Source: Nitrosopumilaceae archaeon (GTDB lineage Archaea; Thermoproteota; Nitrososphaeria; Nitrososphaerales; Nitrosopumilaceae). From it: a stretch of 48,164 bases of DNA. Shown one piece after another: positions 1 to 48,164 of this stretch. Where the stretch lies: the NCBI GenBank assembly GCA_022823825.1, contig JAJEHG010000054.1, forward strand, positions 1 through 48,164, given 5' to 3'. The number at the start of each line of letters is the position of its first letter. The first letter of the stretch is position 1. The notes under the pieces are model-generated. The model was not told where the DNA came from. It was given only the letters and a program-made list of their open reading frames with translations, and made no database searches. The position numbers and the translations under genes were made by a program.

Positions 1-69
1 TATCCGCACCGCATCACGTTCAGGATACGCGACGGCGGGCAGGTTACGGTGGAAAGGGCCGACGAGTAA
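1..69 (+). CDS. 3' end of an unidentified gene (partial)
   Basis: An open frame runs from the window edge to a TAA at 67-69 and encodes 22 residues ending in GQVTVERADE. The piece is too short to assign to a family. Reading direction is inferred from the uninterrupted frame and from the lack of a better alternative on either strand. The roughly 108 nt that follow, up to the convergent RdgB gene, show no recognisable gene. Confidence 0.4.
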   Translation, partial: YPHRITFRIRDGGQVTVERADE

Positions 70-177
70 AACGCCCGCAGATGACGGGACGGAGGGACCG
101 CGCCTAGGAGAAGGCGTCACCCGATAATGCAGAGGAATCGCGGACTCGGGGATTGGCGGGGCCCAAGGGGCGGCCGG

Positions 178-762
178 TCAGGCAGATGTCACATACCATT
201 CTGCAAACGCCCTTAGCGCCCCGGTCCGGTGCGAGGCGCCGATCTTTTGATCAGGGCCCATCTCAGCAAACGTCTTGTCCTGTCCGTCCGGCACGAACAC
301 GGGGTCGTACCCCCAGCTCTTTTCGCCCCGCGGCGCCTCGGATATAGTTCCGCGCACCGAGGCCTCAAACGTGCGGCTCTCCGAGCCGTCGTCGTATGCG
401 ATGGCAGCAGAGAACCTGGCGCGCCTGTCGCTGCTGCTGCTGCTGCTGCCGTCAAGCAGCTTCAGGATGCCCGCGATTCCGATCGTGCGCATAACATAAG
501 ACGAGTACGCCCCGGGAAAGCCGCCCAGTGCCTCGATGAACAGCCCGTCGTCCTCCACGATCACGGGCATGCCAAGCCTGCGGTGCGCGTTGCGCGCCTT
601 TTCCCGCGCTATGACGGCGAGCTCGTCGGACTGGACCTCCTGCAGGAGGGCGCGCTCGTACCCGACGCGCACTCCGAGGCCTTTGAGTATGGGCAATGCC
701 TCGTCGTACTTGTGGCGGTTCGAGGATACGAACCGCACCACATTATCAGACGACCGTCGCAT
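178..762 (-). CDS. XTP/dITP pyrophosphatase (HAM1/RdgB family)
   Basis: Predicted house-cleaning nucleotide pyrophosphatase that hydrolyses ITP, dITP and XTP to monophosphates, keeping deaminated purines out of DNA and RNA. The 194-residue protein shows the family order: an N-terminal FVSSNRHKYDEA strand-loop (SxNxxK phosphate contact), EVQSDELAVIAREKA, then VIVEDDGLFIEALGGFPGAYSSYV and, near the C-terminus, SHRTGALRAFAEW. A run of six Ser codons (CTG/CGC-type repeat, about 428-449) forms a low-complexity insertion after KLLDG. Its 5' end overlaps the 3' end of bud32 by 17 nt on the same strand, so the two are probably cotranscribed. The first ATG is used; a later GTG at VVRFVSSN is also possible. 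Confidence 0.9.
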   Translation of the reverse strand: MRRSSDNVVRFVSSNRHKYDEALPILKGLGVRVGYERALLQEVQSDELAVIAREKARNAHRRLGMPVIVEDDGLFIEALGGFPGAYSSYVMRTIGIAGILKLLDGSSSSSSDRRARFSAAIAYDDGSESRTFEASVRGTISEAPRGEKSWGYDPVFVPDGQDKTFAEMGPDQKIGASHRTGALRAFAEWYVTSA

Positions 763-1384
763 ACCGTCCGCGCCCCTCTATAACCGAGACGAGCCGCACT
801 ATCTTTGCGCGCCTCTCGTATCCGACTGCCCTCGCGTACCCCTGCAAGAGCTTCTTCCAGGACTCGGCCATTATGCGCGCGTGCGCGCTGTTGAGGATCT
901 CCTTTATGAGCCGCATGTCGACGGCGTGATCCTCCGGCTTGCACGTGTTCTGCGAGAGCCCAAAGTCTATCATGTACAGCGCGTCTTGTTTGCCGTCATA
1001 TACAAAGTTCGACGTGGTCAGATCCCCGTGCATTATGCCGCTCCTGTGCAGGATCCCGACCATGCGGCCCATGCGGGCCGACAGCCCCACTATGTCGTCG
1101 TCCGGAAGGCTCTGCACCACGGCGCCCGGGACGTCCTGCATTATGATGGCGGATTTCTCGGTGTCCACCAGGTATACGAGCGGGGTGGTCACGCCCAGGG
1201 AGCGCGCGTGGGACAGCATCTGCGATTCGCGCGACGTGCGCTGGCGCCTTATGCGCGCGTCCAGCTGCGGGACGCGGTAGCCCTTTGGCTTTCTGACCTT
1301 TATGATGGCGCTTTTTCCGTTCCACGAGCCGCGGTATATGTCGGCCTCGGCCCCCTTTTTTACCAGTTTCATTGCAGCCGTCAC
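746..1384 (-). CDS. bud32: KEOPS complex kinase/ATPase Bud32
   Basis: Small atypical kinase of the KEOPS complex, which with Kae1 makes N6-threonylcarbamoyladenosine at tRNA position 37. The 212-residue protein has the Bud32 pattern: a glycine-rich GAEADIYRG, a lysine strand SAIIKVRKPKGYR, RxxRTxRE, the catalytic HGDLTTSN and the metal-binding IDFGLS. In many archaea bud32 is fused to kae1. Here the genes are separate, with kae1 convergent to the intervening PH-like gene about 0.4 kb away. The start is GTG at 1384, chosen because an A/T box at 1403-1412 lies about 26 nt upstream, which fits a leaderless transcript. An in-frame ATG at 1372 is the alternative. Confidence 0.93.
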   Translation of the reverse strand: MTAAMKLVKKGAEADIYRGSWNGKSAIIKVRKPKGYRVPQLDARIRRQRTSRESQMLSHARSLGVTTPLVYLVDTEKSAIIMQDVPGAVVQSLPDDDIVGLSARMGRMVGILHRSGIMHGDLTTSNFVYDGKQDALYMIDFGLSQNTCKPEDHAVDMRLIKEILNSAHARIMAESWKKLLQGYARAVGYERRAKIVRLVSVIEGRGRYATVV

Positions 1385-1402
1385 GGCGGGTTGCGTCAGC
1401 TA

Positions 1403-1412
1403 TCATTATAAC
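1403..1412. promoter_or_regulatory. Candidate shared TATA box between divergent genes
   Basis: TCATTATAAC lies about 25-27 nt from both the GTG of bud32 (1384, minus strand) and the ATG at 1435 on the plus strand. One near-symmetric A/T box could therefore position two divergent leaderless transcripts. This rests on spacing and base composition only. Confidence 0.45.
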
Positions 1413-1434
1413 CATAATGATCCAAAGCCGGCAT

Positions 1435-1770
1435 ATGGAGGAAGGGGAGAAGAGGATAAGGCAGGAGGACTGCAGCGAGGACAAGCTGGGACCGGGCATA
1501 CTGACCCTGACAAACAAGCGCATCGCGTTTGACAAGACCAGGGCCCGCATAATGGACTTTAGCAAGAACGTGGGGGACACCGTACTTGACGTCCCGCTCA
1601 AGAGCGTCACCAAGACGTGGAAGGAGGGGCTGCTTATGAAAAAGGTGTGCTTTACGGCGAGGACCGCGCAGGGCGAGGACACCTACAAGTTCGGCGTGTT
1701 CGGCCCTGGAAGCTGGAGGGACGCGATAAGCGAGGCAGTCGAGGACGACACCCGGGAACGGCAGGGATAG
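1435..1770 (+). CDS. Small PH/GRAM-like domain protein
   Basis: A 111-residue protein that begins MEEGEKRIRQEDC. The body, GILTLTNKRIAFDKTRAR followed by VPLKSVTKTWKEG and KVCFTART, has the strand pattern of PH-like or GRAM-like domains (a GxLxLTNxRLxF motif followed by a VPLxxI strand). Such domains often bind lipids or proteins; no enzymatic residues are apparent. The start at 1435 is preferred because the A/T box at 1403-1412 falls at the leaderless distance. An in-frame ATG at 1417 would add MIQSRH. It lies between the divergent bud32 and the convergent kae1, and its stop abuts the end of kae1. The exact function is unknown. Confidence 0.7.
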   Translation: MEEGEKRIRQEDCSEDKLGPGILTLTNKRIAFDKTRARIMDFSKNVGDTVLDVPLKSVTKTWKEGLLMKKVCFTARTAQGEDTYKFGVFGPGSWRDAISEAVEDDTRERQG

Positions 1771-3000
1771 TCAGTACTCGACCCGCACCGTGTCAAGGCG
1801 CCAGGACTGCGTTACAAACGTGTCGGACATTGCGGCGCCCGATTTCACGTTTGACTCCAGCAGCCCGGTCCAGCAGATCTGGCTGCCGCAGTCGCCGGCG
1901 TATTTCAGCGGCACCACGAAGAACCTGCACGAGTGGCGCCTGCAGACTTCGGAGAGCATGGCAGACAGCCGCTTGTTTGCGGCGACGCCCCCCACGACCA
2001 TCAGTTCGCGCTTGCCCGTAAACGAGAGGGCGCGCTCTACTGCCTCCCCGATCATCGCAAACGCGGTCTCCTGCAGCGAAAAGCACGCCGAGTACTTGTC
2101 GGATTTGGCGGCCGACTTTGCGGCCGACAGCAGCCCCGAGAAGGAGACGTCGTTGCCCTTTACGGTGTAGGGGAGCGGCACGTATCGCGGCGGCACAAGT
2201 TGCTGCTGCTGCCGGTGACGTACAGTGCGTTTAGTGCTTTTGCCGCCGCTACTGCCGTCGTCAACGCCGTCAACGCCGCCGCCATAACTTTCACCGGTGC
2301 CGTTGCCGCGGCCGGCAGGTGTAGCGCCGGGCTGCCGGTCATTCGACTGCTGCTGCGCCATCTCCTCTATGATCCTGCCGCAGGGTGACGCGAGCCCCAG
2401 CGCCCGCCCGAACTGGTCAAGCAGCTGCCCCAGGGTAATGTCAAGCGTCTCGCCAAACACGCGCCACTGCCTGTCCAGAAACGCCAGCAGCATGGTGTGC
2501 CCACCCGATACGAGCAGTACCAGCGGATTTTTTGCGCCCGTAAGCAGCTTGCCAAGCTCGATGTGTCCTATGGCGTGGTTTACCGGATAGATCGGAATGC
2601 CGTGAAACGACGCAAGCGACCTTGCCACCACGGCCCCCACGCGCAGGCAGGGTCCCAGCCCGGGCCCCGCCGCGTACGAAATCAAGTCGATGTCGGCAAC
2701 CGACGTTTTGGACTCCGCCAGGCACTGGGCGAGCACCTCGGGGGCGTACTCCACGTGGTGGCGCGAGGCCTCCCTTGGGTGTATCCCCTCCCCGTCGTCG
2801 GGCCTGTATATGTGGCGGACGTCGGAGAGTATTCGGCCCCTGTCGTATCCGGTCTTCTCCATTATGGCGCACGAGAACGTGTGGGCGGTGCTCTCGATGC
2901 CAAGCCCGATCATCCTCTTCTTTCTCGCGGCCGCGGCGCCCGATCGCGGTGCCGTCGTTGTCGTTGTCGTCGTTGTTGTCATCCCCGCCATACGCGTCAC
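1771..3000 (-). CDS. kae1: tRNA N6-adenosine threonylcarbamoyltransferase (Kae1/TsaD)
   Basis: Catalytic ASKHA-fold subunit of KEOPS that transfers threonylcarbamoyl to A37 of ANN-decoding tRNAs. Visible motifs are GLGIESTAHTFS, the metal ligands in VNHAIGHIELGKL (HxxxH), LLVSGGHTMLL, VKGNDVSFSGLLSAAK and the late VVGGVAANKRL. It departs from the family in two ways. There is an N-terminal tract of nine Thr plus an Ala/Arg stretch before the usual MIGLGIES start. There is also a Gly/Ser/Gln-rich insertion of about 60 residues (about 212-270) between the GRIIEEMA helix and the LPYTVKG strand, so it is longer than the usual 325-340 residues. The GTG start lies 19 nt after the ychF stop, suggesting an operon. 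ATGs at 2991, 2982 or 2913 are alternatives, and 2913 matches the usual family N-terminus. Confidence 0.93.
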   Translation of the reverse strand: MTRMAGMTTTTTTTTTAPRSGAAAARKKRMIGLGIESTAHTFSCAIMEKTGYDRGRILSDVRHIYRPDDGEGIHPREASRHHVEYAPEVLAQCLAESKTSVADIDLISYAAGPGLGPCLRVGAVVARSLASFHGIPIYPVNHAIGHIELGKLLTGAKNPLVLLVSGGHTMLLAFLDRQWRVFGETLDITLGQLLDQFGRALGLASPCGRIIEEMAQQQSNDRQPGATPAGRGNGTGESYGGGVDGVDDGSSGGKSTKRTVRHRQQQQLVPPRYVPLPYTVKGNDVSFSGLLSAAKSAAKSDKYSACFSLQETAFAMIGEAVERALSFTGKRELMVVGGVAANKRLSAMLSEVCRRHSCRFFVVPLKYAGDCGSQICWTGLLESNVKSGAAMSDTFVTQSWRLDTVRVEY

Positions 3001-3019
3001 GCAGCCCGTCCCGTTGCAA

Positions 3020-4234
3020 TCATCCCCTGCTCATGGTCGACACGATCTTTATCACGTCGCCGTCGCTCAGCTGCTTGTCCCCGCTTATCCGCTGCTTTGT
3101 CTTGCAGTCGATGGCGTGCAGGAGCCCCTCGGCCAGGTCCGCGTGGACGGAGGCGGCCAAGTCCCGGACTGTGGACCCGCCAGGTACCAGCCTGGAGTCG
3201 GGCAGCACCTGCCCGTCCTTGTTCGTAAGGCGGGTCTCGTCCTCCACCGGATAGACTACGATGTACCCCAGAATCCCAAAGACGGCCGTGTCAAGCAGTC
3301 TCTGCACGCCCGTGTCAGATATGCGGGACAGTATGGCGGCAGCCATGTCGAGCGCCTTTCTCTGCTGCGGCGCCAGCTTTTCCGCGGCGCCCGGCGCGAC
3401 CTCAAACGAGCCGGCGCCCGGCGCGTACGTAATCACCCCGGCCTTGGCCGCCTTTCGCAGCAGCAGCTCCGCCTCGGCGCTGCACGGAACCACGCGCGCG
3501 CCGTCAGACACGCCGGCAAGGGACGCGGCCACGTCCTGTATGTCGCCGCCGCACAGGTCGGCCTTGTTTGCCGCGATTATCATCGGCTTTGCATCGGCGC
3601 GCAGGCGGCGCGCAAAGGATACGGTGTCAGACTCGGACCACTCGGCGGGCCCGCGCCCCTCAAGGCTCATCCCCGCAAGGACTCGGTGCACGTCGGACGC
3701 GGTTACGCCCAGCCCCGAGAACCGCTCGGCGATGCCGTCTGCCAGCTTTGTGCGCTTTTGGTCCACCTCGCGTATTATCTTGTCCCAGTCGCGCGTCAGT
3801 ATGTCTGCAAACCACAGGTCAAACTCGTCCCTCACGAACCTGACGTCCTCGGCAGGGTCGTGCGTGCCGGCCGCGACCGGCTGCCCCTGTATGTCGGTGG
3901 TCCCGGCCGCGTCCACCACGTGTATCAGGATCTCGGCCTGCCGCGCGTTGTCAAGGAACTTGTTTCCAAGCCCCTTGCCCTCGTGCGCCCCGGGCACCAG
4001 CCCGGCCACGTCGATCAGGCGCACGGGCACCAGCCGGGTGCCGTCCCGGCACAGGTCGTTCTGGTGATCAATCCCAAAGTGCGCGCAGGCGCACTTGGTC
4101 TCCACGTGCGCTACCCCCACGTTGGGCTCGATTGTGGTGAATGGAAAGTTTCCCGACTGCACCGCGACCTCTGTCGCGGCCGAAAAAAAGGTTGACTTGC
4201 CCACGTTTGCCTTTCCCAGCAGCCCAATCTGCAT
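3020..4234 (-). CDS. YchF/OLA1-type ribosome-associated NTPase
   Basis: Obg-related P-loop NTPase of the YchF/OLA1 group, which associates with ribosomes and stress responses. The 404-residue chain starts MQIGLLGKANVGKSTFF (G1), followed by FPFTTIEPNVGV (G2 region), LIDVAGLVPGAHEGKGLGN (G3) and the NKAD of IIAANKADLCG (G4). The C-terminal 70 or so residues, ending SGDKQLSDGDVIKIVS, form a TGS domain, which is typical of the family. The ATG at 4234 is 27-28 nt from an A/T box shared with the divergent Fap7-type gene. kae1 follows 19 nt downstream on the same strand, coupling a ribosome-linked NTPase with tRNA modification. Confidence 0.92.
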   Translation of the reverse strand: MQIGLLGKANVGKSTFFSAATEVAVQSGNFPFTTIEPNVGVAHVETKCACAHFGIDHQNDLCRDGTRLVPVRLIDVAGLVPGAHEGKGLGNKFLDNARQAEILIHVVDAAGTTDIQGQPVAAGTHDPAEDVRFVRDEFDLWFADILTRDWDKIIREVDQKRTKLADGIAERFSGLGVTASDVHRVLAGMSLEGRGPAEWSESDTVSFARRLRADAKPMIIAANKADLCGGDIQDVAASLAGVSDGARVVPCSAEAELLLRKAAKAGVITYAPGAGSFEVAPGAAEKLAPQQRKALDMAAAILSRISDTGVQRLLDTAVFGILGYIVVYPVEDETRLTNKDGQVLPDSRLVPGGSTVRDLAASVHADLAEGLLHAIDCKTKQRISGDKQLSDGDVIKIVSTMSRG

Positions 4235-4257
4235 AAGGCGACGGCGGCCGCCTGCTT

Positions 4258-4268
4258 CATATTAGTAT
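4258..4268. promoter_or_regulatory. Candidate bidirectional TATA box
   Basis: CATATTAGTAT sits almost in the middle of the 54-nt gap between the divergent starts at 4234 (minus) and 4289 (plus). Its centre is about 27 nt from each ATG, the distance expected for leaderless archaeal transcripts on both sides. No second A/T-rich box is seen in the gap. Confidence 0.5.
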
Positions 4269-4288
4269 CGCATTGCAACAGTACACCA

Positions 4289-5038
4289 ATGGACGACGGG
4301 AACATCGCGAAAGAAGACTGCCGGCGCATCCTGCTGATAACCGGCACCCCCGGGGTCGGCAAGCATACCGTGGCCAAGGCCCTGCAGTCTGGGATGGAAC
4401 AGACGGGGGACGGAGGCTGGCAGACAGTCGACATAAACGAGGCGGCGCGCGGTGCGGGGCTGCTTGATGTCGAAGATAGTTACGACCCCGAATCGGACAC
4501 GACGGATGTGGATACGGGCGCGCTGTCAGGTGTGGTGCGCGATACGCTTGCGGCCCCGGGCAGGTACGTCGTAGTGGGGCACCTGGCGCCGTATGTGGTG
4601 CCGGCCGACGACGTGGTGCTTGCGGCCGTACTGAGGAGAAGCCCGTACGAGCTGGTCAGGGTGTACGAGGAGAGGGGGTACTCTGCGCGCAAGGCAAGGG
4701 AGAACGCGGGGGCCGAGATGCTGGGGACCATATCATTTGACACGTACGCCGCGCGGTACGGGGCGACGGGCCAGTATGACACTACAGGCAGAACCCCGCA
4801 GGAGACTGCGCGCGTGATACTGGCCGATTTGGAGCGCGTGTGTCGCAACAGCAACAACAACAGCAGCAATGACGACGACGATAACAGCGGCAGTACACCG
4901 CAGTCGACGTCGCCTGAATCGCCGGGCGCGGAGGACGCCGGGGAACCCGGCGAGCGCATAGGCTGGCTTGCCGACAAGGCCTCATACGAGAGGATGCTCA
5001 GGGACATCATGCCCGGTTGGCCCGGCGGCACGGTATGA
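4289..5038 (+). CDS. Fap7/hCINAP-type adenylate kinase
   Basis: P-loop kinase/ATPase related to Fap7 (human CINAP), which acts in small-subunit ribosome maturation and has adenylate kinase activity. Residues 12-28 carry RRILLITGTPGVGKHTVAK (Walker A GTPGVGKHT). A YVVVGHLAPYVVPADDVVL stretch corresponds to the strand and lid approach, and VLRRSPYELVRVYEERGYS contains the family's LR.xP..L...L..RGYS pattern. The C-terminal third contains a low-complexity Asn/Ser/Asp run encoded by AAC/AGC/GAC repeats near 4846-4885, followed by a conserved-looking RIGWLADKASYERMLRDIMP end. Start ATG 4289 is 27 nt from the shared A/T box. Confidence 0.82.
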   Translation: MDDGNIAKEDCRRILLITGTPGVGKHTVAKALQSGMEQTGDGGWQTVDINEAARGAGLLDVEDSYDPESDTTDVDTGALSGVVRDTLAAPGRYVVVGHLAPYVVPADDVVLAAVLRRSPYELVRVYEERGYSARKARENAGAEMLGTISFDTYAARYGATGQYDTTGRTPQETARVILADLERVCRNSNNNSSNDDDDNSGSTPQSTSPESPGAEDAGEPGERIGWLADKASYERMLRDIMPGWPGGTV

Positions 5039-5067
5039 TTAATTAGCCAATTATAACGCGACGACTC

Positions 5068-6681
5068 ATGCAGTTTGAGATCAAGGGGACGGATCTGGCC
5101 GCCCGCATAGGCAGGATAAAGACGGAACACGGGACGGTGGAGACCCCCGCGTACGTGCCGGTCATACACCCCGCAAAGCAGACCATCCCGGCATCCCAGA
5201 TCAAGGAGATGGGCTTTGACATCGTAATAACAAACGCCTACATCACAAGGAACACCTACGGCCACGACGAGGCCATCAGGCGCGGCATACACGACATCAT
5301 AAAGTATGACGGCGCCATAATGACCGACTCGGGCGGGTACCAGGTGCTTGAATACGGCAAGGTCGGGGTCACCCCGCCGGAGATGGCCGAGTTTGAGAGG
5401 GGCATACGCACCGACTTTGCCATCCCTCTTGACAAGCCCACGGGGTTTGGCATGAGGCGCGACGCCGCAGAGTCGTACGTCAGGGACACGCTCAGGGTCT
5501 CAAGGGAGGCCCTGCGGGCCGCGGAGGACGCAGGTGGCAGCGGCCAGACATGGATAGGCCCCATCCAGGGCGGGGAGCACCGTGACCTGGTGGCAAGGTC
5601 GACCAAGAGCCTGGTAAAGATGGGCTTTGAGATGCTGGCGCTCGGCAGCCCCGTGGAGTTCATGGAGTCGTACGAGTACAGGCTGCTGGCCGAGATGATC
5701 GCGACTGCAAAGCGCAGCATGCCGCACGGCATACCGCTCCACCTGTTCGGTGCGGGCCACCCGCTTACGATACCGCTCGCCGTCGCGCTCGGGTGCGACA
5801 CGTTTGACTCGGCGTCATACATACTGTACGCAAAGCATGGCCGGTACATGACTGAGGACGGCACGCGCATGCTGGATGAGATCGAGTACTTTCCGTGCTG
5901 CTGCGCCGTATGCTCCAGGTATGAGCCCGGCGAGCTGCGCCTCATGCCGCAAGAGCAAAAGGTCAACAACATAGCGGTGCACAACCTGTACGCGATAAAG
6001 CTAGAGGTGGACAGGACAAAGCAGGCCATTGCCGAGGGCAGGCTGTGGGAGTACGTCATGAAAAAGTCAAGGGCCCACCCCAGGCTGTACGAGGCCGTCG
6101 CGCACCTGATGGCGCCTCCGTCGTCTTCTTTGCCATTATCGTCATCGCCAACATCGCCGCCGCCGGACATCAGCGGCATGTTCAGGGCCGGAACGCCCCA
6201 GTACAAGCAAAAGGCCGCCTTCCTGTACGGTGCAGAGGACCAGCACAGGCCAGAGGTTGCCGCATACCACGACACCGTGCGCAGGTTCCGGACCAAAAAG
6301 AGCATCGTAGTGATAACCCCCGAGTCCCACACAAAGCCCGGGTACATGTCCCGCGAGTACAGGGAGCTGTACAAGCAGAGCAGGAGAAACGACGACATCC
6401 AGTTCTGCCAGTACAGCCCCATACTAGGGATAATGCCAATCGAGATATCCGACGTCTATCCGGCGGCGCACCACGAGCAGGCGCGCGTACCCGTGGATCC
6501 CGCAGCGTGCACGGAATTTGCCAAGACGTGGGACGCGTTCTTTGAGAACAACGGGTTTGCAGAGGTCAGATACGACAAGAACGACGAGTTCCTAGGCCAC
6601 TTTGCAAGGAGGCTCAGGGGCGTCAAAAGGCGCGGCCTGAAGGGGGCGGCCGGGGCGCGCCAAACCAAAGGCGCGCCGTAG
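5068..6681 (+). CDS. tgtA: Archaeosine tRNA-guanine transglycosylase with appended DUF5591-like domain
   Basis: Exchanges guanine 15 of archaeal tRNA for preQ0 in archaeosine synthesis. The first 350 residues carry the catalytic TIM barrel: IMTDSGGYQVLEYG (first catalytic Asp), TWIGPIQGG, FGAGHPLTIPLAVALGCDTF followed by DSASYILYAKHGRYMT (nucleophile Asp), and the zinc site FPCCCAVCSRYEP with the HNLYAIKLE histidine. After a Ser/Pro-rich linker (about residues 350-370), the rest has SIVVITPESHTKPGYMSREY and PILGIMPIEISDVYPAAH, which resemble the DUF5591 region of archaeosine synthase (ArcS) rather than the C2-PUA tail of classical ArcTGT. A C2-PUA-like protein is encoded separately at 26498-26980. 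An A/T box (GATTAATTAG, 5037-5046) is at leaderless distance. Confidence 0.9.
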   Translation: MQFEIKGTDLAARIGRIKTEHGTVETPAYVPVIHPAKQTIPASQIKEMGFDIVITNAYITRNTYGHDEAIRRGIHDIIKYDGAIMTDSGGYQVLEYGKVGVTPPEMAEFERGIRTDFAIPLDKPTGFGMRRDAAESYVRDTLRVSREALRAAEDAGGSGQTWIGPIQGGEHRDLVARSTKSLVKMGFEMLALGSPVEFMESYEYRLLAEMIATAKRSMPHGIPLHLFGAGHPLTIPLAVALGCDTFDSASYILYAKHGRYMTEDGTRMLDEIEYFPCCCAVCSRYEPGELRLMPQEQKVNNIAVHNLYAIKLEVDRTKQAIAEGRLWEYVMKKSRAHPRLYEAVAHLMAPPSSSLPLSSSPTSPPPDISGMFRAGTPQYKQKAAFLYGAEDQHRPEVAAYHDTVRRFRTKKSIVVITPESHTKPGYMSREYRELYKQSRRNDDIQFCQYSPILGIMPIEISDVYPAAHHEQARVPVDPAACTEFAKTWDAFFENNGFAEVRYDKNDEFLGHFARRLRGVKRRGLKGAAGARQTKGAP

Positions 6682-6697
6682 CCCCACCGTCCAAGCA

Positions 6698-6720
6698 AAA
6701 TAAAGAAGAAAGAAAAAGAG
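6698..6720 (-). terminator. T-rich transcription terminator for the ferredoxin gene
   Basis: On the minus strand, immediately after the ferredoxin stop codon, the non-template strand carries a T-rich stretch broken by C (plus strand AAAATAAAGAAGAAAGAAAA). This is the usual archaeal intrinsic termination signal. It also sits just after the convergent tgtA stop at 6681. Confidence 0.45.
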
Positions 6721-6723
6721 CGG

Positions 6724-7026
6724 TTATAGTGCCGCATCTTCGGCCCAGCCGTTTACGAAGACACCGTTCTTGTGGAGCGGTACCGGCTGACCGGCGGTAT
6801 AGTTCATCGGCCTCATCCAGAAGATGGACTTTGTCGGGCACACGCCAATGCATGCACCGTCAGAGATACATCTCTCCGGGTAAAAGACAAATGCCTTACC
6901 TCTCTTCCAGCCTTCGACTGGCTTTACTCTGAGGACATCGGGTCCCAGGGTTGTACAGATCTCCACGCACAGCGCGCAGCCAATACACCTCTGCTCGTCA
7001 ATGTCCGGCAGTATTGCTATAGGCAT
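6724..7026 (-). CDS. Di-cluster ferredoxin with an Asp in place of one ligand Cys
   Basis: A soluble electron carrier of 100 residues with two ferredoxin motifs. The first, C14xxC17xxC20xxxC24, is complete for [4Fe-4S] binding. The second reads RCISDGACIGVCP, that is C53xxD56xxC59xxxC63P. The second ligand is Asp, as in Pyrococcus-type ferredoxins and the [3Fe-4S]-carrying cluster of zinc-containing archaeal ferredoxins. About 28 residues separate the motifs. A C-terminal extension, FWMRPMNYTAGQPVPLHKN, is not part of the basic fold. The gene is convergent to tgtA. Its redox partner cannot be told from context. Confidence 0.88.
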   Translation of the reverse strand: MPIAILPDIDEQRCIGCALCVEICTTLGPDVLRVKPVEGWKRGKAFVFYPERCISDGACIGVCPTKSIFWMRPMNYTAGQPVPLHKNGVFVNGWAEDAAL

Positions 7027-7112
7027 TACAACCCATCTTTGGCTATTTACTATTTAAACTGTGAGCTCATACCATAACCCTGTTATGAAACGGATCCCAG
7101 CCCCTTGATGCA

Positions 7113-7137
7113 CACAAAACAAAAGAAAAGAGAAAAC
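7113..7137 (-). terminator. T-rich terminator after the 70-residue hypothetical gene
   Basis: The plus strand carries an A-rich run (CACAAAACAAAAGAAAAGAG), which is T-rich on the minus strand about 20-40 nt after the stop at 7156. This matches an archaeal poly-pyrimidine terminator and separates this gene from the ferredoxin gene on the same strand. Confidence 0.45.
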
Positions 7138-7155
7138 GGGCCAAAAGCCACGCTA

Positions 7156-7368
7156 TTACTTTCTCATTGCGTCGATCTGACCGGATGTGACCCAGTCAAG
7201 AAGTTCAGCAGAACTCGGATTCAGGTCAGCCTTCTGATTCATCAGATTATTAACCCAGATCCAGTTAATTTGGTTCAGAAGGGGCTTGTTGTCCTCGTCG
7301 CCGGCACGGACCTTTTTTACAAGATCGGCGTCCTGCTGGGCAAGCCACTCTTCATAGGTTCTACCCAT
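7156..7368 (-). CDS. Small conserved-looking hypothetical protein
   Basis: A 70-residue acidic protein beginning MGRTYEEWLAQQDADLVKK and containing NQINWIWVNNLMNQKADLN and SSAELLDWVTSGQIDAMRK. It is helical and soluble in appearance, with no cysteines and no membrane segment. Longer upstream reading is possible, but the ATG at 7368 is preferred because the residues before it are unlike protein and an A/T-rich TTTAATTACTATAATC lies upstream. I do not recognise the family. A T-rich terminator follows, so it is probably monocistronic. Confidence 0.65.
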   Translation of the reverse strand: MGRTYEEWLAQQDADLVKKVRAGDEDNKPLLNQINWIWVNNLMNQKADLNPSSAELLDWVTSGQIDAMRK

Positions 7369-7540
7369 GAACAGCAGGAATAGATTATAGTAATTAAAGC
7401 TTTTGAAGATTTCACGGTGTGTGTAATAAAGGGCCGCCGGGGCCGGGCTGCAGACGGGGCGCCGGCCGGTGCGATCTGCATACACGCCTCACGGGGGCAA
7501 AAAAGAAGGTTTTAACGTAGACGTTTTTGGACGTTAATTC

Positions 7541-8836
7541 TTGGATGTGCGAGTACTGGGGGCGGCCGGCGAGGTAGGAAGGTCCGGCTTTCTAGTCAAC
7601 TGCGAGGGCGCCAGCATACTGCTCGACTACGGGGTGATGTTCGGCAGGAGGGGATCCCCGCCCACGTACCCGCTGCACGTCAGGCCCAAGGATTTGGACG
7701 CCATAGTAATAACGCACGCGCACCTGGACCACTCGGGGTGCGTCCCCTCCATGTTTGTCAGCGGCAGGACGGACGTCTACGCGACGCCGCCCACGCTAGA
7801 CCTGTCCGAGCTGCTGATAGCGGACATGCTAAAGATAGAGAAGAACGCGCACCAGTTCGACATGCCGGAGCTCAACAGGATGATGAAGAGCGCAAAGGGC
7901 ATCGGGTACAAGCAGCGCGTGTCAAAGGGCGACGCGACGTTTGAGCTGCGCGAGTCGGGCCACGTCGTGGGCGGGAGCACGGTACTGGTAGAGTCGGGCA
8001 AAAAGAGGCTGTTTTACACCGGCGACATAAAGACAAACGGATCCCGGATGCTCCGCGAGGCGGACCTAGACGTGGGGGAGATTGACATGCTGATTACCGA
8101 GAGCACGTACTCGCAGACCGTGCAGACGCCCAGGGCCGAATCCGAGCGTGACCTGGTGGAGTTTGCAAACGAGGTGATGGACCGGAAGGGCGTCCTCTTC
8201 ATACCGTCGTTTTCCGTGGAGCGGTCGCAGGAGATCGCCTGCGTGCTGCGCGCCGCCAACTTCAAGCACAGGATAATCATGGACGGCATGGCGCTAAAGG
8301 TCAACGACATAATATTCAGGCACCCCGAGTACCTCCGCGACCCGGCCGTCTTCAAGAGCGCCATAAAGGACTCTGTCGCCATAAGGGACCACGCCCATCG
8401 CAAGCGCGCCCTGAGGGACGCAAAGGCAGCCGACGGCAGCTACGCGGAGCCGTGCGTCGTGATATCGCCCGCGGGCATGCTGGTCGGGGGCAACGCGGTC
8501 TTTTACCTGCAGGAGCTGGCGTTTGAGAAGAGGAACGGGATAGCCCTCGTGTCGTACCAGGGCGACGGCACGCCGGGCAGGATGCTGCTGGATACCGGCA
8601 AGGTGGAGGCGCGCGGCAAGGAGATCAAGGTGGAGGCCGAGGTCAGAAAGTTCGAGTTTTCGGGGCACGCGGACAGGAACGAGCTCTTTGCCATGCTAAA
8701 GAGGATAGAGGGCAACCCCAAGGTGCTCGCGGTACACGGGGACGGTGAGTCCTGCACCACGTTTGCGCAAGAGATCCACGACGAGTTCGGGTGGGAGACG
8801 CAGGTCCCCGCCGCAAACGATACGATACCGGTCTGA
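7541..8836 (+). CDS. Beta-CASP metallo-beta-lactamase ribonuclease (aCPSF2-like)
   Basis: Zinc-dependent RNase of the CPSF73/beta-CASP family, for RNA 3'-end processing or decay. The 431-residue protein starts directly with the lactamase fold (LGAAGEVGRSGFLV) and has VITHAHLDHSG (motif 2, HxHxDH), ESGHVVGGSTV, LFYTGDIKTNGSRML, ITESTYSQ and the C-terminal FEFSGHADRNELFAM and VHGDGESCTTFAQEI histidine motifs. It lacks N-terminal KH domains, so it fits the short aCPSF2 type rather than aCPSF1. The start is TTG at 7541: an A/T box, GTTTTAACGT (7508-7517), lies 28 nt upstream. A GTG at 7547 is the alternative. The OGG1 gene begins 1 nt after the stop. Confidence 0.9.
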   Translation: MDVRVLGAAGEVGRSGFLVNCEGASILLDYGVMFGRRGSPPTYPLHVRPKDLDAIVITHAHLDHSGCVPSMFVSGRTDVYATPPTLDLSELLIADMLKIEKNAHQFDMPELNRMMKSAKGIGYKQRVSKGDATFELRESGHVVGGSTVLVESGKKRLFYTGDIKTNGSRMLREADLDVGEIDMLITESTYSQTVQTPRAESERDLVEFANEVMDRKGVLFIPSFSVERSQEIACVLRAANFKHRIIMDGMALKVNDIIFRHPEYLRDPAVFKSAIKDSVAIRDHAHRKRALRDAKAADGSYAEPCVVISPAGMLVGGNAVFYLQELAFEKRNGIALVSYQGDGTPGRMLLDTGKVEARGKEIKVEAEVRKFEFSGHADRNELFAMLKRIEGNPKVLAVHGDGESCTTFAQEIHDEFGWETQVPAANDTIPV

Positions 8837-8837
8837 G

Positions 8838-9806
8838 ATGCAGCGTTCGGGTGGCTCAAGTACGGGAGCGGGCCGCGTGGCAATCGACGTGGCAGACACG
8901 ATGAACAGCGGGCAGGTGTTTCTGTGGAGATCCGTACAGAAGAAAGGGAAAGGGATGTGGTGGTACGGCGTCCAGGGCCAGGAGATACTCAGGGTAGACG
9001 GACATACAGGGAGGACCAGTACGTACCGCAGGGGCGGCAGGTGGGCCGCGTACAAAAAGGATTTGTTCAGGGACTCTGACAACCCAGATCGCATACCAGA
9101 GTCGATGCCGCAGGACGACACAACTGCGGAAGCCGCGCGCCGGTACCGCAACCTGAGGATTATCAGGCAGGACCCGTACCAGTGCATGATATCGTTCATC
9201 ACGTCTGCAAACTCCAACATACGGCGCATAACAGACAACCTCGCGCGCATGACAGAGACGTTTGGCAGGCCCGTGGACGCGGGAGATAGCGCTGGTATGA
9301 TGCACCTCTTTCCCACGCCGTCGGCGCTCGCGGGCGCAACCATACGGGAGATACAAAAGTGCGGCGTCGGATACCGCGCCGCATACATCAAGGAGGCGTC
9401 TGAAATGGTCGAGTCAGGCGAGGTCAACTTTGGACGCATCAAGAAGATGAAGGACTATGACGACATGATGGACGCGATGCTCTCCGTACCGGGCGTCGGG
9501 AACAAGGTGGCCGACTGCATAATGCTGTTCTCGCTTGAGAGGCCGGACGCGTTCCCGCTTGACAGGTGGATGCTCCGCGTCCTGGGGACGCGGTACAGTG
9601 GCGTGTTCGGGAGCCGTGGGTCACATGCAGTACCGTCAGCGTCATCGCCGTCATCGTCACCACTAGAGCATCTGACCGACAAGCGATACAGAGTCGCGCA
9701 CAGCAAAATAACAGAATACTTTGGGCCCTACGCAGGGTACGCGCAGCAATGGCTCTTCAAGATGGCCAGGGACGACGCAGGCGCCTCCTGGAGGCAGAAG
9801 ACGTGA
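8838..9806 (+). CDS. ogg: 8-oxoguanine DNA glycosylase (OGG1-type, HhH-GPD)
   Basis: Base-excision-repair glycosylase and lyase removing 8-oxoguanine. The 322-residue protein has the OGG1 N-terminal half (DVADTMNSGQVFLWR, then RIIRQDPYQCMISFITSANS) and the helix-hairpin-helix LSVPGVGNKVADCIMLFS with the Schiff-base Lys in GNKVAD. The catalytic Asp follows in FPLDRWMLRVL. Before the C-terminal helix there is a Ser-rich insertion (VPSASSPSSSPLEHL) coded by TCA/TCG/CCG repeats near 9636-9662. The ATG at 8838 is 1 nt after the aCPSF2 stop, so the two genes are probably one transcription unit. Longer upstream reading would overlap aCPSF2 and is not used. Confidence 0.9.
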   Translation: MQRSGGSSTGAGRVAIDVADTMNSGQVFLWRSVQKKGKGMWWYGVQGQEILRVDGHTGRTSTYRRGGRWAAYKKDLFRDSDNPDRIPESMPQDDTTAEAARRYRNLRIIRQDPYQCMISFITSANSNIRRITDNLARMTETFGRPVDAGDSAGMMHLFPTPSALAGATIREIQKCGVGYRAAYIKEASEMVESGEVNFGRIKKMKDYDDMMDAMLSVPGVGNKVADCIMLFSLERPDAFPLDRWMLRVLGTRYSGVFGSRGSHAVPSASSPSSSPLEHLTDKRYRVAHSKITEYFGPYAGYAQQWLFKMARDDAGASWRQKT

Positions 9807-9924
9807 CATGCCGCGCAGGCAGAAACGAGGCCGTGTTGTAACACAGACATGCCATGCAGTCAATTCAGCATTGCAGATAGCTGCATGCAGCTTGAAGTGA
9901 TTTGCGGCGGTTCGCCAAAAAAAC

Positions 9925-9934
9925 CCTTAAAACC
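9925..9934 (+). promoter_or_regulatory. TATA box of the tRNA-Arg gene
   Basis: CCTTAAAACC is centred about 26 nt before the first nucleotide of the tRNA, the expected distance for a tRNA promoter in archaea. It is the only A/T-rich box in the preceding 60 nt apart from an adjoining A run. Confidence 0.5.
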
Positions 9935-9955
9935 GCACTGGGCTGCTAGCTCTTT

Positions 9956-10030
9956 GGGCCCATAGCTCAGCATGGATAGAGTGTTGGACTTCTAATCCAA
10001 TGGTCAAGGGATCGAAGCCCTTTGGGCCCG
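9956..10030 (+). tRNA. tRNA-Arg (anticodon UCU)
   Basis: A 75-nt cloverleaf. The acceptor GGGCCCA pairs with TGGGCCC and is followed by discriminator G. The D stem is GCTC/GAGT, the anticodon stem TTGGA/TCCAA with loop CTTCTAA (anticodon TCT, reads AGA/AGG), and the T stem AAGGG/CCCTT. CCA is not encoded and no intron is seen. The T loop reads ATCGAAG, so position 54 is A rather than the near-universal T. The accessory island starts about 100 nt downstream, and tRNA genes are common integration sites, but I found no second copy of the tRNA 3' end. Confidence 0.93.
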
Positions 10031-10136
10031 CTCTAGGTGCTGTACCGAAACCTTTGGGCTAGTTCCACATGTACTGTGGGCCGCGGTCGCTTTATCTGCT
10101 GTCAGCCCAGACATCCAGGATCTGACGGATCATGAT

Positions 10137-11102
10137 CTACCATCGCTCTGTGTGCGAATAAAGATCAGGCGGCATTCCCTCTAGCCTCACATCAAATTTC
10201 AGAGATGGCTCGGCTCTTGAACTCGCGTTGTGGATTCTAAACGATATCTGCCACCCGTGGTTCAGCATGACTATCATCCTGTTTTTGCCTACCCTCTCGA
10301 TATCGACTATTCTAGATGGACTTTTCAGACTTGGTATTTTACTCTGCGCGCTTGTCGAGTTTGAGGGCATGTTGAGCGTTCCGTTCATGTTGTATCCCTG
10401 TATGATCACGCTCTTGTCGTACTTCATTATTTTGTAAAAGTCCTTCTTACCGAGTAGGTACTCCAGCAGTAGAGGGGGGATGTTACCTCCTTTCTGCATA
10501 AACCTCTTCATCTCGTCTTCAAACGTGTCAAGCACCGGAACGTAAAACTTGTCGGCTTTTCCTTGTATCTCGTTCCATAGCAAGACATGTCCATCATCTT
10601 TCTTGCTTTCATTTACCATGTCCCTCACATATCCAAAAATTTTGCGTACCGCGCCCATGTATTGGGGTGAGCAATCCACACCAAACCATTCTCTGCCGAA
10701 GTTAATCTTATCCGACAGTCGGGAATGCTTCACCGCACTGTTCTGGTTCTTTGCAGAAAGTCCGATCTCCCAACCGCTTCCAGGTCTTGTCACCAACACG
10801 TCCCTGATGTCACCGTCTTTGCCTGTCTGATCCGGCTGGACGGACACAACTACCTTGTCATTGCCGCTGACGAGATTCTCCAATCGAGGTTCTAGCGCGG
10901 CGATGTGTCCGACGGCGACATTGGCAGCTTTGGAATACTTTTCTTGTGCGTCACTCGAGCAGGATTCAAAAGATCTTTTCGCAGTTTCGTACGAGCCGTC
11001 CTTCTTCAGTACCCTAGCCTCTCGGCCGTCATTTGCCCTTTCATACGCAGCGATCAGCAGCGCGTACTCAAAGGCTTTCCCCGACGTCGTCTGCGAGGCC
11101 AT
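10137..11102 (-). CDS. Type II restriction endonuclease, HaeIII-like
   Basis: Predicted DNA endonuclease partner of the adjacent methyltransferase. The 321-residue protein contains SVQPDQTGKDGDIRDVLVTR followed by WEIGLSAKNQNSAVKHSRLS and a later NFGREWFGVDCSPQYM. The D-(x)n-E-x-K arrangement in GDIRDV...WEIGLSAK fits a PD-(D/E)XK core. The EIGLS.K...AVKHSRLS block resembles the HaeIII restriction enzyme family; this is recalled pattern similarity, not a search. Its ATG overlaps the methyltransferase stop by one nt (TAATG), so translation is coupled and methylase comes first. The recognition site cannot be read from sequence. Confidence 0.7.
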   Translation of the reverse strand: MASQTTSGKAFEYALLIAAYERANDGREARVLKKDGSYETAKRSFESCSSDAQEKYSKAANVAVGHIAALEPRLENLVSGNDKVVVSVQPDQTGKDGDIRDVLVTRPGSGWEIGLSAKNQNSAVKHSRLSDKINFGREWFGVDCSPQYMGAVRKIFGYVRDMVNESKKDDGHVLLWNEIQGKADKFYVPVLDTFEDEMKRFMQKGGNIPPLLLEYLLGKKDFYKIMKYDKSVIIQGYNMNGTLNMPSNSTSAQSKIPSLKSPSRIVDIERVGKNRMIVMLNHGWQISFRIHNASSRAEPSLKFDVRLEGMPPDLYSHTERW

Positions 11103-11944
11103 TATCCGTCCGTCGTAGCTCCTTTTTCGGTAGTGTTACAGCAGGGTGGCGCCGGAGCTTCCGCCAAGTTCTTTGATCTTTCTGTAACGTCGTGGCTGAG
11201 CACCAACAATTCCCTGGCCTCCTTGTCATGAGACATTCCGTAACTCCACTTGGGGTAGTAAAACTGATAACCGTTGTACATGTGGCGCACCTCTTCTGAA
11301 TTGTTGTATGAGAGGATCCACTTATCCCTTCCCTTGAGGATCTCTGCGAGTCCCTCGTGGTCGAATCCGGTATGCATGTCGCCGTTTCTGCCGTAGAGTT
11401 TCTGATCCAACATGTACGGCGGGTCGAGGTACAAGAAGTGGTCTTCCGACTTCGGTATGGACTCTTTGAAGTCCGCCTGCTTCACGCTGAGGTTGTCTGA
11501 CTCGAAGTTTCGGATCCTGTCGATGGAGGATTCGGTGAACCTTGGATGATGCGGCGACATGCCGCCGGACATAGTAGTTCCAGAAAATGACGCACGGTTC
11601 AACACGTAGAATCTGGCCGCCCGCTCGTACTTTGACTTGCTCTTCCCCTGTGACCTTTGTAGCTCGTAGAATTTCTCCTTTGGCAGCGGATAGTGGTGTT
11701 GTACGGTGTCGGCCAGCTTGACAGGATCCTTGAGAATACACTGCCAGAACTCCACAAGCGGTTTGAAATTATCATATCCATAGACGCGCATTCCTTTGTT
11801 GGCGCACGCCAGTTCGACCGAGCCGCCGCCTAGAAAAGGTGAGCAGATCGTCTCTCCGTCCGGGATGAACTTCATTATAGCCTCTACTCCCCTAGTCTTT
11901 CCGCCTGCGTATCTGAGTGGGGAGCGCGGCGCCGCGGTCTTCAT
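11102..11944 (-). CDS. D12-class (Dam-like) DNA adenine-N6 methyltransferase
   Basis: Modification enzyme of a type II R-M pair. The 280-residue protein opens with SPLRYAGGKTRGVEAIMKFI (FxGG AdoMet motif I of the alpha group), then FLGGGSVELACANKGMRVYG, a target-recognition middle, and the catalytic LYLDPPYML (DPPY motif IV). This architecture marks N6-adenine methyltransferases of the Dam/DpnM/EcoRV type. It precedes and overlaps the endonuclease gene (TAATG). An A/T box (plus strand TCTATTTTGG, about 11965-11974) lies at leaderless distance from the ATG at 11944. Codon choice is less GC-extreme than in flanking housekeeping genes. Confidence 0.88.
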   Translation of the reverse strand: MKTAAPRSPLRYAGGKTRGVEAIMKFIPDGETICSPFLGGGSVELACANKGMRVYGYDNFKPLVEFWQCILKDPVKLADTVQHHYPLPKEKFYELQRSQGKSKSKYERAARFYVLNRASFSGTTMSGGMSPHHPRFTESSIDRIRNFESDNLSVKQADFKESIPKSEDHFLYLDPPYMLDQKLYGRNGDMHTGFDHEGLAEILKGRDKWILSYNNSEEVRHMYNGYQFYYPKWSYGMSHDKEARELLVLSHDVTERSKNLAEAPAPPCCNTTEKGATTDG

Positions 11945-12194
11945 TGCCGATCCACCGCAAACCGTCTATTTTGGTTTTCGCGTATTCCAGCCAACTACAA
12001 AGTGCGTCCATAGTTGGGCTGGGAAGAGTGATTTTGGGTAAGGTAAGAAGGTACGGAATCGACGTAACACTGGTGTGTTAATGATGAGGGCCCCGTTACA
12101 ATAGGAACGCGGGTGCTCATACACCTTAAAGCTGACAGAGAAACATGATGCAGATTGCAAAGGTCACTGACAAGTCATTCTGGTATGACCCCGT
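11945..12194. other. Non-coding stretch before the left repeat copy
   Basis: No gene with protein-like composition is seen. The first 35 nt hold the methyltransferase promoter. The rest shows short open frames without family features. The decayed repeat copy begins at about 12195. Confidence 0.4.
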
Positions 12195-12320
12195 CATCCT
12201 ATGGTGGACACGAATCTACAGGATACGCAACGGACTGTGCACCACCCTGAGAAGAACCTCGACTAGGCACGATCTGCGCTGCTCCGGGCCCGAAACAATC
12301 AGCAAAACCCGTCTCGCCCC
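12195..12320 (+). repeat. Decayed dispersed repeat, copy C (left island boundary)
   Basis: This segment matches 20226-20352 in the same orientation. Both read CATCCTAxxGTGGACACGAAT near the start, share TAGGCACGATCTGCG in the middle, then GGGCCCG.AACA.TC and AGC/GGCAAAACCCGTCTCGCCCC at the end. Scattered substitutions and stops in every frame indicate an old remnant rather than an active element. It lies just left of the regulator/Ubl module. Confidence 0.7.
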
Positions 12321-12420
12321 TCCAGATTGGGAATACCTGAATGGAAACGAATTTGGCACGGCAGGGGGGATACCTCCTGCCAGTCATCCATGCTGAGGTC
12401 ACGATAACATATCAATCCCG

Positions 12421-12852
12421 TCACATTATTCCTTTAATGTGGTAAGATGGATATTTTTCATGAACATAATTTAGCAAATTCACATATGACATACCTCCAT
12501 ATTCACGACAAACATATGCAACTGCATCTTTAATGTCTCCTGTATTTCTATGCATTTTTTCTGCATGCAAAATCGCTTTTCCAAATTCAGTCAAAGCGTA
12601 GCAAAAAACATTATTACCAGATGGGGTTTTTTCGATTCTCTCTTCGACAAGTCCTAATTCCTCAAGATTTGAAACATAACGATTCACGTCACTAGAAAGC
12701 GGTCCTAAGGGAGCAGGTTCAAAATCATAGTTGAGAGGTACAGTACATTGGGTTTGTGTAAGAAACACTAATTTTTGAAGTCTTGTTTTGCCTCTAAGTC
12801 CGTCGTTAAAATTCGATATAATTTCGAGTATGATAAATAATTCATTCATCAA
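12421..12852 (-). CDS. Winged-helix, YwgA/Panacea-like regulator
   Basis: A 143-residue, AT-rich gene. FNDGLRGKTRLQKLVFLTQT is the K-x-R-LQK-LVFL signature of YwgA-like and SocA/Panacea-type domains, several of which act as regulators or antitoxins. NRYVSNLEELGLVEER and YALTEFGKAILHAEKMHR follow as a winged-helix-like second half. It is translationally coupled to the upstream gene by a 4-nt ATGA overlap. The pair is divergent from the Ubl operon, so it may control that operon; this is inference from position. Confidence 0.6.
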   Translation of the reverse strand: MMNELFIILEIISNFNDGLRGKTRLQKLVFLTQTQCTVPLNYDFEPAPLGPLSSDVNRYVSNLEELGLVEERIEKTPSGNNVFCYALTEFGKAILHAEKMHRNTGDIKDAVAYVCREYGGMSYVNLLNYVHEKYPSYHIKGIM

Positions 12853-13361
12853 TTATTTTCACCGTTATTGCTTCGCAATCCAGTTCCCTCTTCATATCCT
12901 TCCAACGGTCCAATAGCGTTTAAAATAGCATCTTCATAACTTCTGAGTTTCTGCTTGACTTCGTTACGAACATCTGACATATTGTTGATTTCATATAGAG
13001 CGGCCGGTGGCCTGCCAGAAGACGTTACTGCATCCACATCATCGCAGCGTGTTACAAAACCTCTCGCGACTAGATTTTCAAGCGCCTGTCCAACATTTCT
13101 TTCAGTATGTTTTAATCGAAACTCCTCAGGTAATATACTGACAAGCGATTTAAGCAGCAAGAAGATCCTATGTGCCGAAAATAGCGGATTCCGTTCTACC
13201 CATTTTTGAACGAACAGAAATATGCATACCGCAGTATCGGTACTGCCAAATCCTAACGCCAGAAAACTACCACCATATTTAGAGAGAAGTCGAGTGTATG
13301 TGTCTGACCACCCCGGCCTCGTATCCATCAAAACGATACAAGCACTCATACTAATAATCAT
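12849..13361 (-). CDS. Putative helix-turn-helix regulator, partner of the downstream gene
   Basis: A 170-residue protein. The middle, PEEFRLKHTERNVGQALENL then VARGFVTRCDD and GRPPAALYEINNMSDVRNEV, looks like a winged helix with the GRPxxxYEI wing seen in TrmB/MarR-type regulators. An N-terminal hydrophobic stretch (GGSFLALGFGSTDTAVCIFLF) may be a helix of the fold rather than a membrane anchor. First gene of a two-gene operon, with ATGA overlap into the next. In-frame ATGs at 13349 and 13328 are alternative starts. The intergenic inverted repeat at 13457-13500 could be its operator. Confidence 0.5.
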   Translation of the reverse strand: MIISMSACIVLMDTRPGWSDTYTRLLSKYGGSFLALGFGSTDTAVCIFLFVQKWVERNPLFSAHRIFLLLKSLVSILPEEFRLKHTERNVGQALENLVARGFVTRCDDVDAVTSSGRPPAALYEINNMSDVRNEVKQKLRSYEDAILNAIGPLEGYEEGTGLRSNNGENN

Positions 13362-13456
13362 GGCGATCTGGGTTTTAAGGTATTTTTCTCAGTTTGGAGA
13401 AAAGTATGCTTGTTCGTACTTAATCTAGATAGTGCTTGCTTATGCACAGTGTCCCA

Positions 13457-13500
13457 ATCGTGCCTGATTACACTACGTTTACCAAAAAGTCAGGCATGAT
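13457..13500. promoter_or_regulatory. Inverted repeat between the regulator and Ubl operons
   Basis: Left arm ATCGTGCCTGA (13457-13467) and right arm TCAGGCATGAT (13490-13500) are reverse complements with one mismatch, separated by 22 nt. The repeat sits in the 214-nt divergent gap, about 46 nt before the TATA box of the Ubl operon. A protein-binding site or a small hairpin are both possible. It is not an obvious terminator, since no gene ends here. Confidence 0.45.
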
Positions 13501-13545
13501 CTGAAAAATACTCTAGACGTGTTTTCCACTATTGGAGAAAAATGA

Positions 13546-13555
13546 CTTTATAATC
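13546..13555 (+). promoter_or_regulatory. TATA box of the Ubl-E2-E1 operon
   Basis: CTTTATAATC is centred about 26 nt before the Ubl start ATG (13576), consistent with a leaderless operon transcript. No comparable box precedes the E2 or E1 genes, whose starts overlap or abut the upstream stops. Confidence 0.55.
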
Positions 13556-13575
13556 ATAGAGCTAATAGTCTTGAC

Positions 13576-13809
13576 ATGTCCATAGACATCACGATCGACA
13601 AGGAAGAGTTCAAGATCGAAGGGGACAAGATCTCTGTTGAAGACATCATCAGACTTGCCAAGCGCAAGATCGATGATTACGAGGTACAAAAAAGAGATTG
13701 CAAAACAAATTCCTTGGAGAAAACATACGACGACCCAAAAAAGATCATAGATCTGAAGGATGGAGACTGCTTCACCGTAAGGTACACAGGAGTTGTAAAC
13801 ACCGCATGA
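13576..13809 (+). CDS. Ubiquitin-like modifier (multi-ubiquitin family, single domain)
   Basis: A 77-residue protein with a beta-grasp pattern: strand SIDITIDKEEFKIEG, the helix ISVEDIIRLAKRKIDDYEV, and a final DLKDGDCFTVRYTG strand. The order and the EDIIRLA...DY...IDLKDGDxF motif resemble the multi-ubiquitin domain of prokaryotic Ub-like operons. Those proteins often have tandem copies; this one has a single copy. The C-terminus is VVNTA, with no diglycine, so either an extreme C-terminal residue is used directly or conjugation does not follow the canonical route. It overlaps the E2 gene by 4 nt (ATGA). Leaderless start. AT-rich relative to the chromosome. Confidence 0.7.
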   Translation: MSIDITIDKEEFKIEGDKISVEDIIRLAKRKIDDYEVQKRDCKTNSLEKTYDDPKKIIDLKDGDCFTVRYTGVVNTA

Positions 13810-14168
13810 GCACCTCCAACCTTATTTTTTCTAAGTTTTTAAAAGAACGAGGTATGAGCTATGTTGAAGAACCCATAGGCAGCATGACAATATTCGTCAT
13901 ACATGAATACAAAATACCACATGGAAAATATTCCGGCCGAGTCATAGGCATAGGCTTGCCGATTCCTGACGACTTCCCAAATGTTCCACCATATGGGTTT
14001 CACGTAAGATGCAATCATGGGTTTTCAGATGAGATTCCCAGTCGTAACACCAGTGACCTGGGTTCGGATTGGGAATTCTGGAGTAGAGAGATACGGTGGG
14101 ATGATCCAGAACAACAAACTCCGAGATACTACATGGATCAGATAAACAGATGTTTGGAGCTGGATTGA
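13806..14168 (+). CDS. Prokaryotic E2-like ubiquitin-conjugating protein (Prok-E2_E type)
   Basis: A 120-residue E2/UBC-fold protein. YSGRVIGIGLPIPDDFPNVP then PYGFHVRCNHGFS corresponds to the E2 core from strand to active-site loop, with C69 as the candidate thioester cysteine. The end, GSDWEFWSREIRWDDPEQQ followed by YYMDQINRCLEL, matches the W..WSR...W.......Y...I...L tail I associate with Prok-E2_E. It lacks an HPN motif, as those families do. The gene begins inside the Ubl stop (ATGA) and ends directly at the E1 start with zero gap, so the three proteins are expected in fixed ratio. Confidence 0.72.
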   Translation: MSTSNLIFSKFLKERGMSYVEEPIGSMTIFVIHEYKIPHGKYSGRVIGIGLPIPDDFPNVPPYGFHVRCNHGFSDEIPSRNTSDLGSDWEFWSREIRWDDPEQQTPRYYMDQINRCLELD

Positions 14169-15554
14169 ATGGATTATAGCATAGCCATGACGGAAACTCT
14201 AAGTCGCCAGATGCAGTCTTTTTTGCTAAAAGACACTACAGAAGAAGAGGTCTGTTTTGTAACATGGCGGCCATCCCAGGGCGTCCAAAGATGCAATATT
14301 CTGTTAAACGAAGCAATCTATCCAGAAAAAAATGAACGCAAAAAACATGGAACGGTGTCTGCACAGCCCTCATATGTAAAAAGATGTGAGGAATTTGCGG
14401 TAATGAGGGGCGCTGGACTTGCCATGATCCATACGCATCCTTTTGGAGTTGGAATTCAGCATGTCTCAAAAATAGATCGGCATTCGGAGCAAGACATACT
14501 TGCTAAAGAGGTGTTTGGGATAACAGGGCTGCCATTTGTAGGCATAACACTCTCTGGAGATAATGTATGGAGCGGCAGGATATACCCAAAACCCTTTAAA
14601 ATCCGGAGGTGTCAATCCGTTAGAATTGTGGGCAAGAACCTTGCCATTGACTTTAACCCTCCAGTGACGTCACAAACTGATTCAAATCCAATGCAGGTGA
14701 GAACTGTTAGTTTGTGGGGCAATAACACCCAAAACAACCTGGCGCGAATGAAAGTGGGCATCATAGGAGTTGGCAGCGTCGGATCGGCAGTAAGCGAGAT
14801 TCTAGCCAGAATGGGAATAGGAACAATTTTCTTGATGGACTATGACAGTGTTGGGATTCACAATCTTGACAGAATGATCGGTGCTTACAAAACAAATGTA
14901 GGAATGTTGAAAAAAGATGCCATAAGAAAAAACATAATAAAAGTAGCCACGTCTAAACGTTTTGCATGTATAACATCAAATAACTCCATAGTAGAAAAAG
15001 CGGGGGTGAAAGAAGCGCTTGACTGTGATGTTATATTTTGTTGTGTAGACAGGCCATGGCCACGGCTTGTATTAAATCAGATTGCGTACTCTAGCTTAAT
15101 CCCGGTAATTGATGGTGGTATCAGTTTTGATGTCACAGATGGCAAAATGCAACACGGTGTTTACAGGGCACAAACCATAGGAGTTGAACGGGCATGTCTA
15201 GACTGCTCGGGGGGATTGCGATTAGAACAGGTGGAAAGAGACAGACAGGGGACGTTTGATGACCCGGAATACATCAAGAAACAAGAGGCATCAGGTAAAA
15301 ACACTAGATATAACATAATTCCATTCTCTTTAGGCCTTGCAAGTATGGAAACAATTCAGTTTGTAGAGATGGTGACAAACATCGCGGGAATTGGGGACAT
15401 GAAACAGCAGACATATGATTATACCAGTGGCGAGATCATTCCAAAACCATTCAATTGCAGAGAAAAATGCACGTATAGGCAACTTACAGCAAATGGCGAT
15501 TCTGTAGATCTTAGCATAGGCATGGATAAATCCAGATCTAGGAGTTTGGAATGA
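14169..15554 (+). CDS. JAB/JAMM isopeptidase fused to E1-like ThiF adenylation domain
   Basis: A 461-residue bifunctional protein. The N-terminal half carries a JAMM metalloprotease motif: an acidic cluster E25-E27, then MIHTHPFGVGIQHVSKID, giving H88xH90 and S100xxD103. From about residue 190, KVGIIGVGSVGSAVSEILAR (G200xG202xxG205) starts a Rossmann fold, with FLMDYDSVGIHNLDRM as the acidic nucleotide-ribose strand and CDVIFCCVDRPWPRLVLNQI later. C343LDC346 and a C-terminal CREKC are candidate zinc or thioester cysteines. It would adenylate the Ubl, pass it on, and also release it. Co-fusion of a JAB and an E1 next to a Ubl and an E2 is a known prokaryotic arrangement. Start abuts the E2 stop. 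Confidence 0.8.
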   Translation: MDYSIAMTETLSRQMQSFLLKDTTEEEVCFVTWRPSQGVQRCNILLNEAIYPEKNERKKHGTVSAQPSYVKRCEEFAVMRGAGLAMIHTHPFGVGIQHVSKIDRHSEQDILAKEVFGITGLPFVGITLSGDNVWSGRIYPKPFKIRRCQSVRIVGKNLAIDFNPPVTSQTDSNPMQVRTVSLWGNNTQNNLARMKVGIIGVGSVGSAVSEILARMGIGTIFLMDYDSVGIHNLDRMIGAYKTNVGMLKKDAIRKNIIKVATSKRFACITSNNSIVEKAGVKEALDCDVIFCCVDRPWPRLVLNQIAYSSLIPVIDGGISFDVTDGKMQHGVYRAQTIGVERACLDCSGGLRLEQVERDRQGTFDDPEYIKKQEASGKNTRYNIIPFSLGLASMETIQFVEMVTNIAGIGDMKQQTYDYTSGEIIPKPFNCREKCTYRQLTANGDSVDLSIGMDKSRSRSLE

Positions 15555-15622
15555 TACTTAGCGATTTTCTATTATCAGTAAGTGATAGTACATGTTATAG
15601 CAAAGATGAGCTCAAATCTTAA
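15551..15622 (+). CDS. Possible 23-residue fourth operon member
   Basis: An ATG embedded in the E1 stop (ATGA, the same coupling used between Ubl and E2) opens a short frame, MILSDFLLSVSDSTCYSKDE LKS, ending at TAA 15620-15622. The junction style suggests a real or formerly longer gene. The following 250 nt do not clearly continue it in any frame. It may be a microprotein, the stub of a deleted fourth gene, or chance. Confidence 0.3.
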   Translation: MILSDFLLSVSDSTCYSKDELKS

Positions 15623-15830
15623 CTGGTGGAAATCATAGTCTCGGGATATGAGCGCCTGACCAGATTCTCATACAAGAATCAGAACTTTTGGGACGCGAAA
15701 AACCAGAGAAGAGTTTCGTATAAAGGACAACAGGGAGGAGAGTGCCCTACCACAGGGTGTTTATCCGGAAATCTGGGCACATGCCGGATGTGTCTGCGGT
15801 CTGCCGGCCCGTAGGCCCGGTCGCTTTCAG

Positions 15831-15840
15831 GTTATATAGA
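15831..15840 (+). promoter_or_regulatory. TATA box upstream of the small helical protein
   Basis: GTTATATAGA is a strong archaeal TATA-like box in otherwise mixed sequence. It predicts a transcript start near 15860-15867 and a short leader before the ATG at 15883. The 15623-15830 stretch before it shows no convincing gene. Confidence 0.45.
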
Positions 15841-15882
15841 TGTCCCATCCCCCACCCCAACCGCAACTACAAGACACACGTG

Positions 15883-16128
15883 ATGGAATTGACAGAGTGC
15901 CTACACTCGGTGCTCGCATTAACCATAAATGACCCGGAGTGGTTGCGCCGGGATAACATCGAGAAGACGAAGCAGATAGACAGGATGCAGCACGAAAAGG
16001 GCGCCGAAATTGCCGAATGGAGGCGAATGATCGAGGAGATGGCCAGACGGATGAAGGTGGGCGGCGGTGACTGCAGTGAATGGCCCCGTACAGATTTATG
16101 GCACGTCTCAGCGTCCAATGCATGTTGA
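15883..16128 (+). CDS. Small helical hypothetical protein
   Basis: An 81-residue protein, MELTECLHSVLALTINDPEW at the start, followed by a charged helix RRDNIEKTKQIDRMQHEKGA and EIAEWRRMIEEMARRMKVGG that could form a coiled coil. The C-terminus (DLWHVSASNAC) overlaps the start of the DUF488 gene by 7 nt. Composition is closer to the host chromosome than the Ubl operon. I do not recognise a family. The start is chosen as the first ATG after a clear TATA box. Confidence 0.45.
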   Translation: MELTECLHSVLALTINDPEWLRRDNIEKTKQIDRMQHEKGAEIAEWRRMIEEMARRMKVGGGDCSEWPRTDLWHVSASNAC

Positions 16129-16487
16129 AGACTAAGCGCATAGCGGAGCCCCGAGAAGAAACGGACGGCAGGCGCATCCTGATAACCAGGTATTGGCCCC
16201 GCGGTGTCAAGCGCGAGCACTTTGACGAATGGCAGAAGGAACTAGCGCCATCAATACCGCTGCTCAAAGAGATCAAGAACGACAGCATATCCGACGAAGA
16301 ATTCGCGCGCAAGTTCGAGATGGAAATGCAGCGCAACGAGGCAAGCCGCGCGGCCATTGACGAATTGCGCCGCGCCGACTCCCATACAACGCTACTGTGC
16401 CACGAGCCGGAGGGCGTGGTATGCCATCGGCACTTGCTGCGGCGCATGATCACTGGAACCGACGAGTTCCCGGCATATCACGACTGA
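16122..16487 (+). CDS. DUF488 family protein
   Basis: A 121-residue protein with the DUF488 hallmark: KTKRIAEPREETDGRRILIT then RYWPRGVKREHFDEWQKELAPS, followed by a charged helix (ISDEEFARKFEMEM) and TTLLCHEPEGVVCHRHLLRRMI, where the conserved Cys in LLCHE and the CHR.LL motif are present. The biochemical role of DUF488 is not established. The ATG at 16122 is preferred over 16080 or 16098 because the family starts just before the KRI strand and an A/T-rich ACAGATTTATG lies about 27 nt upstream. Confidence 0.82.
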   Translation: MLKTKRIAEPREETDGRRILITRYWPRGVKREHFDEWQKELAPSIPLLKEIKNDSISDEEFARKFEMEMQRNEASRAAIDELRRADSHTTLLCHEPEGVVCHRHLLRRMITGTDEFPAYHD

Positions 16488-16642
16488 CCGCACCGCCTAG
16501 GCGCATGACATGCATACTACATCGTTGACATGATCAAGGCGGGAGAGGTTCAGGGGTGGTCCCATCAGGGCACGCTGGTATCGCACCTCCACTCAGCCTG
16601 CGGTTCACTTTTAGAATTACGCACCCACTCAGGTTAACTGCG

Positions 16643-17116
16643 CTATCTGACCCTTTCAATGCCGTTTTTGTACGAAAAATAGTAGATCTCAATGTCGTCA
16701 ATCCACTTGTTATGGCGTTTCACATAGTTTTGTACCAGTCCCTTGTCCTCACCTATGACGAGCAGCTTGCGCCATCTTCCAGGTGGGTTGTATTTTTCAA
16801 CCATCTGCATAAACCAGCAATATTCGTTGAGTGTTGAGATCTTTGCAGACGGTGTGTTTCCACCCGATGTGGTCTCGTAATTCTTCGCATCACCTACTAT
16901 TCTTTGAGACTTGTTTACGATGTCAAAACTCTTCAATTTGCCATTGATATCGATCTTATCGACGCGCAGTTCGACCCCCAAGTGTTTGGCAAGCGCGTCC
17001 CTTGCCTGTCGTTCGAATTCTACATGATTGCCCATGCTTGGTATTGCTGGTGGCAGTGTTATTTGTGTTGCGATTTCGGATTCCGTTACAAATTCGTGAC
17101 ATACAGCTAAGATCAT
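16643..17116 (-). CDS. Predicted PD-(D/E)XK-fold nuclease-like protein
   Basis: A 157-residue protein. After a possible N-terminal extension, GNHVEFERQARDALAKHLGV then KSFDIVNKSQRIVGDAKNYE gives the helix-E, FD...GDAK pattern of restriction-endonuclease-fold proteins (Asp in FDIV, Asp-x-Lys in GDAKNY). RWRKLLVIGEDKGLVQNYVK follows as a later strand-helix unit. It resembles small standalone nucleases found in defence islands. The start could be the ATG at 17116 or the one at 17035 (MGNHVEF), where an A/T box lies 27 nt upstream. It stands alone on the minus strand next to repeat copy A; biological role unknown. Confidence 0.55.
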   Translation of the reverse strand: MILAVCHEFVTESEIATQITLPPAIPSMGNHVEFERQARDALAKHLGVELRVDKIDINGKLKSFDIVNKSQRIVGDAKNYETTSGGNTPSAKISTLNEYCWFMQMVEKYNPPGRWRKLLVIGEDKGLVQNYVKRHNKWIDDIEIYYFSYKNGIERVR

Positions 17117-17130
17117 AAATTCGTGTAAGC

Positions 17131-17480
17131 TATAGCTAGAAGCGAAAGTCCTTGAGTGATCAACCTTTCAAATGGAAACAAATTTTGAGCCTCCCTGTAT
17201 CACGTACGGCATGGCAACGGCAAGACTGGGGGACCGGAAGAAAGCATACGAGAAAGAAAGAGACCTTCGAGCCAATATCATGATGACTACAGCAAACACG
17301 GTGTGCGTGAACAACAAAAACGTCCAGATGCGGCAGACTCACCGATGCAATACCCCGACTGGGTCTCCATTGAGTCGAACGCTTCAAGAATCGGCAGTCA
17401 CCCTCTGGAACCTTCTAGGGCCGGGCAAGCCGCCCAAGGTGGGACATGGCGGGATGGGACGTGGTGCGTCACGGAAATGA
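17131..17480 (+). repeat. Decayed dispersed repeat, copy A
   Basis: Starts TATAGCTAGAAGCGAAAGTC and aligns in direct orientation with copy B from 19857. Shared blocks include AGTCCTTGAG.GATCAACCTT, CTGTATCACG.ACGG.ATG, CAACGGCAAGAC, GTGCRTGAACAACRAAARCR, TCCAGATG.GGCAGA and GGCCGCCCAA/GCCGCCCAAGGTG. Conceptual reading with frameshifts gives a charged start (ATARLGDRKKAYEKERDL) and NTVCVNNKNVQ, then QYPDWVS in another frame. This might be the N-terminal DNA-binding part of an IS630-like transposase; the transposase reading is tentative. Confidence 0.7.
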
Positions 17481-17854
17481 AGAGGAGGTTCGGAAAGGCG
17501 GGCGCGGTTTTAGGCAGAGCGCGGCAGCATCGTTTAGAGCCTCGAGGTGGAAGTCTGAGCGCGGCGGGGATGTCATGTTGTCTACCTTCCGTACTGAGGC
17601 GTCACACCCCCGCATGATCGGGGGGCGTTTGTGACAGGCAGAGAGTCGCCTGCTGGTATCAGTACCATCTGGCGTTTGCCAGCACGGGAAGGGCCGTGTC
17701 CGAATACTTCAGGACATCAAAAACTCAAGTTTGGCATGTACGCGCACCTTGACAGACTGGCCGCATTAATACTTAAGAACTTTTAATCTCAGCTATGAAT
17801 GTGTTGACTATAATCACATAAACAAATAAGTACAAGCTTACAATCAAAACTAAC
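17481..17854. other. Non-coding, G-rich to AT-rich transition
   Basis: About 370 nt between repeat copy A and tcmP. The first part is GC-rich with no protein-like frame. From about 17765 it becomes AT-rich and includes the tcmP promoter region (AAATAAGTAC at 17824-17833). A short hairpin-like GTATCAGTACC is seen near 17656. Nothing else can be supported. Confidence 0.4.
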
Positions 17855-18940
17855 GTGGATTCATGCCTCGATCGTTTTATTAAAAATTTTAAAAAAATCA
17901 AGATTGGCAAAAAAACCATTTTAGATTGGTCATATCATCTTGCTACGAAAGACTCAAAAGCATTTGAAGTACAACATACCGGGACATTATTCAAGCTAGA
18001 TCTTTTATATTCTTATCTTGATTTTCCCTATCTTCATATTATGTCAAGACAGCGACAAAAATATAATACAAAGCTAATTTTCTTAGATCTTTATTCTGGA
18101 AATGGCTTGAATAAGATTAAAAGTGAATCATCGCTTTTTTTATGCGGCTCTTCCTTACTTGCACTTTTATGCTCTCATAATCAAACCATCAAAAAACAAT
18201 ATCCATGTTACTTCGATTATACCGTAATGATAGATAACGATAAAGACTCAATCACAACATTGTACGATCGGTGTGACGCTTTAACAAAAGATCTTAAAAT
18301 TAGTAACAAGCTAAAATTAAGTAATAAGTTTGAAACAGATGCGCAATTGCTAACAATTAGAGGAGATGTAATAAATCAGGATTTCATTTCTCAGCTATGC
18401 CTTTGGTTAGACTCAATCTGGCAAGATAAAATACATATTATGATGTTTGTAGATCCAGGCTCTCCGGGACGTTTGTCTATGCAGACTCTAACAAATCTCT
18501 TAACATATCCAGGAGATTTAATAATACTTTTACACCAAGAACTGTTTGTGGAAATGGTTCTTAAGAAACGCTACAATACTGATACTATACAGCGAATGCT
18601 TGGAATGAATAAAACCGATGCCGAATCACTATTTAATAAGTCTAAAGCTGAATTATCGAGATTGTATGTCAAACGTTTTGTAGATACTATACAGGGAGTT
18701 AAAATTGATCGACTGTCATCGGGTTCTAACTACCGCAATGTAGTTTCTTCTATTAAAATTCGCACTGACAAGCAAACATATACACTTCTTTTTGCGACAA
18801 GAACAACAGGTGGAAAACATCATGAGACATGGCAAAAAATATTTAGTGATTATAATACGTGTATAGAAAAATTATCCGACGCAGGAAAAACTATGATAGG
18901 CGTGCTTAAAGGTTCACAACAGAGAGTAGATATGTACTGA
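17855..18940 (+). CDS. tcmP: Three-Cys-motif partner protein TcmP
   Basis: A 361-residue, strongly AT-rich gene. The protein starts with helices then DWSYHLATKDSKAFEVQHTG, followed by KLIFLDLYSGNGLNKI, the conserved FxDxYSGxG block of TcmP that resembles a methyltransferase glycine-rich loop. IHIMMFVDPGSPGRLSMQTL corresponds to the FIDPxG motif region. TcmP proteins are known for co-occurring with three-Cys-motif proteins, and one follows 155 nt downstream. The enzymatic role of the pair is not established. The start is GTG at 17855, with an A/T box about 27 nt upstream. Base composition and flanking repeats suggest recent acquisition. Confidence 0.82.
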   Translation: MDSCLDRFIKNFKKIKIGKKTILDWSYHLATKDSKAFEVQHTGTLFKLDLLYSYLDFPYLHIMSRQRQKYNTKLIFLDLYSGNGLNKIKSESSLFLCGSSLLALLCSHNQTIKKQYPCYFDYTVMIDNDKDSITTLYDRCDALTKDLKISNKLKLSNKFETDAQLLTIRGDVINQDFISQLCLWLDSIWQDKIHIMMFVDPGSPGRLSMQTLTNLLTYPGDLIILLHQELFVEMVLKKRYNTDTIQRMLGMNKTDAESLFNKSKAELSRLYVKRFVDTIQGVKIDRLSSGSNYRNVVSSIKIRTDKQTYTLLFATRTTGGKHHETWQKIFSDYNTCIEKLSDAGKTMIGVLKGSQQRVDMY

Positions 18941-19095
18941 CTCTGAAAGTTAAATTCATTTATATGGGCATAGAAGATAGTAGCGGTTGTCCCATGGAGG
19001 TATTCAGATTTACGCATAGATTGTTGTTCTGCCAACCATACTTAAGAAAGACAAATGGATTCGCACAACATAAGACATGCAGACGGTGACGATGT

Positions 19096-19881
19096 ATGGC
19101 TCTTGGTTCCAAGATAGAGTGGACCGAATCCACATGGAATCCAACAACAGGCTGTACAAAGATATCTCCCGGATGCGCAAATTGCTATGCAGATCGATTA
19201 ACCAAACGACTCAAAGCCATGGGACAGAAAAAATACGCAAAAGAGTTTCAATATACCGAACATAACTCAGAATTGACATTACCACTAAACTGGAAGAAAC
19301 CGAAAAAAATTTTTGTCAATAGCATGTCTGATCTATTCCACGAAGATGCAACGATGGAGTTTATAGGAGCATGTTTTTCAACTATGCTGAAAGCGAACTG
19401 GCATATATATCAGGTTTTGACCAAAAGGCCTGAAAAGATGATAGAATTTTCTAAGTTGTTTGTCAGCTATTTTGGGCATAAAATTCCGGCAAACATCTGG
19501 ATGGGCACAAGTATAGAAAACTCGGATTATAAATGGCGAGCAGATAAACTTAGAAAAGTTCAATGTCAAATACGTTTCTTAAGTATTGAACCACTAATTG
19601 GCTCTGTAGGAAAAATCAACTTAAAGGGAATTAACTGGGTGATAATTGGTGGAGAAAGTGGATATGGGTTTAGGCCACTTAAAAAAGAATGGGCTATGGA
19701 CGTTATTGATCAATGTAACCAACAAAATGTTTCTGTATTTTTTAAACAATGGGGAGGAATTAGAGCCAAAGCAGGAGGACGTACGATTGATGGAAAAACG
19801 TACAACGGTTATCCAAAAGTTACAAATTTACCCCCGCGCTCAAAATCTCGTATACCTATAGCTAGAAACAAAAGTCCTTGA
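19096..19881 (+). CDS. Three-Cys-motif protein (DUF5131, phage Gp37/Gp68-like)
   Basis: A 261-residue protein with the defining IEWTESTWNPTTGCTKISPG then CANCYADRLTKRL, that is C-x6-C-x2-C, a radical-SAM-like cluster motif on a TIM-barrel-like protein. KKIFVNSMSDLFHE, IYQVLTKRPEKM, IWMGTSIEN, RFLSIEPLIG, WVIIGGESG and FFKQWGG follow in family order. It is the expected partner of TcmP. The last codons (IPIARNKSP) lie within the start of repeat copy B at 19857, so the natural C-terminus may have been replaced by repeat sequence. AT-rich. Confidence 0.88.
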   Translation: MALGSKIEWTESTWNPTTGCTKISPGCANCYADRLTKRLKAMGQKKYAKEFQYTEHNSELTLPLNWKKPKKIFVNSMSDLFHEDATMEFIGACFSTMLKANWHIYQVLTKRPEKMIEFSKLFVSYFGHKIPANIWMGTSIENSDYKWRADKLRKVQCQIRFLSIEPLIGSVGKINLKGINWVIIGGESGYGFRPLKKEWAMDVIDQCNQQNVSVFFKQWGGIRAKAGGRTIDGKTYNGYPKVTNLPPRSKSRIPIARNKSP

Positions 19882-20352
19882 GGGATCAACCTTCCAAACA
19901 AAAACAGATTTTGATCCCGCTGTATCACGCACGGTATGACAACGGCAAGACCGGAAGACCTGAAGAAAACATACAGGAAGGAAAAAAACCCTCAGGTCAA
20001 GATCAGGATGACAGCGGAAGCATGGCGTGCATGAACAACGAAAGCATCCAGATGTGGCAGATTCGCTGATGCAGCGCCCCAACGGATCTCCATGCGGGTC
20101 AAACGCTTTGAGGAGGGCGACGTGGCCTCCCCCTAGAACCTCCCAAGACCTAGCAGGCCGCCCAAAGTGAAACGCAACGAGAGGAGTCGGATGAGGAACG
20201 AGGCATGAACCGGGATAACCATCATCATCCTACAGTGGACACGAATCCACATTATGCGTGATATCCTACGTACTTGCCACTGAAAGAAGTCCGTCTAGGC
20301 ACGATCTGCGTTGTTCTGGGCCCGGAACAGTCGGCAAAACCCGTCTCGCCCC
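19857..20352 (+). repeat. Decayed dispersed repeat, copy B (contains segments of copies A and C)
   Basis: The left part (to about 20200) aligns with copy A and the right part (20226-20352) with copy C, in the same orientation, so this is the most complete copy. A frame at about 19935-20032 reads TTARPEDLKKTYRKEKNPQV then KIRMTAEAWRA before a stop. WQIR.SPNGSPCGSNALRRA-like fragments continue in other frames. The pattern of frameshifts suggests a dead gene, possibly an IS630-type transposase. The remainder to 20500 shows no gene. Confidence 0.7.
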
Positions 20353-20500
20353 TTTGGCTCTGCACTTGTCACATGACGGATCTCGCGTACCTCTTCACAG
20401 ATCGCTGTCTGATTAGATTATTCGCATACCAAATCCTAGGTACGGTCTGCTAGTTACAAAAAACAATGCCATAGCCCGCTCTTGCGAAGAAGACTAAGAA

Positions 20501-21064
20501 TTACGGAACGCCTTTGATCTGTTTTACCTGACTCAGAACCAGATCTTTACCATATGCATCTCCGCGATACTTGTCGACAAGCTGGCCGTCCTCAGTTATT
20601 TCCAACGCGCCTTGTGCTTGGCCAACTAGATAGTTCCTGCCGTCAAAAGTATAGTTTTCTGGGTTTACGCCAATCAAGACAAACACACTTTCACTCAACC
20701 GGAATTTCGGGCTCTCTTCGGCAACAAGTCGGAACCCGTCTGTCTCACCTCCGAGAATCCTAAAGCTGATTGTCTCTTCGCCGTAATTTTCGAATACGTC
20801 TTCCTCTACAACTAATGTGATATCCGTGAAAACCTTGTCGTCATCGCCGGGCTGTGACATGGAAACCCTGACGGGAGTCATGCCCGACACCGTCCCGACA
20901 ATGGCATAGTCTGCCTGCTCGGCCAATTCCACCGGAGTCTTTTTCAGCATCAGAGAACTCGAATATACCGTTGTTGTGGGCACGTGCTCTTCAAATGCCA
21001 TGACGCCTGCGGCGACTGCCACGGCCAATAGGGCAAAGAGAAGTGCAAGGAGTTTTTTATTCAT
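20501..21064 (-). CDS. Secreted or membrane-anchored hypothetical protein
   Basis: A 187-residue protein with an N-terminal signal or anchor, MNKKLLALLFALLAVAVAAG, and an extracytoplasmic domain of beta-rich appearance (ELAEQADYAIVGTVSGMTPV, VFTDITLVVEEDVFENYGEE, VFVLIGVNPENYTFDGRN, YLVGQAQGALEITEDGQLV). No cysteines or catalytic motifs are seen. The pattern of a short single-domain secreted protein recurs in thaumarchaea, but I do not know its function. Composition is intermediate between the AT-rich island core and the chromosome. Confidence 0.75.
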   Translation of the reverse strand: MNKKLLALLFALLAVAVAAGVMAFEEHVPTTTVYSSSLMLKKTPVELAEQADYAIVGTVSGMTPVRVSMSQPGDDDKVFTDITLVVEEDVFENYGEETISFRILGGETDGFRLVAEESPKFRLSESVFVLIGVNPENYTFDGRNYLVGQAQGALEITEDGQLVDKYRGDAYGKDLVLSQVKQIKGVP

Positions 21065-21166
21065 GTCTTTCTGCTCCCGTGTATAGCAAATGTCGGTGGT
21101 GGCAGCATGGCGGAAGTTTCCCGTGTCTGCTGACAGACAAGCCGATCCGCTCCATGCGACACAAAG

Positions 21167-21310
21167 TCATTCAGGCCTGTGAAGATCTTCTATCAGTGCT
21201 TCGGGCGTTTCAAAGAGCTTTGTCTTGTCCTTTCCAGACTCATACTGTTCTATTGCATACTCTTCGTTCGGCCACAAGCTGTCGGTTGACGTCTTCTTTG
21301 TCTCTGACAC
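21167..21310 (-). CDS. Orphan RelB-like antitoxin (small)
   Basis: A 47-residue frame starting at GTG 21310: VSETKKTSTDSLWPNEEYAI, continuing to EQYESGKDKTKLFETPEALI and EDLHRPE. The acidic helix followed by K.FETPEALIEDL mirrors the RelB-type protein at 30744 (MSETSRL... TFKTADELIRWL) and RelB/Phd C-terminal halves in general. A GGAGGT lies 10 nt before the GTG. No RelE-like toxin follows, so it is an orphan or a remnant. In the overlapping frame a longer Cys-rich reading exists but looks unlike protein. Confidence 0.5.
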   Translation of the reverse strand: MSETKKTSTDSLWPNEEYAIEQYESGKDKTKLFETPEALIEDLHRPE

Positions 21311-21490
21311 ACATTGTAATACCTCCAATTGCTGTTAAGATTATCCATGCCTTCAGGCAGAGACACGTAATGTATGGGACATCAGGCTCACAATGACGCG
21401 GCAGCATCCGATTTGACGCCGCGCATGCCTCGCTGAGCACCGGCGCGCAATCCACGTATGTTTGCCCCCCATATTCTAGAAAAAAAATTA

Positions 21491-21501
21491 AAAAATATAT
21501 G
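21491..21501 (+). promoter_or_regulatory. TATA box of the fic gene
   Basis: AAAAATATATG is centred about 26-27 nt before the ATG at 21523 in an A-rich run. This supports a leaderless transcript starting at the annotated codon. Confidence 0.5.
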
Positions 21502-21522
21502 TCATGGGGGTCATGACACGGC

Positions 21523-22401
21523 ATGGTATCAGTAGTCAAGAAGGTAAAGAAGGGCGCCGCGTACCATTACCTGAGGTACCACATAGCAGGCCTTGAAAAG
21601 ACTAGGTATCTCGGAAGAAGCATACCGGATGACGTCGAGACACGAAAACGAGAGTTTGAACTGGACATGCTGCGGCTGCAGTGGAGGCCCGTCCTAGAGT
21701 GCATCAGGGCAGGATATGCCAAGGTTCCGGAATCCCAGAGGATAGACGACTATGAGGAATTCTCATACCGGTTCACGCACGATACGCAGAAAATAGAAGG
21801 CTCATCCCTGACAAAAAAGGAGACGTACGAGCTTCTAAGATTCAACCTTACCCCGGCGCAAAAGCCCGAATCCGACATGCTAGAAGCCAAGATTCACCAC
21901 CAGGTGTTTACAGATATGGCAAAAAAGCCGCCTCCACGTCTCGACATGAGACGGGCAATGTCGTGGCACAAGACAATGTTTGAAAAGACAAAACCAGAGA
22001 TCGCAGGCGTGCTGCGCCGGCATGCAGTGTTCATAACGGGGAGCGACTCACGGTTTCCACACCACCAATTCGTCCCGGCCCTTGCAAGGGACTTTTTCAA
22101 GTGGCTGAACTCACGCGACAGTCTCAAGGCAATGAGCCCGGTGGAGCTTGCGGGAACCGCACACTTTAGGTTCGTAAACATACACCCGTTTGGCGACGGC
22201 AACGGCAGGACGTCAAGGTTGCTGATGAACTACATACTGGTAAAAGATGGATATCCTCCGCTCAACATCAGGTTTTCCGACAGGTACCAGTACTACTGCG
22301 TCCTTGAAAAGAGAAACCTCCAGTACGACGAGATGCATTTTCTAAAATGGTTTGTCAAATACTATATGAAGCGCAACGGACAATACGGCGGCTCCATGTG
22401 A
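21523..22401 (+). CDS. Fic-domain protein with class II inhibitory motif
   Basis: Predicted AMP- or NMP-transferase that modifies hydroxyl groups of target proteins. The 292-residue protein has the canonical core FRFVNIHPFGDGNGRTSRLL (HPFx[D/E]GNGR with catalytic His) and, upstream, FTHDTQKIEGSSLTKKE, where TQKIEG matches the (S/T)xxxE(G/N) inhibitory helix. Because that helix precedes the Fic core in the same chain, it is class II and autoinhibited. The first 60 residues (KGAAYHYLRYHIAGLEKTRY) form an extra beta-like N-terminal segment. It is monocistronic at the right edge of the island. Target unknown. Confidence 0.92.
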   Translation: MVSVVKKVKKGAAYHYLRYHIAGLEKTRYLGRSIPDDVETRKREFELDMLRLQWRPVLECIRAGYAKVPESQRIDDYEEFSYRFTHDTQKIEGSSLTKKETYELLRFNLTPAQKPESDMLEAKIHHQVFTDMAKKPPPRLDMRRAMSWHKTMFEKTKPEIAGVLRRHAVFITGSDSRFPHHQFVPALARDFFKWLNSRDSLKAMSPVELAGTAHFRFVNIHPFGDGNGRTSRLLMNYILVKDGYPPLNIRFSDRYQYYCVLEKRNLQYDEMHFLKWFVKYYMKRNGQYGGSM

Positions 22402-22440
22402 CAGGACGTGTGACTGTAGCGCCACCAGATACGAAGGGCG

Positions 22441-23820
22441 TCACCCGATATACCGCTCAAGCCTGATCTTCTCAATGCCCGGAATCTTCGCAATCTCGAA
22501 TCCCTCGGGGCGCTTTGAGCGGGGTATGGTGGCGTCCACCCCCATCTTTGCGGTCTTCAGGTTCTTCTGGTCGCTTGACGGATCCAGGCTCGAGCCCCTC
22601 ACGTTTCTGACTATAATTAGATCCTTGTCTGCCTGGAACCGAGTCGCCATCGCATATTCGACCGACTCGGCGCTGTCCGGGTCGATGTCCTCATCCACCA
22701 CGGTGACCTGCTTGAGCGAGCGGTGGGCCGCAAACGTCCTCTTTATTATGCGCGCGGGGTCGTCTGAGCGCCTCTTTGATATCTGAACCACGGCATGCAG
22801 CCAGCTGCAGCCCCCGTTGGTCATAGAGACGCGCCTGACCTGTGGGAATGCCGCCCCGAGCTCGCCGTTGAGCTTGGACTCGATGGGCATGCCCATCAGG
22901 AGGCGGTGCTCCGCATACCCGGAGAGTACGTCGTGGAATATGGGGTCGTTCCTGTAGTGCAGCCGCTCCAGCTCAAACACGGGCTGCCGCCTCTTGTGGT
23001 CGTAGGTCTGCAGCATCTCGACCATCCACTCCCTATGCGTCACGTCGTGCAGTATGCGGCCCTCCAGCACGATCTCGGCGCCGGACGGCACGTACATCCC
23101 GGACCATTCCAGTCTGGCAAGCTCCAGTTTTCCGCCTAGGATGGAGTTTGCGATGTGCATCTCGTCCCGGCCCCACTCCGCCTGGTATGCTGACGCGATC
23201 GATATGGCCGGGTGCACGCCTATCGTAATGGCCACCTTGAGGTCCTGTCCCAGTTTTTTGGCGGCCTCAAAGCACCGGTGCAGGTGCCGCCCCTCCACCA
23301 TGCGGACGGAGCACCTCGTGGTCTTGCCACTGTCGCCTGCAACAGGCATGAGCCTGTGGAACGAAGAGTTCTGCGCCCCGGTCTCCGGGTTCTCGGCGTA
23401 TATCACGGAGGACGTCACAAACGGCCCCGGTTCCTTCTCAAAGTGCGTCACTATGGGCAGCACGGACAGGTCGCGCGCATGGTTCTCCTCGAACAGCCCG
23501 GCGCGCCGCGACACTTTGGGCCTCCTCGCCTTTGATATCGCCGATATGACCTTGTCATGGATGGCCCGCTCTGTCCTGGCCCCCACGGCTGCGGCAAACC
23601 TCTGGCGCGTCCCCACTAAATTTGAGACGAGCCGGAAGCCCCTGCCGTTGCCCCTGACGTTCTCAAACAGTATGGCGGGGCCCCCGTCTGCCAGCGCCGT
23701 CACGCCCGCAATCTCGTATTTTGTGGAGACCGGCCTCGTGACATGTTTCACCTGGCCCGCCCTCTCGATTGCCGATAGGTATCCGCGCAGGTCAGGCGGA
23801 GCCGTCCTTCTCCCCCCCAT
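22441..23820 (-). CDS. UbiD-family decarboxylase (possible archaeal mevalonate-pathway AMPD)
   Basis: A prenyl-FMN-dependent decarboxylase fold. The 459-residue length is typical; AGVTALADGGPAILFENVRG near the N-terminus, SSFHRLMPVAGDSGKTT, ITIGVHPAISIASAYQ, SGAEIVLEGRI and GVDATIPRSKRPEGFE are UbiD signatures. In archaea, UbiD homologues decarboxylate trans-anhydromevalonate 5-phosphate in isoprenoid synthesis, which is the most economical role here. No ubiX-like gene is in the window. Its start overlaps the end of the PAC4-like gene by 29 nt, so the two are probably cotranscribed. Confidence 0.88.
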   Translation of the reverse strand: MGGRRTAPPDLRGYLSAIERAGQVKHVTRPVSTKYEIAGVTALADGGPAILFENVRGNGRGFRLVSNLVGTRQRFAAAVGARTERAIHDKVISAISKARRPKVSRRAGLFEENHARDLSVLPIVTHFEKEPGPFVTSSVIYAENPETGAQNSSFHRLMPVAGDSGKTTRCSVRMVEGRHLHRCFEAAKKLGQDLKVAITIGVHPAISIASAYQAEWGRDEMHIANSILGGKLELARLEWSGMYVPSGAEIVLEGRILHDVTHREWMVEMLQTYDHKRRQPVFELERLHYRNDPIFHDVLSGYAEHRLLMGMPIESKLNGELGAAFPQVRRVSMTNGGCSWLHAVVQISKRRSDDPARIIKRTFAAHRSLKQVTVVDEDIDPDSAESVEYAMATRFQADKDLIIVRNVRGSSLDPSSDQKNLKTAKMGVDATIPRSKRPEGFEIAKIPGIEKIRLERYIG

Positions 23821-24148
23821 ACGTTATCATTTCCACCAGAACCTCGAGCAGTTCCTTTGACGCCGGCGCGCCGATCTCGCCATTGGCATACACGGAGACG
23901 GCCGCGATCCCGCGCGTCCGCGAGCTGATCTGCTCGGCCGCCATCCTCATGAGGAACGCGCACGTCGGGTCGCGCGGCGGGATTATCGTCGTTGTGACAG
24001 GGGCGGCCCCCGGCCGCGACACGAGCGACACTGCAAGCGAGCCGAGCCGGTGGCTGTTCTCGGATATGGCCGCAAACACCCCGTTCTCAAACCGGTGCAC
24101 CTGCACGAAAAAGGTGCGGCCCTGTACACTTACCGTATTTTCAGACAT
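23792..24148 (-). CDS. PAC4-like (proteasome assembly chaperone-type) protein
   Basis: A 118-residue protein beginning MSENTVSVQGRTFFVQVHRF, then ENGVFAAISENSHRLGSLAVSLV and VTTTIIPPRDPTCAFLMRMA, ending in EQISSRTRGIAAVSVYANGE and an amphipathic helix. The strand order and LGSLAVSL motif resemble PAC4-type proteins annotated in archaea. A role in 20S proteasome assembly is an extrapolation. The ATG at 24148 is chosen; an in-frame ATG at 24229 would add 27 residues of low-complexity sequence. It precedes and overlaps the UbiD gene. Confidence 0.55.
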   Translation of the reverse strand: MSENTVSVQGRTFFVQVHRFENGVFAAISENSHRLGSLAVSLVSRPGAAPVTTTIIPPRDPTCAFLMRMAAEQISSRTRGIAAVSVYANGEIGAPASKELLEVLVEMITYGGEKDGSA

Positions 24149-24264
24149 GACATCGCTGCCCCCAGATATACCGGGTACGAAACCTGCCGTCCCTTTTTCC
24201 ATATCCGTTGTCGCGGGCATTCCCTTCACCGTGAGTGGGCGGCGCCGCTAATATCAATGCGCCC

Positions 24265-24720
24265 CTACGTGTCGCCGGATACGACGGGGTTCTTTTTGCA
24301 GTTCTTTGCGTGGCGCCGCGGATATACGAACAGCCTCTTGCAGTGCTGGCACGGCTTTTTCTCCCCCTTTGTCGCCTTGCTCTTTGCGGCACCGGGCTTG
24401 GAGGCCGCAGCCTTCTTGGCCGCGGCGGGCTTTGACGCCTTGGCCTTTGGCTTGGAGGCTTTCTTCGGCTTGGAGGCCGCAGCTGCGGCCGAGCTTGCCC
24501 TCGCCTCTGCCGCGCTCGCCTCCACCCGGGCGCGCAGCTTGGCCTTGTACTTTAGGTTGCGCGGCTTTGTGCGGAGCCTGTACCCGCAGCACGGGCACCA
24601 CAGCCCCTCCCATTTTATGAATATCTCGCATATCTGGCACCGCCGCTGCCCCGAGGCATACCTGCCCGTCCCGACCGGCTTCTGGGCCTTGTATCTGGTA
24701 CAGATTCCCTTGCACGTCAT
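24265..24720 (-). CDS. Zinc-finger protein with Lys/Ala-rich linker
   Basis: A 151-residue basic protein. The N-terminus, MTCKGICTRYKAQKP, and QRRCQICEIFIKWEGLWCPC then CGYRLRTKPRNLKYKAKLRA, form a Cys-rich zinc module (CxxxC, CxxC, CPCC). A histone H1-like linker of KKASKPKAKASKP repeats follows, and the C-terminal PCQHCKRLFVYPRRHAKNC is a CxxC-x-HxxxxC knuckle. It may bind nucleic acid through the basic linker; the family is thaumarchaeal in my recollection but has no assigned function. A TATA-like GGTATTTAAGC (plus strand 24741-24751) lies at the right distance upstream. Confidence 0.72.
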   Translation of the reverse strand: MTCKGICTRYKAQKPVGTGRYASGQRRCQICEIFIKWEGLWCPCCGYRLRTKPRNLKYKAKLRARVEASAAEARASSAAAAASKPKKASKPKAKASKPAAAKKAAASKPGAAKSKATKGEKKPCQHCKRLFVYPRRHAKNCKKNPVVSGDT

Positions 24721-24890
24721 GTGAGATTAATAAACACGAAAGGTATTTAAGCCTAAAGCCGGAAAATTTTCAAAAAAACAGTCAAAAAGTATAAAACTTT
24801 CCTATATGGTGTGAAAATTTGGCAAATATAATAAGAACAGCAGAGGTTTTTAATAAAAAATACAGTTATTATGATACAGGTAGTACGACA

Positions 24891-25583
24891 TCAGCCGGTC
24901 ATCGAGAGCGGCATGACGTCGCGGTGCCTCCTCCTGCCGTCGCGGCGAGATATGTACCGCGCCGACAGGATGTCGCGCCTGCCGCGCCGGTTAAAGTTCT
25001 TGAGCTTTGGGCTCGTCCGGCTCTCGTCCACAAGCTCAAACTCAAAGGAGGAGCAAAAGCGCAGGTTCAGCATGCGGGCAATCTCGCAGGCCGTCTCGAC
25101 GTCGCCGTCTCCTATCTTGACGAGCCTGCGCCTTGCGGGCAGCCCCCCGAGCACGCGTATGACCATGGAGACTAGGCCCTCCACCGACGAGTGTATCGAC
25201 GATCCTATCTCCCGCCCGCAGTACGATATTGCAAGTCCGCTACGCTGTCCCGGGTCTATCCCCACGACGAGATCCTCGGGCCCCGTACATACGCCGGACT
25301 CCCGTATCATCAGGCCGCACACCACGGCCGGCGGATGCCCCGAGATATCCTCAAAGAACAGGGCGGGACCGGGGAGCGCACGGGGCCCCGGGTGCTCCGG
25401 CATGGTGGTCATTACGAGGTGCCCCCCGTACGCGCCCATGCGCTCCGGCAGTATCGAATCGAACCGGATGCCCATCCCCCTGAGCAGCGACGAGAAATAA
25501 TAGTACGGCCTGCCGCGGGCAGTCGCCACCGCCACGCGCAAACCGTTTGGGAGAGGCCCGTCCTGTGTCGGATGGAACATCAT
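24891..25583 (-). CDS. RNase H/RuvC-fold hypothetical protein
   Basis: A 230-residue protein. The middle, EDLVVGIDPGQRSGLAISYC, is a GIDPG...GlA motif typical of RuvC/YqgF-like RNase H-fold proteins, and LVKIGDGDVETACEIARMLN followed by FEFELVDESRTSPK supplies later acidic positions (D in GDGD, E and D in VDE). The first 100 residues (LRVAVATARGRPYYYFSSLL) form a different domain. The C-terminus is highly basic (NRRGRRDILSARYISRRDGR). It could process branched nucleic acid; no family name is certain. The 170-nt gap to the next gene is AT-rich promoter sequence. Confidence 0.6.
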   Translation of the reverse strand: MMFHPTQDGPLPNGLRVAVATARGRPYYYFSSLLRGMGIRFDSILPERMGAYGGHLVMTTMPEHPGPRALPGPALFFEDISGHPPAVVCGLMIRESGVCTGPEDLVVGIDPGQRSGLAISYCGREIGSSIHSSVEGLVSMVIRVLGGLPARRRLVKIGDGDVETACEIARMLNLRFCSSFEFELVDESRTSPKLKNFNRRGRRDILSARYISRRDGRRRHRDVMPLSMTG

Positions 25584-25748
25584 AAGGAGTCACCGCGTCC
25601 GGGGTAGCAGCGGCGGCAGACGGCGGCGGCGGTGTTGGTGGTGTTGGTGTGGACAGCGGTGACACGTACCGGGGGCCGCGACAGCCCCGTAGTTAAGAAG
25701 TGTGCGACGGTACCGGTTGTTTCAACGTGTATGATCATAGCGCACCGG

Positions 25749-26099
25749 TCATGGCTTCAAAATGGTCGATACCACGTCCTTCACCGCGCCCTCAAAGTTG
25801 TCGTCGACAGCGGACTTTATCTCTGCAAGCCTGGCCTCGCCGCGCTCCTTGATGCTCTTGGACTCGGCCTCCGCTGCCGCCTTTGACTCGTTGATGATAA
25901 CCTCGGCCTCCTTTGATGCCATCTCACGCGTCCTTTCCGTCATGGACTCGATCTGGGACTGGGCCCTTGCCGCGAGCTGCTTTTTCATGTCGCCCACCTT
26001 GCCGCCCAGGGAGTCGAGATCGTCCTCGAGCGCATTGAGCGACTTTATGATGCCAGAAACGTTGGACTCGGCTGCCACGCTTGCAGAACCCTTGCTCAT
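25749..26099 (-). CDS. Coiled-coil protein, probable A/V-type ATP synthase peripheral-stalk subunit (H-like)
   Basis: A 116-residue, almost entirely helical protein with heptad-like Ala/Glu/Lys runs (REMASKEAEVIINESKAAAE, then SKSIKERGEARLAEIKSAVD) and an end AVKDVVSTILKP. The C-terminal AV..VV..IL pattern is typical of archaeal AhaH-type stalk subunits that hold the stator of the ATP synthase. No other ATPase gene is in the window. A TATA-like box (plus strand ATTACTTAAAT, 26121-26131) is 27 nt from the ATG. Another membrane-associated coiled-coil protein remains possible. Confidence 0.6.
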   Translation of the reverse strand: MSKGSASVAAESNVSGIIKSLNALEDDLDSLGGKVGDMKKQLAARAQSQIESMTERTREMASKEAEVIINESKAAAEAESKSIKERGEARLAEIKSAVDDNFEGAVKDVVSTILKP

Positions 26100-26153
26100 A
26101 CGCTTGGGCTCACTCAGGCTATTACTTAAATCTTAATTCGGGGCGGCGCCGTA

Positions 26154-26501
26154 CTACTGGTCGCTGAGCGCCAGTATGGCGCGCGCCAGGTCGCCGTCGG
26201 CCTCGGCCAGCGCGGCGGCCGCCCTCTCCCTGTCGACGCCGGTCTCGTCGCACACCATGTCGATGTCCTCGTCCGGGAATATCGGGACCTCCAGCTCGCG
26301 CTCAGAGTAGCCGCCGTCGGCTGCGGTTACGGTGAATATGGTGGCGTCCTTGCTCTTCATCTCGGAGACCGACGGGTTTTCCACTATGATCTCCTTCTTG
26401 TCGGTCTTTATCACAACCTCCCGGACGTTCTTTATCTCGTCGACGTCGAGGCCCATCTTGTCGATCATGCGCCGCATGCCGCGGTTTCCGCCACGCATCA
26501 T
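26154..26501 (-). CDS. nac: Nascent polypeptide-associated complex protein (aNAC)
   Basis: A 115-residue ribosome-associated chaperone. It opens MMRGGNRGMRRMIDKMGLDV, with VREVVIKTDKKEIIVENPSV then DATIFTVTAADGGYSEREL as the NAC beta barrel, and a C-terminal UBA-like helix bundle (CDETGVDRERAAAALAEADG DLARAILALSDQ). Archaeal NAC binds at the tunnel exit and shields nascent chains. The start codon overlaps the stop of the upstream C2-PUA gene by 4 nt (ATGA), so the two are coupled. Two adjacent ATGs (26501, 26498) exist. Confidence 0.9.
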   Translation of the reverse strand: MMRGGNRGMRRMIDKMGLDVDEIKNVREVVIKTDKKEIIVENPSVSEMKSKDATIFTVTAADGGYSERELEVPIFPDEDIDMVCDETGVDRERAAAALAEADGDLARAILALSDQ

Positions 26502-26980
26502 GGTTTGGTCAACACGCCGCGACCTTTTAAACCATCCCTGACCTTGACTGCGACGCCCCTGTCCATCTCCGACATGATATCGCGCGACAGCAGCGCCTTG
26601 CCCACCGCGATCACCCTGCCGCCGCACGTGACGGGCACGTCGGAGGCGGCCCTGACGTTGCTGCCGCAGCGCACCACGTGCCTGCAAAAGACGGACCGGC
26701 CCTCCTCCACGAACGGGGCGGCCTCAGGCGAAACCTCTACGCAGTATGACGCAAACGCGGCAGGGCGCCGGGCAAGCATCATTTCGGCAAGGCGCACCGT
26801 GATCGCCAGCCCGCCGTCGGGCCTCAGGGTGCAGAGCAGGTTCTGGTTGTGGTCTCGTATCCCCCTTATGCGCCCGGTCCTCCTAGAGCGCTCTATTATG
26901 GCGCCTGTAGGGACCGACCTGTGCGCCCCGCGGCCGAACTGCGCGTCGATGGTATGGCTCACCTTTGTGGCATCCTGCAT
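26498..26980 (-). CDS. C2-PUA domain protein resembling the ArcTGT C-terminal half
   Basis: A 160-residue RNA-binding protein. HTIDAQFGRGAHRSVPTGAI then SRRTGRIRGIRDHNQNLLCT LRPDGGLAITVRLAEMML matches the C2 region of archaeosine TGT. The rest, VEVSPEAAPFVEEGRSVFCR, AASDVPVTCGGRVIAVGKAL and EMDRGVAVKVRDGLKGRG, is a PUA domain of the same type. The catalytic part is encoded about 20 kb away at 5068-6681 without such a tail, so this may supply tRNA binding in trans. The start at 26980 is supported by TCTAATAATG 27 nt upstream. Coupled to NAC by ATGA. Confidence 0.75.
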   Translation of the reverse strand: MQDATKVSHTIDAQFGRGAHRSVPTGAIIERSRRTGRIRGIRDHNQNLLCTLRPDGGLAITVRLAEMMLARRPAAFASYCVEVSPEAAPFVEEGRSVFCRHVVRCGSNVRAASDVPVTCGGRVIAVGKALLSRDIMSEMDRGVAVKVRDGLKGRGVLTKP

Positions 26981-27070
26981 CGTGACATGCGCCGCGCCGC
27001 CATTATTAGACGTACGCGCGCCATTGTCATCACCACCATGATGCAATCCAAACCATATAACGCTGCACAG

Positions 27071-27080
27071 TCTATATAGA
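27071..27080 (+). promoter_or_regulatory. TATA box of the phoU-like gene
   Basis: The palindromic TCTATATAGA is centred about 26 nt before the ATG at 27101, fitting a leaderless transcript. A second box, CCATATAA, lies at 27053-27060. Confidence 0.55.
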
Positions 27081-27100
27081 AGCCGCCGCGCATCATACAC

Positions 27101-28171
27101 ATGAGCGAGAATGAAGAGATGCGCAAGATTCAATTTACCGGCAAGTCATCATATATAGTCACCCTGCCAAAGGACTGGATAACCGACCTGGGCCTCAAGA
27201 GGGGCGACCAGGTGAGGATAGTCCGCAAGGGGGCGACGGCGCTCGAGGTGCACCCCGCAAAGAACGAGCCGAGGGCGCCCAAAAAGGAGGACGCCATACT
27301 GGAGATAGACGGCAGGGATGAGCCCTCTAGCATAGTGCGCAAGTTAATTTCGCTCTACTTTCTGGGGTTCAGGTCCATTACGATAAAGCCGAGGGGGGAC
27401 AGGCTCAGCCCTGGCCAGAGGAGCACCGTAAAGGAGTCCGTGAAGAGGATGCTCATGGGGTCCGAGATAACCTCCGACTCGAGCGGCGGCATTACGGTAC
27501 AGGTGCTGGTGAACCTTCTCGAGCTGTCAGTCGACGGGGCGTTCAAGCGCATGATACATCTGGCAAAGTCCATGTGCAGCGACGCCATACTGGCCATACG
27601 CGAGAACAACGCGGAGCTCGCCAAGGAGGTGATCAGCACGGATGACGAGGTAGACAGGTTCGGGTTCTACATAATACGCCAGCTGAAGATAGCGATACAG
27701 AACGAGCACATACTGCAGGAGATCGGGTTCCGGAACGCCAGGAACTGCCTCGGGTACAGGCTGGTGGTAAAGAACATCGAGAGGACGGGGGACCACGCCA
27801 CGCTGGTGGCAAAGGACGTTTTGGAGTTCCAGAAGAGCATAGGGCCCGAGTACCTGGACAGGCTGGAGAGCATGAACCAGTTCTGCCTCTCGGTGCTTGA
27901 CGACGCGTGTCTGGCCCTCTTCAAGGAGGACCACGTGCAGGCGGAGGGCACCATAAAGAGGTGCGGCGAGATCTCGACGTACGAGAAGGACCTGCTTGAC
28001 TCCGTGAGGGACCTCAGGGACGACGAGGAGGTGTACCGCATAAGGAGGATGGCAGAGAACATCAGGAGGATAGCAGAGTACGCGAGCGACATATCGGAGA
28101 TCGTATTGAACATGAACATAGAAAAGGCGCTCAAAAAGGGGAACGGGGACGCTGCCGCGCCAGCGGCGTGA
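27101..28171 (+). CDS. phoU: AbrB-PhoU phosphate uptake regulator
   Basis: A 356-residue protein with an N-terminal swapped-hairpin AbrB/SpoVT-like DNA-binding domain (RKIQFTGKSSYIVTLPKDWI, TDLGLKRGDQVRIVRKGATA) and two PhoU helical bundles after residue 120 (LSVDGAFKRMIHLAKSMCSD, NCLGYRLVVKNIERTGDHAT, then RRIAEYASDISEIVLNM). This archaeal AbrB-PhoU form is thought to sense phosphate and act on Pst-type transport or transcription. No pst or phosphate transporter gene lies next to it. Monocistronic with a strong TATA box; divergent from the C2-PUA/NAC operon. Confidence 0.88.
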   Translation: MSENEEMRKIQFTGKSSYIVTLPKDWITDLGLKRGDQVRIVRKGATALEVHPAKNEPRAPKKEDAILEIDGRDEPSSIVRKLISLYFLGFRSITIKPRGDRLSPGQRSTVKESVKRMLMGSEITSDSSGGITVQVLVNLLELSVDGAFKRMIHLAKSMCSDAILAIRENNAELAKEVISTDDEVDRFGFYIIRQLKIAIQNEHILQEIGFRNARNCLGYRLVVKNIERTGDHATLVAKDVLEFQKSIGPEYLDRLESMNQFCLSVLDDACLALFKEDHVQAEGTIKRCGEISTYEKDLLDSVRDLRDDEEVYRIRRMAENIRRIAEYASDISEIVLNMNIEKALKKGNGDAAAPAA

Positions 28172-28250
28172 CGCGCGCCGGTGATAGAGATATTATGACT
28201 GCCAAGCCGCGGCGGTGTGTTACAATGGCAAGCAGGGAGAAAGCAGAAAG

Positions 28251-29462
28251 ATGAAGGCCGCGGTCCTGATCACGCGCAACATGGAGGACGCCGTGGGCGA
28301 GGCGCTGGGCCTCTGCGACGCGGCAGGGTACGAGCCCGTGCGCGTGATGAAGCAGCGCTACCTGGGGCACCCGAGATACGGGATAGGGCGCGGGGCGCTC
28401 GAGAGACTGCAGGAGATCGTAGAGGAGACGGAACCCGACGTTGTGATATACGACGAGATTTTGAAGCCGAGCCAGAACTACAACCTGGCGTCGGCCGTGC
28501 GCAGGGAGATACTCGACAGGGAGACCCTCATACTGGAGATATTTGAGAGGCGCGCGTCGAGCGCCGAGTCGAGGCTGCAGGTGAGGCTGGCGCAGCTCAG
28601 GTACGAGATGGCCCGGGCAAAGGAGAGGGTCAGGCTCGCAAGCATGGGCGAGCAGCCGGGGTTCATGGGTATCGGCAAGTTCGGGGTCGACGTGTACTAC
28701 AACGACATACGGAACCGGATGAACTCGACGAGAACAAAGCTCGAAAAGTCCGGAAGGCAGCGCGAGCTCCACAGGAGGGGGCGCAAGCGGGCGGGGTTCA
28801 AGACCGTCTCGCTTGCGGGGTACACGTCGGCAGGCAAGACCACGCTGTTCAACGCAATGACCGGGGAGAGCAACGAGAAGGGCGACGAGCTGTTCACCAC
28901 GCTTTCCACCACCACGAGGCGCGCCCAAATCGGCGGCAGGGCCCCGGAGCCGGTGCTGGTGTCAGACACGGTCGGGTTCATCAGCAAGCTGCCCGCGTAC
29001 ATGATAGAGGCGTTCCGCTCCACGCTGGAGGAGCTCGGGCACGCGGACGTGATAGTGCTGGTAGTGGACTTTGCCGACCCCGTGCCGGCGGCCAGGAGGA
29101 AGATTGCCAGCTGCCACGCCGCGCTGGGCGAGCTGGGCGTGAGGGAGGAGCGCGTCATATACGCGCTCAACAAGGCCGACATGGTCGCGCAGGGCGCGGA
29201 TGCAGCGGAAAGGAGGGCCGAGCGGCTTGGAATTGCGGGCGCTGATACCGAGGGGAGGTGGGTCGCCGTATCGGCCAAGACCGGCGCGAACATCGACGGG
29301 CTGAAGGACATGATAGCGGGGATGGCGTTTGGCCCGGCCGCGGGCGGCGCGGGGCGTCCCGGGAGATGGGACAAAAAAGATTCGCGCGTGCCAGAGGCCG
29401 TCGCGGCGGCGGCATCGGCAGAAACGGCGGCGGCACTCGAGGGGGCGGACGACGGCGCATGA
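28251..29462 (+). CDS. hflX: GTPase HflX
   Basis: Ribosome-associated GTPase linked to splitting stalled ribosomes. The N-terminal HflX domain includes [40 protein letters not shown] and RVDLILEIF-like [20 protein letters not shown]. The middle coiled coil precedes [20 protein letters not shown] (G1), [12 protein letters not shown] (G2), [14 protein letters not shown] (G3) and ALNKADMV (G4). The C-terminus ([13 protein letters not shown]... ) is Ala/Gly-rich. The ATG at 28251 is used rather than the GTG at 28215, as it starts the conserved KAAVLITRN strand. It overlaps trm56 by 4 nt (ATGA), so the two are coupled. Confidence 0.93.
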
Positions 29463-30052
29463 CCGCGACCATAGAGGTGCTCCGGATCGGCCAGCGCCCC
29501 GTCAGGGACGACAGGGTCACCACGCATGCGGCCCTGGTGGCCAGGGCCTTTGGGGCGTCCAGGATATACATGACTGAGGCGAACCCCGAGATCAGGCAGG
29601 GCATACGCGCAATAAACGAGACGTGGGGGGGCAGATTCGAAGTAGAATACGTGGACGGGTGGAGGCCCGTCCTCCACGAAAAGGTGCGGCAGGGCTATAC
29701 TGTCGTGCACCTGTCGATGTACGGCGAGTCCGTAAACGACGTGCAGGGCGAGCTGCGGCGGCGCGCCGCGGACGGCGCGGCCAAGATGCTCATAGTGGTC
29801 GGCGCCAAAAAGGTGCCAAGGGAGGTATACGACGCGGCAGACTACAACGTGAGCGTGGGGGGGCAGCCGCACTCGGAGATTGCGGCCCTGGCAGTCCTGC
29901 TTGACCGCATATACCAGGGCGCCCAGCTCGGGCAGGAGCGGTTCGGGGGCGCAAGGCGGCGCATTGTCCCGTCCCGTCACGGCAAGCGGGTGGAGTCGAG
30001 CGCGTACGGTGACGGTGACGGCGATCGGCCCGGGGCGCACAAGGTACAGTAA
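29459..30052 (+). CDS. trm56: tRNA (cytidine-56) 2'-O-methyltransferase aTrm56
   Basis: SPOUT-fold enzyme methylating C56 in the T loop of archaeal tRNAs. The 197-residue protein starts [20 protein letters not shown] and continues [60 protein letters not shown] and [26 protein letters not shown]. The knot region VGxKKVP and NVxVGxQPHSE are hallmark residues of the family. The start is coupled to the hflX stop. A Gly/Asp-rich tail ([10 protein letters not shown]) is an extension. Confidence 0.92.
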
Positions 30053-30088
30053 ACAACAGATTAATAGCTACATAACTTACCGCGCACG

Positions 30089-30604
30089 GTGGCAGAAAAG
30101 TACGAGGATCCGTTTGTAAAGATCGCGGCCATACTGGGAGGCGACGAGTACCTCAAGGTCGCGATATCCCTGCTAAAGTCAGAGGACGCCACCGACGAGG
30201 AGATTGCAAGCTCGACGGGACTGAGGATAAACATGGTGCGCAAGGTGCTCTACGACCTCTTTGGCAAGTCGCTGATAACCGGGATAAAGGTCAAGGACGA
30301 GCGCAAGGGGTGGTTCGTATACAGGTGGAGGACCAGACGCGAGGAGGTGGAGCAGTTCATCGAAAAGCAGAAGAAGAAGATAGTCGAGCGCCTGCAGCAG
30401 AGGCTCGAGTACGAGAACGCGTCAGAGTTCTACCACTGCGGCAACGACGAGTGCCTCAGGGTGACGTTTGAGGACGCGCTCGACGGCATGTTCAAGTGCC
30501 CGTCGTGCGGGAGCATACTGAACTATAAGAACAACGACAGGCCGAAAAAGGCGTACGCCAAAAAGATAGACGAGATAAAGAACGACATGCAGCAGGTCTT
30601 CTAG
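30089..30604 (+). CDS. tfe: Transcription initiation factor E alpha (TFE)
   Basis: Archaeal homologue of TFIIE-alpha, which helps TBP/TFB and RNA polymerase open promoters. The 171-residue protein has an N-terminal extended winged helix (VAISLLKSEDATDEEIASST GLRINMVRKVLYDLFGKSLI), a charged linker helix and a zinc ribbon FYHCGNDECLRVTFEDALDG then MFKCPSCGSIL (CxxxxC...CxxC). The start is GTG at 30089, with TTAATAGCTA (30061-30070) about 25 nt upstream. It follows trm56 after a 36-nt gap. Confidence 0.93.
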   Translation: MAEKYEDPFVKIAAILGGDEYLKVAISLLKSEDATDEEIASSTGLRINMVRKVLYDLFGKSLITGIKVKDERKGWFVYRWRTRREEVEQFIEKQKKKIVERLQQRLEYENASEFYHCGNDECLRVTFEDALDGMFKCPSCGSILNYKNNDRPKKAYAKKIDEIKNDMQQVF

Positions 30605-30743
30605 GCGCCGCCGCACCGCTGCAAAAAACACACGCCGACTCCATCAAAGATACGGCGGGTGACAGTTTACACGCTAAGAGGGGGCATGCTACAGCGCCCC
30701 TTGGCACATAATGCCTTTTAACGTAGCAAGGGCATACGCAGGC

Positions 30744-30875
30744 ATGTCAGAGACCAGCCGACTTGACGACCTTGATGACGAGGAGATAAAGGCCGTAGAA
30801 GAATTTTACAAGGACAGAAAAGGACTGAAAACGTTCAAAACCGCCGATGAGCTTATCAGGTGGCTGAATGAGTGA
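30744..30875 (+). CDS. RelB-like antitoxin
   Basis: A 43-residue acidic protein, MSETSRLDDLDDEEIKAVEE then FYKDRKGLKTFKTADELIRW LNE. It overlaps the RelE-like frame by 8 nt, the standard toxin-antitoxin arrangement with antitoxin first. The C-terminal KTFKTADELIRWL helix is the toxin-wrapping segment by analogy. A TATA-like CTTTTAACG (30716-30724) lies about 25 nt upstream. A relative is encoded at 21167-21310. Confidence 0.72.
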   Translation: MSETSRLDDLDDEEIKAVEEFYKDRKGLKTFKTADELIRWLNE

Positions 30876-31129
30876 CTGGCACGCGTGGACGTTTGAAATC
30901 AAACCCTCGTTTAAAAAACAGTACAGAGAGCTTGATGCAAGAACACGCAAAAAAGTAGACGATGCAATGCGCGATCTGCAGGGAGCAGAAAATCCGGCTT
31001 GGCAGATACAAACAGGGGATGCGTGTCTTTTCGTACGGGGCGGGTGGAAAGTACAGGATGATTTACAACGTAAACTGGGACAGCCGCGTGATAGAACTGT
31101 TTCGCGTGTGCGACCACAAATCAGTCTAG
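30868..31129 (+). pseudogene. RelE/ParE-type toxin, frameshifted
   Basis: The first half reads WTFEIKPSFKKQYRELDART then RKKVDDAMRDLQGAENPAWQ, a RelE N-terminus. At a GGGG run (31015-31018) the frame is lost. One base fewer would continue into MRVFSYGAGGKYRMIYNVNW DSRVIELFRVCDHKSV, an excellent RelE C-terminus (YRMIY...V.ELFRV.DHK) stopping at 31127-31129. Read without correction, the protein ends at 31134 with unrelated residues. Either the toxin is inactivated, or there is a sequencing error or programmed slip at the G run. Confidence 0.75.
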
Positions 31130-31289
31130 GGTAGGGATTGATGCCTGCCTCCTTCCCAGATGACACCGCCTGTCTGACAGATGCGCATTCTGCCGCAAGG
31201 GCGGGCCAGTCCGTGCATACACACACTGCGGTATTTTCGAGAGAACCACGCACCATACGCATAAATACAAAGCAGAAACGCACCATGAA

Positions 31290-31766
31290 ATGTCACAGGA
31301 CGCCGGCACCGTATCATTTACGGACATAATAAGGGGAAACACGTCGAGGATGCTCAGGGAGATGGAGCTCCAGTCGCCGACCCACTTTCAGATATACTCG
31401 GACATGTACAAGGAATACCTGCACGCGCTGGACAACGTGTTCGGCATGCTTTTGCTCTCCGAGCGGGAGCTCCTTGACAGGATGGCGGGCGGCGCCGACC
31501 CGGGCTTTCTGGACAGGTTCGGGCGCCTGACTGACAGGACGACGGACCACGTGCTGGCGCAGCTTGACGGATACGGCGACGTCCTGCAGTGGTACGCAAA
31601 GGCCCGCTCGCAGGGCATGAAGGCGTTTGACAAGTACATGCACTCCATGATAGGCGCGTATTCCGAGGCCCTGAGGGGCTCCACGTGGTGGACTGTAGCC
31701 TGCGGGCCCGCGCCAGGTGCGGCTCCAGGTACGCCGGCATCGCCACAGTACACAGGGGAAGCATGA
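31290..31766 (+). CDS. Helical hypothetical protein upstream of the aldehyde dehydrogenase
   Basis: A 158-residue mostly helical protein: SFTDIIRGNTSRMLREMELQ, THFQIYSDMYKEYLHALDNV, FGMLLLSERELLDRMAGGAD and QWYAKARSQGMKAFDKYMHS, with a Pro/Ala-rich tail. It has no cysteines in the helical core and no clear membrane span; I do not recognise the family. A TATA box CATAAATAC (31259-31267) is 27 nt before the ATG. Its stop overlaps the aldehyde dehydrogenase start by 4 nt (ATGA), so the two are coupled and may work together. Confidence 0.65.
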   Translation: MSQDAGTVSFTDIIRGNTSRMLREMELQSPTHFQIYSDMYKEYLHALDNVFGMLLLSERELLDRMAGGADPGFLDRFGRLTDRTTDHVLAQLDGYGDVLQWYAKARSQGMKAFDKYMHSMIGAYSEALRGSTWWTVACGPAPGAAPGTPASPQYTGEA

Positions 31767-33199
31767 AGATGCAGGGCGCCGAGTTCAGCACCACCAACCC
31801 CGCCACCGGCAGGGCCATAGACACCTATGCCGCGATGACGGGGCCGCAGGTCGCGGAGATAGTGGACAGGGCGCGGCGCGTCTTTCCCGAATGGAAGCGG
31901 GACTATGAGAGGAGGCGCGGGTACATATACAATTTGGTCGAGTACCTGAGGAGCCACAAGGAGAAGCTGGCAAGGGTGGCCACGGCCGAGATGGGCAAGG
32001 TCATAAAGGAGTCCATAGGGGAGATTGAAAAGTGCGCGTGGGTGCTCGAGTTTTACGCGGACCACGGCGACAGCTTCCTTGCCAACGAGGTGCTCAACAC
32101 GGACGCCAGGAAGAGCTTTGTCACGTTCGAGCCGCTCGGGACCATCGGCTCCATAATGCCGTGGAACTTTCCGTACTGGCAGGCGCTCAGGTTCGCCGCC
32201 CCCTGCCTGATGGCCGGAAACGTCATAGTAATGAAGCCGGCAAGCATCACGCCGCAGTCCGGCATAGAGATAGAGACCGCGTTCAGGGAGTCGGGCGCGC
32301 CCGACGGCGTGTTCCAGTGCGTGATAGGAAGCACGGAGACGGCAAACCATTTGATAGACTCGGAGGGCGTCAACGCAGTCACGTTCACCGGGAGCGCTAT
32401 AGCGGGCGCCAAGGTGGGGCAGAGGGCGGCCGCCGGGCTCAAAAAGTGCGTGCTCGAGCTGGGCGGAAGCGACCCGTTTGTAGTGCTTGACGACGCGGTG
32501 ATCGACGACGCGGCGCAGGGGGCCGTAAAGGGCAGGTTCATCAACTGCGGCCAGAGCTGCGTTGCCTCAAAGAGGTTCTTCGTGCAGAAGGGGGTGGCAG
32601 AGGAGTTTACAGAAAAGTTCCTAGATATGGCGTCAAAGCTCGTGGTGGGCGACCCCATGAACATGGACACCGACCTGGGCCCCGTCTCAAGCAGGGCAGG
32701 GCTGGAGTCCATATCTGAAATGGTGGAGGACGCCAGGGCAAAGGGGGCAGACGTGCTGCTCGGCGGCGAGGCGTACGATGGTGGCAACGCCGGCGACGAC
32801 GACGAGTCCGGCGGCGGGTACTTTTACAAGCCGACCGTGATATCCGGCGTCACCCAGGACATGATGATTGCAAGGGAGGAGACGTTCGGCCCCGTCGCGC
32901 CCATCACCGTAGTGGAGAACGAGGGCGAGGCGGTCAGGCTGGCAAACGACTCCGAGTACGGGCTTGGCGCCAGCATATGGACCAGGGACCTCTCAAAGGC
33001 AGAAAAGATCTCCCACAGGATCGAGTCGGGGATAGTGAGCGTCAACAACGTGGTGGTGTCCGACCCGCGCGTGCCGTTTGGAGGCATAAAGCACAGCGGC
33101 TTTGGGCGGGAGCTCTCCAGGTACGGGATGCTCGAGTTTGTAAACGTAAAGTCGGTCAGGTTTTACGACAACCTGACGCAGCAGCACTATGTGGAGTGA
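31763..33199 (+). CDS. NAD(P)-dependent aldehyde dehydrogenase (succinate-semialdehyde type)
   Basis: A 478-residue aldehyde dehydrogenase. Conserved blocks are GTIGSIMPWNFPYWQALRFA (oxyanion Asn), NVIVMKPASITPQSGIEIE, VTFTGSAIAGAKVGQRAAAG, LELGGSDPFVVLDDA (general base Glu), NCGQSCVASKRFFV (catalytic Cys) and EETFGPVAPITVVENE. The overall look is close to succinate or malonate semialdehyde dehydrogenases, a step that fits the thaumarchaeal 3-hydroxypropionate/4-hydroxybutyrate cycle; the exact substrate is inferred. A Gly/Asp insert (DGGNAGDDDESGGGYF) lengthens one loop. The start is coupled to the upstream gene. Confidence 0.88.
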   Translation: MKMQGAEFSTTNPATGRAIDTYAAMTGPQVAEIVDRARRVFPEWKRDYERRRGYIYNLVEYLRSHKEKLARVATAEMGKVIKESIGEIEKCAWVLEFYADHGDSFLANEVLNTDARKSFVTFEPLGTIGSIMPWNFPYWQALRFAAPCLMAGNVIVMKPASITPQSGIEIETAFRESGAPDGVFQCVIGSTETANHLIDSEGVNAVTFTGSAIAGAKVGQRAAAGLKKCVLELGGSDPFVVLDDAVIDDAAQGAVKGRFINCGQSCVASKRFFVQKGVAEEFTEKFLDMASKLVVGDPMNMDTDLGPVSSRAGLESISEMVEDARAKGADVLLGGEAYDGGNAGDDDESGGGYFYKPTVISGVTQDMMIAREETFGPVAPITVVENEGEAVRLANDSEYGLGASIWTRDLSKAEKISHRIESGIVSVNNVVVSDPRVPFGGIKHSGFGRELSRYGMLEFVNVKSVRFYDNLTQQHYVE

Positions 33200-33283
33200 C
33201 CCGGCAATCCGGCGCATCTGGCAATACAGACCCGTAGAGTTCGTGCAACCGTTTTGAGGGCGCGCGTGCGGGCGCGGCGACGG

Positions 33284-33844
33284 TCACTGACGGCTCCGCT
33301 CAGAGGCGTCCCGCTCGAGATCGTCGGCCAGCCTCTCATAGTGGAGCCTGTCCTTGCCCACCGCGTCCAGCTGCTCGCCCTCTATGCGGCCAAGCTCGCC
33401 GTCGACCTTTTCGGAGACGTACTGCAGGCGGGCGTCGGCCATGACAAACAGCCTGTTGTTCTCCTTCCACAGGTGCTCCGTGATGTGCGCCACGTACTCC
33501 TGCATGTCCCGCACCAGCCCGGACGGGTCGCCGGACTCCAGGTACGCGCGGGCAGACGCCTCCATGCTCTGCCCTATCTCCCGCGAGCGCTGGTGGTCTG
33601 CCAGCATTACCGCGATGGGCCCCATGTTGGTCGGCATGCCGGCGCCTGCAAGGGCGGGAAAGAGCGACTTTTCCTCCTTTGTGTGGTGGCACACGTCGGT
33701 AAAGTTCTTTGTAAAGTCGACCACCTGCATCAGGACGGACTCGGGGACCTGCTTGCCGCCCTGCAGCACCTCTATGGTGGTGCCCATGGCCTTTGTCACC
33801 TTCTCAATGAGGTCGTGGTCTCGGCGCAGCGACGCAGTCGGCAT
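33284..33844 (-). CDS. Hemerythrin-like domain protein
   Basis: A 186-residue four-helix protein with hemerythrin-type iron ligands: LRRDHDLIEKVTKAMGTTIE (first His), TDVCHHTKEEKSLFPALAGA (HxxxE type), AVMLADHQRSREIGQSMEAS (His) and YVAHITEHLWKENNRLFVMA (HxxxxH.xxE). Such proteins bind O2 or sense iron and oxygen. The ATG at 33844 is preferred over the ATG at 33913, because AGATATAACA (minus strand, about 33867-33876) lies at leaderless distance. It is convergent to the aldehyde dehydrogenase gene. Confidence 0.82.
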   Translation of the reverse strand: MPTASLRRDHDLIEKVTKAMGTTIEVLQGGKQVPESVLMQVVDFTKNFTDVCHHTKEEKSLFPALAGAGMPTNMGPIAVMLADHQRSREIGQSMEASARAYLESGDPSGLVRDMQEYVAHITEHLWKENNRLFVMADARLQYVSEKVDGELGRIEGEQLDAVGKDRLHYERLADDLERDASERSRQ

Positions 33845-33980
33845 GTACGGACGGACGCAGGGTGCAGGTGTTATATCTCTTAACGGCAGGTTGGAGTATG
33901 TACTCAGGTCCATGCCTGTGACTCTGTTGGTCGTTTTGGCAGGCCGACAAGCTTATAGATCATATATTCTGCGAATTGTC

Positions 33981-35513
33981 ATGGGCGATTCCGAGACGGC
34001 GCTGTTGCGCCGGGAGATGGCCAAGATGATGGCGGAGATCAAGAGACTGCAGGATGCCTCCGCCCTGACGAGGGCCGCGTACGACAGGAAGGTGGCCGCC
34101 CTCGAGGAGCAGATAGACCTGCTTATGGAGACTATCGCGGAGCAGGACAGGAGGCTGGCCAAATACGAGAATCCGAACGCGCCGTCCTCCACGGGTTCCA
34201 TGTACAACGCGGAGCGCAATGCCTTCCGGAAGCGACTGGCAGAAGAGGAGGGAGACGGGGGCGGACCTGAACCGAAAGAAGGTGCGGCGGGCAGGCGCAG
34301 GGGCCCCCCGGAGGGGCACGAGGGCGCGTCCCACGGAAACAGGCCCTCGAGGCGCCTGCGCCTGCGCCTGCGCCGGTGCCAAAACTGCGGGCGCGGACAC
34401 CTCGCGTACGCGGCCCCCGTCACGATAATCGCAAACGACTTTCCGGACGAAGGCAGCAGGCGCATCGAGACGGTCGCGTACGTGCTGGAGCGCGGGTTCT
34501 GCAGGAGGTGCGGCGCGGTCAGCACCGCGCCGGCCCCCGGGCTGCTGCCCGGCACGTCGTTCGGCCCAAGGGCCCTGGGGTTCATACTGGAATACTACGC
34601 CAAGAGGTCGACTGACGCGACCATATCGTACTATTTCCGGGCGCTCTACGGCTTTTCGGTGTCGGCAAACGCCGTCTGGAACGCGCGCAGGGCGCTGAAA
34701 AGCCTGCTCAAATCCGCGTACGACGGCATCCTGGAGAGGATCTCGAGGGCCGCGTTCGTGCAGTTCGACGAGTCGGTAGTCAGGATGAACGGCAAACGCG
34801 GGTACGTGTGGCTGGCGACCGCGGGTGACGCCACGTATCTGGTGGCGGCCCCGAGCAGGGCCGCGGCCGTGCTGGAGCTGCACTTCCGCGGCCTGCTGGA
34901 CATGCCGGCCGTCACCGACGGATACGCCGCGTACGGCATCCTTCCGGTACGTCAGCGCTGCTGGGTGCACCTGCTGCGCGAGGCCGAGAAATACGCCGTA
35001 AGAAACGGCGGGGACGACCTGTCGTGCTACCGCAGGCTGCTCTCCCTGTACGGGAGGATCAAAAACCGCGAGTCGGCGGACAGCGCCGAGTGCCTGGACC
35101 TCGAAAAGGCCGTGCTGCGCATAGCGTCGGGCTACAAAAAAGGGCACGGGTTCCGCGAGACGCTGGAGGGCGCCGCCCCGCACCTGTTCACGTTCCTGAG
35201 ATGTCCGGGCATGCCGCCCCACAACAACGCCGCCGAGCTGGAGATACGCGATACGGTCGTGCTGCACCGCAACGTGCGCCACCATCTGTCAGAACCCGAG
35301 GGGCGCCAGGTGTTCTCCGTGCTGGTGTCCGTCGCGCGCACGTGCCAGAAGATAGGCATGTTCCCGCGTGTGGCGGTGGAGCGCATGATCGAGGATCCGG
35401 ACTGGCGCATATTCAAGCCGCCCGACTGCCCGGAGCGCGTGGAACAGTCGGCACATACTGCAATAGCGGCGCCTTCTGCAGCCGCCACCGCCGCCACCGC
35501 CGTGGCATGCTGA
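33981..35513 (+). mobile_element. IS66-type transposase gene, apparently intact
   Basis: A 510-residue DDE transposase. The N-terminus is a coiled coil (KMMAEIKRLQDASALTRAAY DRKVAALEEQIDLLMETIAE) typical of IS66 TnpC. A zinc-binding CQNCG...FCRRCG follows, then FVQFDESVVRMNGKRGYVWL (first Asp), AVTDGYAAYGILPVRQRCWV HLLREAEKY (second Asp) and PPHNNAAELEIRDTVVLHRN VRHHLSEPEGRQVFSVL (Glu). The gene is GC-rich like the host and has its own TATA-like CATATATTC (about 33961-33969). No TnpA or TnpB partner and no clear terminal inverted repeats are seen, so it may be a domesticated or solo copy. Confidence 0.85.
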
Positions 35514-35621
35514 GACGGTCCTTCACATACGCTCGAATCGTGAGATGTGGCGACCTGAGTACATACAGGTTGGACACGTCGGCCGCCGGCCCCGCCGCGC
35601 CGTCCTTGGACACTATCCATA

Positions 35622-35642
35622 TCATAAAATACCATTTTATGA
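35622..35642. promoter_or_regulatory. Palindromic operator candidate for the AbiEi-like gene
   Basis: TCATAAAAT, ACC, ATTTTATGA is a perfect 9-bp inverted repeat with a 3-nt spacer. It lies about 20 nt before the TATA region (TTATATTATAATATACC, 35654-35670) of the downstream gene. AbiEi antitoxins are known to autoregulate by binding inverted repeats in their promoters, which makes this the natural site. Confidence 0.55.
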
Positions 35643-35684
35643 CATATTATGATTTATATTATAATATACCACTTGTGACGCACC

Positions 35685-36329
35685 ATGGTGCGCATGAGCA
35701 TAATAACGGACAATTTGAGGATGGAGGGACGGGAATTTGTCACGGCAGGGGAGCTGAAGGGGAACTGCGCCGCACTCGGGCTCGATTACGGGCGCGCCGT
35801 GCACTACCTCACAAAGATGAGGTATCTGCTAAGGGTATTCAGGGGAATATTCTATGTAATGTCCCTAGAAGAGTCCAGAATTGGCGCGCCCGGCAGGTAC
35901 AACCAGCTGGAACTAGTCGCCCACGGGCTTGGACTGAAGGGAGTTGAGAACTGGTACTTTGGACTGCACACCGCGCTGAAGCTCAACAACATGACGCACG
36001 AGTACTATACAGTAGACGAGGTGATCAGCGACGCGCTGTTCAGGGCAAACCCCGTCACGATTGCCGGGGGAAGGTTCCGGTTCGTAAAGACGGTTCCCGC
36101 GCTGCTGGGATTCGGCATCAGGAGGGAAGGCCCGTACAGGTACTCTGATCCTGAAAAGACGATACTGGACTTTGTCTACCTTTGGTCGTACAGGAGCGTG
36201 TCTGCCAAGCGCATCGTGATGGACGTGGCAGATTGGGCCGGAGAAGCCTCGGCCGACAGGATTGCCGAATACTCTGCACATTATCCGAAGACGGTCGCAA
36301 GGATCGCCACGGAGGCCATACCCAGCTGA
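35685..36329 (+). CDS. AbiEi-like type IV antitoxin (orphan)
   Basis: A 214-residue protein. The N-terminal winged helix is FVTAGELKGNCAALGLDYGR then AVHYLTKMRYLLRVFRGIFY VMS, matching the AbiEi pattern (helix-turn-helix followed by L.R..RGIY). The second domain has YFGLHTALKLNNMTHEYYTV, RFRFVKTVPALLGFGIRREG and YSDPEKTILDFVYLWSYRS, the DPEKTILD motif of AbiEi C-terminal domains. No AbiEii nucleotidyltransferase toxin follows; a cation antiporter is next. It may be a stand-alone regulator or a remnant. A second start, ATG 35694, is equally possible. Confidence 0.75.
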   Translation: MVRMSIITDNLRMEGREFVTAGELKGNCAALGLDYGRAVHYLTKMRYLLRVFRGIFYVMSLEESRIGAPGRYNQLELVAHGLGLKGVENWYFGLHTALKLNNMTHEYYTVDEVISDALFRANPVTIAGGRFRFVKTVPALLGFGIRREGPYRYSDPEKTILDFVYLWSYRSVSAKRIVMDVADWAGEASADRIAEYSAHYPKTVARIATEAIPS

Positions 36330-36433
36330 TTGGTATCAATTATGCATCGTGACGGCCCTCTGCATTCGGAGCAGGGCGGCGTGACTGGTAGCCGGTTTCT
36401 ATCTTTAATTATGAAGGGACCCTCAGGGGCGGC

Positions 36434-37645
36434 ATGGTGGCCGAGTTTGAGGTGATCCCCACGATCATTGGAATTTTGTTCCTGGTGATTCCGGCCATGT
36501 TTTTCGGCAAGATCTGCAAGAGGCTGGGAATGTCGGAGGTTATCGGTTTTGTCCTGGCGGGTGTTTTTCTCGGACCCTTTGCATTGGGCGGCATGATACC
36601 TCTTTTTGACGGGAGCATCGTACAGCTAAACGACGTAACCATCGCGCTGTGGGAGATATCCGGAATAGTCATACTCTTTGCAGCCGGGCTTCACTTTACC
36701 TTTCATGACCTGATCCGTGCCGGCCCCTACTCAGCCGTAATCGGGGTCATGGGGGTGGCAGCACCCCTGGGTCTGGGGTTTGTCGTAACCCAGATGTTCG
36801 GGTTTGGCTGGGAGGTCGCAGTTATCATAGGCGCGACGCTGTGCGCTACAAGCATTGCGGTGTCTGTTACGGTTCTGCAAGAGCTGGGAAGGGAGAAGAC
36901 CAAGGAGGGGAAAATCCTGGTAAACGCGGCGGTGCTGGACGATGTCATAGTGCTGGCCGTACTGTCCGCCGTCTCCTCCATAGTGGCGTACCACGCCGTC
37001 CCCGCCATCGACTCGATTGCCGTAACCGTGCTGGGGGGGATTGGGCTCTGGTTTGTGATCTTGCTGGCCGCGGTATTCGTGCTCCCAAAGATCATCCACG
37101 GGATTGCGACGGCAAGCCCGACGTCCCTTGAGGTGAGGGGGACAAAGCAGGGGGCTGCCCTGGGCTCGGCTTTCGGGTTTGCCGCAATTGCATACCTGGC
37201 GGGCCTCAATCCCATCGTAGGGGCATTTGCGGCGGGCATGGGACTTGCAGGCTCCAAGCTTGCGTCACAGGTCCGGGAGTTTGTCGGGAGGCTAAAGGTA
37301 ATTGCAGAGCCGCTGTTCTTTGCAGTGGTAGGCGCGCACGTGAACATCGGGCTCATCCTTGACGTCAACTGGATCTTTTTTGCGGCAATTCTTGCCGTGG
37401 CGGTGGCAAGCAAGGTACTCGGGTGCGGGATACCCGCATCGCTTATGCTGAGGGATTCCAGAAGGGGGCTCTTCATTGGCTATGGCATGGTGGCCAGGGG
37501 GGAGGTTGCGCTTATCATCCTGGGAATCGGGCTTGCTACGAGCATCTTGGGCAACGAGATCTACGCGACACTGGTGATTGTTGTTCTGGCAACCATTGTT
37601 ATCTCGCCAACCCTCCTGCGCATGGACGCACGTAGGGGTTCGTAA
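36434..37645 (+). CDS. Cation/proton antiporter (CPA2/KefB-type)
   Basis: A 403-residue integral membrane protein with about 12 hydrophobic helices: VIPTIIGILFLVIPAMFFGK, EVIGFVLAGVFLGPFALGGM, GIVILFAAGLHFTFHDLIRA and ALGSAFGFAAIAYLAGLNPI VGAFAAGMGLAGS. The FLGPFALGG, LHFTF, the VLDDVIVLAVLSAVSS acidic pair and GLNPIVGAFAAG are antiporter hallmarks. No cytoplasmic TrkA-N domain is attached, so this is the short form. Na+/H+ or K+/H+ exchange cannot be told apart from sequence. A TATA-like TTTAATTAT (36402-36410) is at leaderless distance. The following 268 nt to 37913 hold a CATATAATG box and only short doubtful frames. Confidence 0.88.
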   Translation: MVAEFEVIPTIIGILFLVIPAMFFGKICKRLGMSEVIGFVLAGVFLGPFALGGMIPLFDGSIVQLNDVTIALWEISGIVILFAAGLHFTFHDLIRAGPYSAVIGVMGVAAPLGLGFVVTQMFGFGWEVAVIIGATLCATSIAVSVTVLQELGREKTKEGKILVNAAVLDDVIVLAVLSAVSSIVAYHAVPAIDSIAVTVLGGIGLWFVILLAAVFVLPKIIHGIATASPTSLEVRGTKQGAALGSAFGFAAIAYLAGLNPIVGAFAAGMGLAGSKLASQVREFVGRLKVIAEPLFFAVVGAHVNIGLILDVNWIFFAAILAVAVASKVLGCGIPASLMLRDSRRGLFIGYGMVARGEVALIILGIGLATSILGNEIYATLVIVVLATIVISPTLLRMDARRGS

Positions 37646-37913
37646 GGTTGGAAACAGTCCAACCGGTTGCATGACAAGTTTGTTACATAACGCTTTTGTC
37701 ATATAATGAGACCGGTATGTAAAATCCCTATTGCGCATGGTCAGAAGCATGGCTGCGCGGGTTCTTCACGTTCCTTGCCGCATATGGCACCACAAAGCCT
37801 TTTGCCCATCTGAACGGCCCCGGCAGAGTTGTTCGTACTGACAAATGACATGATCTGTAGCTTGAGGGGCATCTTCGGGGAACCCCCGGTACGGTGTCGC
37901 AGCCGGACGGCAG

Positions 37914-38750
37914 TCACATACGGGCTCCTGCGCGACTAGGATTCCTGTTGCCGTCGCCGCTATTGTCTGCCCCAACGTCATAGGACAGTATGACGTGGTC
38001 GCCGAGGCGCCTTGCGGACCTCAGCGACAGCCTGGGCGATCCTGACACACTCGGGAACCCCGCCCCCTCCACGAGCGAGACGGCGCCGCGCAGTCCGCCC
38101 CCCAGCACGTAGGGCGAGACGGCCACTACAATCTCGTCGACCAGGTTCCTGCGGAGAAACTCCCAGTTGGTGGTGCCGCCGCCCTCCACCAGGACGGATC
38201 GGATCCCGTCCTTTGCCAGGTGGTTCAGGAGCCGCCGCGCGTCGACTGTCTTTCGTCCCATCATCACGACCTCCGCGCCCCTGCGCCGCAGCGCCAGGAT
38301 GCGCCGCTCGGGCGCCGCCCCGGACACCGCGACTATCGTCCTGATGCGGGGGCTTGTCGTAATTATCTTCGAGGCGGGCGGAATTTTCGCCATCGAGTCC
38401 AGTATGACGCGGACGGGCTGGTTGCCGGCGGCGGCGGCGGCGTCAGCATCATCGCCTCCGCTCTTCTTGCGCCCAGCGCGGGCGTGCCGCACGGTCAGCA
38501 TCGGATCGTCGGACAGCACGGTGTTGAGCCCTACCAGTATCGCGTCGCATCTGGCCCTGAGCCTGTGCACCCTCGACATGTCAGATGCAGAGGAGAGCTT
38601 GGCAGTCATGCGGGCGCGGGAGCGCGAGCCGCGGCCCCCCGCAAGCGAGATCTTGCCGTCAACCGATACGGCCGCGCTGATGATGACGCGGGGCATGGCC
38701 GGGCGCCTGCTGCTGTTGCTGTTGTTGTTTTGCCTAGTCAAGCGAGCCAT
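37914..38750 (-). CDS. 2,5-diamino-6-(ribosylamino)pyrimidinone 5'-phosphate reductase (RibD-C/ArfC type)
   Basis: NADPH-dependent reductase of archaeal and fungal-type riboflavin synthesis, with a DHFR-like RibD C-terminal fold. The core is PRVIISAAVSVDGKISLAGG, VHRLRARCDAILVGLNTVLS DDPMLTVR, RSVLVEGGGTTNWEFLRRNL and VDEIVVAVSPYVLGGGLRGA. The N-terminal 18 residues (RQNNNSNSSRR) are low complexity; the in-frame ATG at 38696 (MPRVIISA) may be the true start. With the longer start it overlaps the amidohydrolase by 17 nt. It is the last gene of the riboflavin-side cluster on the minus strand. Confidence 0.88.
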   Translation of the reverse strand: MARLTRQNNNSNSSRRPAMPRVIISAAVSVDGKISLAGGRGSRSRARMTAKLSSASDMSRVHRLRARCDAILVGLNTVLSDDPMLTVRHARAGRKKSGGDDADAAAAAGNQPVRVILDSMAKIPPASKIITTSPRIRTIVAVSGAAPERRILALRRRGAEVVMMGRKTVDARRLLNHLAKDGIRSVLVEGGGTTNWEFLRRNLVDEIVVAVSPYVLGGGLRGAVSLVEGAGFPSVSGSPRLSLRSARRLGDHVILSYDVGADNSGDGNRNPSRAGARM

Positions 38751-39990
38751 GCACCATCCTGCCTCCTATCATCACGGCCCTTATTGACGATGCCGACGCC
38801 CTGTGGACCACCGCCGCATGGGGATTGTGCACCGGCTCCAGATCTATTGCGTGCTTGTCAAGAAAGACGCAGTCGGCGAGCATTCCGGGCGCGACCTGCC
38901 CTATCTTTCTGCCCAGTATCATGCCGGCGTTCACGGTCGCCATCCGCAGTATCTCTACTGGATCCACCTGCGCCCTGCCCATGCCCATGGCCGCCTTCCA
39001 CGTATAGTCCATCTCCCTGAACATGTCAGGCGTGTTGACCATGACGTTGTCGGTGCCGAGCGCCAGCCTGCGGTTCGACAGGCTCCTCAGATACGCGATG
39101 TCCGGCATCCCCTCGGCCAGGGTGGCGTTGGCCCTCGGGCACACCACGATTCCCCTCACGTCGGGGGAGCCTGCGACTGCCTCCAAATCCTTCTTTGACG
39201 CGTGGGTCATGTGCACCAGAAAGTGTGGCCGGAGCCCCAGTGCCCTGACGGTCTCGGAGACCCCGGTCATCTGCCCCGAGCGGGATACGCTCTCCTCAGT
39301 CTCCGACGCGTGTATGGCGCGCAGAGTACCGCACTTGGAGTAACGCCCGAGCACGGCATCGCTGTTCTCGTTTGCCCCGCTGACGCCCAGCCCGTCGCAG
39401 CTCCGCACGACGTCGCCCAGCTCGCCCTCGCCTGACGCCGAGAGCGGCGCGTTGCGGCGTATGTCGTCCTCGCCGCTGTAATGGTTCGTGCGGCCCATTA
39501 TGACGCAGCGTATGGGAACCCTTGAGAGGGCCCTCCTGAGCAGCGCGACGCCCCCAACGCCGCCCTCCCTAAAGTCCACAAAGGTCGTCGTCCCGCCCCG
39601 GACCATCGAGGCGCACGAGTTTGCCATGAAATCTACCAGCACATCGGGGGGGGTCTCCGAGAGTATCCTGGACTTTAGCCCGAACACGGGGTGTATCTTC
39701 TCGTCCACCGTCCCCTCGAGCCGGGCGTCCTTTCCCACGGAGTCGCCTATGTGGGTGTGGCAGTTTACCAGTCCCGGGATTACAAGAAGCCCGGTGCAGT
39801 CGTGGGTCGCGGGCGCCGCATCCGCATCCACATCGCCGGCGTCCCGGCGCGGGTTCCGCCCGTGGTAGACCCCGGCAGGCCCCACGTACTCAAACGTGTC
39901 ATTTGAGACCGCAATGTCGGCGTCCCGCACGTATTTCAGCTCGGGGCCCGCCAGGACCGACGCGTTCTTGAACAGGTGGGTGCGCGCCAT
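38734..39990 (-). CDS. Amidohydrolase, chlorohydrolase/deaminase type
   Basis: A 418-residue metal-dependent hydrolase of the cytosine/guanine/adenosine-type deaminase superfamily. LVIPGLVNCHTHIGDSVGKD carries the HxH metal site, LRAIHASETEESVSRSGQMT and LVHMTHASKKDLEAVAGSPD supply later histidines, and RRLALGTDNVMVNTPDMFRE is the conserved GTDN motif (Asp). The C-terminus, QVAPGMLADCVFLDKHAIDL, is the usual composite domain. It lies between the pyrimidine reductase and GTP cyclohydrolase III genes, so a role in the deamination step of riboflavin synthesis is a reasonable guess from context but not shown. Confidence 0.8.
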   Translation of the reverse strand: MARTHLFKNASVLAGPELKYVRDADIAVSNDTFEYVGPAGVYHGRNPRRDAGDVDADAAPATHDCTGLLVIPGLVNCHTHIGDSVGKDARLEGTVDEKIHPVFGLKSRILSETPPDVLVDFMANSCASMVRGGTTTFVDFREGGVGGVALLRRALSRVPIRCVIMGRTNHYSGEDDIRRNAPLSASGEGELGDVVRSCDGLGVSGANENSDAVLGRYSKCGTLRAIHASETEESVSRSGQMTGVSETVRALGLRPHFLVHMTHASKKDLEAVAGSPDVRGIVVCPRANATLAEGMPDIAYLRSLSNRRLALGTDNVMVNTPDMFREMDYTWKAAMGMGRAQVDPVEILRMATVNAGMILGRKIGQVAPGMLADCVFLDKHAIDLEPVHNPHAAVVHRASASSIRAVMIGGRMVHGSLD

Positions 39991-40026
39991 TCACGTTATC
40001 ATCGCCGTCACCATCAGATATCCGCG

Positions 40027-40860
40027 TCAGAGGCGCCGCCCGGTCGTGTGCTCGTACACGCGCGGCCATTCTCCCTCCCCTGATCCTGCGCCGCCGCCGC
40101 TCTCATCGCGCATCTTCCTTATCATGTCAAGGGACTCGGTCGCGCGCATGGCGGCCTCCCGCCCGTTCCTGCCGCTGCCTATCCCGCAGTTCAGGCGTAT
40201 GCCGTCCTGCCGCTCCACCGCGTCCACGAACCTTCGGCCTCCTGACTCCTTGGCCTCGTCCGATGATATAATCATAAAGTTGTCCCCTCCCAAGAAGAAC
40301 GCGAGCGACTCGTGCTCGCGGTAAAAGTATTCGGACATCTTGTGGTACAGCCCGAACATCAGAAGGGATATCTCGTACGGGCTTGCGCCGCGCCGGCGGC
40401 GGCCGCTCAGCCCGTCTATGTCCATGTGCATTATGCTTACGTCGCCGTTCGAATCCGATGATACTGTTGCATCCCCGCCGAATATCATGCCGGCACGTCC
40501 GTGGTTGCCGCCGCCGTCCGCACCGCGCGCATCGGCCTCCCGCGCCGCGTCGGCGGCAGCGGCGTTGGCCGCGGCAGGCGTCCGGCCGCTCCCAATGGAC
40601 ATCCGCACTCGGATGTCGGCAAACTCCGTCGCCAGAGCGTCCTGTATTGCTGCGTGCCCGTCCGCGCCAAGCCCGGAACTGAGGGCGAACAGCTCGTCGG
40701 CGCGGTTTGCAAACACAAGGCAGCCGCGCTCAGAAAACAGGCCCTGGGCCCTGTTGTAAAGCCTCGACTGGAGCATCTGCAGCTCGTGCTCCCTGTCGCT
40801 CCCAAGCGTGAGCGTCCAGGGCCCGTACTCCTCAATCTTCAGGACGCTCAGCTGCACCAT
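40027..40860 (-). CDS. GTP cyclohydrolase III (ArfA-type), GGDEF-like fold
   Basis: Archaeal enzyme that opens GTP to a formamidopyrimidine ribose phosphate, the first step of the archaeal riboflavin/F420 route. The 277-residue protein starts MVQLSVLKIEEYGPWTLTLG SDREHELQMLQSRLY, contains ERGCLVFANRADELFALSSG and VSIMHMDIDGLSGRRRRGAS, and has LAFFLGGDNFMIIS (GGDN, the GGDEF-like active loop). ATG 40860 has a GGAG 9 nt upstream. The frame continues open 5' to a TTG at 40965, adding YACDWCG...NCKECGK with a GYGDGYDGGYGDGYDD tract. Confidence 0.85.
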   Translation of the reverse strand: MVQLSVLKIEEYGPWTLTLGSDREHELQMLQSRLYNRAQGLFSERGCLVFANRADELFALSSGLGADGHAAIQDALATEFADIRVRMSIGSGRTPAAANAAAADAAREADARGADGGGNHGRAGMIFGGDATVSSDSNGDVSIMHMDIDGLSGRRRRGASPYEISLLMFGLYHKMSEYFYREHESLAFFLGGDNFMIISSDEAKESGGRRFVDAVERQDGIRLNCGIGSGRNGREAAMRATESLDMIRKMRDESGGGAGSGEGEWPRVYEHTTGRRL

Positions 40861-40945
40861 CTTGCCGCACTCCTTGCAGTTGCCGCCGCCGTCATCGTAG
40901 CCGTCACCATATCCGCCGTCATAACCATCACCGTAGCCGCACCAG

Positions 40946-41362
40946 TCACATGCGTATCTTTGCAAGCTCCCCGTCTATCTTCAGCAGCGCCTCCATGGCG
41001 CGCTCCGCGACGGGCCTGATCCGCGCAAACGCGTGCCTCTCCTGCATGCCGGGCCCCGTTATGCCGAGAGACACGGGCTTGCCGTGCCTCACCGAGAGGT
41101 CCGCAAGGGCGCGCGCGGTGGAGTGCGCTATGACCTCGTCGTGCTTGGTCTGCCCCTTTATTATGGCCCCGAGCGCCGCCACCCCGTCCACGTCGTCCCG
41201 GCGCAGCAGCGCGTCGGCCACCACGGGCATGTCAAACGCGCCCGGCACCCAGGCGGTGTGCACCACCTCGAGGTTCAGGGCAGCAGCCCTCTCCTTTGCC
41301 ACCTCGTACATCCGCGACGTCACGTCATAGTTGAACTCGGCCACCACGATGGATATCCTCAA
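40946..41362 (-). CDS. ribH: 6,7-dimethyl-8-ribityllumazine synthase (RibH/RibE)
   Basis: Condenses 5-amino-6-ribitylaminouracil with dihydroxybutanone phosphate. The 138-residue chain, LRISIVVAEFNYDVTSRMYE then VVHTAWVPGAFDMPVVADAL, DGVAALGAIIKGQTKHDEVI and GKPVSLGITGPGMQERHAFA RI, shows all family motifs including the VPGAFD and GxIIKGxTxHxE active-site loops. No ATG fits; TTG at 41362 is chosen because it begins the first conserved strand and lies 2 nt after the ribB stop. ribB is upstream on the same strand, and the two are plainly one operon. Confidence 0.88.
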   Translation of the reverse strand: MRISIVVAEFNYDVTSRMYEVAKERAAALNLEVVHTAWVPGAFDMPVVADALLRRDDVDGVAALGAIIKGQTKHDEVIAHSTARALADLSVRHGKPVSLGITGPGMQERHAFARIRPVAERAMEALLKIDGELAKIRM

Positions 41363-41364
41363 TT

Positions 41365-42042
41365 TCAGTGCACCCTGGCATATTCGGCCAATTCCCTGCC
41401 GTCTACAAGCGGCATGCCGTGCTGCGCGGCGAACTTGGATGCCTTTTCGACTGACAGCGCCGCGTACGTCTGCGCGTCCATCATCTCGCACATCGCCATG
41501 ACGGGCCGGAGCCCGGCGGCCTTTGCCAGATATATGGACATCTCGGTGTGCCCCTGGCGCTCCTCCAGCAGGTTCCTTGACGCGATAAGCAGCGGTACGT
41601 GCCCCGGCGTCCGGAATGACTTTGCAAACGCCCCCGCCATGTCCTCCCCGGCGTCGTACACGCGCGCAAGGTCCGATATGGTTGCGGAGCGGTCCCTGTC
41701 GGTTATGCCGGTGTACGTGCGCCTGGAGTTTACCAATATCGAGAACGTCGAGCGGTCCCCGTACGGGGCAAGCCCCATTATCATGGACTTGTCGCATGCG
41801 GCGGCCCCCGAATCGGCCAGTATGTCGTGCATGTACCGTATCCCGACTGAGCGGGCAAACTCGTGGTCCACCGCGACGCACAGCAGGCCGCCTGCGCGCT
41901 GCCGCATCCTTGCCACGTGCTCCGGGCTTGCCGTCCCGGCGTACGCCACCATGTCGACCTCGTCCTCCCTGCCCTCCGAGTCGTGCAACAGTACGAACTC
42001 GCCGCGCCTCAGGGATGCGAGCGCGTCATCAAGCGGTGCCAT
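41365..42042 (-). CDS. ribB: 3,4-dihydroxy-2-butanone 4-phosphate synthase (RibB)
   Basis: Forms the four-carbon unit for lumazine from ribulose 5-phosphate. The 225-residue protein has FVLLHDSEGREDEVDMVAYA (D.EgReDE.D metal site), LLCVAVDHEFARSVGIRYMH, GITDRDRSATISDLARVYDA, FRTPGHVPLLIA (the RPGH-like loop) and RQGHTEMSIYLAKAAGLRPV (HTE.s). The ATG at 42042 is used: TATA-like ACTATAAAG (plus strand 42064-42072) lies about 27 nt upstream, followed by two palindromes. Upstream extension to 42102 would run through the palindromes and is rejected. Confidence 0.92.
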   Translation of the reverse strand: MAPLDDALASLRRGEFVLLHDSEGREDEVDMVAYAGTASPEHVARMRQRAGGLLCVAVDHEFARSVGIRYMHDILADSGAAACDKSMIMGLAPYGDRSTFSILVNSRRTYTGITDRDRSATISDLARVYDAGEDMAGAFAKSFRTPGHVPLLIASRNLLEERQGHTEMSIYLAKAAGLRPVMAMCEMMDAQTYAALSVEKASKFAAQHGMPLVDGRELAEYARVH

Positions 42043-42074
42043 AACGGAGAATCCGCACGTTCCGACTATAAAGC

Positions 42075-42108
42075 TTACCAACATGTTGGTAATTACCCAC
42101 ATGTGGGT
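42075..42108. promoter_or_regulatory. Tandem palindromes upstream of the ribB promoter
   Basis: TTACCAACATGTTGGTAA (42075-42092) is an exact 18-bp palindrome, and ACCCACATGTGGGT (42095-42108) an exact 14-bp palindrome. Their centres are 18 bp apart and both contain CCxACATGTxGG. They adjoin the ribB TATA box and fill the 75-nt gap after the ribC stop at 42118. The layout is that of two operator sites for a dimeric regulator, possibly the archaeal riboflavin regulator RbkR, though I cannot verify its thaumarchaeal motif. Confidence 0.7.
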
Positions 42109-42117
42109 TGCTGTCAG

Positions 42118-42705
42118 TCAGTCCAGTACGTACTTGCCCAGCACGTCGGTCTCGATATTTAGCTTGTCACCGGCCTTTTTGGCAGACAGGTTTGTCACCT
42201 GCACCGTATGCGGTATGAGCGAGACTGAGGCGGTGCGGTCCCCGACTGACACTATGGTCAGGCTTATGCCGTCGAGCGCGACGGAGCCCTTTTTCACCAC
42301 GTACTTGGCAAGGCGCTTTGGTATGCGGAACCACATGCGCACCTCGCCGGGCTTTTTCTGCATCTTGGTGATGGTGGCCTTGCCGTCTACGTGCCCGAGC
42401 ACAAAGTGCCCCTCGAGTCTGTCGCCCACCTTGAGGCTGCGCTCCACGTTTACGATGCCGCCCGCCTTCAGGCCCCCGAGGCTGGTCTTTTTGATCGTCT
42501 CCTCTACGAGCTCAAATGTGCACTCGGAGCCGTCTATGGATATGGCAGTGAGGCACACGCCGTTGAGCGCCACGCTCTGCCCCTCTTTCAGCCCCCTGGG
42601 CTTTTTCTGCAGGTCCACCACGAGCTTGGCCGCGGCGCCCCGGCCTGACGTGTCGGTGGTGATGCTCTTGACCAGGCCGGTATTCTCTATGATTCCAGTG
42701 AACAT
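42118..42705 (-). CDS. ribC: Riboflavin synthase, alpha-chain (lumazine-binding) type
   Basis: Dismutates two 6,7-dimethyl-8-ribityllumazines to riboflavin. The 195-residue protein starts MFTGIIENTGLVKSITTDTS, the universal MFTGI(I/V)E signature, and consists of two lumazine-binding barrels: GQSVALNGVCLTAISIDG with NVERSLKVGDRLEGHFVLGH VDGKATI, then GSVALDGISLTIVSVGDRTA with SVSLIPHTVQVTNLSAKKAG. This alpha-type enzyme contrasts with the pentameric archaeal type found in methanogens. A TATA-like ATTATATTTG (plus strand 42731-42740) lies about 30 nt upstream. ribB follows downstream behind the palindromes. Confidence 0.92.
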   Translation of the reverse strand: MFTGIIENTGLVKSITTDTSGRGAAAKLVVDLQKKPRGLKEGQSVALNGVCLTAISIDGSECTFELVEETIKKTSLGGLKAGGIVNVERSLKVGDRLEGHFVLGHVDGKATITKMQKKPGEVRMWFRIPKRLAKYVVKKGSVALDGISLTIVSVGDRTASVSLIPHTVQVTNLSAKKAGDKLNIETDVLGKYVLD

Positions 42706-42787
42706 TTTGGTGATATTAGTGCGGCGTGGGCAAATATAATCAAAGTGACGCAGGCGCATGCGGCGCGTCCAGGATGCCGTCGCGCCG

Positions 42788-43504
42788 TCAGGCGTCGCCG
42801 GACAGCATCTCAGAGTACTCTTTGTTGCAGAACTGGTGGAACACGGAGCAGTTGCTGTTTTTCGCGTCGGATATGATGCGCCCCATGTCCCCGTCCCGCA
42901 CGCCCTGGGCCGCCAGAAACGCCTCGTCGCCCCTTCCCAGCTTGGCAAAGATCCGGGAGCGGGCGGCAGAGACGTCCCTTGCAACCTGCCTGTCCACCCT
43001 CCCCTCTGCCGCGTCATACAGCCGCAGCGCGTCCTCGTACCTGCCAAGGTGCGTCATGGAGAGCGCCTTGTTGAGCAGGGCCGTCACGTCGCCCGGCGAC
43101 GCCTCAAGGGCCCTGTCGTAGTATGGAAGGGACTCCGCGTGGCGGCCCGTCCGGGTGAGCGCGAGCGCGACGCCCGTAAGCGCCGTCACGTCGCGGGGGT
43201 TTGACTGCAGCATCTGCTTGCACGTCTCGACTGCCTCGTCGTGCATGTCCAGGGCCTCGAGCGCGGTCAGCCTGTTTCTGAGCGCGTACTCGTCGTACGG
43301 CCTCAGCTTTAGCACCCTGTCGCAGTACGGCAGGGCATCCCCGTGGCGCTCCATGCATATGAGCGCGAGCGCGATGTTCTGCAGGGCGGTCATGTCGTCC
43401 GGGTCTCTTGCGAGCATCTGCTTGCAATAGTCGTGCATCTTCTCGTACCGGCCCGCGTCGAACATTGATTTTATCACGTTTGAGGGGTCCAGCAGGTTTA
43501 CCAT
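42788..43504 (-). CDS. TPR-repeat protein
   Basis: A 238-residue protein with at least five tetratricopeptide units of 34 residues: ARDPDDMTALQNIALALICM ERHGDALPYCDRVLKLRPYD, EYALRNRLTALEALDMHDEA and DVTALLNKALSMTHLGRYED ALRLYDAAEG. Alternating A/L/Y/P consensus positions are clear. The C-terminal 50 residues (NSNCSVFHQFCNKEYSEML) leave the repeat pattern and contain two Cys. It probably mediates protein-protein interaction. CAAATTAACG (plus strand, about 43526-43535) is a TATA candidate 27 nt upstream. Confidence 0.85.
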   Translation of the reverse strand: MVNLLDPSNVIKSMFDAGRYEKMHDYCKQMLARDPDDMTALQNIALALICMERHGDALPYCDRVLKLRPYDEYALRNRLTALEALDMHDEAVETCKQMLQSNPRDVTALTGVALALTRTGRHAESLPYYDRALEASPGDVTALLNKALSMTHLGRYEDALRLYDAAEGRVDRQVARDVSAARSRIFAKLGRGDEAFLAAQGVRDGDMGRIISDAKNSNCSVFHQFCNKEYSEMLSGDA

Positions 43505-43609
43505 CTGTCACTCAAGGGGCGCGTCAAATTAACGTGTTATTGTTGGCGGCGGTTTGTTGGTGTGACGGCGGTGGCATGGTGGTGATGACGGTGGTAAAAA
43601 GGCGCATCA

Positions 43610-44497
43610 TCAGCCGGTGGCATCCGTGGCCAGGTCAAGGACCGCCCGCGCCTGCTTGTAGTGAACCTCGTCGATCATCCGCCCCTCCACCGAGGTAGCC
43701 CCCCTGCCCTTCTCCGCGGACTTTACGTACGCGTCGGCGACCTTGCGCGCCCAGTCCACCTCCGACCTCGTGGGGTGGAACACCCTGTGCACCGTGTCGA
43801 TCTGGTCCGGGTGGATCACGCTCTTGCCGGCAAACCCAAGCGACCTGCCGAGCGCGCAGTCGCGCTCAAGCCCCTTTGCATCCTTGAGGTCCTGCCATAT
43901 GCCGTCGATTGCAGGCACGCCCGCCGCCCTCGCGTCAAGCGCCACCCTTGCGCGCGCGTACCTGGCGGCGTCGGACTGCGCCGTATACTCTATCCCCATG
44001 TCGGCAAGCAGGTCAAAGACCCCGAATATCACGCAGTCAATCCGGGAGTGCCTGCTGCTGCCCCCGGACGAGGCGATCTCGTACGCCTTTACCACACCCT
44101 CGGCCGATTCGATTGACGGCATCACGCCGACCGGCCCCAGGCGGCGGCGGCGCTCCAGGTCCTCCAGCGTCTTTACTATCCTTCTGAGCTGGACCTTGTT
44201 GTCCAGCTTTGGGATCACCACGCCGTCTATCCCGCGGCGGACCACCTCACCCAGGTCCGACGGTATCAGCCCGGAGGCCGGCGAGTTTGTCCGCACGTAC
44301 ACCGCGCCGGCCGCGTACGAGCCGCGGTCGCGGAGCGCCTGCCGTATCATCTGCCGGGCCTCCCCCTTCTGGACGTCCGGAACCGAGTCCTCCAGGTCAA
44401 AGCAGACGATGTCGGCCCTCAGGCTCTTTGCCTTTTCAATAAACCTCGGGTTGTTTCCGGGAACAAAGCAGAGACTGCGGAATAGCCGCGGCGGCAA
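43610..44497 (-). CDS. HpcH/HpaI aldolase family, CitE-like lyase
   Basis: A 295-residue CitE-like TIM-barrel lyase. LFRSLCFVPGNNPRFIEKAK, DIVCFDLEDSVPDVQKGEAR (ED metal/substrate motif), AAGAVYVRTNSPAS, GVMPSIESAEGVVKAYEIAS, CVIFGVFDLLADMGIEY and GFAGKSVIHPDQIDTVHRVF are standard. Family members cleave citryl-, malyl- or citramalyl-CoA. It starts 6 nt after the stop of the alcohol dehydrogenase-like gene, so the two form an operon, hinting at a CoA-thioester pathway. Substrate is not determinable here. Confidence 0.88.
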   Translation of the reverse strand: MPPRLFRSLCFVPGNNPRFIEKAKSLRADIVCFDLEDSVPDVQKGEARQMIRQALRDRGSYAAGAVYVRTNSPASGLIPSDLGEVVRRGIDGVVIPKLDNKVQLRRIVKTLEDLERRRRLGPVGVMPSIESAEGVVKAYEIASSGGSSRHSRIDCVIFGVFDLLADMGIEYTAQSDAARYARARVALDARAAGVPAIDGIWQDLKDAKGLERDCALGRSLGFAGKSVIHPDQIDTVHRVFHPTRSEVDWARKVADAYVKSAEKGRGATSVEGRMIDEVHYKQARAVLDLATDATG

Positions 44498-44503
44498 CTG
44501 CGC

Positions 44504-45580
44504 TCAGCCCTGCGACTTTAAGAGTATCTTTCCAAAGAGTCCCTTGCCGGTGAGCATCTTTGTGTGCGCCTCGGCCGCCTGCTCGTACGAGTATATGGAG
44601 TCTATCTGGGACTTGATCTTGCCCTGGCCCATCCAGTAGAGGCCCTGGTCAAACTCGGCCTTTGTGCCCTGCGTGGAGCCCAGTATGTTGGTGCCCTTGA
44701 AGAATATGTGCCGCAGGTCGGTGTGGGCGTCGTATCCGGTGGTGGCGCCGCACGAGACCAGCGTCGCCCCGTACTTTAGCAGGGTGAGCTGCTTGTTCCA
44801 GTGCGTCTCGCCTATGTGGTCGAATGAAATGTCGATGCCCGGCGCCTCTCCCTTTCTCTTTGCAATCTCCTTGGAGTGCGCCCAGACTTCCTTGTGCCAG
44901 TCCTCCTTGCGGTGGTCCACCGCATAGTCGGCCCCGAGCTCGATGCACTTGTCGAGCTTGTCGGGGCTCGCAGTCGCGATGACGTCGCAGTTGTACAGTT
45001 TTGCAATCTGAATACCAAAGCTCCCGACCCCGGAGCCGCCGCCCATTATCAGCACGGTCTGCCCCGGCGTTATCTTCGCCCTACCCACCAGCATGTGCCA
45101 AGACGTCAGGAGCGTCATGGACGACGCGGCCGCCTCGTCGTACGACACGGACTCGGGTATCTTCGAGACGTTGACCTCCGGCAGGTGCGTCACCTCCTGG
45201 TACGCGCCCCACGTGGGCCCCGTCTGGAAGCCCCATATCGTGCGCCTCGTGCAGTCGAACTCGCGCCCGTCGGTGCACGCCTTGCAGACCCTGCAGGCCA
45301 TGTTGGAGTGAGACACGACGCGGTCGCCCACCTGTATGTCCCTGACGTCGTCGCCCACGGCGATGACATCGCCTGCGGCGTCGGATCCGGACACGTGCGG
45401 CAGCGGGACTGCCACTGGCTGCCCCCTCATGCCCCAGATGTCGTTGTAGTTCAGGGCTGCCGCCTTTACCTCAAAGACGACCTCGTTGGACTTTGGCTTT
45501 GGCTCGTCAAGATCCTTTACCTGCAGTATGCGGGCATAGTCGTCGTCAGGTGCGTACTCCTCGTACACTACGGCCTTCAT
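44504..45580 (-). CDS. Zinc-type alcohol dehydrogenase/enoyl reductase (MDR family)
   Basis: A 358-residue medium-chain dehydrogenase/reductase. AALNYNDIWGMRGQPVAVPL PHVSGSDAAGDVIAVGDDV is the GroES-like domain; SNMACRVCKACTDGREFDC carries a structural zinc cluster; TPGQTVLIMGGGSGVGSFGI QIAKLYNCDVIATAS is the NAD(P)-binding GxGxxG. It resembles acryloyl-CoA or crotonyl-CoA reductase-like MDRs of the archaeal 3HP/4HB-type pathways; I infer this from pattern, not a search. TATA TTATATTTATG-like sequence (plus strand CATAAATATAGC, 45601-45612) is 27 nt upstream. It is first in an operon with the CitE-like gene. Confidence 0.85.
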   Translation of the reverse strand: MKAVVYEEYAPDDDYARILQVKDLDEPKPKSNEVVFEVKAAALNYNDIWGMRGQPVAVPLPHVSGSDAAGDVIAVGDDVRDIQVGDRVVSHSNMACRVCKACTDGREFDCTRRTIWGFQTGPTWGAYQEVTHLPEVNVSKIPESVSYDEAAASSMTLLTSWHMLVGRAKITPGQTVLIMGGGSGVGSFGIQIAKLYNCDVIATASPDKLDKCIELGADYAVDHRKEDWHKEVWAHSKEIAKRKGEAPGIDISFDHIGETHWNKQLTLLKYGATLVSCGATTGYDAHTDLRHIFFKGTNILGSTQGTKAEFDQGLYWMGQGKIKSQIDSIYSYEQAAEAHTKMLTGKGLFGKILLKSQG

Positions 45581-45775
45581 AATGGCACCGGCAAAAATCC
45601 CATAAATATAGCTTATCTGTCAAGCCGGGCAACCGGTAGGCGGCCGTCGTCTCCCATCCCATCCTACCCCTCCCGGATCGGCCTGGCTAGGCGTCTTATC
45701 GGCTGCCAGAATTCCAGAATTCGTGCGTATTGCGCAGTGGGGGAAGAGGGAGGGTGAGGTGAGCAGCCGCACAGG

Positions 45776-46711
45776 TCAGCCCCTGCATGCGTACCCGGGT
45801 TCGTCCAGGTATGCCTCTGGATACGCCTCGCTGATCAGATTCCTGATCTCACACATGGCCTTGTCATTCGGATCGTATCTTCCATCGGCAAGCTCCGCGA
45901 GCATCTCGTCAAAGCTGAATTTTGTACTAAACTGGTCGCCAAACGACCTGTCAGCCTCAAGCAGGTTCACGGTGATCACGGGGCCGTTAGGATGGCTTAT
46001 GTCGATTGCGAAAAACTCTTCGTCTATCTGCCCGTCAAGGGGCGAGCTTTGCTGCATCATGTCCGAATCAGACAACTTGGTGTTCGGGGGTATGCTGAGC
46101 AGCTCAGTAACCGTGCCATTGACCGTAATACTGCCCGGCAGGAAGTCGTGGACCGTTCTGAAGGCGATGTTTCCATCAGGCGTGGCTTGGCCCCTGCGCT
46201 TTTCTGGAACCTGTTCGCCAAACGCGTTGCTGTATGCCGTTGCAAACATTTCATGATATATCGCGAGCGTTTTCTCCCTGGCGGCCTCCCGGTTGTCCCC
46301 CACGTTCGTGAAGGCAAGGTACGTCTCGCCAAGGTTGGCCGCCACCGTAAACATTACGACGTTCTCACGGTTTCTGACTTCCCCGCCCTGTGCAACGATT
46401 TCGTCGCTGAAATAACTCCCCGACGACATATTGACAAACAGGGTACTCAGGTCCAGCTTTCCGTTCTCAAGATCCGTAGCGGATTCGGGAGTCACCGTGT
46501 CCCCTCTTTTTACGTCAAACAGGTCATGGGCAACCAGCTGCAGCACTCCCAGATCTTGCAGTGTGATTGTGGTGGCGTGGCTGTCTGCAAACGCATCGGG
46601 TTCCATTCCACCGCCGCCCCCGCCGCCAACCAACAAAGCCAGAACGCAGGCGGCACCCAGCGCATGGAATTTGTATCGTGCTCCATCTCGAATGTCCGGC
46701 ATCGCGCTCAA
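45776..46711 (-). CDS. Secreted hypothetical protein
   Basis: A 311-residue protein with an N-terminal hydrophobic segment (ALGAACVLALLVGGGGGGG) that looks like a signal or anchor with a glycine run, then DAFADSHATTITLQDLGVLQ. The exported domain contains VMFTVAANLGETYLAFTNVG, EKTLAIYHEMFATAYSNAFG, FLPGSITVNGTVTELLSIPP and FDEMLAELADGRYDPNDKAM CEI. No catalytic motif is seen; two cysteines near the C-terminus could pair. Function unknown. It is a stand-alone gene; the upstream 700 nt lack genes. Confidence 0.7.
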   Translation of the reverse strand: MSAMPDIRDGARYKFHALGAACVLALLVGGGGGGGMEPDAFADSHATTITLQDLGVLQLVAHDLFDVKRGDTVTPESATDLENGKLDLSTLFVNMSSGSYFSDEIVAQGGEVRNRENVVMFTVAANLGETYLAFTNVGDNREAAREKTLAIYHEMFATAYSNAFGEQVPEKRRGQATPDGNIAFRTVHDFLPGSITVNGTVTELLSIPPNTKLSDSDMMQQSSPLDGQIDEEFFAIDISHPNGPVITVNLLEADRSFGDQFSTKFSFDEMLAELADGRYDPNDKAMCEIRNLISEAYPEAYLDEPGYACRG

Positions 46712-47417
46712 TTCCCATCAGTTTGGATTAACTAACTCAACTCGGCCATGCGGCGCCTTTCCGTTGTGGAATCAGCCATGACTGGCGTGATTGCCGGGAT
46801 CTTCGACTCATCCCGGCTACACTTGGTTGCGGCATGCCTCATTATTGCGACAAAATTGGTAGTGTTTATAACAGTTGTCTAGAATTTGTTGTTAATCGGT
46901 ACATGTGTCTGAAAATCACTGAATTTATATTATATATGTTAAGCGACGCCGCAGCCGGTTATTCTGGCCCATGTCCAAGCTATTTTTACATAACCGTGGC
47001 TAGCGGCCCCGCCGCCTAAGACACCCTGCTCCCATGTCAAACTGCCATGTCGCGAAACCGCCATGGATGCAACTCGATGTTCCGTTGGGGCTCCTTCAAG
47101 GGGCGCATAATACCGCCAAGTCTTGGCCTTTATGGCCGAAGACGCGCTCACGATGCTGGTGCGCCGGGCAACTCTTGTAGAACGTCCTAAGATGCCCTTT
47201 CATCCAACTCGGCCCCGAGACCGCCGTTCAGGGTTCTTGTCTCTGAGCCGGCCATGCGCGTGGCGCAAAGAAGGCGGGACAGGAAGGGTTGCGATGTGAT
47301 TCTGCAGGCATGCCAGCCGACACCTTGCAGAGATGCGACCAGTGGCGCGCCAGACGCGCCCTTGCTGTCACATGCCGTCTTGGCGTTGCCCGTTGGACGG
47401 GCCCCCGCAACGGCAGG
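46712..47417. other. Gene-poor interval
   Basis: About 700 nt between two minus-strand genes. 46850-46950 is AT-rich, with TATATTATATATG-like boxes, and the rest is mixed and GC-rich. Short frames occur on both strands (for example ITVASGPAA and CHVAKPPWMQ-like peptides), but none has family features. It could hold a decayed element, as composition resembles the repeat-flanked stretches of the island. I see no RNA gene. Confidence 0.4.
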
Positions 47418-48164
47418 CTAATCCGGAATCGGATGTATGGTCACTATGGCGTTCTTGATCTGCTTCCTAATGGAGTGCTCTATGTCAATGAGACGATCGT
47501 GCGACTCTGCGATGGTAAGCTTGCCGTCAAAGGAGCATTCGATGTCAATCTTTGAGACGTTGCCAAACTTTAGGGACAGTATCCGGCCGACGCCCTTGAC
47601 ATCTTTGTGGCGGAACAGGATCTCCCTGATCAGATCCTCCTCGTCCATGGATTTTTCCCCGGTATCATCAGTAGCGGCCTCCTCGAAGGGTTCGAGCCTG
47701 GCAGTCACGTCCTTGACGCTCGGCAGCTCCTCGGAGATCTTTTTCTTGATTGCCCTTGAGATCTTGTAGGTGCTCTTCAGGTTTGTACTCCCGTCTATCA
47801 TGACGTGCAGGTCCGCATAGAGGCTCTTGCCCATCTTGTGCGTGCTTGGGCTATGCGCCGCCTTTACTCCCTCGACGGTATTTGCAATATCGACAAGCCT
47901 GCTGTCAATGGGAACGTTCTCCCAGTCTGGCTCGACATGTATTGTTATCTGGGCGTCCTTGATGTGGTCGTTCCCGTGGTCGTGGTCGTGCACGAAGAAG
48001 CTCAGGACGCCGTGTTTGTGTTCATGGTCGTGGCCATGTCCGTGGCCGTGGTCATGGTCGTGCTCGTGGTCATGGTCGTGCTCGTGGTCATGGTCGTGCT
48101 CGTGGTCATGGTCGTGCTCGTGGTCATGGTCGTGCTCGTGGTCATGGTCGTGCTCGTGGTCATG
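47418..48164 (-). CDS. Cation diffusion facilitator, C-terminal part (partial at window edge)
   Basis: The frame is open from the right edge (48164) to the stop at 47418. It begins with a His/Asp/Glu-rich loop, (HDHEHD)n then GHGHGHDHEHKHGVLSFFVH DHDHGNDHI, a metal-binding tract as in zinc CDF transporters. The cytoplasmic tail follows: WENVPIDSRLVDIANTVEGV, KAAHSPSTHKMGKSLYADLH VMID and SVKDVTARLEPFE, the CDF C-terminal fold. A second, similar unit (MDEEDLIREILFRHKDVKGV GRILSLKFGNVSK) ends the protein, so the tail may be duplicated. The membrane helices lie outside the window. Confidence 0.7.
   Translation of the reverse strand, partial: HDHEHDHDHEHDHDHEHDHDHEHDHDHEHDHDHEHDHDHGHGHGHDHEHKHGVLSFFVHDHDHGNDHIKDAQITIHVEPDWENVPIDSRLVDIANTVEGVKAAHSPSTHKMGKSLYADLHVMIDGSTNLKSTYKISRAIKKKISEELPSVKDVTARLEPFEEAATDDTGEKSMDEEDLIREILFRHKDVKGVGRILSLKFGNVSKIDIECSFDGKLTIAESHDRLIDIEHSIRKQIKNAIVTIHPIPD
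48053..48164. repeat. 18-bp tandem repeat coding the His-rich loop
   Basis: Six consecutive copies of CATGGTCGTGCTCGTGGT, identical to the base, start at 48053, 48071, 48089, 48107, 48125 and 48143; the array continues past the edge. On the minus strand each unit encodes six residues of a HDHEHD-type pattern. Perfect identity suggests recent expansion by slippage or unequal exchange. Confidence 0.85.

Follow-up and report, generated by a model that had tools for sequence, protein, structure and literature searches.

A probable Bub-type operon for reversible ubiquitin-like protein conjugation in an ammonia-oxidising thaumarchaeon

Analysis of the window, a 48,164-nucleotide stretch of DNA from a Nitrosopumilaceae archaeon, showed three same-strand genes in its open reading frames (13576-15554, +), encoding a ubiquitin-like protein (Ubl), an E2-like protein (E2) and a fusion of a JAB (JAMM) protease with an E1 adenylation domain (JAB-E1). 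Judged by sequence homology, they very probably form an archaeal Bub-type operon, a cassette for the reversible conjugation of a ubiquitin-like protein to other proteins. The assignment is based on homology to BubCD across both domains of the fusion, intact JAMM and adenylation residues, the presence of a BubB-like E2 (Prok-E2_E) and, from fold and synteny, a Ubl of the multi-ubiquitin kind. A previous sequence-only reading had proposed a full archaeal set of Ubl, E2, E1 and deconjugase in which a single polypeptide combines activator and JAMM protease, and homology likewise predicts this; its kinship with Ubl/E2/E1/JAB operons also stood, although the named and structurally solved relative, Bub, had been missed. 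The host genome is a draft of 1.70 Mb in 68 contigs (89.6% complete) and encodes an archaeal AmoA (E=8.5e-117); the host is therefore an ammonia-oxidising thaumarchaeon.

The genes are tightly packed: the Ubl stop and the E2 start codon overlap as ATGA, and the E2 stop is followed by the ATG of JAB-E1 with no gap. The three frames and both junctions were all found as first described, as was the operon start, whereas its end had been placed at 15622, 68 nt past the actual stop at 15554. The GC content of the operon is 0.427, vs. 0.571 for the whole window, and it sits inside a low-GC stretch at approximately 12-20 kb of the window. A TATA-box-like element precedes the Ubl gene (Table 1) and is a possible, putative leaderless promoter of the operon; in archaeal promoters of this type the spacing of TATA box and start follows a rule. 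A short open reading frame lies directly after the operon, and the only match in an Rfam scan was a tRNA.

Table 1. Features of the operon, its surroundings and the related loci referred to in the text (positions without a locus name are those of the window).
Feature	Positions	Strand	Remarks
BubA-like single-domain beta-grasp Ubl	13576..13809	+	77 aa; C-terminus RYTGVVNTA, no diglycine
BubB-like E2 (Prok-E2_E)	13806..14168	+	120 aa; candidate active-site residue S93 (FWSREIRWDDP), not C69
BubCD-like fusion, N-terminal JAMM/JAB protease and C-terminal E1 (ThiF) adenylation domain	14169..15554	+	461 aa
TATA-box-like element TTTATAAT	13547..13554	+	~25 nt upstream of Ubl start; read from sequence
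Short open reading frame	15626-15814	+	62 aa; GTG start, cysteine-rich end (CPTTGC ... CRMC)
Winged-helix-like gene, divergent from operon	12849..13361	-	170 aa; weak HTH matches: Lrs14 E=0.0082, MarR_2 E=0.11
Sso10a/PadR/Panacea-like gene	12421..12852	-	143 aa; overlaps the 170-aa gene
HaeIII-type restriction endonuclease overlapping D12-class N6-adenine methylase	10137-11944	-	endonuclease PF09556 E=6.7e-86
TcmP (three-Cys-motif partner) and DUF5131 genes	17855-18940 and 19096-19881	+	PADLOC candidates PDC-M41A, PDC-M41B
Dispersed direct repeats, first family	12194-12321 / 20225-20353		
Dispersed direct repeats, second family	17130-17287 / 19856-20012		
CARF-wHTH gene, L026	4750-5517	-	
CARF-wHTH gene, L029	4873-5622	-	
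CARF-wHTH gene, L030	2445-3236	+	
CARF-wHTH gene, L031	4876-5616	+	
TIR_2 gene, L027	7766-8569		
TIR_2 genes, L029	7675-8505, 8576-9499		
TIR_2 genes, L031	2020-2817, 191-964	-, +	
ShosT/ShosA-like pair, L026	2864-4533	+	PADLOC; upstream of the Bub-type operon, beyond the CARF-wHTH gene
Winged-helix gene (HTH_45), L006	17-352	+	upstream of the operon and in the same orientation; same-genus genome G206

The JAB-E1 protein matched Pfam ThiF at E=6e-27 and, in a phmmer comparison, BubCD at E=6.7e-20 over residues 6-320. A profile of 24 E1s matched BubCD at E=1.4e-69 over profile positions 4-413; profiles A4, A5 and A8 include the window's own sequences, which favours the window. For the protease half, Pfam makes no Prok-JAB call on the protein. 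The motifs reported before, H88-T-H90 ... S100-x-x-D103 and G200-V-G202-S-V-G205, are present, and in the 24 aligned E1s (window included) the JAMM residues H88, H90, S100 and D103 are invariant, as are the adenylation residues G200, G202, G205, D226, N232, R235, K248 and D294 and three cysteines of zinc-ligand type, C343, C346 and C434. A scripted search recovered the spaced JAMM pattern in 23 of the 24, L004 having a different spacing. Among the other cysteines, C292, which lies two residues N-terminal to D294 of the ATP site, is kept in 21 of 24 sequences, C430 and C286 in 13 each and the remainder in at most 12; in the closer set A1, C292 is Cys in 29 of 29 and C148 and C286 in 27 of 29 each. 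Because C292 (and, in set A1, C148 and C286) is widely kept, a cysteine step in the E1 is possible.

Identification of the Ubl rests on fold, synteny and pairwise similarity, since Pfam gave no useful match: Multi_ubiq (PF14452) had no match to the window Ubl at E≤1, the sequence is not filed in that family, and the related Ubl P0123 reached 13.5 bits against a cut-off of 24.5. The top six matches to the predicted fold were multi-ubiquitin proteins, BubA among them, and the sequence is 41% identical to an actinobacterial gene annotated as multiubiquitin that occurs in the same gene order. A tblastn search of plasmids with the Ubl returned seven records at E≤10, including three multiubiquitin genes of Rhodococcus operons, these matches being individually weak (best E=0.2). 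As previously described, the protein has a single domain and no diglycine, ending TGVVNTA. The Ala end proved to be a trait of the subfamily: the nine Ubls read (window and P0122, NTA; P0123, NNA; L018 and L035, GVA; L019, QVA; L020, L021 and L025, PVA) all end in Ala and none in Gly, several of them being close relatives, so that the independent number is smaller, and this count, like that of the E2s, leaves out the partners of E1s 47-62% identical. Outside the subfamily the ends are FS, GW, YG (four), SQ, RG, RS, FI and TY in L004-L010, L012 and L022-L024, YE in L036 and YG in L040.

These ends bear on the nature of the mature protein. There is a serious, if less than even, chance that the Ubl is a precursor from which the JAMM protease removes VVNTA, thereby exposing G72 and giving a glycine end like that of other Ubls. 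Such trimming is consistent with the intact JAMM residues, with the GGVA end of two actinobacterial relatives (L018, L035) and with the Ubls of L004-L010 and L012, which end in Gly or in Gly followed by one or two residues (YG, RG, GFS, GW, GSQ), but a glycine is not kept across the subfamily (QSAQVA, RTCAPVA, RQSAPVA), in contrast to the constant final Ala.

The E2 scored 34.0 bits against Pfam Prok-E2_E (cut-off 25), and a Foldseek search with its predicted structure gave a weak best match (E=4.3e-3). The sequence-only reading had put forward C69 as the candidate active-site cysteine, which was not borne out. The window E2 has two cysteines, C69 and C116, and each of these columns holds Cys in 2 of 18 E2s (for C69, the window and the 93% identical copy P0124), a count that leaves out the E2s of L035, L036, L040 and G133; C69 was rejected as the catalytic residue for this reason. 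The S93 column is Ser in 16/18, W98 is Trp in 16/18 and P101 is Pro in 13/18, and the two rows without Ser at S93 (L022, L023) both have Ser two residues on. The order of Ser, W and P presumably resembles the stretch that follows the catalytic Cys of canonical E2s, with Ser replacing Cys, and this conservation makes S93 the candidate nucleophile. Bub chemistry reportedly proceeds via serine oxyesters. In the available text of the study that described such operons, their E2 type was called probably inactive for want of a cysteine (PMC1779556).

A canonical thioester relay through C69 is very unlikely on these data. The residue does exist and is kept in P0124, and the frequency of Cys at C292 would allow an E1 thioester, but Cys is rare in the C69 column and the cysteines that are invariant across the 24 E1s are those of zinc-ligand type. 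Alignment of the E2 profile with yeast Ubc4 was also unfavourable: this weak alignment (probability only 14.6), which ends at the strand before the active site, sets C69 opposite residue 73, 13 residues before Cys86, which we take to be the catalytic residue of Ubc4.

For the Bub-type cassette, the following working can be proposed. The E1 half of the fusion would adenylate the C-terminus of the Ubl with ATP. The E2-like protein would then receive the activated Ubl and transfer it to a target, most likely via S93, or the E1 would hand it over directly, because the E2 keeps no conserved cysteine. Finally, the JAMM half of the same chain would cleave the Ubl off again, or would trim its tail beforehand.

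Among known systems, Bub of Citrobacter (BubA, BubB, BubCD; PDB 9ea4, 9ea5, 9ea8, 9eae, 9eav) is homologous in all three parts and likewise consists of a Ubl, a Prok-E2_E-type E2 and a JAB-E1 fusion. The window operon differs in its archaeal host, its single Ubl domain and the Ala end of the Ubl, and Citrobacter BubCD is without C343 and C346, both kept by all 24 aligned E1s. BubA is longer than the window Ubl, since the Citrobacter structure uses its residues 155-229; the Citrobacter multi-ubiquitin protein of entries 9d59 and 9d5a is presumably BubA. Bil systems (BilA-D) have a separate E1, a separate JAB protease and an E2 with a catalytic Cys, unlike the window, where JAB and E1 share one chain and the E2 has no conserved Cys at its own Cys positions. 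Type II CBASS (Cap2/Cap3) combines a CD-NTase gene with an E2-E1 fusion, whereas the E2 of the window is a separate gene, no CD-NTase was present among the 10 window proteins scanned, and the PADLOC E1-E2 models, among the matches listed, match only the E1 part of the fusion protein. That Ubl and E1 are a sulfur carrier and its activating enzyme in cofactor or tRNA sulfur chemistry (ThiS/ThiF, MoaD/MoeB or SAMP/UbaA type) is highly improbable: although the E1 domain belongs to the ThiF superfamily, the ThiF (71.4 vs. 159 bits), MoeB and UbaA (equivalog, 37.7 vs. 450 bits) models fall far under their cut-offs (best 25 of 35 matches), an E2 and a JAMM domain accompany the E1, and in the PDB the ThiF, MoeB and Uba4 chains match less well than BubCD.

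Type 6e operons, as far as the available text describes them, share the JAB domain N-terminal to the E1, a Ubl of one to three repeats and a fused or standalone E2/RWD-like domain without a catalytic Cys, but come from proteobacteria, cyanobacteria and some actinobacteria, the window being archaeal (PMC1779556). No Pfam zinc finger, the partner in Type 6e, was found among the neighbours scanned. The Caldiarchaeum ubiquitin operon also comprises an archaeal Ubl, E1, E2 and JAMM protease, but in the available text it has a small RING protein and a separate Rpn11, whereas JAB and E1 of the window are on one chain (PMC5654768, PMC6043591), and an archaeal JAB-E1 fusion had been noted in 2010 in methanogen RC1, as extracts of that paper state (PMC2948915). 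Thaumarchaeal and haloarchaeal loci (L004-L010, L012, L022, L023 and, by gene position, L036) have the same gene order and domain make-up, with E1s ~22-31% identical to the window's, a range that depends on the alignment, and with other Ubl ends; several adjoin CARF-wHTH or TIR genes.

The distribution of the genes was surveyed among genomes of the same family. An E1 (E≤1e-20) was found in 9 of 250, the window's own included, and Prok-E2_E above its cut-off also in nine, eight being shared (hypergeometric P=2.4e-13; this value overstates the strength, as it includes the window genome and treats members of one family as independent). Of the two unshared genomes, G193, counted for its E2, also encodes a Ubl and, cut off at the edge of the available sequence, the beginning of a JAB-E1; G291, counted for its E1, carries in the E2 position a gene of 143 aa without a Prok-E2_E match. 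The co-occurrence called for by the sequence-only reading was thus found and, together with the ThiF and Prok-E2_E matches, lies beyond chance. The same nine genomes were the only ones with the E1 in 400 genomes of the class (E≤1e-20), and close relatives of the E1 were confined to the window's own genome among 398 genomes of the phylum (E≤1e-60) and 400 of the order (E≤1e-45). This rare, patchy distribution is what a mobile cassette would be expected to show.

A protein search with the E1 retrieved, of 8000 proteins scored, 1328 at E≤1e-5, with the window's own on top and, among the best 120 of the 1328, a closest relative of 62% identity; names of metagenome-assembled genomes (MAGs) on homologues, among the matches listed, include Nitrosotalea and Nitrosotenuis. 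The corresponding searches returned three matches for the Ubl, all at least 92% identical and one the window's own, and one match for the E2 (P0124). A tree was built from 129 E1s, comprising the listed proteins of 440-530 aa, those of 16 loci and that of the window, and was rooted for display on Haloplanus; here the window fell within a clade of 75 tips (support 0.99), in which the two named members are both thaumarchaeal MAGs. Operons of the same Ubl-E2-E1 order occur on six actinobacterial plasmids (L018-L021, L025, L035) and three haloarchaeal plasmids (L022, L023, L036), in Bradyrhizobium (L024) and, within the same archaeal family, at eight loci (L004-L010, L012). The annotation of L018 and L024 lacks the E2 frame, and in L036 the Ubl and E2 were assigned solely from their positions. 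Of the 26 plasmid records matched by the window E1, 10 are actinobacterial, and the L021 Ubl matched precisely these 10. Viral contigs held only four distant loci (22-35% identity), phage records gave no match at E≤1e-5, and a scan of genome contigs yielded a single weak locus (31% over residues 79-173), with no such operon seen there. A decayed, inactive island remnant is scarcely credible: atypical GC and dispersed repeats surround the operon, but its three frames are intact and overlap or abut, its catalytic residues are kept, and close copies of the Ubl (92% identical) and of the E2 (93%) are each recorded on a contig of 2,098,239 bases.

The setting had been described as a defence-type island, in line with the restriction genes and candidate defence genes found here in a stretch of atypical GC: around the operon are the HaeIII-type restriction gene, the D12-class adenine methylase, a wHTH pair, DUF488, TcmP and DUF5131. 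HaeIII itself pairs with a cytosine methylase, so the pairing or the specificity of the two genes in the window is unusual. In the wHTH pair, the 170-aa gene possibly regulates the operon, given its divergent position; the 143-aa gene matched Sso10a_fam (E=1.3e-4), PadR and SocA_Panacea below cut-off and PADLOC PDC-M19A at E=3.6e-11. The two families of dispersed repeats, which may be element ends, flank the low-GC block and the pair of TcmP and DUF5131 genes. Contig C55 carries a third copy of each, upstream of an IS110-family transposase frame by a few hundred bases; this frame matches from inside its domain and may be incomplete.

In four of eight family flanks, a divergent CARF-wHTH gene (HFX_2341_N and DUF6293_C) is directly upstream of the operon, and in three of eight (L027, L029, L031) a TIR_2 gene is directly downstream, two of these three loci having another TIR gene close by; in L030 a similar downstream gene, without a Pfam match, is cut by the contig edge. 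Neither a CARF-wHTH nor a TIR gene adjoins the window operon. Table 1 includes two further upstream neighbours, in L026 and L006. Bacterial Bub operons often adjoin CapW, CapH with CapP or CapK with CapS, and protection against phage by Bub had not been demonstrated, according to the available text of a 2026 study (PMC13373217); in that of a review, phage defence is given as the apparent main role of such systems (PMC12687455). From these neighbourhoods, the divergent winged-helix genes probably control expression of the operon, which probably serves a stress response or defence. A more specific reading, in which the Ala-ended Ubl passes by way of the E1 to S93 of the E2 without a terminal Gly or relay cysteines, and in which such operons of ammonia-oxidising archaea were adopted into virus or stress defence under a nucleotide-sensing CARF-wHTH regulator, with TIR effectors in some lineages, seems rather unlikely; our estimate for a cysteine-free route was lowered because a cysteine step in the E1 is possible.

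No paper on such an operon in thaumarchaea was found among the matches listed (titles and abstract starts, mostly from non-subscription literature). To our knowledge, the archaeal systems recognised so far are of the SAMP/Urm1 type or the Caldiarchaeum RING type. The operon would extend the bacterial ubiquitin-like pathway to ammonia-oxidising archaea. With a 77-aa, Ala-ended Ubl and an E2 with a candidate serine, it offers a small system in which ubiquitin-like chemistry lacking a glycine end could be tested, and the related operons beside CARF-wHTH and TIR genes may provide a route to its biological role.
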